Assembly (NCBI GenBank): GCA_026706595.1
Contig: JAPOYL010000031.1
Coordinates: 1-61,917 of the forward strand
Origin: Gammaproteobacteria bacterium
GTDB lineage: Bacteria; Pseudomonadota; Gammaproteobacteria; UBA4575
DNA length: 61,917 nt
Direction: 5' to 3'
Part shown: positions 1 to 61,917 of the stretch, piece after piece
How the letters are laid out: each line of letters begins with the position of its first letter
How positions within the stretch are numbered: the stretch's first letter is position 1
Notes under the pieces: generated by a model
The model's input: the letters and a program-made list of their open reading frames with translations, nothing else
Databases searched by the model: none
Told to the model about the DNA's origin: nothing
Made by a program: the position numbers and the translations under genes

Positions 1-337
1 TCTTTAGAAAACAGATAGCTAGCATTTTCTACGGATTTTGCTACATAATTCCCAATAATTAATTAATATAATACCTGTGAAAATTTGATCGTTGTGGTGG
101 TTGTTGGATCGCCGTTCTAGTTCCTCAAGGTAGCGGTCCATGCGCTTCCTGGTCATCTTGCGGAAAGTGCCTGCGAGAGGGCCGCTCGAACAACGCCCAT
201 ACGCCCAATGCTGTTGGTAGCACATCTCCCACCACTCATTGTTCCTGTGTGTGCTGACTGTCTTACGGCGGGTATTTTGGTCTTCAATTTCAAAAACCCA
301 TTCCAAACTAGTTTTCTTGCAAGGACCTGCCTGTCCA
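1..337. other. AT-rich window edge with no convincing gene
   Basis: The first 100 bases or so are clearly more AT-rich than the rest, including a TTAATTAATTAATATAAT-like run near 58-72. A minus-strand open frame at 19-306 (95 codons) begins with TTG, has no Shine-Dalgarno sequence, and gives a tryptophan- and arginine-rich product that I cannot assign. Its last 25 residues fall in the AT-rich tract and look random. A second minus frame starts with an ATG that overlaps the lapB stop (TGATG) and gives about 61 unrecognised residues. Either could be a remnant or a small gene, but neither is supported. The region is the 3' flank of the lapB operon. Confidence 0.3.
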
Positions 338-1495
338 TCAGTCTAGTCCCGGGACCACGGGAATCACCGTACCCCAGTAATGACAGCTCGGACACTGCCA
401 ATAGAGCCTCCTACAATGAAACCCGCATTGCGTGCACTGGTGCGAGTTGTGCTGGCTGACGAAGTTTTCAATACTTGTCTGGATACGATCGGAAATCTGC
501 TCACGGAAAGACTCGTTTTGCAGTGGCACATTCTTCAGGAACGCGTTCACTTCCAGCAGTGACAGCTCGGGCTTTTCCAGCAGCAGTTCCAAGATTTCAT
601 TTTTCCCGACTTCCCCGTCCGACAGGTCCGTCAGCAGAGAGGACATCACGATACCGCTCAGTTTCGAGTCCTTGATCTTGAGCAGGAACTGCCGAAACCC
701 TTCGGCATCGTCCTGGCTCAGGAAGGCCTCGTGCAGCTTTGCAAAAATTTCCGGCAGGTACTCCGGGGTCTGCTTGGCCACGCTCTTGTAATGCCGCGTG
801 GCGGCCTTGTAGTCTTTCTCGTGCATGGCGTAATTGCCAAGCAGCACGTTGGCCCGCGCACAATGCCTGTCATACGACAGCGCCTTTTTGGCAAGCTTAC
901 CGGCAGCCTCGCCTTCGTCACTTTCCTGGTCGAACGCCTGCTCGCTTAGCTCACAGCAATAGTGCGCAATCATCGGGTTCATATCCTCATTGTTGACCTG
1001 CTCCAGTGCCTTGGCGGTCTCGATCGCCTTGTCCCACTCCTTTTCCTGCTCATACAGGCCAAGCAGCAAGGGGTAGGCTTCCCGTTTTTGCAAGCCGATC
1101 CGGATCACATCGGTAAACAGGGATTCGGCCCGGTCCAGCAGCCCCGCCTTGAGATAGTCCTTGGCCAGTTCCAGCAGTGCGGTCGAGCGATGGGTGGAGG
1201 ACAGCGCCGGGCGCTCAACCAGATTCTGGTGGATGCGGATGGCCCGGTCCACCTCGCCACGGCGCCGGAACATGTTGCCGATAGCTAGATGGGTCTCGAC
1301 GGTCTCGGTGTCTACATCCACCAGCTCAATGAAAACCTCCAGCGCCTTGTCCGGCTGCTCATTGAGCAGGTAATTCAGGCCCCTGAGGTACTCGCCCGGG
1401 ATTTTCGGTTTGGACTTCTGATGATAGAAGATATAGGCCAGGTACCAGCCTGCAAGGCCTGCCAACAACAGCAACAGCCAGTAGAGTTCCGGCAT
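338..1495 (-). CDS. lapB: LapB (YciM) lipopolysaccharide assembly regulator
   Basis: LapB is an inner-membrane TPR protein that in E. coli presents LpxC to the FtsH protease and so limits lipid A synthesis. The 385-residue product has one N-terminal membrane anchor (about residues 1-22), a long helical TPR region, and a C-terminal rubredoxin-like zinc/iron knuckle of two CxxC-type pairs (CTQCGFHC and CPSC, about residues 354-372). Length and architecture match the family. It is the last gene of the pheA-to-ihfB minus-strand run, 127 bases after ihfB. The partner gene lapA, usually found just upstream, is not in that gap. The assignment is secure from the rubredoxin tail and the location. Confidence 0.95.
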   Translation of the reverse strand: MPELYWLLLLLAGLAGWYLAYIFYHQKSKPKIPGEYLRGLNYLLNEQPDKALEVFIELVDVDTETVETHLAIGNMFRRRGEVDRAIRIHQNLVERPALSSTHRSTALLELAKDYLKAGLLDRAESLFTDVIRIGLQKREAYPLLLGLYEQEKEWDKAIETAKALEQVNNEDMNPMIAHYCCELSEQAFDQESDEGEAAGKLAKKALSYDRHCARANVLLGNYAMHEKDYKAATRHYKSVAKQTPEYLPEIFAKLHEAFLSQDDAEGFRQFLLKIKDSKLSGIVMSSLLTDLSDGEVGKNEILELLLEKPELSLLEVNAFLKNVPLQNESFREQISDRIQTSIENFVSQHNSHQCTQCGFHCRRLYWQCPSCHYWGTVIPVVPGLD

Positions 1496-1531
1496 CAGTC
1501 AGGCCCCTTGGTCAGTAATGGATGAAGGTGT

Positions 1532-1606
1532 GCGTTTCATGTCGGCCCAAGTCATGCCTGAGACGGCCCATCCTGCACGGCTATTCTGGGATCAGGAATG
1601 AAACGC
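1532..1606. repeat. 9-bp inverted repeat in the ihfB-lapB gap
   Basis: GCGTTTCAT at 1532-1540 and ATGAAACGC at 1598-1606 are perfect inverted copies, 57 bases apart, in the intergenic region where lapA would be expected. They could close a long hairpin in the ihfB-lapB transcript or be chance. There is no U-tract, so this is not a standard terminator. Confidence 0.4.
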
Positions 1607-1622
1607 TTTTGTTGCCGCGGGG

Positions 1623-1943
1623 TTATTTGTCGGTCTGCGACCGGTTCACGCGTTCGCGCAGTTCCTTGCCCGGCTTGAAGTGGGGTACATGCTTGCCCGG
1701 CAGGGAGACGGCTTCCCCGGTCTTGGGGTTGCGCCCGATGCGGGGCGGTCGAAAATGTAATGAGAAACTTCCGAAACCACGCACCTCGATGCGCTCGCCC
1801 TGGGCAAGCGAGGTGCTCATCTGTTCCAGGAGGCTTTTGATCGAGAGCTCGATGTCCTTGTAGGCAAGGTGATTTTGCTGTGAAGCAATATTTTCGATCA
1901 GCTCCGATTTCGTGATCATGCTTTTCTGATCTCCAGCTCCCAT
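1623..1943 (-). CDS. ihfB: Integration host factor subunit beta
   Basis: IHF-beta pairs with IHF-alpha to bind and sharply bend DNA in transcription, replication and recombination. The 106-residue product carries the HU/IHF fold with the GRNPKTG arm-tip motif and a RGFGSF core strand. The chosen ATG at 1943 has AGGAG about six bases upstream. It adds eight residues before the MITKSEL start typical of the family, and an ATG at 1919 with a weaker GGAG is the alternative. It follows rpsA by 20 bases on the same strand, as in many gammaproteobacteria, so the two are probably cotranscribed. Confidence 0.95.
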
Positions 1944-1963
1944 GACACTCTCCTGCTTGATTA

Positions 1964-3655
1964 TTATTCTGGTTCCTTGGAACTGTCCTTATTTTCCTCG
2001 ATCGATTCCTTCAGTATGTCCCCCAGGTTGGTCGCAGCCGACTCGTTGCTGCTGTAGTCCTGAACCGCTTCCGCCTCTTCCTGGGACTCCTTGGCCTTGA
2101 TCGAAAGCGTGACCATCCTGGACTTCTTGTCTACCCCGGTAAACTTGGCTTCGATCTCCTGGCCTTCCTTGAGGACCGTGTGGATGTCCTCGATGCGGTC
2201 ACGGGCGATCTCCGAGGCCTTCAGCATGCCTTCAACCCCTTCCGCCAGCGAGATGGTAGCCGCCTTGGCATCCAGCTTGCTGACCGTACCCTTGACGATG
2301 CTGCCCTTGGGGTTTTCCGCGATCCAGGCAGAAAACGGATTCTGCACCAGTTGCTTGACCCCCAGCGAAATGCGTTCGCGCTCGGCATCCACCGACAACA
2401 CCATGGCGCGTAGCTCGTCGCCTTTCTTGTAGGCACGTACCGCCTCTTCACCGGGCTGGTTCCACGACAGGTCCGACAGGTGCACCAGTCCGTCGATGCC
2501 GCCTTCCAGGCCCACAAAAATTCCGAAATCCGTGATCGACTTGATCATCCCGGTAGCCTCGCTGCCGCGGCTGTGCTTGCTGGCAAAGTCCTCCCAGGGA
2601 TTGGGCTGGCACTGCTTCATGCCAAGAGAAATCCTGCGGCGCTCCTTGTCGATGTCGAGGATCATGACCTCGACCTCGTCGCCGAGCGAGGCAATCTTCG
2701 ACGGGCTCACATTCTTGTTGGTCCAGTCCATCTCGGAGACATGGGCCAGGCCCTCGATGCCCTCCTCGATCTCGACGAAGCAACCATAGTCGGCAATGTT
2801 GGTGACCTTGCCAAACACCCGGGTGCCCTCCGGATAACGGCGCTCGATGCCGCCCCAGGGATCGTCGTTGAGCTGTTTCAGGCCCAGCGACACGCGGGTC
2901 TTTTCCTTGTCGAACTTCAGCACCCGCACATTGATCTCATCGCCAATGGATACGATCTCGCTGGGGTGCTTGACCCGCTTCCAGGCCATGTCGGTGATGT
3001 GCAGCAGACCGTCCACGCCCCCGAGGTCCAGGAACGCCCCGTAGTCGGTCAGGTTCTTGACGATGCCCTTGACCACCGCACCCTCTTTCAGGGTGTTGAT
3101 CAGTTCTTCGCGCTCGACGCTGTACTCCGACTCCACCACGGCACGGCGAGAGACCACGATGTTGTTGCGCTTGGTGTCGATCTTGACGAGTTTGAATTCC
3201 AGTTCCCGGCCTTCGAGGTAGGTCGTGTCACGCACCGGGCGTATGTCGACCAGTGAGCTTGGCAGGAATGCGCGAAGATCACGAAGCTCCACCGTGAATC
3301 CGCCCTTGACCTTGCCGGTGATGATGCCGGTGACCGTCTCACCCGCTTCGTGGATACGCTCAAGTTCGGTCCAGGCCCTGGCCCTTCGCGCCTTCTCGCG
3401 CGACAGCTTGGTTTCCCCGTAGCCGTCTTCCAGGGCATCCAGGGCAACCTCGACTTCGTCGCCGACTTCCACTTCCAGCTGGCCATTGTCCATCTGGAAC
3501 TGCTCGATTGGGATCATGCCCTCGGACTTGAGTCCGGCGTTGACGACCACGGCATCCTTGCCGATATCGACGACCGTACCGTTGATGATGGTCCCGGGCT
3601 GGGTATTGATGTTGTCTTCGCTCTCTTCTAGAAGCTGGGCAAAACTCTCGGCCAT
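1964..3655 (-). CDS. rpsA: 30S ribosomal protein S1
   Basis: S1 binds mRNA on the 30S subunit and helps start translation on structured or weakly Shine-Dalgarno-led messages. The 563-residue product has six tandem S1/OB repeats, seen from recurring patterns such as [18 protein letters not shown] and [11 protein letters not shown], each ending in an R-[IV]-S-L-G-like strand, plus an acidic, serine-rich tail. Length is close to the 557 residues of E. coli S1. It lies 30 bases after cmk and before ihfB, the standard order. No separate promoter is obvious in the short gap. Confidence 0.98.
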
Positions 3656-3685
3656 AAAACTACTGTCGTTTCCTTGTATGCAAAC

Positions 3686-4381
3686 TTATCCTTGCTGTAC
3701 CAGTGCGGCGATACGCGCCACTACTTGAAGGATCGATAAATCGGTTGAATCCACCCTGACCGCATCGGCGGCCGGTCTCAGTGGCGAGATGGGACGCTGC
3801 TTATCAAGGGTATCGCGCGTCTTGATCTCTGCCAAAAGACGGTCAAGACTAGCACTAATCCCTTGTTTCCTCAACTGTTTCTGTCGCCTGTGTGCACGCT
3901 CTTCGGCACTGGCCGTCAGGTATATCTTGTGCGGTGCATCCGGGAAGACCACCGTACCCATATCGCGGCCTTCCGCGACCAGCCCGGGCGCCTTGCGAAA
4001 GCTGAGCTGCTTCTTCAACAGCGCCTCGCGCACCTCAGGGCGCACCGCAAGCCGGGAGGCTTCCCCTCCACATTCCTCGGTACGCAGCTCATCCGATACG
4101 TCCACCTCATTGACCAGCACCTGTACGTCCCCCTCATCGCCCTGGGGCTGGAAAACAATGCGCAGGGTTTCACAGTGCTCGAGCAGCTCCTGGAGGTCGT
4201 CCGTCCCGGACAGATGCTTCAGCCGGTAGTGGGCCAGGATACGGTACAGGCTGCCGCTGCCGAGATAATGGTAGCCCAGCTGTTGTGCCAGCTTGACGGC
4301 GATGGTCCCCTTGCCCGAGCCTGCGGGTCCGTCAATGGTCACGACTGGAACGTCTGTCTCTGGCATCACCTGCACACTCAT
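3686..4381 (-). CDS. cmk: Cytidylate kinase
   Basis: Cmk phosphorylates CMP and dCMP to the diphosphates in cytosolic pyrimidine salvage. The 231-residue product begins near a P-loop (GPAGSGKG, about residues 18-25) and contains the conserved AEGRDMGTVVFPDA segment of bacterial CMP kinases and a lid region rich in arginine. Its ATG overlaps the aroA stop as ATGA, so translation of the two is probably coupled. rpsA follows after 30 bases. The order aroA-cmk-rpsA is conserved across gammaproteobacteria. Confidence 0.97.
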   Translation of the reverse strand: MSVQVMPETDVPVVTIDGPAGSGKGTIAVKLAQQLGYHYLGSGSLYRILAHYRLKHLSGTDDLQELLEHCETLRIVFQPQGDEGDVQVLVNEVDVSDELRTEECGGEASRLAVRPEVREALLKKQLSFRKAPGLVAEGRDMGTVVFPDAPHKIYLTASAEERAHRRQKQLRKQGISASLDRLLAEIKTRDTLDKQRPISPLRPAADAVRVDSTDLSILQVVARIAALVQQG

Positions 4382-5679
4382 TCAAACAAGAGGCCCAGCT
4401 GCGTGGCCGATTCCACGAAACCGGGGAAGGATGTGGCCACGGACCCGGTATTCTCAACCGTGATCGTGCCCGAGGCGGCCAAGGAAGCCATGGCAAAGGC
4501 CATCGCCACTCGATGATCGCCACCACTGTGCACCGTCCCTGCGCCAAACTCGCCTCCGGTGATCGTTACCCCGTCCGGTCGTTCCTCGGCACGAATGCCA
4601 AGGGTTTGCAGGCCGGACACCATGGTGTGGATCCGGTCGGATTCCTTGGTGCGCAACTCCTCGGCACCACCCAGTTGCGTAGTGCCCGTCGCGCAGGCTG
4701 CTGCAATGAACAGGATGGGAAATTCGTCAATGGCATCGACTACCAGATTTTGCGGGATGTCGATGCCGTGCAAGGAACTGCTGGTTACCACGAGATCAGC
4801 CACGGGCTCCTCACCATAATTTCTTTCATTGCGAATATCAATCTTCGCGCCCATCTGACGCAGGATTTCCAGCGCCCCGGTGCGGGTCGGGTTGATGCCG
4901 ACATTCTTGACCGTCAGATGCGAGTCCTGCGAGATCAGGGTGCCGACGATGAAGAAAGCCGCCGAGGACAGGTCCCCGGGAATATCGATTTCCGTGGCCG
5001 CGAGCTCGCCTCCTCCCTGCAGGCACACCCGGTGGTCTTCGCGCTCGATCGCACAGGAGAAGGTGCGCAGCATGTTCTCGGTATGGTCGCGGCAACGCAC
5101 CGGCTCGGTGATGCAGGTGCGGCCCTTGGCATACAGCCCGGCTAGCAGCAGACACGACTTCACCTGGGCACTGGCCATCGGCAGGACATAGTCGATGGCA
5201 TCCAGGGTCCCGCAAGGCCGGATCTCAAGGGGTGCGGTACCAGCCGAACTCAGGGTGATGTCCGCGCCCATGGCCTGTAAGGGGTCGGCAATGCGCTGCA
5301 TGGCGCGGGCATTGAGCGAGGCATCGCCGCTCAGGGTGCTGGCAAATGCCTGGGCACACAGGATGCCTGCCAGAAGCCGCATCGCCGTACCCGAATTTCC
5401 CATGTCCAGTGTGCCGTCAGGGGCCTGTAGGCCATGCAGCCCGGCGCCGTGTACGCGGAGCCTGTCCGGTGCCAGCCAGTGCACCTGTACCCCCATGTTG
5501 CGGAATGCCTCCAAGGTGGCCAGGCAGTCCCCGGAGGGCAAAAGCCCCCGAATCTCGCTGGTGCCCTGTGCCAAGGACGCCAGCATGATGGCACGGTGCG
5601 AAATCGACTTGTCGCCGGGCGGATCCAGCTGGCCAGTACATCGGCCCTGCGGGGCGAGTTGGAAATGGGTGTTTTCCAT
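4378..5679 (-). CDS. aroA: 3-phosphoshikimate 1-carboxyvinyltransferase (EPSP synthase)
   Basis: AroA transfers enolpyruvate from PEP to shikimate-3-phosphate, the sixth step of the shikimate pathway and the target of glyphosate. Visible signatures are the N-terminal GDKSISHRA, the GNSGTAMRLL segment and the RTKESDRI motif near the C terminus. The open frame runs on to 5757, but that would overlap tyrA. I chose the ATG at 5679 (MENTHFQ), which leaves 22 bases after the tyrA stop and gives 433 residues, a normal length. In Pseudomonas tyrA and aroA are fused. Here they are separate genes. Confidence 0.96.
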   Translation of the reverse strand: MENTHFQLAPQGRCTGQLDPPGDKSISHRAIMLASLAQGTSEIRGLLPSGDCLATLEAFRNMGVQVHWLAPDRLRVHGAGLHGLQAPDGTLDMGNSGTAMRLLAGILCAQAFASTLSGDASLNARAMQRIADPLQAMGADITLSSAGTAPLEIRPCGTLDAIDYVLPMASAQVKSCLLLAGLYAKGRTCITEPVRCRDHTENMLRTFSCAIEREDHRVCLQGGGELAATEIDIPGDLSSAAFFIVGTLISQDSHLTVKNVGINPTRTGALEILRQMGAKIDIRNERNYGEEPVADLVVTSSSLHGIDIPQNLVVDAIDEFPILFIAAACATGTTQLGGAEELRTKESDRIHTMVSGLQTLGIRAEERPDGVTITGGEFGAGTVHSGGDHRVAMAFAMASLAASGTITVENTGSVATSFPGFVESATQLGLLFE

Positions 5680-5701
5680 GGACACGAGCGTGAAGGCGGC
5701 C

Positions 5702-6565
5702 CTACTTCTTTGAAGAATTGTGATCGCGCAAGTGCTTGGCCTGCTCAAGGAAGGCATACAGAGCCTCTTCCTTGTCGTCAGAGATCAGCGAGTGCAACTC
5801 CTTCAAAAGCTGCCCGAAACCCTCGATGGAGACCAGCAGTTGCTCACGGTTGGCCATGCAGATATCCGTCCACATGGCCGGACTGCTGGAGGCAATGCGC
5901 GTGAAATCGTAAAAGCCGGCGGCCGCATAGTCGAAGATCTGGTCAGCCTCGGGCTTGGCTTCCAGGTAGTTCACCAGGGTGTAGGCCACCATGTGCGGCA
6001 GATGGCTGGTGGCCGACAGGATCAGGTCATGCCGGTCTGCGCTCAACTCATCCACCTTTGCGCCCACTGCCTGCCACATGGCCCGGATGCGTTGCAGTGC
6101 CTCGGCGTCGGTGTTTTCGGTCGGAGTCAGGATCACCCTGCACCCATCGAACAGCTGGCCTTTCGCATGCTCGTAGCCGATCTGTTCGCTGCCTGCAATC
6201 GGATGCCCGGGAACAAACTGTGCGGGTAGCCCATCAAACACCTGCTGGGCAGCCTGGATCACGCTGCACTTGGTGCTGCCAACATCGGTCAGCAGGGTCG
6301 CGGAGCCCAAGCTTGGGTGGATTGCCTCAAGTACCTCCGCTGTTTTCGCCACCGGCACACCGAGGACCACAAGGTCCGCGTCCGTCACGTCCGCATCTGC
6401 CAACAGGGCGAAGTCATCAATCAGGCCCGCAGAGTGTGCACCCGCCAGGCGCTCGCGGTCTCGCCCGAGTCCCGTGATGGTCCGGGCCAGGTCCAGACGT
6501 TTCAGGTCTTTCGCAAGCGAGCCGTTGATCAGGCCCACGCCGACCAGACAAACTCTATCGAACAT
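5702..6565 (-). CDS. tyrA: Prephenate/arogenate dehydrogenase
   Basis: TyrA oxidatively decarboxylates prephenate (or arogenate) in tyrosine synthesis. The 287-residue product opens with a Rossmann NAD(P)-binding loop (GVGLINGSLA, about residues 8-17) and carries the prephenate dehydrogenase signatures HPIAGSE and SATSHLPHMVAY. It lacks a fused chorismate mutase and lacks the AroA fusion seen in pseudomonads. It follows pheA by 21 bases and precedes aroA by 22, so the aromatic genes form one unit. The sequence alone does not settle the prephenate versus arogenate preference. Confidence 0.95.
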   Translation of the reverse strand: MFDRVCLVGVGLINGSLAKDLKRLDLARTITGLGRDRERLAGAHSAGLIDDFALLADADVTDADLVVLGVPVAKTAEVLEAIHPSLGSATLLTDVGSTKCSVIQAAQQVFDGLPAQFVPGHPIAGSEQIGYEHAKGQLFDGCRVILTPTENTDAEALQRIRAMWQAVGAKVDELSADRHDLILSATSHLPHMVAYTLVNYLEAKPEADQIFDYAAAGFYDFTRIASSSPAMWTDICMANREQLLVSIEGFGQLLKELHSLISDDKEEALYAFLEQAKHLRDHNSSKK

Positions 6566-6586
6566 CGATGCGTTTCGCCGGCGGCT

Positions 6587-7666
6587 TCAAAGCACGGCCT
6601 TGGGGTAGGATCCAAGGATCTTGAGCAGACCGGCTTCGGCCTGCAGGGCTTCAAGCGAGTGCTTGACCGAAGGGTCTTCCCTGTGGCCGTCGAGGTCCAG
6701 GAAAAACACGTACTCCCAGTTCACGAAGTGCGAGGGCCTGGATTCGATCCGTGTCATGCTGACGTTGTTGTCCGCCAGCGGCTTGAGCAGGCTGTAGAGG
6801 GCGCCGGGCTTGTTTTTTGCTGAAACGAGCAAAGTGGTCTTGTCTGTACCGGTCGGTCCAATTTCCTGCTTGCCGATGATCAAAAAACGCGTGGTATTGT
6901 CGGCGGCGTCCTGAATGCTCTTCTTCAGGACCGTCAACTGGTAGGTGCGCGCCGCCTCGATGCCCGCGATGGCCGCGGCATCCGGCTCCTCGGCCGCGCG
7001 CCGGGCAGCCTCGGCGTTACTGTACACCGGCACCTGCGAAACCTCCGGCAGGTTGGCCCCCAGCCAGCGCTTGCACTGTGCCAGGGACTGCTGGTGGGCA
7101 TACAGTGTCTTGACTTCGGACAAGTCCGCAGCCTTGCTCATCAGGTGCTGGCGGACCTGCAGTTCGACTTCGCCAACGATCTTGAGCACCGACTCGAGAA
7201 ACATGTCCAGCGTACTGTTGACGATGCCCTGCGTTGAATTTTCAATCGGCACGACCCCGTAATCAGCGTGGTCCGACTCCACCTCGCGGAACACGTCGTC
7301 GATGGAGTCCGCCGCCTGGGTGCGGATGGAATTTCCGAAATGCTTGCGTGCGGCCTCTTCGGTAAACGTTCCGGACGGCCCGAGAAACGCCACCAGCAGC
7401 GGCTGCTGCAGGGCCAGGCATGCGGACATGGTCTCGCGAATCAGGCGCGCCATTTCCTTGTCGGACAGCGGCCCCTGGTTGTGCTTGATCGTGTTGCGAA
7501 CGACCAGTGCCTCGCGTTCCGGGTGGTAGTAGCTCTGGTTCTTGCAGGTATCCGTTTTCACCTGCGCGATCTGCAACGCCAGTTTCGCCCGCTCATTGAT
7601 CAGCTCCACCAGGGAGCGGTCTACAGAGTCAATCTTGCGGCGCAGGTTTTCTAGTTCATCACTCAT
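6587..7666 (-). CDS. pheA: Bifunctional chorismate mutase/prephenate dehydratase
   Basis: PheA converts chorismate to prephenate and then to phenylpyruvate, the committed route to phenylalanine. The 359-residue product has an AroQ-type chorismate mutase helix bundle (about residues 1-85), a periplasmic-binding-like prephenate dehydratase domain beginning FLGPSGTFTEEAA, and a C-terminal ACT domain with the phenylalanine-binding ESRPS motif. It is the first gene of the minus-strand operon, and its upstream region (7667-7866) is shared with the divergent importer operon. No hisC aminotransferase lies between it and tyrA, unlike the Pseudomonas order I recall. Confidence 0.97.
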   Translation of the reverse strand: MSDELENLRRKIDSVDRSLVELINERAKLALQIAQVKTDTCKNQSYYHPEREALVVRNTIKHNQGPLSDKEMARLIRETMSACLALQQPLLVAFLGPSGTFTEEAARKHFGNSIRTQAADSIDDVFREVESDHADYGVVPIENSTQGIVNSTLDMFLESVLKIVGEVELQVRQHLMSKAADLSEVKTLYAHQQSLAQCKRWLGANLPEVSQVPVYSNAEAARRAAEEPDAAAIAGIEAARTYQLTVLKKSIQDAADNTTRFLIIGKQEIGPTGTDKTTLLVSAKNKPGALYSLLKPLADNNVSMTRIESRPSHFVNWEYVFFLDLDGHREDPSVKHSLEALQAEAGLLKILGSYPKAVL

Positions 7667-7831
7667 GGGAAACAGCGTCGGGGACGTAAACGAAGTGGCT
7701 TCAAGGGTGGAAAACGATGTTAATTAATGTGCGAATCGCAAGAGCGTAGGATATTAACAAGAATCGATCAACCAAACCCGGAAAATCGGATCCGGATTCC
7801 ACGTGCAAAGGACGGGCGGGACAATCCTCCC

Positions 7832-7837
7832 TATAAT
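7832..7837 (+). promoter_or_regulatory. Consensus -10 box upstream of the importer operon
   Basis: A perfect TATAAT lies 29 bases before the ATG of the binding protein. A transcript starting about seven bases on would have a leader of only about 23 nt with no clear Shine-Dalgarno sequence. The matching -35 around 7808-7815 is poor. The 200-base divergent region also has to hold the pheA promoter, which I could not place. Confidence 0.45.
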
Positions 7838-7866
7838 GGACCTTCACGCCAGCAAAGCCATGACCA

Positions 7867-9468
7867 ATGCACGGGGATGAAACCACAGGCAAGGATATCC
7901 GGGCCTTGCAGCAAAAATTCAGGGACAGCGGCATCAGCCGTCGCGATTTCCTTGCAGCCCTCAGTGCACTTGGTATCTCTGCTGTAGGAGCCCGATCCCA
8001 TCTGGCCAGTGCCAGTGCCCTGGCACTGAGCCCGCGCAAGGGCGGTACCGCAATCTACGCCAACAACCTGCACGGACCGGATGACCAGCTGGACCCGATC
8101 GTGTTCACATCGGGCATCGACTACACGCGCGGGCGGGCCTGTTACAACAACCTGACCCAGATCCTTGACCACCTGACCCTGCACCCGGAGCTTGCAGAGG
8201 AGTGGAGCGCCAACCGCGATGGCACCGAATACACCTTCAAGATCCGCAAGGGCGTGGAATTCCATGACGGCTCACCGCTGACCGCGGACGACGTCGTCTG
8301 GAGCATGAACCGTCATCTCGGGGCAGATTCACCATCAGTGATCAAGGCCTATTTCACCTCGGTCACGGAATGGCGCAAAGTGGACAAGCACACGGTCAGG
8401 GCTAAGCTCAGCACGCCGGACCGGGACCTGCCGGTCAAGCTGGGTGAAAAACAGGCCAAGATCGTCAAGAAGGACACCACCGACTTTCGCAAGGGCATCG
8501 GTACCGGCCCGTACATACTCGAATCCTTCGAGCCCGGGGTACGCTCACTGCATACGCGAAACCCCAACTACTGGCGGGACGGACCGAACTTCGACTCGCT
8601 GGTGCTGACTGCGATCACCGACCCGATTGCACGGGTCAATGCACTCATTGCAGGAGACGTGCATCTCATCGCCTCGGTCAATTCCCGAAGTGTGCGCCTG
8701 ATCGAAAGCACCGAAGGCGTGCACGTGAACTCGACGCCATCCGGGCGCTATGGCGGGATCTGCTGCCTCAAGAACACCCCGCCCGGTGAGAGCGACCACT
8801 TTGTCAAGGGAATGCAATACATCCAGGACCGCGAGCGCATCGTCCGCTCCATTCTCAAAGGACATGGCCAGGTCGGCAACGATCATCCGATTTCGCCCGC
8901 CTACGGGGCTGATCATTGCACAGAACTGTCGCAGCGCCAATACGATCCGGACAAGGCCAAGTGGCACCTGAAGCAGGCAGGAATCTCGTCGGCCGAGCTT
9001 TTCGTTGCCCCGGTGGCCGCCGGCATTGTGGAAACCTGTCTGCTGATGCAGGCCAACCTGAAGAAAATCGGTTTCGACCTGTCCATTCGGCAGGTCCCGA
9101 CTGACGGGTACTGGGGAGCCGTCTGGATGAAGGAGCCAATGAACGTGGTTTCCTGGAACATGCGACCGACGGCCAATTCCATGCTTGCCATCCAGTTTGC
9201 ACCGGGTGCCGCGTGGAACGACACGTATTGGAACAACCCACGGTTCGGCGAACTGCTGCAGATGCAACTGGCCGAAACTGACCCCGCCCGGCGTTACGAG
9301 ATGCTCTGTGAAATGCAGCGCCTCGTGCACGAGGGCAGTGGCATGGTCATCCCCTGCCACATCAACATCCTCGATGGCGTCAGTGACAGGATTCATGGCA
9401 TTCCTGTGGTCCCGCTGGGTGCGATGGGAGCCTACGAGTGGGTTGAATTTGCCTGGATGAGCGAGTGA
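7867..9468 (+). CDS. Tat-exported ABC transporter substrate-binding protein, peptide/nickel family (SBP_bac_5)
   Basis: This is the solute receptor of the ABC importer encoded downstream. The 533-residue product has a twin-arginine leader: SRRDFLAAL at residues 24-32, then a hydrophobic stretch rich in Ala and Leu ending near residue 50. That predicts export of a folded protein. The rest follows the family-5 fold, with an AEEWSANRDGTEYTFKIRKGVEFHDG-type region and the pattern T-A-D-D-V-V-W-S. Family 5 proteins bind di- and oligopeptides, nickel, glutathione or opines, and the ligand cannot be read from the sequence. It lies 25 bases before the first permease and is divergent from pheA. Confidence 0.9.
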   Translation: MHGDETTGKDIRALQQKFRDSGISRRDFLAALSALGISAVGARSHLASASALALSPRKGGTAIYANNLHGPDDQLDPIVFTSGIDYTRGRACYNNLTQILDHLTLHPELAEEWSANRDGTEYTFKIRKGVEFHDGSPLTADDVVWSMNRHLGADSPSVIKAYFTSVTEWRKVDKHTVRAKLSTPDRDLPVKLGEKQAKIVKKDTTDFRKGIGTGPYILESFEPGVRSLHTRNPNYWRDGPNFDSLVLTAITDPIARVNALIAGDVHLIASVNSRSVRLIESTEGVHVNSTPSGRYGGICCLKNTPPGESDHFVKGMQYIQDRERIVRSILKGHGQVGNDHPISPAYGADHCTELSQRQYDPDKAKWHLKQAGISSAELFVAPVAAGIVETCLLMQANLKKIGFDLSIRQVPTDGYWGAVWMKEPMNVVSWNMRPTANSMLAIQFAPGAAWNDTYWNNPRFGELLQMQLAETDPARRYEMLCEMQRLVHEGSGMVIPCHINILDGVSDRIHGIPVVPLGAMGAYEWVEFAWMSE

Positions 9469-9493
9469 GCCTGAACTGCGGGCCGATGCGCCC

Positions 9494-10462
9494 ATGCTGA
9501 TCCGTGCCGTCCTGCATCGGATAGCCACCGGCCTGGTCACCCTAGTCGTAGTGTCGGTGCTGATTTTTCTTGGTACCAGCGTCCTGCCGGGAGATGTCGC
9601 GAGCATCATCCTGGGACAGATGGCCACACCGGAATCCCTGGCAGCCCTTCGCAGCACGCTCGGTCTCGACCAGCCCGCCTACGTACGTTACTTCCTGTGG
9701 CTGGGTGATCTCCTGAGCGGGGATCTCGGTGTTTCCAAGGCTGGCGCGGGCGCCGGGACTGGCGGCACATCGATCTCCGAGATGATCGCGCCGCGCCTGA
9801 TCAACACCGTACAGCTTGCAGGTGCGGTTGCCCTGATCGCCGTGCCGCTTTCCCTGGGGCTGGGACTCGCGGCAGCCACATACCCTGGAACCCGCCTGGA
9901 TCGCAGCATCACGCTGAGCACCCTGGGCCTAGTATCCGTTCCGGAGTTCCTGGTGGCCACCGCCCTGGTGCTGGTCATTGCCGTGTACCTGGGCTGGCTT
10001 CCGGCGACCGCCTACGTCAGCGGGACGGAAACCGGGATGGCCCTGCTCAAGACGCTGGCCCTGCCGACCCTGACCCTGGTGATCGTGGCATCCTCACAGA
10101 TCATACGCATGACCCGGGCCAGTGTTCTCAACGTCATGAGTTCACCCTACATCGAGATGGCCGTCCTCAAGGGACTGCCGCGCAGGAGGATTGTCCTGCA
10201 CCATGCACTGCCCAATGCCGTCGGACCCATCGTCAACGTGATCGCCCTGAACCTGGCCTACCTGATCAGCGGGGTGGTGATCGTTGAAACCATCTTCGCC
10301 TACCCGGGTCTTGCCAAACTGATGGTCGATGCGGTCCAGACCCGCGACCTGCCCCTCGTGCAGGCCTGTGCCATGATTTTCTGCAGCGCATACATCCTGC
10401 TGGTCTTCATTGCCGACCTGGCCTCGATCCTGTCCAATCCCCGGCTTCGCTATCCTCAATGA
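9494..10462 (+). CDS. ABC importer permease, DppB/OppB type
   Basis: This is the first inner-membrane permease of the importer. The 322-residue product starts with a membrane segment (LVTLVVVSVLIFLGTSVLPG), has the periplasmic region typical of DppB/OppB, and has about five further hydrophobic helices. The conserved cytoplasmic EAA-like loop, which contacts the ATPases, appears around VLKGLPRRRIVLHHALPNA. The family normally works as a heterodimer with a DppC-type permease, supplied here by the next gene. Its stop overlaps that gene's start by four bases (ATGA), which indicates coupled translation. Confidence 0.92.
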   Translation: MLIRAVLHRIATGLVTLVVVSVLIFLGTSVLPGDVASIILGQMATPESLAALRSTLGLDQPAYVRYFLWLGDLLSGDLGVSKAGAGAGTGGTSISEMIAPRLINTVQLAGAVALIAVPLSLGLGLAAATYPGTRLDRSITLSTLGLVSVPEFLVATALVLVIAVYLGWLPATAYVSGTETGMALLKTLALPTLTLVIVASSQIIRMTRASVLNVMSSPYIEMAVLKGLPRRRIVLHHALPNAVGPIVNVIALNLAYLISGVVIVETIFAYPGLAKLMVDAVQTRDLPLVQACAMIFCSAYILLVFIADLASILSNPRLRYPQ

Positions 10463-11397
10463 GTACTCCTGTGAACAACCCAACGGGGGAAAGTGGGCAG
10501 ACCGGTGCCATATCCGAGGAACAGCCGAGGCGCAGTCTGAAGTTTTCCGGCGCCGGCAAGACCGGAATCGTCGTCATCCTGTTCTGGATCACCATGGTCT
10601 TCATCGGCCCCTGGGTGGCCCCCTTTCACGAGGCGGAATTCCTGGACGAGGCACTTTTCATCGAACCCGGCCTGGATGACCCCTATCCTGCCACCGACTT
10701 CCTGCCCCCGGGGGACGTTGCCTACCTGGGCACAGACTACTTGGGTCGCGACACCCTTTCGCGACTGCTCTACGGAGCCCGCACGACGATCGGAGTCTCG
10801 CTGCTCTCCACCTTGCTGGCCTACCTCATCGGCATAACACTTGGCATCGCGGCTGCCGCAGGAGGCCGGGTCCTGGACAGTTCGCTCAGCCGTCTCAATG
10901 ATGCCGTACTGTCCATGCCGACCATCATGCTGGGCATGGTCGTGATCTCCGCATACGGCAGTACCCTCCCTGTACTGATCGCCCTCACCAGCTTGATTTA
11001 CGCATCCAGCGTGTTCCGGATCGCGCGCGCCTTCGGACTGGACATCATGGTCAGCGATTTCGTCGATGCTGCACGGGTGCGCGGCGAGGGACTCGGATGG
11101 ATCATCCGCCGCGAGGTTCTGCCCGGCATGATCCTGCCCATGGCAAGCGATTTTGGCCTGCGGTTCGTCTACATCATCCTGTTTCTCTCGGGCCTGAGCT
11201 TTCTCGGGCTGGGCGTACAGCCGCCGCAATCCGACTGGGGCAGCATGGTCAGGGAAAATCTGGCCGGGCTGCCCTACGGGGCCATAGCACCCCTGATCCC
11301 GGCCCTTGCCATTGCCAGCCTGACCGTTGCCATCAACCTGGTCGTCGACGACATCTCCGCCCACCACGGCGGCAAGCTTGCGGAGAAAATCATCTGA
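10459..11397 (+). CDS. ABC importer permease, DppC/OppC type
   Basis: This is the second permease subunit, 312 residues. It has a long hydrophilic N terminus (about 35 residues), a first membrane helix (IVVILFWITMVFIGPWVA), then the DppC-type periplasmic segment ending in LGTDYLGRDTLSRLLYGAR, a signature of this subfamily. Five more helices and an EAA-like loop (ARVRGEGLGWIIRREVLPG) follow. The periplasmic segment is unusually acidic (EAEFLDEALFIEPGLDD), which could affect cation or peptide access, but that is inference. The start overlaps the dppB-like stop, and the stop shares one base with the ATPase ATG. Confidence 0.92.
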   Translation: MSTPVNNPTGESGQTGAISEEQPRRSLKFSGAGKTGIVVILFWITMVFIGPWVAPFHEAEFLDEALFIEPGLDDPYPATDFLPPGDVAYLGTDYLGRDTLSRLLYGARTTIGVSLLSTLLAYLIGITLGIAAAAGGRVLDSSLSRLNDAVLSMPTIMLGMVVISAYGSTLPVLIALTSLIYASSVFRIARAFGLDIMVSDFVDAARVRGEGLGWIIRREVLPGMILPMASDFGLRFVYIILFLSGLSFLGLGVQPPQSDWGSMVRENLAGLPYGAIAPLIPALAIASLTVAINLVVDDISAHHGGKLAEKII

Positions 11398-13205
11398 TGC
11401 CCGCGCTCCTGGAAATCGACAACCTGGTCATCGAGGCTGCGGGCGGTGGGGCCAGTCCGGCGCCTGTCATCAATGGTGTAAGCCTGCAGCTCGATGCAGG
11501 CGAGGTCCTGGCATTGATCGGCGAGTCCGGTTCCGGCAAGACCACCCTCGCATTGTCGACCCTGGGGTACGCCAAGCCGGGCCTGGAGTTCCGGGCAGGT
11601 GAAGTCCGGCTCAACGGAGATGACATCCTTGCCATGCCGGCGGATGAGAAACGAAGACTTCGCGGACAACGGGTCTCCTACCTTGCGCAAAGTGCCGCCG
11701 CGGCCTTCAATCCCGCGCTCAGGATCGGGGCACAGGTGACCGAAGCCTCCGTGCTCCACGGACAGCTCTCCCAAACCGAGGCCGACCGGCGTGCAACCGA
11801 CCTCTATCGGGCCCTGGGCCTACCAGACCCGGATCACCTGGGCAGGCGCTACCCGCACCAGGTCTCAGGTGGTCAGTTGCAGCGGCTCATGGCCGCGATG
11901 GCCCTGTGCGGCAAGCCTGACCTGCTGGTTCTGGATGAGCCCACCACGGCGCTGGATGTGACCACGCAGATTGAGGTCCTCAAGGCATTCAAGGACGTCA
12001 TCCGCCAGGAAGGCGCCGCCGCACTTTACGTGACCCATGACCTTTCCATCGTGGCTCAGATCGCAGATCGCATCGTCGTACTCTATGCCGGTGAGGTTGA
12101 GGAATACGGCACCGTCGATGATATCCTCAACCGCCCGCAGCATCGCTATACACGCCAGCTGATCGGTGCTGTGCGCCCGCCTCCGGACAGCACCCTGAGG
12201 CCGGAAAGTCTAGAAGAAACAAGACAAGACGTACCTGCACTTGAGGTGAAAGACCTGACTGCGGGCTACGGGAGAAAACATGCGAGCGGGCACACGGTCA
12301 AGGTGCTTCGGGATGTTCATGTCGCTGTCGGACAGGGTCGCTCACTGGGCGTGATCGGCGAGTCCGGATGCGGCAAATCAACACTTGCCCGGGTGATTTC
12401 AGGACTGCTCCCCGCCATGCAAGGTGATGTACTGCTCAAGGGCCAGCCACTGAAGCCCAGCCTGCGGCAGCGTGAGCGCCGGCAATTACAGAAGATCCAG
12501 TTCGTTTTCCAGATGGCCGATAACGCGCTCAACCCGCACCAGCGGGTCGACCAGCTCTTGGGCCGCCCTCTCGAGTTCTACTTCGGACTCTCGGGCGAGG
12601 AAAAAAGACAGCGCATCACCGAGCTGCTGCACATGGTTGAACTGCCCGCGGAATTTTCCGAACGCTACCCCGAAGAATTGTCCGGCGGCCAGAAACAGCG
12701 CGTCAACCTGGCTCGGGCACTCGCCGCATCCCCCGAGATCCTGCTGTGTGACGAGGTGATCTCGGCCCTGGACACGATTATTGGCGCAAGCATCATCCAG
12801 CTCCTCAAGCGCCTTCGCGAGCAAACCGATGTTTCCTTTGTTTTCATCAGTCATGACCTGTCCGCGATTGCCTCCTTTGCCGATGATATCGCCGTGCTCT
12901 ATGCCGGGCTGGTAGTGGAACAGGGTCCCGCAAACCGTGTGCTTGCACCGCCCTACCATCCCTACACCCGCCTGCTGATTGCCTCGGTTCCGGAACTGAG
13001 CCAGGGCTGGCTAGAGAGAACCCTTGAGATGCGCGAGACCCAGGCCAGTATCGATCGGGCCGTAGAGATCACTGACAGGGGTTGCCCGTTTTACCGCCGC
13101 TGTCCGCTGGCCATCGCCGGAACATGCAATCAGGAAGCGCCTCCCTTGCGCAACCTGGGTCATGGCCATTCGATCACATGCCACCGCAGCGAGGCAGAGT
13201 TGTAG
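11397..13205 (+). CDS. Fused double ABC ATPase (DppD-DppF type) of the importer
   Basis: This protein powers the importer. The 602-residue product joins two complete nucleotide-binding domains that are separate genes (dppD and dppF) in most bacteria. The first half has Walker A GESGSGKTT, signature VSGGQ and Walker B LLVLDEP. The second has GESGCGKST, LSGGQKQR and ILLCDEV. Each half ends with the oligopeptide-transporter C-terminal extension, and the second carries the cysteine cluster CPFYRRCPLAIAGTC, which is common in DppD/OppD-like proteins. The ATG at 11397 shares a base with the preceding stop (TGATG). The longer open frame upstream overlaps the permease and is not coding. All catalytic motifs look intact in both halves. 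Confidence 0.93.
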   Translation: MPALLEIDNLVIEAAGGGASPAPVINGVSLQLDAGEVLALIGESGSGKTTLALSTLGYAKPGLEFRAGEVRLNGDDILAMPADEKRRLRGQRVSYLAQSAAAAFNPALRIGAQVTEASVLHGQLSQTEADRRATDLYRALGLPDPDHLGRRYPHQVSGGQLQRLMAAMALCGKPDLLVLDEPTTALDVTTQIEVLKAFKDVIRQEGAAALYVTHDLSIVAQIADRIVVLYAGEVEEYGTVDDILNRPQHRYTRQLIGAVRPPPDSTLRPESLEETRQDVPALEVKDLTAGYGRKHASGHTVKVLRDVHVAVGQGRSLGVIGESGCGKSTLARVISGLLPAMQGDVLLKGQPLKPSLRQRERRQLQKIQFVFQMADNALNPHQRVDQLLGRPLEFYFGLSGEEKRQRITELLHMVELPAEFSERYPEELSGGQKQRVNLARALAASPEILLCDEVISALDTIIGASIIQLLKRLREQTDVSFVFISHDLSAIASFADDIAVLYAGLVVEQGPANRVLAPPYHPYTRLLIASVPELSQGWLERTLEMRETQASIDRAVEITDRGCPFYRRCPLAIAGTCNQEAPPLRNLGHGHSITCHRSEAEL

Positions 13206-13300
13206 TGCAGGCCGTCTTTACGGGCCAGTAACGGAACGTGTTACAGGACTTGCCCTGTGGGGACCCGAACCTCATCCCAGCATCGGATGCCCTGGCGCCC

Positions 13301-14755
13301 TCAGGTGATGCCACCCATGCACAGGTATTTGATTTCCAGGTATTCCTCGATGCCGTATTTGGACCCTTCGCGGCCGATGCCGGATTCCTTCATGCCCCCA
13401 AAGGGTGCCACCTCGGTTGAGATCAGTCCGGTATTGATGCCGACGATGCCGTATTCCAGGGCTTCGGCGATCTTCCAGACACGAGTGATGTCCCGGGTAT
13501 AGAAGTAGGCTGCAAGACCGTACTCCGTGTCATTGGCCATCCTGATTGCATCCTCGCCGGTCTTGAAGCGGTATACCGGTGCAAGTGGCCCGAAGGTTTC
13601 TTCCCGGCTCAGCGCCATGTCGGCAGTTACATCCACCAGCACCGTGGGTGAATAGAAATTCCCCCCCAGGGTGTGACGTTGTCCGCCGGTGAGCACTCGG
13701 GCACCCTTGGTGGAGGCATCCTGAACATGGTGTTCGACCTTTTCGATGGCGTGCTGGTCGATCAGCGGCCCGATTTCGGTTGCCTCATCCAGGCCGTTGC
13801 CTACATTCAGGGCGCTGACCGCCGCGGCCAGCTTCTCGTTGAAGCGGTCATAGATGCCGTCCTGCACGAATATACGGTTCGCGCAGACGCAGGTCTGCCC
13901 GGCGTTTCGAAACTTGGATTGCATTGCACCCTCGACGGCGGACTCGATGTCGGCATCGTCAAAAACGATAAACGGTGCATTGCCACCCAACTCCATCGTC
14001 ACCTTCTTCATGGTCTCGGCACATTGCTCCGTCAGTCGCTTGCCGACCTCGGCTGAACCGGTAAAGCTGAGCTTGCGCACGGCCGGGTTGGATGTGATCT
14101 CGCCACCGATCTCGGAGCTGATGCCACACAGGACATTCAGCACGCCCTCGGGGAGGCCTGCCTGCTCGGCGAGCCTTGCCAAGGCAAGCGCCGTGTGGGG
14201 TGTCTGGGATGCAGGTTTGGCGATGACGGTGCATCCGGCGGCCAGTGCCGGTGCAACTTTGCGCGTCAGCATGGCTAGCGGAAAATTCCAGGGGGTGATC
14301 GAGGCCACGACACCCACCGGCTCCTTGATCACCACAATGCGCTTGTCCTGCTGATGACCGGGAATGGTGTCGCCGTAGATGCGCTTGCCCTCCTCTGCAA
14401 ACCATTCGACGAAGGAAGCCCCGTAGCCGACTTCTGCGCGCGATTCCACCAGCGGTTTGCCCTGCTCGGTGGTCATGAGAACGGCGAGGTCCTCCTGGTT
14501 TTCCATGATCAGCTCAAACAAGTTGCGCAGGATGCCCGCCCGCTCCTTGGCGGTATGTGCCCGCCATTTCGGGAATGCCGCGCTGGCCGCCTGGATGGCA
14601 CGCCGGGTCTCGGCGGCACCCATCCTGGGAACCGAGCCGATGATCGTGCCATCGGCCGGATTGTCGGTTTCGATCCTGCCGCCATCGTCCGCATCCACCC
14701 AGGTGCCATCGATGTAGCACTGCTCGCAAAACAGCGAGGGATTGCTGAGATTCAT
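13301..14755 (-). CDS. gabD: Succinate-semialdehyde dehydrogenase-like aldehyde dehydrogenase
   Basis: GabD oxidises succinate semialdehyde to succinate, the last step of GABA degradation. The 484-residue product follows E. coli GabD closely from memory: FVEWFAEEGKRIYGDTIPGH, ITPWNFP, the glutamate motif ELGGNAPFIV, the catalytic cysteine in NAGQTCVCANR, and the end GREGSKYGIEEYLEIKY. Such strong agreement supports a C4 or C5 semialdehyde substrate, but related enzymes take glutarate semialdehyde, and an equivalent choice here is possible. It is transcribed toward the importer operon (convergent, 95 bases apart) and away from the ligase gene, with which it shares a 152-base control region. 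Confidence 0.9.
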   Translation of the reverse strand: MNLSNPSLFCEQCYIDGTWVDADDGGRIETDNPADGTIIGSVPRMGAAETRRAIQAASAAFPKWRAHTAKERAGILRNLFELIMENQEDLAVLMTTEQGKPLVESRAEVGYGASFVEWFAEEGKRIYGDTIPGHQQDKRIVVIKEPVGVVASITPWNFPLAMLTRKVAPALAAGCTVIAKPASQTPHTALALARLAEQAGLPEGVLNVLCGISSEIGGEITSNPAVRKLSFTGSAEVGKRLTEQCAETMKKVTMELGGNAPFIVFDDADIESAVEGAMQSKFRNAGQTCVCANRIFVQDGIYDRFNEKLAAAVSALNVGNGLDEATEIGPLIDQHAIEKVEHHVQDASTKGARVLTGGQRHTLGGNFYSPTVLVDVTADMALSREETFGPLAPVYRFKTGEDAIRMANDTEYGLAAYFYTRDITRVWKIAEALEYGIVGINTGLISTEVAPFGGMKESGIGREGSKYGIEEYLEIKYLCMGGIT

Positions 14756-14907
14756 GGAAAACTCCCCGTCAAGCGTTGGATGTGGGTCAGTTCGGACCCA
14801 TGGTAATTGATCCTGCCGCCAAGTTTACTGACAGGGACCTGTTCTGGCCACACGGCGGACCCGGCAGCATCTTGTCTTGAACAAGATTTCGGGAATAGAC
14901 TGTGCCC
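14756..14907. promoter_or_regulatory. Divergent control region with two inverted repeats
   Basis: This gap separates gabD (minus) from the ligase gene (plus). It contains TGGGTC-6-GACCCA at 14783-14800, on the gabD side, and ATCTTGT-5-ACAAGAT at 14869-14887, ending 20 bases before the ligase ATG. Both are perfect and fit dimeric repressor sites in size, although the second could also form a hairpin in the ligase leader. No regulator gene lies nearby. I found no clear -10/-35 pair. Confidence 0.45.
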
Positions 14908-16497
14908 ATGTCCTTGCCACTCCACTCGCTCTTGCCGGCGCAGGCCCGGGAACGGCCTGACAAGGTTGCACTCGAATACCGTGAAAAAAAGGTGTCCTAT
15001 CACGACCTGAATCTGGCGTGTGAGCATTTCGCAGGCGGCTGCCAGCGAGTCGGACTCCCACACAGAGCCCGCATCGGCGTGTACCTGCCGCGATGTATCG
15101 AGGCGGTAGTCGCCTTTTTCGGAACCCTGCAGGCGGGCGCCTGTCTCGTGCCGGTCAACCCGGCCCTGAAGTCCCGGCAAGCGAGCCACATCCTGGAGGA
15201 CTGCGGCATAGAACTGCTGGTGACGACCTCGAGCCGGCTCGACACACTGCACGAGGCACTCATGCACGACTCCCAGTTGCACACGGTGGTTCTGATCGAC
15301 CAGGAGGCAATGCCCTCCAGCGACTCCGACCAAGCGGTCCGCATCGAAGGCTGGCGGGAATTTTGTGCACGGTCCGCACCGGCCAGCATGGACCTGCAGG
15401 ATACGGATCTTGCGGCCATTTTCTACACTTCCGGCAGCACCGGCCTGCCCAAGGGGGTCATGCTCACCCACAAGAACCTGTGCGCGGGGGCAGAAAGTGT
15501 GACCGCGTACCTGGAAAATACATCGAAGGACCGGATTCTCGCCGTGCTGCCCTTCAGTTTTGACTACGGGTTCAGTCAGCTGAGTACAGCATTCAGTGTG
15601 GGGGCGACGGTGGTGATCCTCGACTACCTCCTGCCGCAGGATATTCTAAAGGCCATCGAGCGTGACCGGATTACGGGCCTGGCCGGCGTTCCTGCCCTGT
15701 GGCAACAGCTTGGCCGGCTTGAATGGCCGAAGGCTGCCGGCGAGACGCTTCGCTACATCACCAGTTCAGGCGATGTCCTGCCCGAGACCACCGTCAGGAT
15801 GCTCACCGAGAAGCTTCCGGCGACTGACATGTACCTGATGTACGGCTTCACGGAGGCCTTCCGGTCCACCTACCTGCCGCCACAGGAGATCCATCGCCGG
15901 CCCACATCGATCGGCAAGGCCATCCCAGGCGCCTGGGTCCAGATCGTGCACCCGGACGGCTCCCCCTGTGACCCGGATGAGGTCGGCGAACTGGTGCATG
16001 GCGGCCCCCTGGTGGCCCAGGGGTACTGGAACCACTCCGTGGAAACCGGGGAGCGGTTCAGGCCGCTTGCGGCGAGCCTTGCAGACTCCCGGGAGGCCGG
16101 TGAGGTCGTGGCTTGGTCCGGGGACCTTGCCCGTCAGGACGGCGACGGGTACTTCTACTTCGTCGGGCGCAAGAACGACATGATCAAGACCTCGGGTTAC
16201 CGAGTCAGTCCGGCCGAGATCGAGGGACCAGCCTGCCAACACGACGCCGTTCGCGAAGCCGTGGCCTTTGGTGTGACCCACCCGCAACGCGGCCAGTCCA
16301 TCGTGCTGACCTGCACCACCGACCAGGAGCCCGAACGGGCAGAAGCTGAGCTGGACCTGTACCTGAAAGATGTCCTACCACTGTATATGGTTCCGGAGCA
16401 CTACGTCTGGACGGACGCGATCCCCTGCAACGACAATGGCAAGTTCGACCGCAAGCGACTGGCCAGCCAGTACCAGGCGAGCGTGACGAGGACGTGA
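14908..16497 (+). CDS. AMP-forming acyl-CoA/acyl-ACP ligase, exosortase-A-associated type
   Basis: This is a member of the adenylate-forming family that activates a carboxylate with ATP and passes it to CoA or a carrier-protein thiol. The product is 529 residues from the ATG at 14908 (a GTG lies six bases upstream). Adenylation motifs are complete: YTSGSTGLPKGVMLTH (about 175-190), YGFTEAFRSTYLPP, SGDLARQDGDG, GRKNDMIKTSGYRVSPAEIE, and the C-terminal lysine in NGKFDRKRL. The string TEAFRSTYLPP is one I associate with the ligases of exosortase A (EpsH) gene sets. The decarboxylase follows after four bases. The substrate is unknown. The neighbouring ACP suggests loading onto a carrier protein. 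Confidence 0.88.
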   Translation: MSLPLHSLLPAQARERPDKVALEYREKKVSYHDLNLACEHFAGGCQRVGLPHRARIGVYLPRCIEAVVAFFGTLQAGACLVPVNPALKSRQASHILEDCGIELLVTTSSRLDTLHEALMHDSQLHTVVLIDQEAMPSSDSDQAVRIEGWREFCARSAPASMDLQDTDLAAIFYTSGSTGLPKGVMLTHKNLCAGAESVTAYLENTSKDRILAVLPFSFDYGFSQLSTAFSVGATVVILDYLLPQDILKAIERDRITGLAGVPALWQQLGRLEWPKAAGETLRYITSSGDVLPETTVRMLTEKLPATDMYLMYGFTEAFRSTYLPPQEIHRRPTSIGKAIPGAWVQIVHPDGSPCDPDEVGELVHGGPLVAQGYWNHSVETGERFRPLAASLADSREAGEVVAWSGDLARQDGDGYFYFVGRKNDMIKTSGYRVSPAEIEGPACQHDAVREAVAFGVTHPQRGQSIVLTCTTDQEPERAEAELDLYLKDVLPLYMVPEHYVWTDAIPCNDNGKFDRKRLASQYQASVTRT

Positions 16498-16501
16498 TGG
16501 C

Positions 16502-17737
16502 ATGAACCGCCCGCAACTACAACATTACAGCCCGCAAAAGCTCTTTGACCGAGAAGGGCCGCATCTCGTAGTCGCCGGTCAAACCTTGATGGATATCGCC
16601 GGACAATGCGGGCCCACACCGCTGTATATCTACAGCAAGCAAGCGATTAATGATCGTATCGCAGCCCTGAAAGCCGCACTGCCTGCACGCGTGCATCTGC
16701 ACTATGCGGTCAAGGCCAATCCGATGCAGGAGGTGATTGACTATGTGGCCGAGCAGGTGCACGGACTGGATGTCTCCTCCGGAAATGAACTCAAGGCGGC
16801 TCTGCAAAGCGGCATCCGGGCACAAAACATCAGCTTTGCCGGCCCCGGAAAGTCCTTGCAGGAATTGAAGGCCGCGATCGCCGCCGACATTACCCTGAAT
16901 GTCGAATCGGAAGTCGAGTTCACCCGTATCCTGAGCCTTTGCGAAGAAACCGGGCAGGTGGCACGAGTGGCCTTGCGCATCAACCCGGATTTCGAACTCA
17001 GGGCTTCCGGCATCAAGACCTCGGGCGGGCCCCAGCCGTTCGGCGTGGATGCGGAGGCCGCACCGGAGTTGCTGGAGAAAATATCTACATCCGCTGTCGA
17101 GTTCAGAGGCTTTCATATTTTCAGCGGCTCGCAGGTCCTGCAGGCCAAGACTCTCATCGAGGCTCACAGGAAAACCTTTGCTCTGGCCAAACAGCTTGCA
17201 GACCATGCCCAAGTGCCCGTACAGACCCTGAACATCGGTGGCGGCTTCGGCATTCCTTATTTCCCGGGCGATGCTCCGCTTGAAGTAGCCCCGGTGATGG
17301 AACACCTGGAGGGGTTGCTCACCGAATACCGGGAAACCTTTGCCGAGACACAAATCATTCTTGAACTCGGCCGCTACCTGGTGGGTGAGGCTGGGTTGTA
17401 CATGGCCCGGATCACGGACCGCAAGGTTTCCAGGGGCACTACCTACCTGGTGACCGATGGCGGGCTACACCACCACCTCGCTGCCAGCGGCAACTTCGGT
17501 CAGGCACTTCGCAGAAACTACCCGATCACCATTGGCAACAAGCTGGGCGGGCACACCGAGACGGTCACCGTCGTCGGGCCGCTGTGCACCCCACTGGACA
17601 TGCTGGCCAAGGACATGGATTTGCCGAAAGCCGAAATTGGCGACCTGCTCGTGGTGTTCCAGTCCGGAGCATACGGCTACAGTGCCAGCCCGCTGGAATT
17701 CCTGAGCCATCCCAGGCCCCGTGAAATTCTGGTTTGA
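16502..17737 (+). CDS. Type III PLP-dependent decarboxylase, exosortase-A-associated (BtrK-like)
   Basis: This is an alanine-racemase-fold decarboxylase in the same superfamily as diaminopimelate and ornithine decarboxylases. The 411-residue product has the PLP lysine in LHYAVKANP (Lys71), FHIFSGSQ, the phosphate-binding glycine loop NIGGGFGIPY, ELGRYLVGEAG, the active-site GPLCTPLDMLA, and SGAYGYSAS. These strings, including CTPLD in place of the CE/CES of LysA, match the group found with exosortase A. A characterised relative is BtrK, which decarboxylates glutamyl-S-ACP in butirosin synthesis. The gene starts four bases after the ligase stop and converges with the ACP gene. Acting on an ACP-bound amino acid is inference. 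Confidence 0.88.
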   Translation: MNRPQLQHYSPQKLFDREGPHLVVAGQTLMDIAGQCGPTPLYIYSKQAINDRIAALKAALPARVHLHYAVKANPMQEVIDYVAEQVHGLDVSSGNELKAALQSGIRAQNISFAGPGKSLQELKAAIAADITLNVESEVEFTRILSLCEETGQVARVALRINPDFELRASGIKTSGGPQPFGVDAEAAPELLEKISTSAVEFRGFHIFSGSQVLQAKTLIEAHRKTFALAKQLADHAQVPVQTLNIGGGFGIPYFPGDAPLEVAPVMEHLEGLLTEYRETFAETQIILELGRYLVGEAGLYMARITDRKVSRGTTYLVTDGGLHHHLAASGNFGQALRRNYPITIGNKLGGHTETVTVVGPLCTPLDMLAKDMDLPKAEIGDLLVVFQSGAYGYSASPLEFLSHPRPREILV

Positions 17738-17783
17738 GGTACAGGTATGTGGGCTGCAGGATCGAGGGCGGGGCCAGCAAGCT

Positions 17784-18041
17784 TCAGGGCCGGTCTTCCA
17801 TTTTCGATGCGATCAGGTCGCGCAACGTGCCTACAGTTTGAAACGCCTTGGCATCCAGGTCGTCCTCATCGAACACGATGTCAAAGCTTTTCTCCAGTCC
17901 GGCGATGATGCCGGTGATGGCCATCGAGTCCAGTTCCGGGATGGTGCCCAGAAGCGGCGCCTGTTCTCCCATCTCGTAGGTGGTCTCCGGCAGGGGCAAG
18001 GATTCCGCCAGCACCTCCAGCACCTGTTCAATTGCAATCAT
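17784..18041 (-). CDS. Acyl carrier protein
   Basis: This is a small carrier protein of 85 residues with the four-helix ACP pattern and a phosphopantetheine attachment serine at position 39 in ELDSMAI. AGGAT sits about six bases before the ATG. It is not the fatty-acid AcpP, since it lacks the strongly acidic ADSLD-type site and the fab context. It lies 116 bases downstream of serC on the same strand and converges with the decarboxylase gene, leaving 46 bases between them. I infer that it carries the substrate of the ligase and decarboxylase. A phosphopantetheinyl transferase would be supplied from elsewhere. Confidence 0.85.
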   Translation of the reverse strand: MIAIEQVLEVLAESLPLPETTYEMGEQAPLLGTIPELDSMAITGIIAGLEKSFDIVFDEDDLDAKAFQTVGTLRDLIASKMEDRP

Positions 18042-18157
18042 CGAATTATCCTACGCCTCGTCCCTGATTTACCGGTACACGATACAGGCCTGCTCCCAGT
18101 TGCCCGGGAGTACCTGGCGGGGGGATATGGTACAACAAGCGACGGGTTTGTGAACGC

Positions 18158-19246
18158 TCAAGTGTACTGCTGCCTGGCTTCAAACTCAGACATGAATTCT
18201 GTCAGGCGATCAACGCCGGCATCGGGCATCGCATTGTACAGGCTCACCCGGACACCGCCCGCACTCCGATGGCCCTGCAATCCGAGCAACTGGCGCTGCT
18301 CCGCCTGGCGCAAAAAGTCTTCCAGGGTCCCGGCATCGCGAATCGCAAAGGGGATGTTGATGCTTGAGCGAAACTCGGGGGCGACCCGGTTTTCATACAG
18401 CCGGCTTTCATCGAGCACCCGGTACAGCTGTGCCGATCGCGCAAGGCTCTTTTGGTGCAAGGCGGGCAGACCGCCCTGCTCTCGCACCCAGTCCAGCAGC
18501 TCGCGCAGGACATAGATGGCAAACACCGGGAGGGTGTTCACCACGGAGTCCTCCCGGACATAGCGCCGGTAATCGTACAGGCGCGGGACCGGCTCGTTCA
18601 CTTGCTTGAGCAGATCTTTTCGGATGATCACCACGCAAAGCCCGGCGATGCCCAGGTTTTTCTGGGTACTGGCATAGATGAGTGAGAATTTTGGAATCTC
18701 TACGGGGTGCATGAGCAGGGACGAGGTCATGTCGCACACCAGTGCCCCCTGGGGCGCCTCCGGAACCCCGGGAAATGAGATCCCCTGGATGGTCTCGTTG
18801 TCACAGAAGTGCAGGTAGGTGGCTTGCGGGTCCAGATCCCATTCATGCTCGGGTGCGATGCTCAACGACTCGCCCTCGCACAAGGCCTGGACCTTGCGCA
18901 CCTCGGCAAAACGCGTGGCCTCGGCACAGGCCCTCGAAGACCAGAAGCCCGTGCACAGGTAGTCTGCGAAACGCCCTGGCCCGAGGAAATTCAGGGGCAC
19001 CATGGAGAACTGGCTGGTGGCCCCGCCGTGCATGAACAGCACCGCGAACTCCTCCGGGATCTGCAACAGCTCACGCAGCCCCTGCACGGCCTGGTCGCGA
19101 ATCTCGAAAAACGCATCGCTGCGGTGCGGCAGTTCGAGCACGGAAAGTCCGGTGCCCTTGTAGTCCAGCAGCTCGTGGCGGATTTTTTCCAGGACCGGCC
19201 GGGGCAAGGCAGCAGGCCCGGAACCAAAATAAAAGACTTCCTGCAT
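18158..19246 (-). CDS. serC: Phosphoserine aminotransferase
   Basis: SerC makes 3-phosphoserine from 3-phosphohydroxypyruvate and glutamate, and also serves pyridoxal phosphate synthesis. The 362-residue product opens with FYFGSGPAALP and has the PLP lysine in the STQKNLG motif (Lys196), the MHGGATSQF segment, and the C-terminal HRSAGGVRVSLYNAMP signature. It follows gyrA by 29 bases. In relatives serC continues into pheA, whereas here the next gene on the strand is a carrier protein and pheA is about 10.5 kb away. Confidence 0.97.
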   Translation of the reverse strand: MQEVFYFGSGPAALPRPVLEKIRHELLDYKGTGLSVLELPHRSDAFFEIRDQAVQGLRELLQIPEEFAVLFMHGGATSQFSMVPLNFLGPGRFADYLCTGFWSSRACAEATRFAEVRKVQALCEGESLSIAPEHEWDLDPQATYLHFCDNETIQGISFPGVPEAPQGALVCDMTSSLLMHPVEIPKFSLIYASTQKNLGIAGLCVVIIRKDLLKQVNEPVPRLYDYRRYVREDSVVNTLPVFAIYVLRELLDWVREQGGLPALHQKSLARSAQLYRVLDESRLYENRVAPEFRSSINIPFAIRDAGTLEDFLRQAEQRQLLGLQGHRSAGGVRVSLYNAMPDAGVDRLTEFMSEFEARQQYT

Positions 19247-19275
19247 GGAATGTGTTCAGGCCCGTGGATGGGCCG

Positions 19276-21855
19276 TCAGTCCGGATCGTCGAGTTTCTCG
19301 ATCCTTTCGACCTCGACCAGCTTTTCCTCTTCTGACAGGCGGATCAGGCGCACCCCCTGCGTGTTGCGGCCGGTCTTGGATACGCCCTCGACCGGGGTGC
19401 GAACCAGCGTGCCGTTGTCGGTGATCAGCATGATTTCATCTTCGCTGGAGACCGGCATGGCTCCGACCACCTTTCCGTTACGTTCTCCGGTCTGGATGGT
19501 GATCACGCCCTTCCCTCCACGGCTTTGCACCCGATAATCCTCGATCTGGGTGCGTTTGCCGTAGCCGTTTTCAGTGGCCACTAGGATGTCCGTGGCCTCC
19601 ATGTCCGGGCGAACCACCAGTAGGCTGATAACCTTCTGGCCCTCGTCCAGGCGCATGCCGCGCACTCCCCGGCTGGTGCGCCCGGTAGCCGTAACATTTT
19701 TTTCACTGAAGCGAATCGCCTTGCCGGCATCACTGACCATCAAGAGGTCGGTGTCGCCGTGCGTCATGACCACGTCGATCAGGTAATCCTGGTCGCGCAA
19801 GTCCACCGCGATAATGCCGCCGGCACGGGGTCTGGAAAATGCCGTCAGGCGGGTCTTCTTGATCGTGCCACTGCTTGCAGCCATCACCACGTAGGCATCC
19901 TCGCCGTACTCCTTGACGGGCAGCACGGCATTGATCCGCTCGCCCTCGCTCAGCGGCAGGAGATTGACGATCGGCTTGCCGCGCGCCGTGCGACCGGCCT
20001 GCGGCAGCTCGTAGACCTTTAGCCAGTAGACCTTGCCGTGGCTGGAAAAGCACAGGATGGTGTCGTGGGTGTTGGCGACGAACAGCTGATCAACGAAATC
20101 CTCGGCTTTCACCGAGGTGGCGGCCTTGCCCTTGCCCCCACGGCGCTGGGGATTGTAGGTATCCAGGGGCTGGGACTTGGCGTAGCCGCCGTGGGACAGC
20201 GTCACCACCACGCCCTCATCCTGGATCAGGTCTTCCAAAGTGAGGTCGACCCGCTCCTCAGAAATTTCCGTGCGCCGCGCATCCCCGTACTGTTCGCGGA
20301 CGGTCTCGAGTTCTTCGCGGATGACCTGCATGAGCCGCTCCGGATCCTGCAAAATATCCAGCAGGCCTCTGATCTTGTCGAGCAGGCTGCCGTAATCCTT
20401 GACGATCTTGTCCTGTTCCAAGCTGGTTAGGCGGTGCAGGCGCAAATCCAGGATGGCCTGGGCCTGGGCCGGGGACAGGCGGTATTCGGGGACTGGGGCT
20501 ATGCGCTGTTCGTTAACCTGCATCCCATATTCTTCCTCCAGTCCCTCCGGGCGCGAAACATCGGCCCCGGAGCGCTCCAACATGTGCGTGACCTCACCAG
20601 GCTTCCAGGTCCGGGCAATCAACTCGTCCTTGGCGATGGCCGGGCTGGCTGAGCCCTTGATGAGCACGATAATCTCGTCGATGTTGGCCAGGGCCACGGC
20701 CAGGCCTTCAAGAATGTGGGCCCGTTCACGTGCCTTGCGCAGTTCGAATATGGTGCGGCGAGTGGCGACATCGCGACGGTGGCGGATGAACACCTGCAGG
20801 ATCTGCCTGAGGTTGAGCAGCCGGGGCTGCCCGTCCACTAGGGCCACCATGTTCATGCTGAACACGCTTTGCATGGGCGTGTGCTTGAACAGGTTGTTGA
20901 GGATGACCCCGTTGACCTCGTCGCGGCGCAGTTCGATGACAATGCGCATGCCGTCCTTGTCCGACTCATCCCGAAGGCCGTTGGCAGCGATGCCTTCAAG
21001 GCGCTTCTCCTTGACCAGGTCGGCGATCTTGATGATCAGGTTGGCCTTGTTCACCTGGTACGGAAGCTCGGTGACCACGATGCGCTCGCGACCGCTCTTG
21101 GCATCCTGCTCGATGTGGGTGCGGGCACGCATGTGCACGCGACCGCGCCCCGTGCTATACGCCTCATGGATGCCTTCCCGACCGTTGATGATGGCCGCCG
21201 TCGGGAAGTCCGGTCCGGGCAGGTGCTGCATCAGTTCCAGGACGTCCATGGCAGGATTCTCGATCATGGCGATGCAGGCGTTGATCACTTCGGTCAGGTT
21301 GTGTGGCGGGATGTTGGTCGCCATCCCCACCGCGATCCCCGAGGAGCCGTTGACCAGCAGGTTGGGAATCCGGGTGGGCAACACCGTCGGCTCGGATTCA
21401 GAGTTGTCGTAGTTGGATGCGAAATCGACCGTTTCCTTGTCCAGGTCGGCCAGGATCTCGTGGGTGATTCTCGCCATGCGCACCTCGGTGTAGCGCATGG
21501 CGGCCGGCGCATCGCCGTCCACCGAACCGAAATTGCCCTGTCCGTCGATCAGCATGTAGCGCATGGAAAACGGCTGCGCCATGCGCACCAGGGTGTCGTA
21601 CACGGCCGACTCCCCATGCGGGTGGTACTTGCCGATGACATCGCCCACGACCCGCGCGGATTTCTTGTACGGCTTGTTCCAGTCATTGCCGAGTTCGTTC
21701 ATGGCGTGCAGGGCCCGTCGGTGCACCGGCTTGAGGCCGTCACGCACATCCGGCAGGGCGCGCCCGACGATCACGCTCATGGCGTAATCGAGATACGACT
21801 GGCGCATCTCGTCCTCGAGATTGACGGAAAGGACTTCTTTGGCGATAACAGCCAT
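19276..21855 (-). CDS. gyrA: DNA gyrase subunit A
   Basis: GyrA is the DNA-cleaving subunit of gyrase, which introduces negative supercoils. The 859-residue product contains the catalytic tyrosine at 122 (MRYTE) and the quinolone-resistance region [10 protein letters not shown], with Ser83 and Asp87 at E. coli numbering, so no classical resistance change is present. The C-terminal wrapping domain carries the GyrA box QRRGGKG and repeated pinwheel blades. A -10-like TATACT lies at 21901-21906 on this strand, about 46 bases before the ATG. gyrA and serC are likely cotranscribed. Confidence 0.98.
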
Positions 21856-22034
21856 CAGCGAAACGCGGGGAGGGACTTAATACTCATTTTCAGGCCCTAA
21901 AGTATAACACACGTCCCGAACAGTAGCGTTGAAAAAAAGGCATCCAAAACGAAATAAAAATGCCTTGGAAGCTAAATTCGGAATTTTACGCGTGCGTTAT
22001 TTTCTGCAGCCAGAAGAAAAAAGAGATTTTTGGC
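21856..22034 (-). promoter_or_regulatory. gyrA upstream region with -10-like box
   Basis: This is an AT-rich 179-base gap. On the minus strand TATACT at 21901-21906 is a good -10, but no good -35 was found at 16-18 bases. AAGGCAT (21937-21943) and ATGCCTT (21960-21966) form a perfect 7-bp inverted repeat just upstream. An imperfect stem of AGCCA/TGGCT with A/T tracts near 22009-22035 follows the mtnA stop and may end that transcript. Confidence 0.45.
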
Positions 22035-23075
<1,041 letters not shown>

Positions 23076-23194
23076 GCTGCCTGGTGGTCTCGGCTATGTG
23101 GGCAGCCTGGCCGTGTTGCCTGTGCAAAGCATGCCATAGCATAATGCGTGGGCCGTTCCCCGATGAAGCCACGCCCCGTACCGCAGGACGCGTA

Positions 23195-24523
23195 ATGAAA
23201 CACGTAGACACCCTGATTCATGGAAAGCATGTCATCCCGGTCGATGACCGTGGACAAGCGCTGGACGATACTGCGATTGCAGTGCATGAAGGGAGCATCG
23301 TCGACATCCTGCCGAGTGCTGCCGCAAAGAGCCGGTACTCATCCGATGCATCATATACGTACGATCATCATCTTGTCATACCCGGGCTCATCAACGCGCA
23401 CACCCACGCCGGCATGTCGCTGTTTCGCGGCATGGCCAGCGACCTGCCCCTGATGGAGTGGCTCAACGACCACATCTGGCCCGCCGAACAAAAGTGGTGC
23501 AACGAGGATTTTACCCGCCTCGGCACGCGGCTTGCCATGGCCGAGATGATTCGCGGGGGCATCACCTGCTTCAACGACATGTACTTCTTTGCCGAGATCG
23601 CGGCAGAAGAAGTGATGCAGTCCGGCATGCGTGCGCACCTGGGCATGATCGTGCTGGACTTTCCCACCGCCTACGCCAAGGATGCCAGCGAGTACCTGGA
23701 CAAGGGGCTAGAGCTGTATCACCGTCACAGCACCCCATCCCGGGTGCAGTGCACGCTGGCCCCGCACGCCCCCTACACGGTCTCCGACGGCCCGCTGAAA
23801 CGCGTCGCCGAACTGGCGCACGAGTATGGCTTGCCGGTCCACATCCACCTGCATGAAACCGAAAACGAAATCTCGATGAGCCTGGAGCAGTACCAGTGTC
23901 GGCCCCTGCAGCGCCTGCACGATCTCGGGCTGGTCAACGACCGGCTGGTGGCCGTGCACATGACGCAGCTGCAAGACGAGGAAATCGAGTTGCTGGCCGA
24001 GGTCGGGGCCAGCATCGTGCATTGCCCGCAGTCGAACCTGAAACTGGCCAGCGGCTTCTGCCCAGTGCAAAAGCTGCTCAATGCCCAAGTGAACGTCACC
24101 GTCGGCACCGACAGCTGCTCAAGCAATGACGACCTGGACCTCCTGGGAGAAATGCAAACCGCGGCCCTGCTGGCCAAAGGTGTCGCAGGCGATGCAGCGG
24201 CCCTGCCGGCCCACACTGCCCTGCGATGTGCCACGATCAATGCCGCAAAAGCCCTGGGGATCGACGACAGGACCGGATCACTGGAAGTCGGCAAGGCCGC
24301 GGACATCACCGTCATCGACATCGAACAGATCGAGGCACAGCCGCTGTACGACCCGGTGGCACATGCGGTCTATGCCACGCAACGGGCGCAGGTGTGTGAT
24401 GTCTGGGTGGAAGGCGGGCTGCTGCTGCACGAGCGGCAGTTGCAGACCCTGGATGCCGAGCACATCCTGGCCGAAACCCGGGACTGGAACAAAAAAATCT
24501 CGAACGGCAAAAACATCCACTGA
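23195..24523 (+). CDS. mtaD: 5'-methylthioadenosine/S-adenosylhomocysteine deaminase (TRZ/ATZ family)
   Basis: This is an amidohydrolase that removes the adenine amino group, giving methylthioinosine or S-inosylhomocysteine. The 442-residue product from the ATG at 23195 has the metal site HTHAGMSLFRG, HIHLHETENE, a third ligand region HMTQL, HCPQSN and GTDSCSSNDDLDL. A longer frame to 22922 overlaps mtnA and is not used. It is divergent from mtnA, and the pair fits the Pseudomonas-type salvage route. Other subgroup members deaminate 8-oxoguanine or chlorotriazines, so the substrate rests on context. Confidence 0.88.
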   Translation: MKHVDTLIHGKHVIPVDDRGQALDDTAIAVHEGSIVDILPSAAAKSRYSSDASYTYDHHLVIPGLINAHTHAGMSLFRGMASDLPLMEWLNDHIWPAEQKWCNEDFTRLGTRLAMAEMIRGGITCFNDMYFFAEIAAEEVMQSGMRAHLGMIVLDFPTAYAKDASEYLDKGLELYHRHSTPSRVQCTLAPHAPYTVSDGPLKRVAELAHEYGLPVHIHLHETENEISMSLEQYQCRPLQRLHDLGLVNDRLVAVHMTQLQDEEIELLAEVGASIVHCPQSNLKLASGFCPVQKLLNAQVNVTVGTDSCSSNDDLDLLGEMQTAALLAKGVAGDAAALPAHTALRCATINAAKALGIDDRTGSLEVGKAADITVIDIEQIEAQPLYDPVAHAVYATQRAQVCDVWVEGGLLLHERQLQTLDAEHILAETRDWNKKISNGKNIH

Positions 24524-24593
24524 TGTATCGCGTTACACTATAGGTAACCGCAACCCGATGCCTTCCACCCGGAGGATCCCCGAGCATAAAAGC

Positions 24594-25304
24594 ATGCTGT
24601 CTACACCCTCGAATCTTGACGAAAGCGAACTGGCGAAATTCGAAGCGCTGGCACAGCGCTGGTGGGACAGGGACGGGGCGTTCAAGGCCCTGCATGACAT
24701 CAATCCCTTGCGCCTGGACTTTATCGAGGACCGTGCGGAGCTGACCGGCAAGAAGGTGCTGGACATCGGCTGTGGCGGCGGCATCCTGGCAGAAGGCCTA
24801 GCCCGACGAGGGGCCGAGGTCAAGGCGATCGACCTGGGCGAGGCCTCCCTGGCCGTAGCCCGCGCGCATGCGGACGAACAGGGGCTTGAGATCGAATACC
24901 AGTCGATCGCAGCCGAGGCACTGGCCGAGCAGGAGCCCGCATCGTTTGATGTGGTCGCCTGCCTGGAGATGCTCGAGCATGTGCCGGACCCGTCATCCAT
25001 CGTCGAGGCCAGTGCGCAACTGGTCAAACCGGGTGGCGACGTGTTCTTCTCCACGATCAACCGCAACCTCAGGGCCCTGCTGGTCATGATCGTGGGCGGC
25101 GAATACGTCATGCAGATGGTGCCCCGCGGCACGCACGAATACGAGAAGCTGATCCGCCCGGGCGAACTCGACCGCTGGATTCGCCGTGCCGGCATGTATG
25201 CGCAGGAGATCCGGGGGATGAGTTACAACCTGCTGAACAAGACCTATCGCCTGTCCGATGACCTGGGCACCAACTACCTGGTGCATGCCTGCAGGTCCAC
25301 CTAG
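24594..25304 (+). CDS. ubiG: Ubiquinone biosynthesis O-methyltransferase
   Basis: UbiG performs both O-methylations in ubiquinone synthesis using S-adenosylmethionine. The 236-residue product has the family's N-terminal FEALAQRWWDRDGAF and HDINPLRLDFI, the SAM loop VLDIGCGGGILAE, ACLEMLEHVPDP, and NRNLRA. The ATG at 24594 gives the standard N terminus. An in-frame ATG at 24558 would add 12 residues, and a GGAGG at 24571-24575 suits neither well. It precedes the phosphatase gene by nine bases. Confidence 0.95.
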   Translation: MLSTPSNLDESELAKFEALAQRWWDRDGAFKALHDINPLRLDFIEDRAELTGKKVLDIGCGGGILAEGLARRGAEVKAIDLGEASLAVARAHADEQGLEIEYQSIAAEALAEQEPASFDVVACLEMLEHVPDPSSIVEASAQLVKPGGDVFFSTINRNLRALLVMIVGGEYVMQMVPRGTHEYEKLIRPGELDRWIRRAGMYAQEIRGMSYNLLNKTYRLSDDLGTNYLVHACRST

Positions 25305-25313
25305 CCTTTCCAC

Positions 25314-25988
25314 ATGCCCAGTCCATCCCAGGTGCGTGCGGTCCTTTTCGACCTTGACGGGACCCTGGCCGATACGGCCCCGGACATGAGCGATTCCCTG
25401 AATGAATTGCTGATGCGCCACGGCCGGCAAACGCTGGACTACCAGGAGGTGCGAAAACACACCTCGCGGGGAGGCCTCGCGCTGATCAAGCTCGGCTACA
25501 ACGGTACCCTGGACGACGACGAGACGCTGCAGCTTCGTGATGAGTTCCTGCAGATCTATGCCCGCCGCCTGCATGACAAGACGCGCCTGTTCCCGGGCGT
25601 GCTGGCGCTGCTTGACCACCTGGACGAGGCCGGGCTGCCCTGGGGCATCGTGACCAACAAGCCGGGCTGGCTGACCGAGCCGCTGGTCGAGAAGCTGCAG
25701 CTCACCCCAAGGGCAAGCTGCACCATCAGCGGGGACTCGCTGCCGGAGAGAAAGCCCCGCCCCGAGCCACTCTCGGCAGCCGCGGACCTGCTGCAGGTCG
25801 ATCCGGCCGAATGCCTCTACATGGGGGATGACCCACGCGACATCCAGGCCGGCAAGGCGGCCAGAATGAAAACGGCGGTGGCGGCCTACGGCTACATCCA
25901 GGACCACCAGGACCCGCATGACTGGGGCGCGGATGTGGTGCTCGAGGCGGCCCTGGAACTGAAGGACTGGCTGAGCCTGCACGGCTGA
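25314..25988 (+). CDS. mupP: HAD phosphatase, MupP/Gph type
   Basis: This is a HAD-superfamily phosphatase of 224 residues with motif I DLDGTLADT, a threonine-containing motif II (VTNKPG), the motif III lysine in RKPRPEP, and motif IV MGDDPRD. It resembles phosphoglycolate phosphatase. In Pseudomonas the gene in this position, between ubiG and yciK, is MupP, which dephosphorylates N-acetylmuramate-6-phosphate in a cell-wall recycling bypass. Position favours MupP, but the sequence alone cannot exclude Gph. It shares one base with rmuC (TGATG). Confidence 0.85.
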   Translation: MPSPSQVRAVLFDLDGTLADTAPDMSDSLNELLMRHGRQTLDYQEVRKHTSRGGLALIKLGYNGTLDDDETLQLRDEFLQIYARRLHDKTRLFPGVLALLDHLDEAGLPWGIVTNKPGWLTEPLVEKLQLTPRASCTISGDSLPERKPRPEPLSAAADLLQVDPAECLYMGDDPRDIQAGKAARMKTAVAAYGYIQDHQDPHDWGADVVLEAALELKDWLSLHG

Positions 25989-27289
25989 TGCCTGACGTCA
26001 TGCCCGTTACAGACCTCCAACATCCCGGCCTGCTGGCCCTGCTCGGTACCTGCCTGTTCGTGCTCGGTGCCGCGCTCGGCACATGGCTGGTGCACCTTCG
26101 AAAGCGCAGGGCCCTCGATGCCCTTGAAGCCGAGGTCCAACGCCTTCGCATGCAGCTCGAACTTGAAAAAGAGCGCCATGCCGAGAAGCTGCAGAGCATC
26201 GAGGCGGTCAGCTTGCAATTGCAGCAAACCTTCACGAGCCTGTCACAGCAGGCCCTGCAGTCCAACAACGAGAATTTCCTCAGGCTGGCCAAGGAGAAGC
26301 TATCGCAATACCAGATCCAGGCGGAAGCCAGCCTCGAGAAGAAGGAAAAGGCCATTGAAACCCTGCTGGCGCCCATCAACGAGGCCCTGAAACAGACGGA
26401 ATCCCAGATCCGGGCGATCGAGAAGGAACGCAAGGAGTCGTACGGCTCGCTGACAGAGCATCTCAAGCTGATCAACGAATCCCAGAGCGAGCTGCGCACA
26501 GAGACCCAGAACCTAGTGCAGGCCCTGCGACGTCCCGAGGTGCGCGGACAGTGGGGTGAGTTGACGCTCAGGCGCATTGCCGAACTCGCGGGCATGGTGA
26601 ACTACTGCGACTTCTACGAACAGCAGTCAGGCGAGGAAGATGACCGCCGCATGCGCCCGGACATGGTGGTTCGAATGCCGGACCAAAGAGAGTTGATCGT
26701 GGATGCGAAAACACCGCTGGACGCCTACCTGAGCGCGGTCCAGACCCGGGACAGCAAAGAGCGAGAGGAGTTGCTGCACCGGCATGCGCGCCATGTGCGA
26801 GAGCGCATGCGAGAGCTGGCCAGCAAGGCCTACTGGAACCAGTTCAGCCATTCCCCGGACTTTATCGTGCTGTTCATCCCCGGGGAGCAGTTCCTCGCTG
26901 CGGCCCTCGAACTGGATCCGCAGCTGCTGGAAGATGCACTTTCCAACAAGGTGATCCTCGCCACTTCCACCAGCATCATCGCCCTGCTTCGTGCGGTCGC
27001 CTTCGGATGGCGCCAGCAGTCGGTTGCGAAAAACGCCGAGGAGATCAGGACACTGGGCGAGGAATTGTATAAACGCCTGGCCACTTTCGTGGAACACCTG
27101 CAGAAACTGGGCAAGAACCTGGATGCCAGCGTGGAGCAGTTCAACAAGGCGACCGGCTCGCTGGACCGGCAGGTGCTGCCGGGTGCGCGAAAGTTCGACG
27201 AGCTTGGAATCGAGAAGAAAAAAGAGATTCCCGAGCTGAAAATGGTCGAATCGTCTGCACGCATAAAAGACAAGGCCGACCATGCCTGA
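25988..27289 (+). CDS. rmuC: RmuC family DNA recombination protein
   Basis: RmuC proteins are linked to limiting inversion at short repeats and have a predicted nuclease-like core. The 433-residue product has one N-terminal membrane helix (about residues 12-32), a long coiled coil (about 35-165), and the conserved core beginning RRPEVRGQWGELTLRRIAELAGM, with DAKTPLDAYL and FIPGEQFL. Length fits the family. The start overlaps the phosphatase stop by one base. It is inserted between mupP and yciK, which adjoin in the Pseudomonas order I recall. Confidence 0.93.
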   Translation: MPDVMPVTDLQHPGLLALLGTCLFVLGAALGTWLVHLRKRRALDALEAEVQRLRMQLELEKERHAEKLQSIEAVSLQLQQTFTSLSQQALQSNNENFLRLAKEKLSQYQIQAEASLEKKEKAIETLLAPINEALKQTESQIRAIEKERKESYGSLTEHLKLINESQSELRTETQNLVQALRRPEVRGQWGELTLRRIAELAGMVNYCDFYEQQSGEEDDRRMRPDMVVRMPDQRELIVDAKTPLDAYLSAVQTRDSKEREELLHRHARHVRERMRELASKAYWNQFSHSPDFIVLFIPGEQFLAAALELDPQLLEDALSNKVILATSTSIIALLRAVAFGWRQQSVAKNAEEIRTLGEELYKRLATFVEHLQKLGKNLDASVEQFNKATGSLDRQVLPGARKFDELGIEKKKEIPELKMVESSARIKDKADHA

Positions 27290-27312
27290 GGGCCACCTGG
27301 ACTTCACCTCTC

Positions 27313-28071
27313 TTGAACCTGCAGCTTAACGATTACCGCATGGACGCGGGCAGCCTTGAAGGTCACCTGGTACTCATTACCGGGGCCACCGGCGGCATCG
27401 GCCAGGCGCTCGCATCGGCTTGCGCCGAACACGGGGCCCGGCTCGTGCTGATGTCCAGAGACGAGCGCAAACTGGAGAAGCTGCGCCAGCAGCTGACTCG
27501 GGACTCCGGCCCGGTCCACCTGCACTATGCGATGGACCACGCGCGCTCAGGTGAAATCGATTATCTGCGCTTTGCGGAATTCCTGGACAAGCAGGACAGC
27601 CCACTGGATTCGCTGGTGATCAACGCAGGCTACATTGCGGCCCTGCAGGGTGTGAGGAATTACCCGCTGGACACCTGGCTTCGCACCGTGACCATCAACC
27701 AGCACGCGGCATTCCTGCTGGTTCGCTGCTGCATTCCGCTGCTCGAGGCCTCGACAGACCCCAGCATCGTGTTTTCCAACCACGCATGCACCAGTGCGTA
27801 CTGGGGGGCCTATGCCGCGGCCAAGTCTGCATTGCAGGGACTGATGGAGGTGCTGGCGCACGAACTTGACGGCGACAAGCCCATTCGCGTGAACGGCGTG
27901 GACCCGGCCCCGGTGTCCACCAAGCTCAGAATCGCACATTTCCCCGGGGTGGACCCGAAAGCCTACGCGCAGCCGCAAGACATTATCGCCCCATACCTGT
28001 ACTTCATCGGACCGGACAGCCGCGGCACCACGGGTACCAACTACAAAATGAATCCCGACTACACCGGCTGA
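27313..28071 (+). CDS. YciK-like short-chain dehydrogenase
   Basis: This is an NAD(P)-dependent oxidoreductase of the classical SDR family with unknown substrate. The 252-residue product has the cofactor loop TGATGGIG near the start and the YAAAK catalytic pair, with a FSNHACTS strand before it. I used the TTG at 27313 because it gives the N-terminal segment seen in YciK before the Rossmann strand. An ATG at 27340 would remove nine residues. It ends inside the convergent glycosylase gene, overlapping by 13 bases. Confidence 0.85.
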   Translation: MNLQLNDYRMDAGSLEGHLVLITGATGGIGQALASACAEHGARLVLMSRDERKLEKLRQQLTRDSGPVHLHYAMDHARSGEIDYLRFAEFLDKQDSPLDSLVINAGYIAALQGVRNYPLDTWLRTVTINQHAAFLLVRCCIPLLEASTDPSIVFSNHACTSAYWGAYAAAKSALQGLMEVLAHELDGDKPIRVNGVDPAPVSTKLRIAHFPGVDPKAYAQPQDIIAPYLYFIGPDSRGTTGTNYKMNPDYTG

Positions 28072-28754
28072 TGCCGGTGCCGGTAAAACCGGCAGGTCGC
28101 ATTCAGGCAGCAGGCCCCGCACCTCGGTGCAGGCCGGCAGACGTCCTTGCCATGGCGAACGATCAGGGCGTGGAACTGTGCAAAGCCCCTGGTGCCCCCG
28201 GCCAGCTGGTGTTCGAAGGCCGCGCGAAGCTCCTCGTACGACTCATCCCCTCGGATGGTCCCCAGGCGGGCAAAGATCCTGCGCGTGTAGGCATCGATCA
28301 CGAACACCTGCCGGTGAAAGGCGTACAGCAATATGTCATCGGCGGTCTCCGGACCCACCCCGTGCACGCCCAGCAGGGCTTTTCGCAAAAGCTGCGTGGA
28401 CCAGTAACGCAGCTTCCGGTAGCCGCCCGCACATACATACCAGTCACAAAAGCACGCAAGCCGCCTGGCCTTCAAATTGAAATAACCGGACGGGCGGATC
28501 AACTGTGCCAGCACGTCTGGGGCGGCCTGCACGATGGCATCGGCGCGCAGCATGTCGGCTCCCTTCAGGTTTGCGATAGCCTTCTCGACGTTCGTCCAGG
28601 CCGTGTTTTGCGTAAGGATGGCCCCGACCATGACTTCGAACCTGTCCTCAGCTGGCCACCAGTCCTGAGGACCATGTTGCTCAAGTAACGCCGCATGGGC
28701 CCGCACGACCCACCGCCCTCGTGTACGCAGCTCAGGGTTGGTGGCCTTGCGCAT
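28059..28754 (-). CDS. Endonuclease III-superfamily DNA glycosylase (MagIII-like)
   Basis: This is a base-excision glycosylase of 231 residues from the ATG at 28754. A helix-hairpin-helix (LLGVHGVGPETADD, about 128-140) is followed by the catalytic aspartate in FVIDAYTRR (Asp154). The position of the E. coli Nth lysine is glutamate (Glu136), as I recall for H. pylori MagIII, along with the shared RPSGYFNLKARRL and ILTQNT strings. This points to monofunctional removal of alkylated bases such as 3-methyladenine. Four cysteines (206, 212, 215, 221) form a 4Fe-4S motif, but the first spacing is five rather than six. It overlaps the rluB 3' end by 23 bases. Confidence 0.85.
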   Translation of the reverse strand: MRKATNPELRTRGRWVVRAHAALLEQHGPQDWWPAEDRFEVMVGAILTQNTAWTNVEKAIANLKGADMLRADAIVQAAPDVLAQLIRPSGYFNLKARRLACFCDWYVCAGGYRKLRYWSTQLLRKALLGVHGVGPETADDILLYAFHRQVFVIDAYTRRIFARLGTIRGDESYEELRAAFEHQLAGGTRGFAQFHALIVRHGKDVCRPAPRCGACCLNATCRFYRHRHQPV

Positions 28755-29490
28755 GGCCTGGGCTTTTGCCGATGGCCCGATACAGTTGCCCGACCTCGGC
28801 GGGTGACAACTCAAGCGATGTACCGGCTCGAAGCGTATCCGGCAAACGGAGCGGGCCGAAGCGGACCCTGACCAGGTGGCTGACTTCCAGTCCCTGTGAC
28901 TCCCACAGCCTGCGCACTATGCGGTTTCGCCCTTCTTGCAACACAGCCCGACTCCAGGTGTTGGCCCCCGTAGATGCCTGCACATCCAGCACGTCCATCC
29001 GGGCTGTACCGTCCTCAAGTTCCACACCCAAGCGCAACCCAGACACCATTTCCTCCGTGATCGTTCCATGGACACGCACGCGGTATTCACGCTCCAGGCC
29101 GCTGCCGGGGTGCATCAACGCATGTGCCAGCGCACCGTCGGTGGTCAGCAGCAACAGGCCCGAGGTGTTGAGGTCGAGGCGACCCACCGCGACCCAGCGG
29201 CCCGATTCCAGGGCCGGCAATCGATCGAAAACCGTGGTGCGCTGTTGCGTGTCGCTGCGGGTGACGATTTCACCGACCGGCTTGTGGTACAGGAGGACCC
29301 GGGTGGGGACGCGCGCGTGCAGGTCCACCGGGGTACCGCACACCAAGATACGTTCATCGCCCTGGACGTGCTGCCCCGGCAGGCAACGCTTGCCATTGAC
29401 CAGCACATCACCCGATGCAATCCAGCTTTCAATCTGTCGGCGCGAGGCAATCCCCAGGTGGGCCAGTCTCTTTTGAATCCGTTGTGACAC
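28732..29490 (-). CDS. rluB: 23S rRNA pseudouridine synthase, RluB/RsuA family
   Basis: This enzyme isomerises a uridine in rRNA, and in E. coli RluB acts on U2605 of 23S rRNA. The product has an N-terminal S4 RNA-binding domain (about residues 1-60), then the RsuA-type catalytic domain with VGRLDLNTSGLLLLT, whose aspartate is the nucleophile, and GRNRIVRRLWESQG. The GTG at 29490 has AGGAG eight bases upstream and is preferred to the GTG at 29514. RluB versus RluE/RluF cannot be fixed from sequence, but the place next to scpB supports RluB. It follows scpB by 66 bases. Confidence 0.92.
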   Translation of the reverse strand: MSQRIQKRLAHLGIASRRQIESWIASGDVLVNGKRCLPGQHVQGDERILVCGTPVDLHARVPTRVLLYHKPVGEIVTRSDTQQRTTVFDRLPALESGRWVAVGRLDLNTSGLLLLTTDGALAHALMHPGSGLEREYRVRVHGTITEEMVSGLRLGVELEDGTARMDVLDVQASTGANTWSRAVLQEGRNRIVRRLWESQGLEVSHLVRVRFGPLRLPDTLRAGTSLELSPAEVGQLYRAIGKSPGHAQGHQP

Positions 29491-29556
29491 CTGCGCTACT
29501 CCTGGTGAGGCCACCGGGGCATGCCGGGGGCCAGGACCGGCGCCCGGGGTGTGAAG

Positions 29557-30198
29557 TCAATGACGGGTTTGCTGGGCCTCCACCAGATCCCCGGAGTCTG
29601 CCACCACGCGCAAGGGGGATTTCTCGTCTTTTTGTGGCTGCGGCAAATCCAGTTCCGGATGTGCCAGGTCCAGGTCCTTCAGCTCGGCGAGGCTTGGCAT
29701 CTCTTCCAGCGACTTCAGGTTGAAATAATCGAGAAACTGCTGGGTGCTGCCGTACAGGGCCGGGCGCCCGGGAACTTCCTTGTGGCCCACCACGCGTACC
29801 CATTCGCGCTCAAGCAGGGTCTTGATGATGTTGCTGCTGACGCTGACCCCGCGCACTTCCTCGATCTCTCCACGCGTGATCGGCTGGCGGTACACGATCA
29901 GCGACAGGGTCTCAAGCAGGGCCCTTGAATAGCGCGGAGGCTTTTCCTGCCACAGGCGCGCCACCCAGGGCTGCACGTCGGCGCGGGTCTGGTAACGCCA
30001 GCCGCTGGCGACCTTGCGAAGCTCAACGCCCCGGCCCTCGCAGTCGCGCTGCAGGTCGGCAATGGCCGCCCTCACCTGCGCCCGGGTCGGCTGGTCTGTG
30101 TCCTGTTCGAACAGGCGCATCAGCCGGTCGATGCTCAGTGCGCCATCTGCGGCCATCAGGGCCGCCTCGATGACTCGTTTGACTTCGGTATCATTCAT
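29557..30198 (-). CDS. scpB: Segregation and condensation protein B
   Basis: ScpB is the kite subunit that binds ScpA in the SMC-ScpAB chromosome condensin complex. The 213-residue product from the ATG at 30198 has two winged-helix domains, with the conserved strings RYSRALLETLSLIVYRQPITRGEIEEVRGV and LYGSTQQFLDYFNL. A 28-residue longer frame exists, but its extra residues lie in scpA coding sequence. scpA's stop overlaps this start by eight bases, so the subunits are coupled. Gammaproteobacteria that carry MukBEF lack these genes, so this organism uses the SMC-ScpAB system, although no smc gene is in view. Confidence 0.95.
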   Translation of the reverse strand: MNDTEVKRVIEAALMAADGALSIDRLMRLFEQDTDQPTRAQVRAAIADLQRDCEGRGVELRKVASGWRYQTRADVQPWVARLWQEKPPRYSRALLETLSLIVYRQPITRGEIEEVRGVSVSSNIIKTLLEREWVRVVGHKEVPGRPALYGSTQQFLDYFNLKSLEEMPSLAELKDLDLAHPELDLPQPQKDEKSPLRVVADSGDLVEAQQTRH

Positions 30199-31030
30199 CG
30201 CTGTGCTCCTCCACGGGGCCCTTGACCGCCGGCTTGACATAGATGGGCGCGAAGGGCTTGGACTGGACCAGTTCAATGGCATGGTTTTTCAGCAGTTCCA
30301 GCAGCGCCAGGAACGTTACGATGACCGCACCGCGCCCTTCCTGCGGATCGAACAGCCTGGGAAACTCGACAAAGTCCTCCACGCCCAGCATGCTCAGTAT
30401 GCTGGACATGCGTTCCCTCACGGACAGGCGCTCGCGCTCGATGTGATGGCTGGCAAACATCTGCGCCCGCTGCACGACTTCCTGGAAGGCGAACAGCAAT
30501 TCCTTGAAGTCCACGTCCGGGCGCGGTCGCTCGAGGTTGTGTTCGGACTGGATGATGGACACTCCGAACGTATCCCGGTGCATGCGCGGCAGCGCATCGA
30601 TCTGTTCCGAGGCCTGCTTGAACCTCTCGTATTCCTGCAGCCTGCGGATCAGCTCCGAGCGCGGATCCTCCTCGTCCTCCTCGATCGACGGCTGGGGCAG
30701 CAGCATGCGTGACTTGATCTCCGCCAGCATGGCGGCCATCACCAGGTACTCGGCGGCAAGCTCCAAGCGCAACTCCTTCATGAGGCCGATGTATTCCATG
30801 TACTGCTTCGTGATCTGAAGGATGGGCAGACCCACGATGTCCAGGTTCTGACGCTTGATCAGGTACAGCAACAAATCCAGCGGGCCCTCGAAGGCATCCA
30901 GAAAGATTTCCAGGGCATCGGGAGGAATGTACAGGTCTTCGGGGGGAACCGTGATCGGCTCGCCCTTGACGACGGCAAACGGCAGCTCCGCCTGCGGGTG
31001 GTCCGGTGACTGGGAGTCGGCCTTTCTCAT
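30191..31030 (-). CDS. scpA: Segregation and condensation protein A
   Basis: ScpA is the kleisin that bridges SMC heads. The 279-residue product from the ATG at 31030 has the N-terminal kleisin segment FLDAFEGPLDLLLYLIKRQNLDI, the MLAEIKSRMLLP helix, and a C-terminal winged helix (FLALLELLK). The frame runs further upstream but through trpS, so the ATG seven bases after the trpS stop is used. It overlaps scpB by eight bases. trpS-scpA-scpB-rluB is a familiar order in pseudomonads. Confidence 0.95.
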   Translation of the reverse strand: MRKADSQSPDHPQAELPFAVVKGEPITVPPEDLYIPPDALEIFLDAFEGPLDLLLYLIKRQNLDIVGLPILQITKQYMEYIGLMKELRLELAAEYLVMAAMLAEIKSRMLLPQPSIEEDEEDPRSELIRRLQEYERFKQASEQIDALPRMHRDTFGVSIIQSEHNLERPRPDVDFKELLFAFQEVVQRAQMFASHHIERERLSVRERMSSILSMLGVEDFVEFPRLFDPQEGRGAVIVTFLALLELLKNHAIELVQSKPFAPIYVKPAVKGPVEEHSDE

Positions 31031-31037
31031 GGCAATG

Positions 31038-32255
31038 CTATCCGTGGGCCATGCCGATGGCCTCGCGGACATCGTCCAGGGTGGCACGCGCCACATCCCG
31101 TGCCTTGTCACAGCCTTCTCGGATGATACCGCGCACGGTGGACACATCCTGCTGGTATTCGAGGGCCCGCTCACGGATCGGCTTGAGCTCGGACTCGACG
31201 GCATCGATGACCGGCTGCTTGCATTCGATGCAGCCGATGCCGGCACTGCGACAGCCTTCCTGAACCCAGTGCTGGACCTCGTCGGAGGAATAGATCTTGT
31301 GCAGTTGCCAGACCGGACACTTTTGCGGCTCGCCCGGGTCGGTGCGCTTCACGCGCGACGGGTCGGTCGGCATGGTGCGTATTTTCTTTTCGGCGACGGC
31401 CGCCTCTTCGCGCAGGGAAATGGTGTTCTGGTAGGACTTGGACATCTTCTGCCCGTCCAGGCCGGTCATCTTCAGGGTCTTGGCCAGCAGGGGCTGGGGT
31501 TCGGGCAGAATGGTTTTCCCTTCGCCTCGCAGGTAGCCGAACAGGCATTCCCGGTCACGAATCGAGATATTCTGCTGGCTCTGCAGCAAGGCGTGCGCTA
31601 TCTCCAAGGACTCCTGGTCTCCCTGTTCCTGGTAGCGTTTGCGGTACTGGCGGTACAGCTTGGCATTCTTCTTGCCGATCTTGGCAATGGCAAGCTTCGC
31701 CCTTTCCTCGAAATCCGGTGTTTTCCCATACAGGAAATTGAACCTCCGTGCCACCTCGCGAGTCAGCTCGACATGCGCCACTTGGTCTTCACCGACGGGC
31801 ACATGACTTGCCTTGTATACCAGAATATCCGCACTCTGTAAAAGCGGGTACCCCAGAAACCCGTAGGTCGCCAGGTCCTTCTCCTTCAGCTTGTCCTGCT
31901 GGTCCTTGTAGGTCGGCACACGTTCCAGCCAGCCCAAGGGCGTGATCATCGACAACAGCAAATGCAGTTCCGCATGTTCCGGGATGTGCGATTGAACGAA
32001 CAGGGTGGCCGCATTCGGGTTGACGCCCACCGCAAGCCAGTCCACCACCATGTCCATCACGCTTTGGGAGATGACGCGGGTATTGTCGTACTCGGTGGTC
32101 AGCGCGTGCCAGTCGGCGACAAAGAAAAAGCACTCGTGCGTGTGCTGAAGCTTGAGCCAGTTGTAGAGCACGCCGTGCAGGTGCCCAAGGTGCAGTGCCC
32201 CGGTAGGTCGCATGCCTGAAAGCACGCGCTGGCTTTGCGAGGAGTTCGGGTCCAT
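31038..32255 (-). CDS. trpS: Tryptophan-tRNA ligase
   Basis: TrpS charges tRNA-Trp. The 405-residue product has the class I signatures GALHLGHLHG (HIGH-like, about residues 19-28) and KMSKSYQN, and ends in an alpha-helical anticodon-binding region. It is longer than E. coli TrpS (334) because of an insertion and an extended C-terminal part with a CIECKQ cysteine pair, typical of the longer TrpS form in Pseudomonas and Burkholderia. It follows the M50 protease gene by five bases and precedes scpA by seven. Confidence 0.96.
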   Translation of the reverse strand: MDPNSSQSQRVLSGMRPTGALHLGHLHGVLYNWLKLQHTHECFFFVADWHALTTEYDNTRVISQSVMDMVVDWLAVGVNPNAATLFVQSHIPEHAELHLLLSMITPLGWLERVPTYKDQQDKLKEKDLATYGFLGYPLLQSADILVYKASHVPVGEDQVAHVELTREVARRFNFLYGKTPDFEERAKLAIAKIGKKNAKLYRQYRKRYQEQGDQESLEIAHALLQSQQNISIRDRECLFGYLRGEGKTILPEPQPLLAKTLKMTGLDGQKMSKSYQNTISLREEAAVAEKKIRTMPTDPSRVKRTDPGEPQKCPVWQLHKIYSSDEVQHWVQEGCRSAGIGCIECKQPVIDAVESELKPIRERALEYQQDVSTVRGIIREGCDKARDVARATLDDVREAIGMAHG

Positions 32256-32260
32256 CGGCT

Positions 32261-32911
32261 TCAGACGGGGATTCCGAACAGTCTGCCGATGACAGAGGAG
32301 AAAAACTGCAGCAGCGGATGCAGGATGAACGACAGGCCCCCGAGGGCCAGCAGCCCGAACACGATCAGCATCCCCAGGGGTTCCACTTTCTCAAGCGCCG
32401 GCAGAAAACGCGCAGGCGCCAGCCCTGCCAGGATCCGCCCGCCATCCAGCGGCGGGATGGGAATCAGGTTGACCAGGCAGAGCACCAGATTGATGATGAT
32501 CCCCGCCTGCCCGGCCAGGATCAGCGGCGCAGCAACCCATTGCGAGTGGTCCAGCATCAGGAGGCCCAGCTTCATGACCAGGGCCCAGCCCAGGGCCATC
32601 ACCACGTTGGCGGCAGGGCCCGCCGCTGCCACCCAGATCATGTCCCGCTTGGGGTTGCGCAACTGTGCGAAATTCACCGGAACGGGCTTGGCCCAACCGA
32701 AACCAAACCCCACCAGCACGACCAGAACGATCGGTACCAGAACCGTGCCCAGGGGATCAATGTGTCGTAAGGGATTCAGGCTCAGGCGACCGAGGATGGC
32801 CGCCGTGGGATCGCCGTACTGCTTGGCGACCCAGCCATGCGCGACTTCATGTAGCGTGATAGCCAGCAGGACCGGGATGGCCCAGATGGCAATGGTTTGC
32901 ATGACATTCAT
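32261..32911 (-). CDS. Site-2 protease family (M50) membrane zinc peptidase
   Basis: This is an intramembrane metalloprotease-like protein of 216 residues. The zinc motif HEVAH is at residues 21-25 within the first hydrophobic segment, and the third ligand region NLIPIPPLDGGRIL is near residues 150-163. About six hydrophobic segments are visible. There are no PDZ domains, unlike RseP, so it belongs to the small S2P-like group (Rip/YwhC-like) with unknown substrate. The ATG at 32911 (MNVMQTI) is preferred over a longer frame that reaches back to yciO. It is the gene before trpS on the same strand. Confidence 0.92.
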   Translation of the reverse strand: MNVMQTIAIWAIPVLLAITLHEVAHGWVAKQYGDPTAAILGRLSLNPLRHIDPLGTVLVPIVLVVLVGFGFGWAKPVPVNFAQLRNPKRDMIWVAAAGPAANVVMALGWALVMKLGLLMLDHSQWVAAPLILAGQAGIIINLVLCLVNLIPIPPLDGGRILAGLAPARFLPALEKVEPLGMLIVFGLLALGGLSFILHPLLQFFSSVIGRLFGIPV

Positions 32912-32952
32912 CGGCGAGCGTTTATTATACGCCGCATCGCAGGCAAGTTGCA

Positions 32953-33582
32953 TTACGCGGCATCCACTAGCCAGCCGGTATCCCCTTTCCCCTGCCGTTC
33001 AATGGTGGGGCTTTCCGTGGTCAGGTTGATGACGGTTGTCGCCTTCACGCCGCAATAACCACCATCGATCACCAGGTCCACCTCATGCTCCAGGCGCTCG
33101 CGCATGGTCTGCGGGTCCGACATGGGTTCGGCATCGCCGGGCAGAATCAGCGTGCTGCTCATCAGTGGCCCGCCGAGCTCTTCACACAGCTGCAGGGCCA
33201 CCGCATGGTCGGGCACCCTCAGCCCGATGGTTCGGCGCTTGGGGGACAGCAGGCGGCGCGGCACCTCGTGGGTCGCCTTCAGCAAGAAGGTGTAGGGTCC
33301 CGGGGTACAACGCTTCATGAGCCGGTAGGCGCTGTTGTCCACCATGGCATAAGTGGACAGCTCGGACAGGTCCCGGCATACCAGGGTGAAGTGATGTTTC
33401 TCATTGACCTGGCGAATCCTGCGGATCCTCTGCATGGCGTGCTTGTCGCCGATGTGACAGCCGAGCGCATAGCAGGAGTCGGTCGGGTACACGATCAGCC
33501 CGCCCTGGTCGATGATCTGCACGGCGCGCTGGATCAGGCGTTTCTGTGCTCTTTTGGGATGGATGACGAAATACTGGGACAT
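32953..33582 (-). CDS. yciO: YciO (YrdC/Sua5 family) protein
   Basis: This 209-residue protein of the YrdC/TsaC/Sua5 family starts SQYFVIHPKRAQKR and carries GGLIVYPTDSCYALGC and PGPYTFLLKAT, which places it in the YciO subgroup rather than TsaC proper. TsaC makes threonylcarbamoyl-AMP for tRNA t6A. YciO has the same fold but an uncertain role. It heads the minus-strand run of M50 protease, trpS, scpAB and rluB, and is divergent from yciI across 160 bases in which no clear promoter was placed. Confidence 0.92.
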   Translation of the reverse strand: MSQYFVIHPKRAQKRLIQRAVQIIDQGGLIVYPTDSCYALGCHIGDKHAMQRIRRIRQVNEKHHFTLVCRDLSELSTYAMVDNSAYRLMKRCTPGPYTFLLKATHEVPRRLLSPKRRTIGLRVPDHAVALQLCEELGGPLMSSTLILPGDAEPMSDPQTMRERLEHEVDLVIDGGYCGVKATTVINLTTESPTIERQGKGDTGWLVDAA

Positions 33583-33742
33583 ACAAGAAGAAGCGATGGC
33601 TCAAGAAGGATTATACGCGCATAAGACGCTGTCCGGGTACGTAGTGAGCGCTTAATCTGCTATCCTTTGCGCAACAAAAATATGTGTTTGTGGTCCGGGT
33701 CCTTCAGGACACCCAGCGGCCCGCACCCCTGAATGAGCCACC

Positions 33743-34042
33743 ATGTTTTATGCCATTATCAGCCAGGACGTAGCCGACAGTCTAGCCAAGCGAAAGTCGG
33801 TCCGAGACCAGCATATCGCGCGCCTTGACGAGTTGAAAGACCAGGGCCGTCTGGTGCTGGCAGGCCCGCACCCGGCCGTGGACAGTCCCGACCCGGGAGA
33901 GGCCGGCTTCACGGGCAGCCTGATCGTGGCTGAATTCGAGTCCCTTGAGGCGGCACAGGCGTGGGCCGATGCCGATCCCTACATTGCAGCAGGGGTCTAT
34001 GAACAGGTGGTGGTCAAGCCTTTCAAACGAGTCCTGCCGTAA
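33743..34042 (+). CDS. yciI: YciI family protein
   Basis: This small cytosolic ferredoxin-fold protein of 99 residues has the family's [24 protein letters not shown] and the [16 protein letters not shown] ending. YciI proteins resemble the dehydrochlorinase/muconolactone isomerase fold. The histidine in QHIARL and the aspartate in DADPY are the usual pair, but no physiological reaction is established. It stands alone, convergent with folE (44 bases). Confidence 0.9.
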
Positions 34043-34086
34043 GCCATTGCAGGTCTGCGGGACCGTGGCCCCGTGAGTTCGCGGTA

Positions 34087-34719
34087 CTACCGGATCAGTT
34101 CCATGAATTCGGCACGCGAGCGGGAGTCATCGCGGAACGCCCCGAGCATGGAGCTGGTGACCGTCTTGCTGTTCTGCTTCTGTACGCCGCGCATGATCAT
34201 GCAAAAGTGACTGGCCTCGAGCACCACGGCCACGCCGTGTGCATCGAGCACGTCCAGCAGGCCGCTCGCGATCTGCGTGGTCAGCCTTTCCTGTACCTGC
34301 AGACGCCTCGCGAACACGTCCACAACGCGCGCAATCTTGCTCAGGCCGATGACGCGCTCCTTGGGCAGGTAGCCGATGTGCGCACGGCCGTAGAACGGCA
34401 GGATGTGATGCTCGCACAGGGAATAGAATTCCACGTCCTTGACGATCACCATTTCCTCGCAGTGCTCTTCGAACAGGGCATCGCTGACCACGTCCGAGAC
34501 GCTGAGCTCGTAGCCACTGGTCAAGAAATGCAGGGCCCTTGAGACGCGCTTGGGGGTGTCGAGCAGGCCGTCACGCCCGGGATTCTCGCCGAGCAGTTGC
34601 AACACCTTGCGTACCCCGGCCTCAAGCTCGGGATCACGCTCCTCCCCGTCCGCAACCACGTCCTCCTGCAGATAGCGACCGCCGGCCAGTATTTCAAGCG
34701 CTTTTCTGTTCATGCGCAA
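34087..34719 (-). CDS. folE: GTP cyclohydrolase I (FolE type)
   Basis: FolE makes dihydroneopterin triphosphate from GTP, the first step of folate synthesis. The 210-residue product has the zinc ligands in [10 protein letters not shown] and [11 protein letters not shown], plus the [13 protein letters not shown] strand of the tunnel-fold domain. The N terminus is longer than in E. coli by a few residues, and a second ATG six bases downstream is an equal choice. It is the third gene after argG and mlaA on this strand, 85 bases after the mlaA stop. Confidence 0.96.
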
Positions 34720-34804
34720 ACTCCAGATATCGGTGTGTCCTTGGCGCTAACGCCGTGATCATAGCAGCTTGAGGCAGGACAGTTAAAACCCGTGTAACCC
34801 GGCA

Positions 34805-35518
34805 CTATTCGTCATCCAGCTCTTCGTAGAGATCATCATCCAGGGGGACTTGTCCATCGCGGACCAGGAACTCGCGGTTGTCCAGGTAGGCGTCGCGGAT
34901 GAAAACGTAACGTTCATGACCGAGTCCCTCGCTTCTTTCCTCCAGTTTCAGGTACTGGCTGCGTTCGTTGATGACATTGAGCGAAACCAGCGCCCTTTCC
35001 TCCGAGGCTGAAAGTTCCGGGAAGCTGTTCATCCACAGGGTGATGTCTGCCAGCCGGCCTGGGGCATCCCGCAGGTTGCTGGGGCCTAAGAACGGCAGCA
35101 CCAAGTAGGGTCCGGTACCGATCCCCCAGTACCCCAGGGTCTGCCCGAAATCCTCATCGTGCTTGGTCAGGCCGAGTTGACTGGCCACATCAAACCATCC
35201 CAGCAGGCCGAGCGTCGTGTTGACCAGCACACGGCCGGTGTCCGAGGCCGCCTCGGCAAACTTGAACTGCAACAGGTTGTTGGTGGCCACCCCGATGTCA
35301 CCGAGGTTCGAGAAGAAGTTGTTGATGCCGGTTTCGACCGGGTCCGGTGCCACCGCCTGGTAGCCCCGGGTCACCGGGGTCAGCACGAACTCGTCCACGG
35401 TTTCGTTGAAGGCGAATACCTTGCGATTCAGCCCTTCCCAGGGGTCTTCTGCCACAGCGCTCATGCACAGCAGCATGCCTACGAAAATGGCCCAGGCGCG
35501 CCACGGTGCTATCTTCAT
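34805..35518 (-). CDS. mlaA: MlaA/VacJ family outer-membrane lipid asymmetry protein
   Basis: MlaA removes misplaced phospholipids from the outer leaflet of the outer membrane and hands them to MlaC. The 237-residue product from the ATG at 35518 has a signal peptide, then DPWEGLNRKVFAFNETVDE, FSNLGDIGVATNNLLQ, LGYWGIGTGPYLVLPFLGPS and an acidic C terminus. No canonical lipobox is present. The leader LLCMSAVAEDPWE looks like a signal peptidase I site, as I recall for Pseudomonas VacJ. It lies 28 bases downstream of argG. Confidence 0.92.
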   Translation of the reverse strand: MKIAPWRAWAIFVGMLLCMSAVAEDPWEGLNRKVFAFNETVDEFVLTPVTRGYQAVAPDPVETGINNFFSNLGDIGVATNNLLQFKFAEAASDTGRVLVNTTLGLLGWFDVASQLGLTKHDEDFGQTLGYWGIGTGPYLVLPFLGPSNLRDAPGRLADITLWMNSFPELSASEERALVSLNVINERSQYLKLEERSEGLGHERYVFIRDAYLDNREFLVRDGQVPLDDDLYEELDDE

Positions 35519-35546
35519 CCCTGTTTCAACCCGTGCATCCAGTGTT

Positions 35547-36767
35547 TCAGCTTTGTGAAGCCTTGGATTTTGCCATAATTCGCATCCGCAGGGCATTCAA
35601 TTTTATGAACCCGTCCGCATCCTGTTGATTGTAAGCACCTTTATCGTCTTCGAACGTGGCAATCCCCGGATCGAACAGGCTGTGTGTTTCCGATTTTCGC
35701 CCGACGATCTGCACGCTGCCCTTGTACAGTTTGGCACGCACCGTACCGCTGACCTCGGCTTGCGTGGCATCGATCAGCTTTTGCATGGCGGCGCGCTCCG
35801 GACTCCACCAGTAACCGTTGTAGATCAGGGCGGCATAGCGGGGCATCAGCTCGTCTTTCAGGTGTGCAACTTCCCGGTCCAGTGTCACGGACTCCATGGC
35901 CCGGTGGGCCTTGTGCAAGAGCGTGCCTCCCGGGGTTTCGTAACAGCCGCGCGACTTCATGCCGACATACCGGTTCTCGACGATATCCAGGCGGCCGATG
36001 CCGTGCATGCCGGCGATGGTGTTCAGTTCGCGCAGCAGTTGTGACGGGGTATGGCGCTCGCCGTCCAGGCTGACCGCATCGCCCTGCTCGAACCCGATTT
36101 CAACGTAGCGGGGCTCGTCCGGGGCCTGCGCAGGTGAGCAGGTCAACTGCCACATGCCCTCCTCGGGCTCCGCCCACGGATCCTCCAGCCCGCCTCCCTC
36201 ATACGAGACGTGCAGCAAGTTGGCATCCATGGAATACGGCGAGGAGTGGCCCTGTTTTTGTTCAATGGGGATGTCGTGTCGGGCGGCATAATCCAGCAGT
36301 TTCTCTCGCGAGTTCAGGTCCCATTCACGCCAGGGTGCAATGACCTTGATCTCCGGGTCCAGTGCGTAGGCGCCGAGCTCAAAGCGCACCTGGTCGTTGC
36401 CCTTTCCCGTGGCCCCGTGCGCAATGGCATCGCCGTCCACCTCGCGGGCAATTTCCACTAGACGCTTGGCGATCAGGGGACGGGCAATCGAGGTGCCGAG
36501 CAGGTACTCCCCTTCATACACGGCATTGGCCCGCAGCATGGGGAAGACGAAATCGCGCACGAATTCCTCGCACAGATCCTCGACGTAGATCTCCCGGACA
36601 CCGAGGGCCTCGGCCTTGGCGCGTGCGGGCTCAATTTCCTCGCCCTGGCCGATATCCGCGGTAAACGTAACGACCTCGCACTGGTACGACTCGGCCAGCC
36701 ACTTGAGGATGACCGAGGTATCCAGACCGCCCGAATAGGCAAGTACAACTTTTCGAACTGATGACAT
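35547..36767 (-). CDS. argG: Argininosuccinate synthase
   Basis: ArgG condenses citrulline and aspartate with ATP in arginine synthesis. The 406-residue product has the N-type ATP loop [15 protein letters not shown] (about residues 10-24), the region [14 protein letters not shown], and the EGGGLEDPW citrulline-contact segment. It belongs to the type 1 family. argD and argF are encoded 5 kb downstream on the other strand, so three arginine genes share this neighbourhood. It is divergent from rnt across 90 bases. Confidence 0.98.
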
Positions 36768-36857
36768 ACTATGCGTTTGAACAGTGGATGAAATGACCGG
36801 GCGAACCCGCCCTGCGAATTATAGCCTAAAGCTGCAACCCGCTCTGACAAATCACCG

Positions 36858-37481
36858 ATGAGTTACACACCGTCCCAGGATTGCGTTCCCCTTGGCAACC
36901 GCTTTCGCGGCTTTTGCCCGGTGGTGGTGGACGTGGAAACCGGCGGCTTCAATGCCAGTACCGATGCCCTGCTTGAGGTGGCCGCCGTGCTCGTCAGCAT
37001 GAACCAGAAGCGGCAGTTTTTTTGCCAGCGCACGATCGCGGCCCACGTGCGGCCCTTCGAAGGCGCCAACCTGGACCCCGCCTCGCTGGAGGTCAACGGC
37101 ATCGACCCCTTCCACCCACTGAGGATCGCACTGCCCGAAGAGGAAGCCCTGCAGAAGATTTTTGTTCCGGTCCACAGGCACGTCCAGGAAAACCAGTGCA
37201 CCCGGGCCATCCTGGTCGGCCACAATGCCTTCTTCGACCTCGGGTTCATCAAGGCTGCCGTGGAGCGCACCGGCATCAAGAACAACCCCTTTCACCCGTT
37301 CAGCAACCTCGACACGGTCACGCTGGGCGCGCTGGCCTATGGCCAGACCGTACTGTCAAGGATTGCCGTGGCCGCCAATCTCGACTGGGAGTCCAGCAGC
37401 GCGCATTCGGCCGTCTACGATGCCGAAAAGACTGCCGAGATATTCTGCGAGGTGATGAACCGGTGGGAAATGCAGGCCTGA
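36858..37481 (+). CDS. rnt: Ribonuclease T
   Basis: RNase T trims the 3' ends of tRNAs and other stable RNAs. The 207-residue product has the DEDDh exonuclease motifs VVDVETGGFNASTDALLE, GHNAFFDLGF and HSAVYDAEKTA, with the catalytic histidine preceding the last aspartate. Length matches E. coli (215). It converges with grxD and is divergent from argG, an order recalled from Pseudomonas. Confidence 0.96.
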   Translation: MSYTPSQDCVPLGNRFRGFCPVVVDVETGGFNASTDALLEVAAVLVSMNQKRQFFCQRTIAAHVRPFEGANLDPASLEVNGIDPFHPLRIALPEEEALQKIFVPVHRHVQENQCTRAILVGHNAFFDLGFIKAAVERTGIKNNPFHPFSNLDTVTLGALAYGQTVLSRIAVAANLDWESSSAHSAVYDAEKTAEIFCEVMNRWEMQA

Positions 37482-37506
37482 AAAAACAGCGGCCAGGGCA
37501 ACCCGT

Positions 37507-37827
37507 CTAGTCGCTGCCGGCGGCCGCAGTCACCAACTTCTGCAGTTCACCGCGCTCGTGCAGGTCCAGGGTGATGTCGCACCCGCCCACCAGTTCGCCC
37601 TGGATATAGAGTTGCGGGAACGTGGGCCAGTCGGCAAAACGCGGCAGGTTTTCGAATATCTCCGGGTCCATCAGGACATTCACGTAGGCGAACTCGTGAC
37701 CGCAGGCCTTGAGCGCCTCGGCGGTACGGCTCGAAAAACCGCATTGGGGCATCTGCGGCGTGCCTTTCATATACAGGATGACAGGATTTGACTCCACCTG
37801 TTCCTTGATCCGATCCAACACATCCAT
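37507..37827 (-). CDS. grxD: Monothiol glutaredoxin (Grx4/GrxD)
   Basis: GrxD binds or delivers 2Fe-2S clusters with glutathione and BolA. The 106-residue product has the monothiol CGFS site at residues 29-32, the MKGTP segment before it, and WPTFPQLYIQGELVGGCDI for glutathione. The ATG at 37827 has AGGAG nine bases upstream and aligns with the E. coli N terminus. An ATG at 37833 is closer to that AGGAG (three bases), so it is less likely. It follows asnB by 55 bases and converges with rnt. Confidence 0.95.
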   Translation of the reverse strand: MDVLDRIKEQVESNPVILYMKGTPQMPQCGFSSRTAEALKACGHEFAYVNVLMDPEIFENLPRFADWPTFPQLYIQGELVGGCDITLDLHERGELQKLVTAAAGSD

Positions 37828-37882
37828 GGTCATACTCTCCTGAAACATTTCGCTTGTGGCCTTCTATTGTACTGTGAGGCGG

Positions 37883-39670
37883 CTAGCTGGCAAGCGCTAC
37901 ATCCACATTGCGCTGCAGCCAGAGCTCAAGCAGGGCCAGATGCCATAACTTGCTGCCCTGAAGCGGAGTCATGTGCTGCTCCGGTTCGCCCAGCAGGCGC
38001 TCGACATGGTCCGGCTGGAACAGGCCGCGCTGCCGGCAGGCCTCGGAATGCAGCACCTCGCGCATGAATTCCACGAATTCGCCGCGGATGTACTTCAGGG
38101 CGGGCACCGGGAAGTACCCCTTTTTGCGGTCGATGACCTGCGCCGGCAAAAGGCCCCGGGCAATCTGCTTGAGGACGTGCTTGCCTCCTTGCGCCAGCTT
38201 GTACTGCACCGGCATCTGCATGGCCAGCTCCACCAGTTCGTGATCCAGAAACGGCACCCGGGCCTCCAGCCCGTGCGCCATGGTCATGTTGTCGACGCGT
38301 TTCACGGGGTCATCGACCACCAGGGTCGTGACATCCATGTGCAACACGGCGCGCACAAACTCCTGCGTGCCGGCCTGCCTCAGCAATCGCTGCACGGTCG
38401 TCGAGGTGAAATCCTCGCTGACCAGGTCCGGGGGCAGCACCTCGCGTATCTCGGCATGGCTGCGGTCAAAGTAGTGCTTGGCAAAACTCTCCGTACTGAA
38501 CGAGGCCTCGGCCTGCATCCTGGGATACCAGAAGTAGCCGCCGAAGACCTCATCGGCGCCCTGGCCGGACTGCACTACCGAGATGTGCTGGCTGACCTGC
38601 TCGGCCAGCAGGTAGAAGGCAATCGCATCCTGGCCCACCATGGGCTCGGCCATGTGTTCCACCGCCTCCGGCAGGCGCTCGAGCACTTCACGGTTGTCGA
38701 TCAGGAACTTGTGGTGACGCGTGCCAAAGTGCTCGGCGACCGCATCCGAGTATTCGAACTCGTTGCCGCGCTCCTCAGGCTGGTCTTCAAACCCCACCGA
38801 ATAGGTGCGCAACTCGCCTACCCCGGACTCGGCCAGAAGACCTACCAGCAGGCTGGAGTCCAGGCCTCCCGACAGCAGCACGCCCACCGGCACATCGGCC
38901 ACGTGCAGGCGCTTTTCCACGGCCCCGCGCAACGCGGCCTGAATGGCCTGCTGCCATTCGCGCTCACTTTTATGGCCCCCGTCGGAGTCGGCCTGCAGTT
39001 GCCAGTAGGCCTTCGTCTTCGCTGCCCCGCGCACCGGCACCCGCAGGGTGTGTCCCGGCGCCAGCTTTTTCAGCCCGCGCAGGATCGTGCCGGGAGCCGG
39101 CACCACGCCGTGCAGGCTCAGGTGGTGGTGCAGACCGGGCGCATCGATGCGGGTGTCCACCCCGCGGGTGCACAGCAGCGCCTGCGAGTTCGAGGCAAAG
39201 CGGAAAAAGCCCTTGTCCTGCGTGTAGTAGAGCGGCTTGATGCCCAGCCGGTCGCGGGCCAGGAACAGCTCCTGCGCCTGCACGTCCCAGATGGCAAAGG
39301 CGAACATCCCGACCAGCTTTTCGACGCTGGACGGTCCCCACTGCGCATATGCCTTGAGGATGACCTCGGTATCTCCATGGGAGCGGAACGTGTGGCCCTG
39401 TGCGATCAGCTGCTCGCGCAGCTGCGGGTAGTTGTAGATGGCGCCGTTGAACACGATCGCGCGTTGCGTGTCGGCATCGAACATCGGCTGGTTGGCCTTC
39501 GCCGAGAGATCGATGACCGACAGGCGCCGATGGCCGAGACCGATCGCCCCGGAAAAATAGCGACCCTCGTGATCGGGCCCGCGACGCCGCAGGGCCTGCA
39601 ACATGGCCTCAATCGTGCCCGGGTCCGGCGCAGTGCCGTCAAGGCGCAGCTCGCCGCAGATGCCGCACAT
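37883..39670 (-). CDS. Glutamine-dependent asparagine synthase-like amidotransferase (NAGGN amidotransferase type)
   Basis: This is a two-domain enzyme of 595 residues. The N-terminal class II glutaminase begins with the Cys2 nucleophile (MCGICGELRLDG), followed by RGPDHEG and FNGAIYNYPQL. The C-terminal synthetase has the SGGLDSSLLVG pyrophosphate loop. The strings VQSGQGADEVFGGY, VDDPVKRVDNMTMAHGLEAR, KKGYFPVP and TPLQGSKLWHLA are those I associate with AsnO-type enzymes that amidate N-acetylglutaminylglutamine, an osmolyte. The partner synthetase gene (ngg) is not adjacent. It begins six bases after hyuB, so the two probably share a transcript. Plain AsnB activity remains possible. Confidence 0.9.
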   Translation of the reverse strand: MCGICGELRLDGTAPDPGTIEAMLQALRRRGPDHEGRYFSGAIGLGHRRLSVIDLSAKANQPMFDADTQRAIVFNGAIYNYPQLREQLIAQGHTFRSHGDTEVILKAYAQWGPSSVEKLVGMFAFAIWDVQAQELFLARDRLGIKPLYYTQDKGFFRFASNSQALLCTRGVDTRIDAPGLHHHLSLHGVVPAPGTILRGLKKLAPGHTLRVPVRGAAKTKAYWQLQADSDGGHKSEREWQQAIQAALRGAVEKRLHVADVPVGVLLSGGLDSSLLVGLLAESGVGELRTYSVGFEDQPEERGNEFEYSDAVAEHFGTRHHKFLIDNREVLERLPEAVEHMAEPMVGQDAIAFYLLAEQVSQHISVVQSGQGADEVFGGYFWYPRMQAEASFSTESFAKHYFDRSHAEIREVLPPDLVSEDFTSTTVQRLLRQAGTQEFVRAVLHMDVTTLVVDDPVKRVDNMTMAHGLEARVPFLDHELVELAMQMPVQYKLAQGGKHVLKQIARGLLPAQVIDRKKGYFPVPALKYIRGEFVEFMREVLHSEACRQRGLFQPDHVERLLGEPEQHMTPLQGSKLWHLALLELWLQRNVDVALAS

Positions 39671-39676
39671 CAGGAT

Positions 39677-41212
39677 TCAGCTGGCAAGACCCCAGCCACC
39701 CCCGCCGGGCGACTCGATGCGCAGGCAATCCCCGGCACACACCTCACGCCAGACCTTGCCCGGCATCGGTTCGTCATTCAGGAAATTCGCACCGGGTCGG
39801 GCCTCAGCGCCGCCGTGCAGCCCCCAGGGGCTTCGGGTGCGGCGTTCCGACAGGATCGTGAGCGTCGCAGGCTCAAGAAATTCGAGTTCCCGGACCAAGC
39901 CGTCTCCACCGCGGTGCCAGCCCGGCCCCCCCGAGCCTGTACGGATGGCGTAGCGCCTGATCCGCAACGGAAAATTGATCTCCAGGACCTCCACCGGGGT
40001 GTTTTGCGTGTTGGTCATGTGGGTCTGTACGGCGGACAGGCCGGGCGCATGTTTCGAGCCGCCCATGCCTCCGGCAATGGTTTCATAGTACCCCCAGGGC
40101 GTGTCGCTTGAGCTGCCGAGGGCCAGATTGTTCATCGTGCCCTGGCTGCAGGCCGGGATGGCATCGGGCAATGCCTGCCCCAGGGCGCCGAGCACCGCAT
40201 CGACGATGCGCGAACTGGTCTCCACGTTGCCAGCCGCCACCGCGGCCGGGCGCTTCGCATTCAGCAGCGAACCGGAAGGCGCTTTGAGCCGGAACGGGGC
40301 GAAGCTGCCGGCGCATGCCGGGGTCTCGTCCGGCATCAGGCACCGGAATACGTAAAACACCGCAGCCGCCGTCACCGACAGGGGACAGTTGATGTTGCCC
40401 GCAACCTGCGCTGCCGTGCCGGTGAAGTCCACCACGATGTTGTCGTCGCCGACCTGCAGTGAAACGCAAATGGCTAGATCGGTACCGCCCTGTCCGTCAT
40501 CGTCCATGTAGTCCGTAAACGTATAGCTGCCGTTTGGAATTTTCGCAATCATGGCGCAGGCAATCTGCCGGCCGTAGTCGTTGAGCTCACCCAGCGCCTG
40601 CAGGAACTGCGCTTCGCCGGTTTTCTCGACCAGTTCCTCGAGGCGCGCGATGCCACGCCTGTTTGCGCTGCACTGTGCCGCCATGTCACCCAGCGTATCG
40701 CGCAGGTTCCTGGCGTCGCGGAACAGCTCGGTGATCGCCTGCTGGTCGATTTCACCACCACGGCCAATCACGGTCGGGGGAATCACCACGCCCTCTTGCG
40801 AGAGGTCCGTGGACACCGGCATCGAGCCCGGGGTTTCTGCGCCGATGTCTGCGTGGTGGGCCCGGTTGGCCACGAATCCCATCAGCCTTTCCCGGATGAA
40901 CACCGGGCAGACCACCGTCACATCGGGCAAATGGGTGCCACCGAGATAGGGATCATTCAGGGCAACGAAGTCCCCGGGCGCCCAGCTCCTTTGTGTGACG
41001 ATCTGCTGCATGGCATAAGCCATGCTGCCGAGATGCACCGGAATATGTGCGGCCTGGGCACACAGCCCGCCCTGTGCATCGAACACGGCACAGGAGAAAT
41101 CCAGGCGATCCCGGATATTCGGGGAAAAGGCCGCAAACCGCAGTTGTGCACCCATCTCTTCGCACACCGCATCAATCCTGCGGGCGAAAATACTGAGCTC
41201 GATCGGGTTCAT
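39677..41212 (-). CDS. Hydantoinase B/oxoprolinase family protein
   Basis: HyuB proteins form the second subunit of ATP-dependent hydantoinases or oxoprolinases, or acetophenone carboxylases. The 511-residue product has the family's starting motif FARRIDAVCEEMG, the DFSCAVFDAQGGLCAQAAHIPVHLGSM segment, NDPYLGGTHLPDVTVV, and NRAHHADIG. It ends in a glycine-rich loop ESPGGGGWG. The usual hyuA partner, with its ATPase fold, is absent on either side, and this gene is followed by an amidotransferase. The start lies 115 bases from the divergent PuuD-like gene. The substrate is unknown. Confidence 0.88.
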   Translation of the reverse strand: MNPIELSIFARRIDAVCEEMGAQLRFAAFSPNIRDRLDFSCAVFDAQGGLCAQAAHIPVHLGSMAYAMQQIVTQRSWAPGDFVALNDPYLGGTHLPDVTVVCPVFIRERLMGFVANRAHHADIGAETPGSMPVSTDLSQEGVVIPPTVIGRGGEIDQQAITELFRDARNLRDTLGDMAAQCSANRRGIARLEELVEKTGEAQFLQALGELNDYGRQIACAMIAKIPNGSYTFTDYMDDDGQGGTDLAICVSLQVGDDNIVVDFTGTAAQVAGNINCPLSVTAAAVFYVFRCLMPDETPACAGSFAPFRLKAPSGSLLNAKRPAAVAAGNVETSSRIVDAVLGALGQALPDAIPACSQGTMNNLALGSSSDTPWGYYETIAGGMGGSKHAPGLSAVQTHMTNTQNTPVEVLEINFPLRIRRYAIRTGSGGPGWHRGGDGLVRELEFLEPATLTILSERRTRSPWGLHGGAEARPGANFLNDEPMPGKVWREVCAGDCLRIESPGGGGWGLAS

Positions 41213-41327
41213 GTGGCGGCCATAAATGGTTAAGTTTAGTGGGCGGATTCGTTATAATACCCATGCACAACAAGTCAAAACAGCAGTTTCGAACAGACAG
41301 TGGAAAGCTTTTGAATAGGAGTATGGC

Positions 41328-41912
41328 ATGAACCCCCTGAACTCAATTACGGGCACGATCGTTGCGGGTGTCGTCCTTTCGATTTTGATCGGTCTTGGTT
41401 TTGCGCCTGCGATTGAGCTGGTGGCATGGTCCCTGGCCGTGTGGCTGCACGTCCTGGCCGGCATCGTCTGGATCGGTCTGCTGTACTACTTCAATTTCGT
41501 ACAGGTTCCGGCCATGGGCGAGGCGACGGCAGACCAGTCCGGACCGGGTCCGGCCGCGATCGGCAAGTACGTGGCGCCCCGTGCACTGCTGTGGTTTCGC
41601 TGGGCTGCGGTCGTCACCTGGCTGACGGGGGCCTGGGCTCTCGAGTATGTCGGCGGCTTTAACCAGAACTTCTTTGCGACCGAGGGAATCACGACGATCG
41701 GTGTCGGCGCCTGGCTGGGCACCATCATGATCTTCAATGTCTGGGTGCTGATCTGGCCCAACCAGAAAAAAGTGCTTGGCATGGTGCAGGCCAGCGATGA
41801 TGAAAAGGCCAAGGCCAAGCAGGTCGCCTTCATGGCCTCGCGAACCAATACCCTCCTTTCGATCCCCATGCTGGCATGCATGGTTGCAGCTGGTCATGGT
41901 TTCTTTATTTGA
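41328..41912 (+). CDS. Membrane protein of the PuuD/urate-hydroxylase N-terminal type
   Basis: This 194-residue integral membrane protein has about four hydrophobic helices (near 13-35, 38-52, 87-107, 117-140) and a last one near 172-194. LHVLAGIVWIGLLYYFNFVQVPAM resembles the N-terminal domain of bacterial urate hydroxylase PuuD. That enzyme has a cytochrome c domain after it, which is missing here, so no urate activity can be claimed. Histidine and tryptophan residues in the helices may bind heme. A strong hairpin and a terminator follow the stop. Confidence 0.75.
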   Translation: MNPLNSITGTIVAGVVLSILIGLGFAPAIELVAWSLAVWLHVLAGIVWIGLLYYFNFVQVPAMGEATADQSGPGPAAIGKYVAPRALLWFRWAAVVTWLTGAWALEYVGGFNQNFFATEGITTIGVGAWLGTIMIFNVWVLIWPNQKKVLGMVQASDDEKAKAKQVAFMASRTNTLLSIPMLACMVAAGHGFFI

Positions 41913-41918
41913 GATTAG

Positions 41919-41952
41919 GCGAACCGCAGGTCGCGCCTGACCTGCAGTTCGC
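41919..41952 (+). repeat. Strong hairpin immediately after the PuuD-like gene
   Basis: A 14-bp stem with one mismatch (GCGAACCGCAGGTC against GACCTGCAGTTCGC) surrounds a six-base loop, starting seven bases past the stop. There is no U-tract, so it may protect the 3' end or stall polymerase rather than terminate alone. A standard terminator lies about 47 bases further on. Confidence 0.6.
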
Positions 41953-41998
41953 ACCCGGCTTCTACTGATCGCCAGACAAAAAGTGTGAACATGCATTC

Positions 41999-42025
41999 CG
42001 GCGGCCCGAGTGGCTGCCGTTTTTT
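41999..42025 (+). terminator. Rho-independent terminator before argD
   Basis: The stem CGGCGGCC (41999-42006), a five-base loop, and GGCTGCCG (42012-42019) are followed by six T residues. One G-U wobble is present. It ends the PuuD-like transcript 35 bases before the argD start. Confidence 0.8.
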
Positions 42026-42060
42026 ATTTATATATTTGAATGACAATGTGACAGATCGTG

Positions 42061-43272
42061 ATGGACAGTAAACACTTGATGAGCACCTATGCGCGCAAAC
42101 CGGTCGCGTTCGAACGCGGCGAAGGGGTCTGGCTGTATGCCGCAGACGATAAGAACGGGCGCTATCTCGATGCACTGTCAGGGCTTGCGGTCTGCGGCCT
42201 GGGCCACGCGCACCCGGCCGTGAGTACGGCCATTGCCGAGCAAAGCGCCAAGCTCATGCATACGTCCAACATCTACGCGATCCCGTTGCAGGAAGAACTG
42301 GCGGCACGGCTTTGCCAGGTGTCGGGACTGGATGCGGCTTTTTTCTGCAATTCCGGTGCGGAGGCCATCGAGGCCGCGATCAAGCTGGCCCGACGACATG
42401 CCCATGCACGCAAGCAACCGGACGCACGGGTCATCGTCACCGAAAACAGCTTTCACGGGCGCACCCTGGCGGCCCTGACGGCGACAGGAAACCCGGCGTT
42501 CCAGTCCGGATTCGAACCTTTGCTGCCCGGTTTTACACGTGTGCCCTACGACGACCTGGAGGCCGTGCAGGCCGCCCTGGAGGAAAATCCGGGGGGCTCG
42601 GCCGTACTGGTGGAACCGATCCAGTGTGAGGGTGGAATCAACATCCCGAGCCCGGGCTACCTGTCCGGGCTGCGCACCCTGTGCGACCACCACGAGGCGC
42701 TGCTGATCCTGGATGAGGTACAGACCGGCAACGGGCGCACCGGAAAGTGGTTCTGCTACCAGCACGAGGCCGTGCTCCCGGACATCGCGGTCACCGCCAA
42801 GGGGCTGGCAAACGGGGTGCCGATCGGGGTGTGCCTGGCCCGCCAGCCCGTGGCGGAACTGTTCTCACCCGGAGCCCACGGCTCCACGTTTGGCGGAAAC
42901 CCGCTGGCCTGCCGGGCCGCGCTCGCAACACTGGACACCATCGAGCACCAGGATTTGTGTTCGCGTGCAGGCGAGCTGGGGGACTACCTGCTCGGCGCGC
43001 TCCGGGCCCAACTTTCGGACTGCGCCAGTGTTCGGGAAATTCGCGGCAAGGGCCTGATCCTTGCGATTGAACTTGCACAACCCTGCGCGTCGCTGGTCGA
43101 TCTGTGCCTGGAGCAGAAGCTGCTGATCAACGTGACCGCAGAGCGCGTCATACGATTGCTGCCGCCCCTGATCCTGGAGCAGGAGCAGGCCGACCAGCTC
43201 GTCGACATCCTGGCCGGCTGCATCCAGCGCTTTGCTGAATCCGAGAAACCGGGCAACGGGGATTTGCCATGA
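42061..43272 (+). CDS. argD: Acetylornithine aminotransferase
   Basis: ArgD transfers an amino group between glutamate and N-acetylglutamate semialdehyde in arginine synthesis, and many homologues also act in lysine synthesis. The 403-residue product has [15 protein letters not shown] at the N terminus, [13 protein letters not shown], the HGRTLAAL motif, [15 protein letters not shown], and the PLP lysine in [13 protein letters not shown] precedes the ATG by one codon. Only a weak Shine-Dalgarno is seen, and ATG 42079 is another possible start. The stop overlaps argF by four bases. Confidence 0.95.
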
Positions 43273-44171
43273 GTACGCGCCACTTTCTCAGCCTGCTGGA
43301 TCTTGCACCGCAGACGCTGCAAGACCTGCTAGCGCGAGCGATCGAGCTGAAGGAGTGGCTGAGAGCCGGTAAGACCCATACTCCGCTGGCGCAAAAGACG
43401 CTGGCCATGGTCTTTGACAAGTCCTCCACCCGCACCCGCGTGTCGTTTGAGACGGGCATGATTCAACTGGGCGGGCAAGCGCTGTTCCTGTCACCCCGCG
43501 ATACCCAGTTCGGTCGCGGCGAGCCCATCGAGGACAGTGCGCGGGTACTGTCCCGGATGGTGGATGCGGTCCTGATCCGCACCTATGAGCATGCCAACGT
43601 CGAGACGTTTGCCGCGCATTCCTCGGTACCCGTCATCAACGGGCTCACCGACCGCTATCACCCGTGCCAACTGCTGGCCGACATGCAGACCTGGCTGGAA
43701 CACCGGGGCAGCATCTGCGGAGCCACGGTCGCCTGGGTGGGAGACGGCAATAATATGTGTCATTCCTACATCAATGCGGCGCGCCAGTTCGACTTCCAGC
43801 TGAACATTGCCTGCCCTGAAAAGTATTCTCCCAAGGCCTACGTGCTGGAGCCTGCCGGAGATCGCATCCGTCTGATGGGCGAGGCTGCGGCAGCGGTAGA
43901 CGGAGCCGACCTGGTCGTCACCGACGTGTGGGCCAGCATGGGCCAGGAGCAGGAAGCCGATGAACGCCTGGACGTGTTCAAGGCCTACCAGGTGAACGAG
44001 TCCCTGATGGCACTGGCAAGCAAGGATGCGCTGTTCATGCACTGCCTGCCTGCACACCGGGATGAAGAGGTCACCGAAGCAGTCCTGAACGGCCCGCAAA
44101 GTGTGGTCTGGGACGAGGCGGAAAACCGGCTCCACGCGCAAAAGGCCCTGCTTGAAATGCTGATGGGCTGA
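43269..44171 (+). CDS. argF: Ornithine carbamoyltransferase
   Basis: ArgF forms citrulline from ornithine and carbamoyl phosphate. The 300-residue product has the carbamoyl-phosphate motif STRTR (residues 53-57), HPCQLLAD, the ornithine-binding segment [11 protein letters not shown], and HCLPAHR with the active cysteine. It overlaps argD by ATGA, which fits coupled arginine genes, with argG nearby on the other strand. The short length (300) matches the anabolic Pseudomonas-type enzyme. Confidence 0.97.
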
Positions 44172-44185
44172 TGCACCGGGTGCAT
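44171..44185. repeat. 15-base palindrome between argF and egtD
   Basis: ATGCACC-G-GGTGCAT is a perfect inverted repeat with a single central base, beginning on the last base of the argF stop and lying in the 27-base gap between convergent genes. It may be part of a bidirectional terminator, but no T-tract is present. Confidence 0.5.
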
Positions 44186-44198
44186 CCGCTGCCCGGCA

Positions 44199-45188
44199 TC
44201 ATCGTTTTCTTGCAAGCACCAGCGAAAAATGCTCATCGCCGGGTGCGAAGTGCATGTCCTCGCTGAGGGCACTTCCTTCGAGCAGCTGGCGAATGGAGGC
44301 GCGGGTGTACTTTCGGCTGATTTCGGTCAGGATCGTCTCCCCCGCTGCAATGTCCAGGGTCTCGCCGAGATCTGCCAGCGTAACCTGCTGGGCCTGCCGG
44401 GCCACCAGATACATCTCGATCTGTTCCCGGGCTTCCTGATAGACGGCGCGGTGCGAGAAGTTCTCGAGCCTGAAATTTCCTCCCAGACGGGTGTTCAGCA
44501 CCTGCAACACGTTCAGGTTGAACTGGGCCGTGATGCCTTCGTCATCATCATAGGCCTGCTCGAGGAGCTTCCTGTCCTTGACCCGGTCCAGGCCCAGCAA
44601 AAAGGCATCCTCGGGACCCATGATCCCGGACACCCCGGCGAGAAGCTCCATCGCCTCGGCTTCGGTAAAATTGCCGATCGAACTGCCGATGAAGACAAAC
44701 AGTACCGGCCCGTCGAGCCTGGGCAGGGCGTGAAGGGCACTCAGGTACTCGCCTGCCAGGGCTTCGATTCGCAATCGGGGGTAGTGGTACAGCAGGCGCG
44801 CAGCGGATTCGATCAGCATCTCCTCGCAAACATCGATCGGCACATAGGTGAAGGGTCGTGAACCAGCTGCCAGCCCGGAGAGCAGGATTTCTGTTTTCAC
44901 GGAGGTTCCTGCACCCAGTTCCACGCAGGTCCGCGGTCGCGCAGCAGCAATGATCTCATCGGCATGCCGTTTCAGCAGCGCGGACTCGGTGCGGGTCAAG
45001 TAGTAGTGCCGGGTCTTGCAGATGGCATCAAACAGCCTCGAGCCGGCCTCGTCGTAGAAGTACTTGGGCGGCAGGCTGCGCGGTGCACACAGCATGCCCG
45101 CCAGCACGTCGTGCTTTAAGGTTTGCTGTGCATCCTGGTGGGATAACGCCTTGATTTGGAAGCGCTTAAGAGGCAAGTCCGTGGCCAT
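44199..45188 (-). CDS. egtD: L-histidine N-alpha-methyltransferase (EgtD family)
   Basis: EgtD makes hercynine by methylating histidine three times, the first committed step to ergothioneine. The 329-residue product from the ATG at 45188 has LPPKYFYDEAGSRLFDAIC, the SAM site ELGAGTSVKTEILL, PIDVCEEML, and FIGSSIGNFTEAEA. A longer frame exists upstream and is not used. The partner enzymes EgtB/EgtC or Egt1 are not in the window, and it converges with argF. A close relative in other lineages methylates other substrates, so the product is likely but not certain. Confidence 0.9.
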   Translation of the reverse strand: MATDLPLKRFQIKALSHQDAQQTLKHDVLAGMLCAPRSLPPKYFYDEAGSRLFDAICKTRHYYLTRTESALLKRHADEIIAAARPRTCVELGAGTSVKTEILLSGLAAGSRPFTYVPIDVCEEMLIESAARLLYHYPRLRIEALAGEYLSALHALPRLDGPVLFVFIGSSIGNFTEAEAMELLAGVSGIMGPEDAFLLGLDRVKDRKLLEQAYDDDEGITAQFNLNVLQVLNTRLGGNFRLENFSHRAVYQEAREQIEMYLVARQAQQVTLADLGETLDIAAGETILTEISRKYTRASIRQLLEGSALSEDMHFAPGDEHFSLVLARKR

Positions 45189-45385
45189 TAGATATACTCC
45201 CGTTTTCGGGGTAGCATTGCAAGCAGGAGCTGTCTGACCGGAGTGTACAGGCGGTGCCTGCAATGGAATACATGACCGGCCCCCGTCATCCGGTCCGTTC
45301 ATGGGGAATCCACACGTTGCCATGTGCAAAAGAAAGCTGGTGACAAACGTATCGCAGGGAGCCGCTATGAAAATAAGGTGTGGAA

Positions 45386-46234
45386 ATGAAACCTGCCACC
45401 CATAGCGAGGATGCGCTGAAAGACATCTGGCGCACCGTGCGGGCCGCCCTGAAAGAGGACATCGGACAGGGCGATGTGACGGCGTCGCTGTTCAACACAG
45501 GGGAGCAGACCCGGGCTGCGGTGGTCTGCCGGGAGGAGGCAGTCCTGTGCGGCCAGCACTGGTTCGATGAAACCCTGCGCCAGCTGGATACCGATTTGCG
45601 GGTCGACTGGAAAATGCAGGACGGCGATGCCATCGAAAAAGATGCGACCGTGTGCACCATGGAGGGTTCGGCAAAAGCGATTCTCAGTGCGGAACGCACC
45701 GCGCTGAACTTCCTAGCGACTTTGTCGGCGACGGCCACCTGCACCCGAAAATTCGTTGAGCGCATCTCGGGAACTTCCGCACAAATCCTGGATACCCGCA
45801 AAACCCTGCCGGGGATGCGCTATGCACAGAAATACGCCGTCCAGTGCGGCGGCGGCATGAACCATCGGATGGGGCTGTACGACGCCATTCTCATCAAGGA
45901 GAATCACATTGCCACTGCAGGCTCGATTGACAAGGCGGCGGGGCTAGCCAAAAAGCATTTCCCTGCGCTGAAAATTGAAATCGAGGTCGAGAACTGCGAG
46001 GAGCTTGAAGAGGCCCTGGAAACCGAGGCAGATACGATTTTGCTGGACAACTTCTCCCTGTCCGAACTGCAGGCGGCCGTGGCCCTGAACAAGAACCGCA
46101 AAAAACTGGAGGCTTCCGGGAGCATCAACCTGGACAATGTCCGCGAGGTGGCCAAGACCGGGGTGCAGTACATTTCCGTCGGGGCCATCACCAAGAACAT
46201 TCAGGCAGTGGATTTCTCCATGCGCTTCGATTGA
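45386..46234 (+). CDS. nadC: Nicotinate-nucleotide pyrophosphorylase (carboxylating)
   Basis: NadC converts quinolinate and PRPP to nicotinate mononucleotide in NAD synthesis. The 282-residue product has ALKEDIGQGDVTA, the phosphoribosyl-binding RKTLPGMRYAQKYAV, GGGMNHRMGLYDAILIKENH, and the C-terminal ISVGAITKN. The ATG at 45386 has AAGG about seven bases upstream. A GTG two codons before is the alternative. It is convergent with mazG (18 bases) and divergent from egtD. nadA and nadB are not in the window. Confidence 0.96.
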   Translation: MKPATHSEDALKDIWRTVRAALKEDIGQGDVTASLFNTGEQTRAAVVCREEAVLCGQHWFDETLRQLDTDLRVDWKMQDGDAIEKDATVCTMEGSAKAILSAERTALNFLATLSATATCTRKFVERISGTSAQILDTRKTLPGMRYAQKYAVQCGGGMNHRMGLYDAILIKENHIATAGSIDKAAGLAKKHFPALKIEIEVENCEELEEALETEADTILLDNFSLSELQAAVALNKNRKKLEASGSINLDNVREVAKTGVQYISVGAITKNIQAVDFSMRFD

Positions 46235-46252
46235 GGTCGCGGTATTGCCGGG

Positions 46253-47068
46253 CTATTCGAGCTTGGCGGCTTGCCAGGCCTGCTCCATTTCTTCCATCGA
46301 GCAGTTCGCCAGGCTTTTTCCCTGCTGCGCCATCTGCTGCTCGACGAAGCGGAACCGGCGCCGGAATTTTTCGTTGCTTTTGCGCAGCGCATCTTCTGCG
46401 CTGATATCCAGGTGCCGGCCCAGATTGACTGCCGAGAACAGCAGGTCTCCCAGCTCCTCGGCGAGCCGGTCTTGCGCATCCTGCGCGGCAAGCGCCTCCT
46501 CGAGTTCAGTGAGTTCCTCGGCGATTTTCGAGAGCACCGGCCGGGCTTCCTGCCAATCGAAGCCGACCGAGGCCGCGCGCTCCTGAATTTTCCAGGCGCG
46601 CAGCAGCTGCGGCAACGCATCCGGGATGTCATCCAGCAAGGTGCCTGAGCCCGGTTTCGCCCTGCGCTCCGCCTCCTTGATGTCATCCCAGGTCGCCCCG
46701 CCAGGCCCGGCCTGCTCTTCAAAAATGTTGGGATGACGGCGAACCAGCTTGTCACTGATGCTTCTCGCTACATCATCGAGATCAAACAGGTCCTGCTCCC
46801 TTGCCATTTGCGCATAGAAAACGATTTGCAGCAGCAAGTCCCCCAACTCCTCCCTGAGCAGCGGAAAATCCTGCTTGTCGATCGCCGCCGCTACCTCGTA
46901 GACCTCCTCGATGGTATAGGGAACCAGCGAGGCGAAGGTCTGGTGGTTGTCCCAGGGGCAGCCACGCTCCGGGTCGCGCAGCAGTTGCATGAGGTTGACC
47001 AGTCGATACAGATTGTCCATGGCGCTGTCGTCTATCGGCTTGCTGAGATGAGAGTTTGTTCCATTCAT
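46253..47068 (-). CDS. mazG: Nucleoside triphosphate pyrophosphohydrolase MazG
   Basis: MazG removes pyrophosphate from NTPs, lowering aberrant nucleotides and in E. coli counteracting MazEF effects. The 271-residue product has two MazG domains with the metal motif EEVYEVAAAIDKQDFPLLREELGDLLLQIVF in the first and EEALAAQDAQDRLAEELGDLLFSAV in the second. The ATG at 47068 has a weak GGAA upstream. The ATG at 47020 gives the N terminus most like E. coli MazG. It is divergent from pckG across 271 bases. Confidence 0.94.
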   Translation of the reverse strand: MNGTNSHLSKPIDDSAMDNLYRLVNLMQLLRDPERGCPWDNHQTFASLVPYTIEEVYEVAAAIDKQDFPLLREELGDLLLQIVFYAQMAREQDLFDLDDVARSISDKLVRRHPNIFEEQAGPGGATWDDIKEAERRAKPGSGTLLDDIPDALPQLLRAWKIQERAASVGFDWQEARPVLSKIAEELTELEEALAAQDAQDRLAEELGDLLFSAVNLGRHLDISAEDALRKSNEKFRRRFRFVEQQMAQQGKSLANCSMEEMEQAWQAAKLE

Positions 47069-47339
47069 CGCGCGGTTTCCAATAAAAATACAGAATCCCG
47101 ACTGGTTCTGCTCTCACACGGTGGAATCCGGTGCACCTCGCACAACAAACGCGCAATTCCCGATGTGTGCATGTCTCTTTAGGGATAGGAATGCGGCAAA
47201 CGCACGGATAAAAATGTTTTAAGACTTATATATTTACGTTCACGATGTATAATTAGCGGTTCTGATTTTTATTTTCGGTGGTCCTCACCAGTATCACCGG
47301 ACTCTATAAACTCTTACTGAATCTACAGGGAAATTTGAG
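47069..47339. promoter_or_regulatory. mazG-pckG divergent region with consensus -10
   Basis: A TATAAT at 47248-47253 lies 86 bases before the pckG ATG on the plus strand and gives a leader of about 80 nt. No convincing -35 was found. AGGGAAA sits about eight bases before the ATG as ribosome site. The region is AT-rich between 47205 and 47275. The mazG promoter was not placed. Confidence 0.5.
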
Positions 47340-49097
47340 ATGACAACGAAGAATGACGCCCTCGCAAAGTGGGTAGACGAAGTGGCAGCACGAACCCGGC
47401 CGGAAGAGATCGTCTGGTGTGACGGCAGCGACGCCGAGTTCGACAGAATGGTAGACCAGATGCTTGAAAGCGGCACGCTGATGAGACTGAACGAGGAGAC
47501 GCATCCCAACTGCTATCTGCATCGCTCAGATCCCTCCGACGTGGCACGCGTGGAGCATCTCACTTACGTCTGTACCCGGGACGAGGAAGACGCGGGTCCC
47601 AACAACCACTGGATGGACCCGGACGAGGCGCACACCATGGTGGACGGCCTGTTTGAAGGCTGCATGGAAGGCCGGACCATGTACGTCATCCCTTACTGCA
47701 TGGGGCCGATCGACTCCCCCCTGTCCCGAAACGGGGTGGAAATCACAGACAGCCCGTACGTAGTGGCCAACATGAAGATCATGGCACGTATCGGGACCCC
47801 GGCACTGGAACGGATTGAACGGGATGGCACGTTCGTCAAGGGACTGCATTCCATCGGCGACTTGGACCCTGAGAAACGTTTCATCTTGCACTTCCCTGAA
47901 GAGCTGTATATCAAGAGCATCGGCTCGGGCTACGGCGGCAATGCGCTGCTGGGCAAGAAGTGCCATGCATTGCGCATCGCGAGCTGGCAGGCCCGCACGG
48001 AAGGCTGGCTGGCCGAGCACATGCTGATTGTCGGGCTGGAAAGCCCGCAGGGTGAGACCCACTATATTGCGTGTGCTTTCCCGTCCGCGTGCGGGAAAAC
48101 CAACCTCGCCATGCTGATTCCCCCGGAACAGTACGAGGGATGGAAAGTGACCACGGTGGGAGATGACATCTGCTGGATGCATCTGCGCGACGACGGGCGG
48201 CTTTGGGCGATCAATCCCGAATCCGGTTATTTCGGAGTCGTGCCCGGCACCAACGAATGGTCCAACAAAAACGCGTACGACACCCTGAAAAGCGATGCGA
48301 TCTTTACAAACGTCGGGGTCACGGCCAACAACGAGCCCTGGTGGGAAGAAAAGGATGACGGCAAGGAGCCGGTGCTGGACTGGAAAGGCAACCCGTACGA
48401 TGCCGAGGTGGGTCCTGCGGCCCATCCCAACTCACGGTTTACCGTGTCCGCCAAGAACAATCCTGTCTACTCTCCCATGGCGGACCACCCGGACGGCGTA
48501 CCGATTTCTGCCGTGGTATTCGGCGGACGCCGCAAGGACGTGGCACCGCTGGTGTACGAAGCGAAGGACTGGGATCATGGCGTGCTGGTCGGTGCTTCCT
48601 GCGCCTCGGAGATGACAGCGGCCGCGATTGGCGGGGCAGGACAGACCCGGCGCGATCCCATGGCCATGAAGCCGTTCTGCGGGTATAACTTCGGAGATTA
48701 CTTTGCACACTGGCTCAGCTTCGGGGGCAAATCAGACAAGTTGCCCAAGATCTTCTGTGTAAACTGGTTCCGACGTGATCAGGACGGCAAGTTCCTGTGG
48801 CCGGGCTTTGGAGAAAACATGAGAGTCCTGGCCTGGATTGTGGAACGCTGTCAAGGCGAACGGGATGCCAAGGAGACCCCGATCGGGTTCGTGCCCAAGG
48901 TCGAGGATATCGACATCAATGGTATCGATGTCTCCAGTGAGACGATGGAGGCCCTGTTGTCGGTGGATCCTGCGCTGTGGGAACAGGAAACGGTGGCCAT
49001 CAGTGAATACTTCGCCGAGTTTGGCGACCGTATACCACAGACCCTGCTGACCGAGCTGGAGAAGATCACCTCTGCCCTGCAGAGCAAGGCTGCCTGA
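47340..49097 (+). CDS. pckG: Phosphoenolpyruvate carboxykinase (GTP)
   Basis: PckG interconverts oxaloacetate and PEP with GTP/GDP, the entry to gluconeogenesis. The 585-residue product has the GTP-PEPCK loop AFPSACGKTNLAMLIPP, with the hyper-reactive cysteine, and the metal and substrate strings DICWMHLRDDGRLWAINPE and FGENMRVLAWIVERC. Most enteric relatives use the unrelated ATP-type PckA, so this is a less common choice in gammaproteobacteria. A strong hairpin follows the stop. Confidence 0.97.
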   Translation: MTTKNDALAKWVDEVAARTRPEEIVWCDGSDAEFDRMVDQMLESGTLMRLNEETHPNCYLHRSDPSDVARVEHLTYVCTRDEEDAGPNNHWMDPDEAHTMVDGLFEGCMEGRTMYVIPYCMGPIDSPLSRNGVEITDSPYVVANMKIMARIGTPALERIERDGTFVKGLHSIGDLDPEKRFILHFPEELYIKSIGSGYGGNALLGKKCHALRIASWQARTEGWLAEHMLIVGLESPQGETHYIACAFPSACGKTNLAMLIPPEQYEGWKVTTVGDDICWMHLRDDGRLWAINPESGYFGVVPGTNEWSNKNAYDTLKSDAIFTNVGVTANNEPWWEEKDDGKEPVLDWKGNPYDAEVGPAAHPNSRFTVSAKNNPVYSPMADHPDGVPISAVVFGGRRKDVAPLVYEAKDWDHGVLVGASCASEMTAAAIGGAGQTRRDPMAMKPFCGYNFGDYFAHWLSFGGKSDKLPKIFCVNWFRRDQDGKFLWPGFGENMRVLAWIVERCQGERDAKETPIGFVPKVEDIDINGIDVSSETMEALLSVDPALWEQETVAISEYFAEFGDRIPQTLLTELEKITSALQSKAA

Positions 49098-49116
49098 CGC
49101 AAATCACTTGTGTATC

Positions 49117-49146
49117 GAGTCCCATGACAGGATGTTCATGGGACTC
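49117..49146 (+). terminator. pckG terminator hairpin
   Basis: GAGTCCCATGA (49117-49127) and TCATGGGACTC (49136-49146) form a perfect 11-bp stem with an eight-base loop, 20 bases after the pckG stop. The following TCTTCTGT is only moderately T-rich, so termination may be partial or factor-dependent. Confidence 0.7.
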
Positions 49147-49190
49147 TCTTCTGTACCCTGGCTGCGTGCTGTCTGCCGACCCTGTATCGG

Positions 49191-49703
49191 ATGACTTCAC
49201 GCTGCACGTATCCTCTCGAGAAAATCATTTCGGGTGGCCAGACCGGTGTCGACCGGGCTGCACTGGATGTTGCACTGCATCACAGGTTCCCGTGCGGCGG
49301 CTATTGTCCGAAAGGCCGCAAGGCCGAGGATGGAACCATACCCGCCCGCTATCCGCTCACGGAACACACCAGCGCGGATTATGCGAAGCGCACGCTTGCC
49401 AACGTCATCCACAGTCATGGCACGTTGATCATTTACTCACAGATCATGAAAGGCGGCACAGCCCTCACGGCAGACTATTGTAGCCAGCATGAAAGGCCCT
49501 TTCTTCTGCTCAATGCCCATTGCCAGGACAGTGCGCAGGCCGCGGGTCTGGCTTTGGAATTTTTCCGCAAATTTGATGTCAGATGTCTGAATGTCGCGGG
49601 TCCGCGTCACAGCCAGTGGGCTGCAGGCTACCGTTACACGTACCATTGCATGGACCGTATTCTCAAGACGTGCCTGCAACGGAACGAGCCTCTTTCAAGT
49701 TAG
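49191..49703 (+). CDS. Putative molybdenum carrier (MoCo_carrier family) protein
   Basis: This 170-residue cytosolic protein has a Rossmann-like opening EKIISGGQTGVDRAALDVAL and the strings CGGYCPKGRKAEDG and YPLTEH, typical of the putative molybdenum-carrier family distantly related to DprA/LOG folds. No enzyme activity is established for the family. It stands between the pckG terminator and the SYLF gene, and no molybdopterin genes are nearby. The start has no clear Shine-Dalgarno sequence. Confidence 0.82.
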   Translation: MTSRCTYPLEKIISGGQTGVDRAALDVALHHRFPCGGYCPKGRKAEDGTIPARYPLTEHTSADYAKRTLANVIHSHGTLIIYSQIMKGGTALTADYCSQHERPFLLLNAHCQDSAQAAGLALEFFRKFDVRCLNVAGPRHSQWAAGYRYTYHCMDRILKTCLQRNEPLSS

Positions 49704-49758
49704 ACCCGGACAAGGATTCTGATACACTAACCGCACACACCCAATGCCAGAGGACAGC

Positions 49759-50466
49759 ATGCTAAGACACACTCTGATTCGCCTGATTTTTGCAGGTTTG
49801 TTTTCAATCCTCAGCTTGCAGAATGCTCATGCCAGTGACATTGATACCCGGGCACTGGTGGATGCCGCTGCAACATCGGTGGAAACATTTTCCATTGACC
49901 CGGACATGGAGTGGTTGCGTCACAACATGCACAAGGCCCGGGCCATCCTGATTGTTCCCCAGTTGATCAAGGGCGGGTTCTTCTTTGGCGGGTCCGGAGG
50001 CAGCGGGGTGTTGCTTACCAAGGGAGAAGGCAATGTCTGGAGCTACCCCGCATTTTACACGATGGGTTCCGGCACCATTGGATTCCAGGCCGGGGTTGAA
50101 GTGGCAGAACTGATCCTGATCATCATGACGGATCGGGGCGTGGACGGCTTGCTTACCTCTTCATTCAAGCTGGGAGGCGACATCAGCATTGCAACCGGAC
50201 CCATCGGCGCCGGTGCAAAAGCCCAGTCCGTGGACATCAAGGGCAAGTCTGCCGATATCCTGGCATTCTCAAGAACGAAGGGGTTTTACGGTGGTGTGAG
50301 TGCGGAGGGCGCGGTGCTCAAGGTTCGCGAGGATCTCAACCATACCTATTATGGCGACGAGACCAGGAGTCCCCGTGCCATACTCATCGAGCACACTGTC
50401 AGTAACCCGCATGCCGATTCGCTGCGCGTGGCCGTGGCCCGGCTTGCAGAAATCAGCGGCCCGTAA
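49759..50466 (+). CDS. Exported SYLF (Ysc84) domain protein
   Basis: This 235-residue protein has a signal peptide (about residues 1-25, ending NAHA-S) and a C-terminal SYLF domain: KARAILIVPQLIKGGFFFGGSGGSGVLL, GFQAGVEVAELILIIMTDRG, and SFKLGGDISIATGPIGAGA. SYLF domains in eukaryotes bind lipids. The bacterial role is unknown. The ATG at 49759 has AGAGGA just upstream and gives a clean leader, so it is preferred over 49744. It is convergent with the cytochrome gene. Confidence 0.87.
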   Translation: MLRHTLIRLIFAGLFSILSLQNAHASDIDTRALVDAAATSVETFSIDPDMEWLRHNMHKARAILIVPQLIKGGFFFGGSGGSGVLLTKGEGNVWSYPAFYTMGSGTIGFQAGVEVAELILIIMTDRGVDGLLTSSFKLGGDISIATGPIGAGAKAQSVDIKGKSADILAFSRTKGFYGGVSAEGAVLKVREDLNHTYYGDETRSPRAILIEHTVSNPHADSLRVAVARLAEISGP

Positions 50467-50645
50467 ACCCGGTCGGGGTCCAAGCGGACGACCCCATGGG
50501 CCGGTCTCATAGGAACCCATCTGCTTTGTGTCTGGCCGCAGATGAACCGTCTGCCCAGTGCCCTTCCAATGGTTGGATACATTCATTGCCGTCTCACCAG
50601 GCAGTATCTGGCTTTCCCGACACGAGAAACGCTACTCTGTAGCTT
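50467..50645. other. Gap between convergent SYLF and cytochrome c genes
   Basis: A GGGGTC-9-GACCCC inverted repeat lies shortly after the SYLF stop, with no T-tract. Nothing else recognisable lies in this 179-base stretch. Confidence 0.4.
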
Positions 50646-51125
50646 CTAGGGTGAATCCAGCTGTTCAGCCTCGGTGTGCTTTGCCTGCACCTTACGCATA
50701 CGTTCCGACCAGGTCGATTTGATGAACGCCAGGATATTCCAGATCTCCTGGTCGCTCAGCGCATGACCGAACCCTGGCATGCCACTTTTAATGCCCTCGA
50801 GTCCCCGCGCAGCGAATGTCGCCTCACCGCCATACTTGGTGTAGGCAAACAGCAATCCGTCCCCATGATGCCAGGTATGGCCTGTTTCATCATGAGGAGG
50901 GGCCGGGTACACCCCTTCTGCAGCCTGCTTGCGCCAATCCTGCTGACCCTCCAAGCGTGCCCCATGGCAGGATGCGCAATGTTGTGCATACAGAACCTCG
51001 CCAGTCCTGATGTCCACGACTTCCGGCTGTACCGGCACCCCTGGAGGTGCAGCTAAAAGGTCACTGAGTCCGAGTGCAAGAGCAGTTATAACTACTCCCT
51101 TGGCGAGCAGGATAGCTGGTTTCAT
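50646..51125 (-). CDS. Exported monoheme cytochrome c
   Basis: This is a periplasmic or membrane-tethered c-type cytochrome of 159 residues from the ATG at 51125. It has a signal anchor (about 5-27), one heme site CASCH (residues 50-54), and a probable distal methionine in GIKSGMPGFGHALSD. The final segment WNILAFIKSTW is typical of class I cytochromes. It matches the small cytochrome c (CccA/cytochrome c6-like) group, without clear partner enzymes. A longer frame to 51347 is not supported. It lies 139 bases downstream of the symporter gene on the same strand. Confidence 0.87.
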   Translation of the reverse strand: MKPAILLAKGVVITALALGLSDLLAAPPGVPVQPEVVDIRTGEVLYAQHCASCHGARLEGQQDWRKQAAEGVYPAPPHDETGHTWHHGDGLLFAYTKYGGEATFAARGLEGIKSGMPGFGHALSDQEIWNILAFIKSTWSERMRKVQAKHTEAEQLDSP

Positions 51126-51264
51126 GCCTGCAACGAAGGCAGTTTCACGAGTCTCTTCCCTGAATACAGGACGGTGGCGCCTCAAAAGATATACGCCACG
51201 AACACACAGCTGCTGTAACCACGAGCGATAAGCCACTGTGCCGCAGCAGTTTCTGCAGGCCTTG

Positions 51265-52662
51265 TCAGCCCGGTGAAGCAGCTCGCACGAGCGGCTCTCC
51301 CCGTTCATCGAAGTACTTCCTTGTAACCCGGAACACCATCGGTGCAAGCAGCAGCAGTCCGATGAGGTTCGGCACCGCCATCAGCCCGTTGAGGGTGTCC
51401 GACAGGTTCCAGACGAAATCCACCTTCACGTTCGCGAAGGACAGTGCCGCCAGCACCCACAGCGCGCGATAGATCACTAGGCTTCGCTCGCTGAACAGGT
51501 ACTGCCAGCAACGCTCGCCGTAGTAGCTCCACCCGAGGATAGTGGTGAACGCGAACACCGCCAGGGCGATCGTGACGATGTACTGGCCCCCGGCGATCGA
51601 CTCCTGGAAGCCGGTCGATGTGAGTACCGCCCCGGTCAGCCCGCCGCCGTCCGCGCCGGTCATGGTCCAGGCACCAGAGGTGAGAATGACCAGCGCGGTC
51701 ATGGTGCAGACGATGAGCGTGTCGATGAACGTGCCGAGCATGGCGATGATGCCCTGCCGGACCGGGCTGTTGGTCTGCGCGGCCGCGTGGGCGATGGCCG
51801 CGGATCCGAGGCCAGACTCGTTCGAGAACACGCCGCGGGCCACCCCGAAACGGATGGCTGCGGCCACGGCCGCTCCGGCAAACCCGCCCGTTGCAGCAGC
51901 AGGCGTGAAGGCGTAGGTGAAGATGAGCCCGATCGCCTCGGGGACTTTGGTGATGTTGATGGCAATGATGAGCAGCGCCGCTCCGAGGTACAGCACAATC
52001 ATGGCGGGCACCAGTTTCCCGGCCACTTCACCAATCCTGCGGATGCCCCCGATGATGACCACGCCGACGAGTCCAGCAACAACGACTCCGGTCACCCACT
52101 GGGGCACGCTGAAGCTGTTCCCAAGTGCCACGGCCATCGAGTTCACCTGGACCGCGTTGCCGATGCCGAACGCGGCGATCGCGCCGAAGATGGCAAATGC
52201 AAGCCCAAGGTACTTGCCGAGTTCCGGAGCAAATTCCCCGACGCCGTTGCTCAGGTAGTACATCGGGCCGCCGACATACTTGCCGTTGGCGTCGACTTCC
52301 CGATAGGTGACCGCGCAGACGGCTTCCGCGTATTTCGTCGCCATCCCGAACAAGGCGATGAGCCACATGTAGAAGATAGCCCCGGGGCCGCCGAGGGCAA
52401 TCGCGGTCGCCACGCCGGCGATGTTACCGGTTCCCACCGTGGCGGACAGCGCGGTCATCAGTGCGTTGAAAGGCTTGACTTCACCTTCACCCGTCACCTG
52501 ATCCTTGTCGAACAACAGCCGGAACCCGTAACCAACCTTGCGCCACGGCATGAACACGAGCCCAAGCGTCAGCAGCAACCCGGTCACTCCAAGAATACCC
52601 AGCATGGGCGGTCCCCATGCGAACGAATTGATGGAATTGATGATTGAGTTCAGTTGGTCCAT
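51265..52662 (-). CDS. Sodium:alanine symporter (AGCS family)
   Basis: This amino-acid carrier of 465 residues probably imports alanine or glycine with Na+. About ten hydrophobic helices are visible, with the family strings GVATAIALGGPGAIFYMWLIALFGMATKYAE, ALSATVGTGNIAG, and NESGLGSAAIAHAAA. GGAGGAGGG lies about six bases before the ATG at 52662, a strong ribosome site, so the longer frame to 52809 is rejected. Codon choice looks slightly different from the surrounding housekeeping genes, but I could not quantify it. Confidence 0.93.
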   Translation of the reverse strand: MDQLNSIINSINSFAWGPPMLGILGVTGLLLTLGLVFMPWRKVGYGFRLLFDKDQVTGEGEVKPFNALMTALSATVGTGNIAGVATAIALGGPGAIFYMWLIALFGMATKYAEAVCAVTYREVDANGKYVGGPMYYLSNGVGEFAPELGKYLGLAFAIFGAIAAFGIGNAVQVNSMAVALGNSFSVPQWVTGVVVAGLVGVVIIGGIRRIGEVAGKLVPAMIVLYLGAALLIIAINITKVPEAIGLIFTYAFTPAAATGGFAGAAVAAAIRFGVARGVFSNESGLGSAAIAHAAAQTNSPVRQGIIAMLGTFIDTLIVCTMTALVILTSGAWTMTGADGGGLTGAVLTSTGFQESIAGGQYIVTIALAVFAFTTILGWSYYGERCWQYLFSERSLVIYRALWVLAALSFANVKVDFVWNLSDTLNGLMAVPNLIGLLLLAPMVFRVTRKYFDERGEPLVRAASPG

Positions 52663-52893
52663 GATGGCCCTCCTCCCGCACGCACCCCGTGATAGAAACC
52701 GGGCTCGGGTAATAATTGTCGTTGTCGCGCCCCTAGGGGAACTTATACTCCAATATCCATACAGGCGCCAACTCCCTCCATCTGCGAGGGGGACTTCGGC
52801 CCGTAGCATTGAAAAATGGACCGCAGCTTAACTACAAGTGCGTGATAATTATGGGGAGATGAAGACGTTACAAGACGTCGTTGGATTTTGAAA

Positions 52894-52970
52894 TGGTGGC
52901 TATGGTTGGACTTGAACCAACGACCCCAGCATTATGAATGCTGTGCTCTAACCAGCTGAGCTACATAGCC
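52894..52970 (-). tRNA. tRNA-Met (CAT), elongator
   Basis: Read on the minus strand it begins GGCTATGTAGCTCAG and ends with encoded CCA. The acceptor arms GGCTATG/CATAGCC pair fully, the anticodon loop TTCATAA carries CAT, and the T-arm contains TTCAAGTC. It matches E. coli elongator tRNA-Met in layout, not initiator tRNA, because the acceptor ends pair fully. It is the last gene after ychF, an order recalled from Pseudomonas. Confidence 0.95.
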
Positions 52971-53024
52971 ACGTTCAGAAAGGTCATGAACGGTACAGAA
53001 ACGCCCGGGGGAATGTCAACAACC

Positions 53025-54116
53025 CTAGACGTTGAAGCGGAAATGCACGACATCTCCTTCCCGGATCAGGTAATGCTTTCCTTCAAGCCGCCACTTCCCC
53101 TGCTCTTTCGCACCTGATTCACCGTTCGCATCCACATAGTCCTGGTAGCCGATGACCTCTGCACGGATGAAGCCCTTTTCAAAATCCGTATGGATTTTTC
53201 CGGCCGCCTGCGGAGCCGTCGCACCTTGCTGCACGGTCCAAGCCCGGACCTCCTTGGGGCCGGCCGTGAAAAAAGTCTGCAACTCCAGCAACTCGTAGCC
53301 GGTGCGGATGATCCGGTTCAAACCGGGCTCCTCCAGGTTGAGTTCGCTCAGGTAGACCCGCCGGTCGTCATCATCCAGTTGTGCCAGCTCGGCTTCAATT
53401 TTTGCACACACCGCAATGACCGGCACCGATTTCTGTGCTGCGAATTCCTGCAAACGGTCCAGGTGCGGATTGCCTTCGAATCCGTCTTCCGAGACATTGG
53501 CGATATAGAATGCGGGCTTGGCGGTCAGCAGGTGCAGGGTCCTGAGAACATGCATGTGCTCATGTTCCACGGTGAACCTGTGTGCTGGCCGTTCCTCCTC
53601 CAGGTGCTCCTTCAGGCGTTCGTACAACTGCAGTCGTGCAACCGCTTCCTTGTCCCCTGACTTGGCAACACGTTCTGTCTTGCCGATGGCTTTTTGCACC
53701 GTCTCCAGGTCCGCCAGAATCAGCTCGGTTGAAATCGTTTCAAGGTCCGAGAGCGGGTCGACCTTCTCGGCAACGTGAATGACATTCTCATCGTCAAAAC
53801 AGCGGATCACGTGAGCAATCGCGTCGGTTTCGCGGATGTGTCCGAGGAACTGGTTTCCGAGCCCCTCTCCTTTCGAGGCACCGGCCACCAGACCAGCAAT
53901 GTCCACGAATTCAATCGTCGTGGGGATAATTTTTTCAGGGTCTGCAATCCGTGCGAGCGTAGCCAGTCTTGCATCGGGTACGGGCACGACGCCGACGTTC
54001 GGGTCGATGGTACAAAACGGATAGTTCTCGGCTGCTATCCGGGCCGCGGTAAGCGCATTGAACAAGGTGGACTTGCCGACGTTGGGCAAGCCGACGATTC
54101 CGCACCTAAACCCCAT
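53025..54116 (-). CDS. ychF: Redox-regulated ATPase/GTPase YchF
   Basis: YchF is an Obg-family P-loop protein that binds ribosomes and hydrolyses ATP more than GTP. The 363-residue product has [15 protein letters not shown] (residues 9-23), [10 protein letters not shown], the G3 region [20 protein letters not shown], a coiled-coil insert, and a TGS domain at the C terminus ending VVHFRFNV. The start overlaps the pth stop region by 11 bases. It is followed by tRNA-Met. Confidence 0.97.
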
Positions 54117-54702
54117 CGGGTGCCTGGGTATGAAGTTGTCTCATCGCAGCTTCTGCATCGCCTCTCAGGAGTTCATCTAGCGTGCCTGAAGCCCGCTCAA
54201 TTGCAGAATCGATTTCCTGGCGTTCCTGGGTGCCCGGCCTTCTCAGCACATAGTCTGTCACATCATCCTTGTGGCCCGGATGCCCGATCCCCAGCCTCAG
54301 GCGCAGAAAGTCCGGCCCCAGGTGGTCAAAGGTGCTTCGCAGCCCGTTATGGCCACCATGACCACCTGCGCGCTTGATCCTTGCGGAACCGTTGGGCAAA
54401 TCGATCTCGTCGTGGACGACCAGCAGTTGCTGGATGGAAACCTTGTAGAACTGCACAAACGCATACAGAGACAGGCCGCTCCTGTTCATGTACGTCAGCG
54501 GCTTGAGCAGCCAGATCTTTTCGTCCTCAAAGATAAAATGCGCGACCTCGCCCTTGAATCTTTCCTGGTAGTGGAATACGGCACCCCGTTGCTTTGCCAC
54601 TGCATCCGCAAACCAAAACCCGGCATTGTGCCGGGTCTGTGCGTATTTCTCGTCGGGATTGCCTAAACCGGCTATCAGCCGTATGCGGTGTTGGGCAGGC
54701 AC
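54106..54702 (-). CDS. pth: Peptidyl-tRNA hydrolase
   Basis: Pth recycles tRNAs from stalled peptidyl-tRNA. The 198-residue product has [21 protein letters not shown] with the catalytic histidine at 25, [18 protein letters not shown] and [14 protein letters not shown]. It follows rplY by 13 bases and overlaps ychF by 11 bases, which suggests tight coupling. Confidence 0.97.
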
Positions 54703-54715
54703 GGTGGGCTAGAGA

Positions 54716-55399
54716 TCATGAGGCATCATCTTGTTCAGCGTCACCCTCTTCTCCAGCCTGATCCTGATCGTCAGTCTCCTCCTGCTCGACTTCCTCCTCG
54801 ACCTCGAGCTTTTCTTCGGCACGCTTGGCATGCACGGACACCACGGTATGATCATGCCCTTCACCGTGTGTCAGTTCCATAATGGTGACTCCTTCGGGCA
54901 CTTGCACGCCGCTGAGGTGGATGGACTCGTTCAGCTTGAGATCCTGAATGTCCACTTCGATGAATTCCGGCAGGTCTTTGGGCAAGCATGAAACTTCCAC
55001 CTCGACCATGTTGTGGCTGATGACCCCGCCGTCCAGCTTGACACCGTGACAAGTGTCTTCATTCATGAAATGAATCGGGACATGGACATTGATGCGCGTG
55101 TCTTCACGCACACGAAGCAAGTCCAGATGCAGTACGGTCGGTTTGTGCGGGTGGCGTTGCAGCTCGCGCAAGATGGCCTTCTGGGACGTGCCTTCCACGT
55201 CTACAGTCAGGATATGTGAATAGAACGCCTCGTTTTCCAGATTGTGCATCAGGGTGTCATGCTCAAAGGTCACCGCTTCAGGAGGCTCTCCGCCACCATA
55301 GATGACGCCCGGCACCTTGCCTGCTGCACGCAGCCTCCTGCTTGCATTCTTGCCGCGCTCATCGCGGGCATGGGCAGTTAACTTGAAATCGATACTCAT
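54716..55399 (-). CDS. rplY: 50S ribosomal protein L25/general stress protein Ctc
   Basis: This is the CTC-type L25 of 227 residues. An N-terminal 5S rRNA-binding domain (about 1-95, with RDERGKNASRRLRAAGKVPGVIYG) is followed by a TL5-like beta domain (VPIHFMNEDTCHGVKLDGGV) and an acidic tail rich in glutamate. The ATG at 55399 is used rather than the longer frame to 55429. The order prs-rplY-pth-ychF is conserved. Confidence 0.95.
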   Translation of the reverse strand: MSIDFKLTAHARDERGKNASRRLRAAGKVPGVIYGGGEPPEAVTFEHDTLMHNLENEAFYSHILTVDVEGTSQKAILRELQRHPHKPTVLHLDLLRVREDTRINVHVPIHFMNEDTCHGVKLDGGVISHNMVEVEVSCLPKDLPEFIEVDIQDLKLNESIHLSGVQVPEGVTIMELTHGEGHDHTVVSVHAKRAEEKLEVEEEVEQEETDDQDQAGEEGDAEQDDAS

Positions 55400-55450
55400 G
55401 CTTTTCTCCGACTGTTTTCGAGGCGTCATACGCCCCGGCTGCTATCCCCG

Positions 55451-56425
55451 TCAATCCATGTAAAGGGTGCTGACCGACTCTTCCTGGTTGATCCTGCGCA
55501 TGGACTCGGCAATCAGCGCCGAAACCTCCAGTTGACGTATCCGGGAACATGCCCGGGCATCTTCACGCAGGGCGATTGTATCAGTTACTACCAACTCATC
55601 CAGTTCAGAGTTCTCGATGTTCTTGATGGCATTGCCGGAAAGCACCGGGTGGGTGGCATACGCCCGGACCGCACTGGCGCCGTGCTTTTTCAGGGCGCTG
55701 GCTGCCTGACACAAAGTGCCCGCAGTATCTACCAGATCGTCAATGATAAAACAATCCTTGCCTTCCACCTCTCCGATGATGTGCATGACCTTGGCCTGGT
55801 TGGCACGGGGCCGACGTTTGTCGATGATGGCCAGGTCGGCGTCATCCAGGCGTTTGGCCAGGGCCCTGGCGCGCACCACACCGCCCACATCGGGGGACAC
55901 GACGATCAGATTGGGATGCATGCGCTTGTAGATATCTCCCAGCAGCACGGGCGAAGCATACACATTGTCCACAGGAATATCGAAAAAGCCCTGAATCTGG
56001 TCGGCGTGCAGGTCGACGGTAAGCACCCGGTTTGCCCCGACGCTTGAAAGCAGGTTGGCCACGACCTTGGCAGATATGGGGACCCGTATCGAACGAACGC
56101 GACGGTCCTGGCGCGAATAACCGAAATAGGGAATCACCGTGGTAATCCGTTCTGCCGAGGCGCGCCTCAAGGCATCCACAATGATCAGCAGTTCCATGAT
56201 GTGATCATTGGTCGGCATGCTGGTCGGCTGGACGATAAAGACATCCTTGCCGCGCACGTTCTCCTGGATCTCCACCTGCACTTCCCCGTCGCTGAAGCGA
56301 CTGATCAATGCTTTTCCCAAAGGAATGTTCAGGTGGTCGACTATATTCTGCGAGAGCGTAGGGTGTGCGTTACCGGAAAACACCATGAGGCTGCTGTCGA
56401 CCGGCAATTCTCGTTCACGAATCAT
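55451..56425 (-). CDS. prs: Ribose-phosphate pyrophosphokinase
   Basis: Prs makes PRPP from ribose-5-phosphate and ATP for nucleotides, NAD, His and Trp. The 324-residue product has [23 protein letters not shown], the PRPP signature [15 protein letters not shown], and the PRTase loop [13 protein letters not shown]. The ATG at 56425 with a distant AAGG gives a 13-residue extension over the usual start, which is an ATG at 56386. The frame continues to 56461 but reaches the tRNA. tRNA-Gln lies 36 bases upstream. Confidence 0.95.
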
Positions 56426-56461
56426 ATTGGTATAGCGCCTTGCTTGTGCAAATAGGTACAT

Positions 56462-56536
56462 TGGCTGGGCCGGCAGGATTCGAACCTGCGAATGCCGGGA
56501 TCAAAACCCGGTGCCTTACCACTTGGCGACGGCCCA
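56462..56536 (-). tRNA. tRNA-Gln (TTG)
   Basis: On the minus strand it starts TGGGCCGTCGCCAAG and ends with discriminator G and encoded CCA. The acceptor arms TGGGCCG/CGGCCCA pair, and the anticodon TTG is flanked by CGGGT and ATCCCGG. It lies between ispE and prs, an arrangement conserved in pseudomonads, and may be processed from their shared transcript. Confidence 0.95.
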
Positions 56537-56553
56537 AATATTCAGGTACGCGA

Positions 56554-57423
56554 CTATACGCGATTATACTCGCATAGCGAATACACAGGCGAACGATTCA
56601 TGCCCTTCGTCACGAAAGCCGTAAACTCCGCCGGACAATCCGCGGCGATGGCCTGTGCCTGGTGGAGGGACTCGCAGGGTGCAAACAGACCGCTTCCCGA
56701 GCCCGTGAGCCGGACACGCGAATGCTGGCTAAGCCATTGCCAGGCACGCTCCACATCGGCATGTTGACGGGCGATCGGCTCGAATACATTCTGTGTTCGC
56801 GCCAGCGTGAAGTCGTGTGCCGAAATCGGTGCACAGTCCCGTGTCAGATCCTGTTCGGAAAACATTTTCCGGGTGTCGAGATGCACACGGGGAAATACCG
56901 CAACGTACCAGGGCTCGGGGAAATCCATGGCCTGCAACTGCTCGCCGATTCCTTCCACCCAGCAGGCCTCCCCGCGCACAAACACCGGAACATCGGCACC
57001 CAGTTGCACAGCAATTGCCTCCAGGGCCCTGACGTCCAGACCGCAGTCCCAGAGACGATTGAGCGCCAGCAACACCGTGGCCGCATCGGAACTGCCGCCA
57101 CCAAAACCCGCACCGGTCGGTATGACCTTCCTGAGACGGATGTCCACGCCCTTTTGCATGCGGCATTCGCGTTGCAACAGCCTGGCCGCACGCACCGTCA
57201 AGTCGTCGCCACGAGGCATGCCGTTATCGGCATCGGTACACCGGATACCTCCATCCTCATTGACTGCGAGACTCAACTCATCGCAGACGTCAATAAACTG
57301 GATAGCCGTTTGCAGCAGGTGATAGCCGTCGGCCCGGCGGCCCACGATATGCAGGAAGAGGTTCAGCTTTGCCGGAGCCGGCCATGTGCCGCCAGCCCGA
57401 CCATCGCGTGTGTCGGTATTCAA
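56554..57423 (-). CDS. ispE: 4-diphosphocytidyl-2-C-methyl-D-erythritol kinase
   Basis: IspE phosphorylates CDP-methylerythritol in the MEP isoprenoid pathway. The 289-residue product has PAPAKLNLFLHIVGRRADGYH and the GHMP ATP loop IPTGAGFGGGSSDAATVL. It carries CARTQNVFEPI-like and GSGSGLFA C-terminal motifs. It is preceded by lolB with a 51-base gap and followed by tRNA-Gln. The order TPR-lolB-ispE-tRNA-prs is conserved. Confidence 0.97.
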   Translation of the reverse strand: MNTDTRDGRAGGTWPAPAKLNLFLHIVGRRADGYHLLQTAIQFIDVCDELSLAVNEDGGIRCTDADNGMPRGDDLTVRAARLLQRECRMQKGVDIRLRKVIPTGAGFGGGSSDAATVLLALNRLWDCGLDVRALEAIAVQLGADVPVFVRGEACWVEGIGEQLQAMDFPEPWYVAVFPRVHLDTRKMFSEQDLTRDCAPISAHDFTLARTQNVFEPIARQHADVERAWQWLSQHSRVRLTGSGSGLFAPCESLHQAQAIAADCPAEFTAFVTKGMNRSPVYSLCEYNRV

Positions 57424-57474
57424 TGTCGCTCCTTCAGTCTGCGACAGGCTCCACTGACTGGTTCGATGGCGTAT

Positions 57475-58077
57475 TCAAAACCACCGGTCCACAATGATTT
57501 TCGCATCCAGGCTGGTGCTTGAAATCACAATCAACGCCGGCAATGCCGGTGACCCCTCGTGGTAGCGATTATAGTCAATGCTCCATCCTGCCTGGCTGAG
57601 GTGCCTGAGACGGCCCTGTGCATCGAGCTCCAGCGACAGGACTTTCTGGTCGGGATCGGGGACACCACGCACCCAATACCGCAATCCGGTCACGGGCAAT
57701 GCATAGCCGAACAACTCCCGCATCAGGGTTTCCGGGTCTTTTGCAAGGTAATGTTCTCCCCTTGAGGTCTGGATTTCCACCTTCCCCGCCATTCCGGAGA
57801 TGGCCGCGGTCTTGCCTCCCAGCGGACCGTGCAAGTCGATGCTGAATGTCTGCAGGCGCTGCTCCCAGCGCACGCCCGCCTGGAACCCCTCGTCATCCGA
57901 TTTCCCGGCCACCCGGCCCTTCAGGCCCCATGTCTGCAGCTTTCCAAGGTGCGCGTGGTGATTTTCCCACGCCTGCTGGCGGGCGGAATCGGGAAGCGAA
58001 GGAACGGGCGGTTCGCGAACGGTTGCGCATGCAGCCAGCACCAGCAGGACAGCACAAAAAATACCGGATCGGTGCAT
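57475..58077 (-). CDS. lolB: Outer-membrane lipoprotein LolB
   Basis: LolB receives lipoproteins from LolA and inserts them in the outer membrane. The 200-residue product from the ATG at 58077 has a lipobox VLAAC with the modified cysteine at 17, then WGLKGRVAGKSDDEGFQAGVRW, SIDLHGPLGGKT, and LRYWVRGVPDP. It follows the TPR gene by 13 bases and precedes ispE, as in pseudomonads and enterics. Confidence 0.95.
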   Translation of the reverse strand: MHRSGIFCAVLLVLAACATVREPPVPSLPDSARQQAWENHHAHLGKLQTWGLKGRVAGKSDDEGFQAGVRWEQRLQTFSIDLHGPLGGKTAAISGMAGKVEIQTSRGEHYLAKDPETLMRELFGYALPVTGLRYWVRGVPDPDQKVLSLELDAQGRLRHLSQAGWSIDYNRYHEGSPALPALIVISSTSLDAKIIVDRWF

Positions 58078-58090
58078 CGGACCATGCACC

Positions 58091-59848
58091 TTACTGCTGG
58101 AATTTTCTTTGCAGTTCCAGCAGGTATTCCTCATCGGGAAAGCGCTCCAACACTTCCTGCATCATTTTTCTTGCACCGTCGTGATCTCCCTGTGCCCAGA
58201 ACAATTCCACAAGATGCCCGCCGATTTCTGCATCCTTGAGCAGCCCGTATGCCTTGCGCAGGTACTGCTCCGCCTGCTCGTAATTGCCTAGGCGAAACTG
58301 GACCCAGCCCATGCTGTCGATGACCGCAGGATCATCCGGGCGGATCTCAAGGGCACGCTGGATGTATACCAGTGCCTCATCAATGCGGAAGTTATGATCG
58401 GCCAGGGTATATCCCAGGGCATTCAATGCCGAGGCATTGTCCGGGTCGTTGGACAGGATAGCTCTCAGATCGGATTCAAGCATGTCGATCCGGTCGATTT
58501 CTTCGGCCATCAAGGCGCGTGCATACAGCAGGTCACTATGGCCCGGAAACTTTTGCAGCCCTTCGCTATACAAGTCGATGGCCGCCACGTAGAGCTTTTG
58601 ATCGTGCAACAGCTGTCCCTCGATCAAATACACCTGGACCACGTCGTCCGTCGAGTCCAGTTGAGCGCGAAATTCAACCAGATACTGCTGGGCCCTTTCC
58701 AGGCCTTCGAGATCCGCATAAATGGACGCAATCCGGGCTCTGGAATCCAGGTAATACTGCCTTTTCCCTACTTTCTCGAATTCGGCGATGGCTGTCTGAA
58801 AGTCGTTTTGCTCCTCGGCGATCCGGCCCAGGTAATAATGTCCCTCATCCTTGCGCTGGCCCTGCTGGATCAAGCGGGTGAAATCTTCCCGGGCGACCTC
58901 AAACTGCTCCTGCTGCAAATGCAGCAGGCCGAGTGTGTAGATCAATTCGCTGTCTTCGGGACTTTCCGCATGCAGTGCCTCGAACTCGGCCTCGGCCTCT
59001 TCGTATCGTTTTGCAGTCAGCAGCATGCGCGCATACGAGATGCGCAGTTCGCGGTTTTGCGGGGCTTCCTCGGCCAGCGCCTTCATGTTCGTGAGGGCAT
59101 CATCGGTTTCCTCAAGCCCCAGCAAGGCCTGGACCTGCAGGATGCGGGCTTCTGTCAGGTCCGGCCCAAAGCCGATGGCCAGTTCGCTTTCATCCAGTGC
59201 ACGCAGATAATCCCCGGCCTGCAGGGCAAAGCCGGCGAGCGTGAGATGCCCATAGGGGTTTTCAAAATGCTCGTTGACCAGCTTCTCGAGCAGCCGCATG
59301 GCCGCTTCGGAATCAGGCTCTCGGGTCAGTATGGCACCAATGATGCCAAAGCCATTTTGCGGGGCATCCCCGGACGCCTGTATGATTTTTTCAAATTGCA
59401 CCAACGCCCGATCAACGTTCCCGTTTCTCAGTTCAAGCACACCGAGAATCTGGTGCAACTTCGGATCGTCAGCCGCCAGTTCCGACCAGCGATGTGCCGC
59501 CCGCAGACCTACTTCCCAGTTCCTGGCCACCATGGCAATTCGTGTCGCGCGTTCGGCCACCTGCGGATCGTCACTGAGTTCGGTAGCACGCACGTAATGC
59601 TCCAGCGCCTGGTGAACGTCATTGAACTGACCAGATAACTCGCCCAGGAGAATTTCATACAACAGGTCTGAGTGGGTGTCGTACTCGGAGGCAGGCGCCT
59701 GGCTTATCTCAAGCGGCGGATCCGGGTCCGGCATGCGTTCGGCTTCGGCGGTTTCGACAGGCGCGGTGGCACAACCGGACAGCCAGAGCGCAGCCGCAAG
59801 CAGGATTGGCCCCTCCAAAACCTGCAGAATAGAGAACTTTATTGCCAA
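58091..59848 (-). CDS. TPR-repeat lipoprotein
   Basis: This 585-residue protein has a lipobox LSGC (cysteine about 26) and then many tetratricopeptide repeats across most of its length (for example LGYTLADHNFRIDEALVYIQRALEI), rich in glutamate. It is typical of the TPR protein upstream of lolB in pseudomonads, whose job is not established. It could be a scaffold at the outer membrane. It is divergent from hemA, and its upstream 167 bases hold an inverted repeat. Confidence 0.92.
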   Translation of the reverse strand: MAIKFSILQVLEGPILLAAALWLSGCATAPVETAEAERMPDPDPPLEISQAPASEYDTHSDLLYEILLGELSGQFNDVHQALEHYVRATELSDDPQVAERATRIAMVARNWEVGLRAAHRWSELAADDPKLHQILGVLELRNGNVDRALVQFEKIIQASGDAPQNGFGIIGAILTREPDSEAAMRLLEKLVNEHFENPYGHLTLAGFALQAGDYLRALDESELAIGFGPDLTEARILQVQALLGLEETDDALTNMKALAEEAPQNRELRISYARMLLTAKRYEEAEAEFEALHAESPEDSELIYTLGLLHLQQEQFEVAREDFTRLIQQGQRKDEGHYYLGRIAEEQNDFQTAIAEFEKVGKRQYYLDSRARIASIYADLEGLERAQQYLVEFRAQLDSTDDVVQVYLIEGQLLHDQKLYVAAIDLYSEGLQKFPGHSDLLYARALMAEEIDRIDMLESDLRAILSNDPDNASALNALGYTLADHNFRIDEALVYIQRALEIRPDDPAVIDSMGWVQFRLGNYEQAEQYLRKAYGLLKDAEIGGHLVELFWAQGDHDGARKMMQEVLERFPDEEYLLELQRKFQQ

Positions 59849-59884
59849 TATACTATGTTGAGTTGAGAACTCGATTAAACTATT

Positions 59885-59908
59885 ACAGATATTACTTGAG
59901 TTATCTGT
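59885..59908. promoter_or_regulatory. Inverted repeat in the TPR-hemA divergent region
   Basis: ACAGATA (59885-59891) and TATCTGT (59902-59908) are perfect inverted copies 10 bases apart, in the AT-rich part of the 167-base gap. The arrangement resembles an operator for a dimeric regulator near either promoter. No regulator is identified, and chance remains possible. Confidence 0.4.
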
Positions 59909-60015
59909 GCATTACATATGCAATTTGGCAGAATCCACAGTGACTAGGACAGACCATGTCATGCCCGTATCCCAACCTGCACGATCCCCATTTGCAGTGA
60001 ACATTTCCTGTTCCC

Positions 60016-61293
60016 ATGGCTTTACTCACGCTTGGCATTAACCACACGACCGCGCCGGTTCATGTGCGTGAGCTTGTCGCCATCAGCGAGCAGAACCTGC
60101 GCGCTGCGCTGCGAAAACTGATCGAGGTTCCCCAGGTCAAAGAGGCCCTGATCGTGTCGACCTGCAACAGAACCGAGCTGTACTGCAAGGTGACGCAGAT
60201 GCATGAAGGCAAAAAGGGCATCCTGGACTGGTTGAACACCTTCCACAACCTAAGGTCCGATCACACGGCACCGTACCTGTATGACTACCAGGACCGTTCC
60301 ACGGTACACCACATCTTTCGCGTGGCCTGCGGGCTGGACTCGATGGTACTCGGGGAACCGCAAATCCTGGGACAGCTGAAGACTGCCTACCAGGACGCCT
60401 CGAAGGCAGGCACTGTCGGGCGTGACCTCAACCAGCTTTTCCAGCATGCCTTCAGCGTGGCCAAGGAAGTGCGAACGAGCACGGAGATCGGCGCGAACCC
60501 GGTGTCGGTGGCATCCGCAGCAGTTTCGCTGTCGAAAAAAATATTCGGGGAACTGCAGCATCATTCCGCCCTGCTGATCGGTGCAGGCGAGACCATTGAA
60601 CTTGCAGCCGAACATCTGAAAGCTGCCGGGATCCGCAAGATCGTGGTTGCCAATCGCAGTGTCGAACGCGCAGAGAACATCGCCGAGCGCGTCGGCGGGC
60701 ACGGCGTGGGCCTGAGCTTTGTCAACGCCGCCCTGCCCGAGTCCGAAATCGTGATCACGGCGACGGCCAGCACGCTGCCGATTCTCGGCAAGGGACTGGT
60801 TGAGCGCGCCCTGAAAAAACGCAAGCACAAGCCCATTTTCATGGTGGATCTTGCCGTCCCCAGGGACATCGAACCCGAGGTTGCCGGGCTTTCCGATGTC
60901 TACCTGTACACGGTGGACGACCTGCAGGATGTCATCCAAGACAACCTGAAGTCCCGCCAGAAAGCAGCCAGGGCCGCCGAGGAAATTATTGCCAGAGAGG
61001 TCGAAAAATTTTTCCTGCGACAGCGCGGACAAGGGGTGGTCGATACCGTGCGCGCCTTTCGTGACAAGACCGAATCGCAGCGCGACGATGTGCTGGAGAA
61101 AGCCAGGAAAATGCTCGAGCAGGGAAAATCGGTGGAGGAAACCCTGCACTACCTAGCCTATACCTTGAGCAACAAGTTCATGCACGACCCCAGCGAAGCA
61201 CTGAACCTGGCTGCCAAGCAAGGCAAAAACGAGTTGATCGATGCCGCGCGGATACTGTTAAATATCCCGCCCGATGGCCCCAATGAATACTAG
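60016..61293 (+). CDS. hemA: Glutamyl-tRNA reductase
   Basis: HemA reduces glutamyl-tRNA to glutamate-1-semialdehyde, starting tetrapyrrole synthesis. The 425-residue product has the catalytic cysteine at 50 ([10 protein letters not shown]), [15 protein letters not shown], the NADPH domain with [30 protein letters not shown], and a C-terminal dimerisation helix. prfA follows after 92 bases, as in many proteobacteria. Confidence 0.98.
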
Positions 61294-61385
61294 TCCCATC
61301 TGCCGTACTCCGGCATGACAGGCCGGGCAGCCGGGAGGCCCTGTATACGGCAGCCGGCCGGTGTTCCTGCACTACAGTTCGCACC

Positions 61386-61917
61386 ATGAAAGATTCAATT
61401 GTCCACAAGCTTGAGACCCTCAAGGAGCGGCATGAGGAAATTTCCGTCTCGCTTTCGGATGCGGAAATTGTCAAGGACCAGACCCGGTTTGCTGCACTTT
61501 CCAGGGAGTACTCGCAACTGGAACCCATCGTGAAAAAATTCGATGAGCACCGACGCCTCATGAAAGACCTCGCCTATGCACAGGAACTGCTGGGCGATCA
61601 GGATGTAAGCCTGAAAAAAATGGCCCAGGAGGAAACCAAAGCCACTACACGGCGCATCGATCAACTCGAGGGCGAATTGCAGGTGCTGCTTCTGCCCAAG
61701 GACCCGCACGACCAGGGCAATGTCTTCCTGGAGGTCCGCGCCGGCACCGGCGGGGATGAAGCCGCCATTTTTGCCGGCGACCTGTTCCGCATGTATTCCC
61801 GTTACGCAGAAAACAAAAAGTGGAAAATCGAAGTGCTCAACAAGAGCGAGGGCGACCACGGAGGGTACAAGGAAATCATTGCCAAGATCTCCGGCACCGA
61901 CGTGTACTCAAACCTGA
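61386..61917 (+). CDS. prfA: Peptide chain release factor 1 (partial, 3' end outside the window)
   Basis: RF1 releases peptides at UAA and UAG. Only the first 177 codons are present, cut by the window end. They encode the N-terminal helical domain and the start of the central domain, with [26 protein letters not shown], the conserved RF1/RF2 segment. The stop-codon-recognition and GGQ motifs would lie beyond 61917. The 92-base hemA-prfA gap holds TGCCGTA (61301-61307) and TACGGCA (61346-61352) as inverted copies. hemA-prfA is a standard pair, with prmC often next. Confidence 0.95.

Follow-up and report, generated by a model that had tools for sequence, protein, structure and literature searches.

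The DNA analysed here, referred to as the window, is a stretch of 61,917 nucleotides from G000, a gammaproteobacterial MAG of 1.56 Mb (32 contigs, 92% complete) that was examined with targeted profile searches. A preliminary description had placed a ligase, a decarboxylase and an acyl carrier protein (ACP) at positions 14908 to 18041 of the window, and open reading frames with the expected motifs were located there. These three genes, hereafter called the trio, and the genes that surround them are listed below.

14908..16497, plus strand: ligase (AMP-forming, ANL adenylation enzyme, ligase_PEP_1, TIGR03098), scoring 650 bits (cut-off, 592)
16502..17737, plus strand: PLP-dependent decarboxylase, BtrK-like by sequence (dCO2ase_PEP1, TIGR03099), scoring 567 bits (cut-off, 478)
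17784..18041, minus strand: stand-alone ACP with an ELDS site and orthologues in 8 genomes
18158..19246, minus strand: serC (phosphoserine transaminase), context, one border of the junction, profile match and conserved neighbour
19276..21855, minus strand: gyrA, context, profile match
6587..7666, minus strand: pheA (chorismate mutase/prephenate dehydratase), context, other border of the junction
13301..14755, minus strand: succinate-semialdehyde dehydrogenase, divergent from the ligase

The ligase reading frame extends from 14902 to 16497 on the plus strand and encodes 531 amino acids, with a GTG at 14902 as a possible start and an ATG at 14908. Its product scored 650.2 bits on the TIGR03098 profile, above the curated cut-off of 592.35, and its C-terminal NGK motif is intact. 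A search of solved proteins recovered VinN (3wvn) at 182 bits, as a general homologue only, and a fold search with a model of the ligase returned generic ANL enzymes, with PltF-PigG on top. The ligase is an ANL adenylation enzyme closer to VinN or PltF. BtrJ is an ATP-grasp ligase, and the analogy with BtrJ drawn in the preliminary description would hold for function but probably not for the kind of enzyme.

The residues around the active site were then compared among 105 aligned relatives of the ligase. The equivalent of PheA Asp235, the aspartate by which amino-acid adenylating enzymes hold the amino group, is conserved in 104 of them, and the equivalent of PheA position 330 is an Arg (within TEAFR) in 103. 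An Arg at this position together with the retained Asp235 is consistent with an amino acid bearing a second acid group. The adenylation-domain specificity string of the window ligase, DYSATSMR, is identical in the exosortase-bearing genomes G007, G081 and G084 and in the ligases of Nitrosospira sp. Nsp14 and NpAV. Since these are the specificity residues of exosortase-bearing loci, the substrate of the trio is probably unchanged relative to such loci. At the positions equivalent to PheA 236/278/299/301, the TIGR03098 alignment falls into two main specificity types, Y/A/T/S in the window ligase, nitrosifiers and many gammaproteobacteria, and A/T/A/T in Zoogloea, Thauera and Accumulibacter; judged from these residues, the two types may correspond to two substrates.

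The decarboxylase (411 amino acids) reached 566.7 bits on TIGR03099, whose curated cut-off is 478.45. Thus, both profile searches agree with the earlier assignment of the ligase and decarboxylase to the exosortase-A type. All decarboxylase motifs are intact (GPLCTPLD, ELGRYLVGEAG, YAVKAN, HIFSGSQ, and GGGFG), and a CTP..D motif is found, as in BtrK, where CE..D would stand. When solved proteins were searched, BtrK (7ru7 and 2j66) came out on top with 252 bits versus 170 bits for the best diaminopimelate decarboxylase. By sequence the enzyme is BtrK-like, as the preliminary description had read it.

The third gene encodes an ACP of 85 amino acids on the minus strand, convergent to the ligase-decarboxylase pair, an orientation on which the preliminary description is silent. 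Its phosphopantetheine site is ELDS, with the serine at position 39, which fits the (D/E)(L/F)DS criterion for a stand-alone carrier. The best solved match is 2lki, and similarity to the AsbD and AmcB carrier models is weak. An orthologue occupies the same position in all eight genomes of g1, the genus of G000 (5 genomes), and g2, its sister genus (3 genomes; completeness across the eight, 77 to 97%). Among 80 wider loci, a carrier lies within the retrieved flanks of 40, and in 35 of these 40 there is one on the opposite strand. An ACP opposite to the ligase-decarboxylase pair is therefore the usual layout, and the idea that its orientation sets it apart from the trio was rejected on these counts.

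No exosortase or PEP-CTERM protein had been noticed in the window, and this observation was extended to the whole of G000, in which TIGR02602 gave neither a match nor a first-look candidate for an exosortase and TIGR02595 revealed none of the PEP-CTERM tails that are present in G007 and G009. FemAB (TIGR03019) and hydrolase 1 (TIGR03100) had no match in any of the eight genomes of g1 and g2, G000 included. Seven of these genomes, again with G000, were also searched for EpsB_2 (TIGR03013), the XrtA sugar transferase, and none has it. Glycosyltransferase and polysaccharide genes were likewise missing among the ca. 40 window ORFs scanned, in line with the preliminary description as far as glycosyltransferases are concerned. 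All five g1 and all three g2 genomes possess the ligase and lack an exosortase, and the same is true of G012, which consists of one contig and is listed as 100% complete. Because of this agreement, incomplete assembly does not explain the missing exosortase, and an exosortase locus hidden in a gap of the MAG was rejected. The preliminary description had allowed for an exosortase locus elsewhere in the genome, lacking a ligase and decarboxylase of its own, of which the trio would be a displaced part; a search of G000 revealed no such locus.

The chromosomal neighborhood of the trio is conserved. It adjoins serC in 8/8 g1 and g2 genomes, and the order gyrA - serC - ACP - decarboxylase - ligase - pheA is kept as far as the contigs reach. 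In the three g2 genomes, serC and the ACP gene are separated by one additional gene, for a sugar-nucleotide epimerase. In G007, a complete genome that represents a different genus within the family, almost the entire XrtA exopolysaccharide set is found between pheA and serC. It comprises wecB, ligase, decarboxylase, hydrolase 1, hydrolase 2, ACP and FemAB, along with the XrtA-system genes (TIGR03006, TIGR03016, TIGR03018, TIGR03007, TIGR03027, and TIGR03013) for a polysaccharide deacetylase, an outer-membrane protein, a tyrosine kinase, a chain-length determinant, an export protein and a sugar transferase. The sole exosortase of G007 is of the XrtD type and lies 0.97 Mb from this nearly complete XrtA-type accessory locus (L043/L163/L055). 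At the equivalent junction of G014 and G016, which represent a third genus, an exosortase stands beside serC without the trio; it is nearest to XrtA, and in G014 it falls under the cut-off of the XrtA model. G015 has kept the decarboxylase, hydrolase 1, hydrolase 2 and ACP genes in the order seen in G007.

A quick tree of the ligase and decarboxylase unites the 13 family sequences in a single cluster (SH-aLRT, 95). Recent horizontal arrival of the trio was rejected, since the family sequences group together and share the junction. The simplest history is that an XrtA-type exopolysaccharide locus was present at serC-pheA in the ancestor of the family and was trimmed to the trio in g1 and g2. 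A tree alone cannot show direction, and we infer loss rather than gain because other genomes still hold the larger set. We therefore read the trio as what is left of an XrtA-type locus and not as a piece displaced from a functioning one; it preserves the core of a locus type already known and does not constitute a new system. The earlier suggestion of a free-standing module is thus correct for the present state, in eight genomes of two genera, but not for the origin, given the XrtA-type locus at serC-pheA in sister genera. The succinate-semialdehyde dehydrogenase gene, whose product belongs to GABA catabolism, is found beside the ligase only in G000 and its nearest relative, G001; this placement is possibly a coincidence or possibly a link to a 4-aminobutyryl product.

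Selection on the trio was estimated by comparing G000 with G001. The dN/dS values of the trio (ligase, 0.16; decarboxylase, 0.09; ACP, 0.17) were similar to those of serC (0.15) and gyrA (0.09), and all three frames are intact in the eight g1 and g2 genomes. These data indicated that the trio is under purifying selection, like its housekeeping neighbors, and decay was rejected on the dN/dS values. The trio has been retained, apparently in working order, in a lineage without the rest of the gene set.

What reaction could the trio carry out? BtrK decarboxylates glutamate carried by BtrI (PMC7857480), and VinO acts on 3-methylaspartate only once VinN has loaded it on VinL (PMC11284099). These two precedents, together with Asp235 and Arg330 of the ligase, led us to propose that an acidic amino acid is loaded through its side chain and then decarboxylated. 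We consider it likely that what survives in the trio is the core of an exosortase-A-type exopolysaccharide locus, and that its ligase loads an acidic amino acid and its decarboxylase yields an omega-aminoacyl-ACP whose acyl group is moved to an envelope molecule. According to this proposal, the exosortase, PEP-CTERM proteins, FemAB, hydrolases and polysaccharide genes would have been lost in g1 and g2, with the trio retained under selection. The ligase would adenylate a glutamate- or aspartate-like amino acid via the side-chain carboxylate and attach it in thioester linkage to the ACP; the BtrK-like decarboxylase would strip the free alpha-carboxylate from the ACP-bound amino acid, giving a 4-aminobutyryl- or beta-alanyl-like product; and an enzyme encoded elsewhere would transfer the omega-aminoacyl group to an envelope molecule. 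By analogy the trio probably makes a carrier-bound amine. Loading onto the ACP rather than CoA is assumed from the neighborhood and from precedent, and substrate, product and acceptor are all inferred. No acceptor enzyme or acyltransferase partner was identified in G000.

Hydrolase 1 was detected over the cut-off in 10 of 113 relatives, each time with the ligase, so the hydrolases probably act on the product of the trio where they are present; they are dispensable in the lineage of G000. Since FemAB and the hydrolases, the possible users of the product, are absent there, the fate of the product must differ from that in XrtA loci. A literature search yielded no published function for the ligase, decarboxylase or carrier of exosortase-A loci and no biochemical data on any TIGR03098/TIGR03099 pair, and the 2006 PEP-CTERM paper (PMC1569441) mentions none of the three. 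That the trio is kept alone in a small-genome lineage suggests that its members act as one unit for which an exosortase, FemAB and two hydrolases are not needed. A vague association is thereby converted into a uniform three-protein reaction, separated from a complex gene set and testable in vitro, and the answer would extend to the many XrtA loci that share the specificity residues.

Several known systems resemble the trio in part. It shares with the XrtA-associated ligase, decarboxylase and ACP the passing of both cut-offs, the opposite-strand ACP and the specificity residues, whereas no exosortase, PEP-CTERM protein, FemAB, hydrolase 1 or EpsB_2 accompanies it in G000. The butirosin proteins BtrI and BtrK share with it the GPLCTP..D motif and an adjacent carrier, and BtrK is the closest solved relative of the window decarboxylase; however, the window ligase is an ANL adenylation enzyme, and the surroundings of the trio showed no aminoglycoside genes. 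The VinN-VinL-VinO system of vicenistatin likewise combines a stand-alone adenylation enzyme, a stand-alone ACP and a PLP decarboxylase, of which VinO needs an ACP thioester (PMC11284099). The surroundings of the window trio, however, showed neither a polyketide synthase gene nor one of the VinM/VinK type, and VinN is related to the window ligase only in a general way. Dlt and AlmEFG, which aminoacylate envelope polymers by way of a carrier, resemble the trio in that a separate ligase charges a separate carrier protein with an amino acid (PMC3783018); the trio adds a decarboxylase.

To see how far the module extends, 281 genomes of the class were surveyed, with the decarboxylase called at E values up to 1e-130. 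Of the 35 genomes in which it was present, 27 also have an exosortase; for the genomes without it the figure is 71 of 246 (Fisher p = 6e-8). The eight carriers devoid of an exosortase are G000, G012, G069, G157, G169, G198, G241, and G256, among which the decarboxylases of G169 and G256 score below the TIGR03099 cut-off and branch apart. Two Endozoicomonas genomes and one Kangiella genome also encode the ligase and decarboxylase with no exosortase over the cut-off. No acceptor gene shared by the other exosortase-less trios emerged when their neighbors were annotated. A broader proposal, offered tentatively, is that the amine module of XrtA loci is an independent unit which several lineages have detached and reused for omega-aminoacylating another envelope molecule, as a Dlt/Alm-like system with a built-in decarboxylase.

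Among the alternatives to the proposed history and reaction, the one that fares best is that the module has been repurposed: like AlmEFG or Dlt, but with an added decarboxylation step, it would place an aminoacyl group on lipid A, on the LPS core or on some other lipid. A stand-alone adenylation enzyme with a stand-alone carrier fits the Dlt/Alm logic (PMC3783018). In the exosortase-less Endozoicomonas loci (L151 and L152; ~11220-13870), two heptosyltransferase-family (GT9) genes precede the carrier gene on its strand, and the ligase-decarboxylase pair runs convergently towards them; this context hints at an acceptor on the LPS side. However, the Endozoicomonas link is one of context in two genomes of one genus, no such gene lies near the trio in g1, and no partner acyltransferase was recognized. 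We therefore hold this alternative to be possible and rather doubtful.

An ordinary CoA ligase working beside a decarboxylase for a free amino acid, of the diaminopimelate or polyamine type and unrelated to the ACP, is improbable. TIGR03098 is named as an acyl-CoA ligase, and the lysA model (TIGR01048) gave 273.5 bits with the window decarboxylase. This score is, however, under the cut-off of 297.9, the motif is that of BtrK and not CE..D, and G000 carries a separate lysA that scores 513.6 bits on the same model, which argues against a part in lysine biosynthesis; a diaminopimelate decarboxylase role was rejected on these grounds. The adjoining carrier in 8/8 g1 and g2 genomes and the carriers in the flanks of half of the wider loci also speak against a pair unrelated to the ACP.

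We regard it as very improbable that a functioning exosortase/exopolysaccharide system, encoded in the portion of the genome missing from the assembly, is still served by the trio. The draft state of G000 and the strong association of TIGR03099 with exosortases would favor it, but it is at odds with the exosortase-free state of the g1 and g2 genomes and single-contig G012 and with the absence of FemAB, hydrolase 1 and EpsB_2 across those g1 and g2 genomes searched. That the trio is a decaying leftover without function can scarcely be credited, even though nearly all partners of the ancestral locus are gone, as the frames are intact in eight genomes, dN/dS (0.09 to 0.17) is that of housekeeping neighbors, and catalytic and specificity residues are retained.

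Two further features of the window were recorded. A protein of the histidine-specific SAM methyltransferase family (PF10017, EgtD-like) is encoded at 44199-45329. The ORF at 37973-40111 (712 amino acids) has no Pfam match and overlaps an opposite-strand hydantoinase B gene (39677-41212) by ~430 bases; it may be partly spurious.
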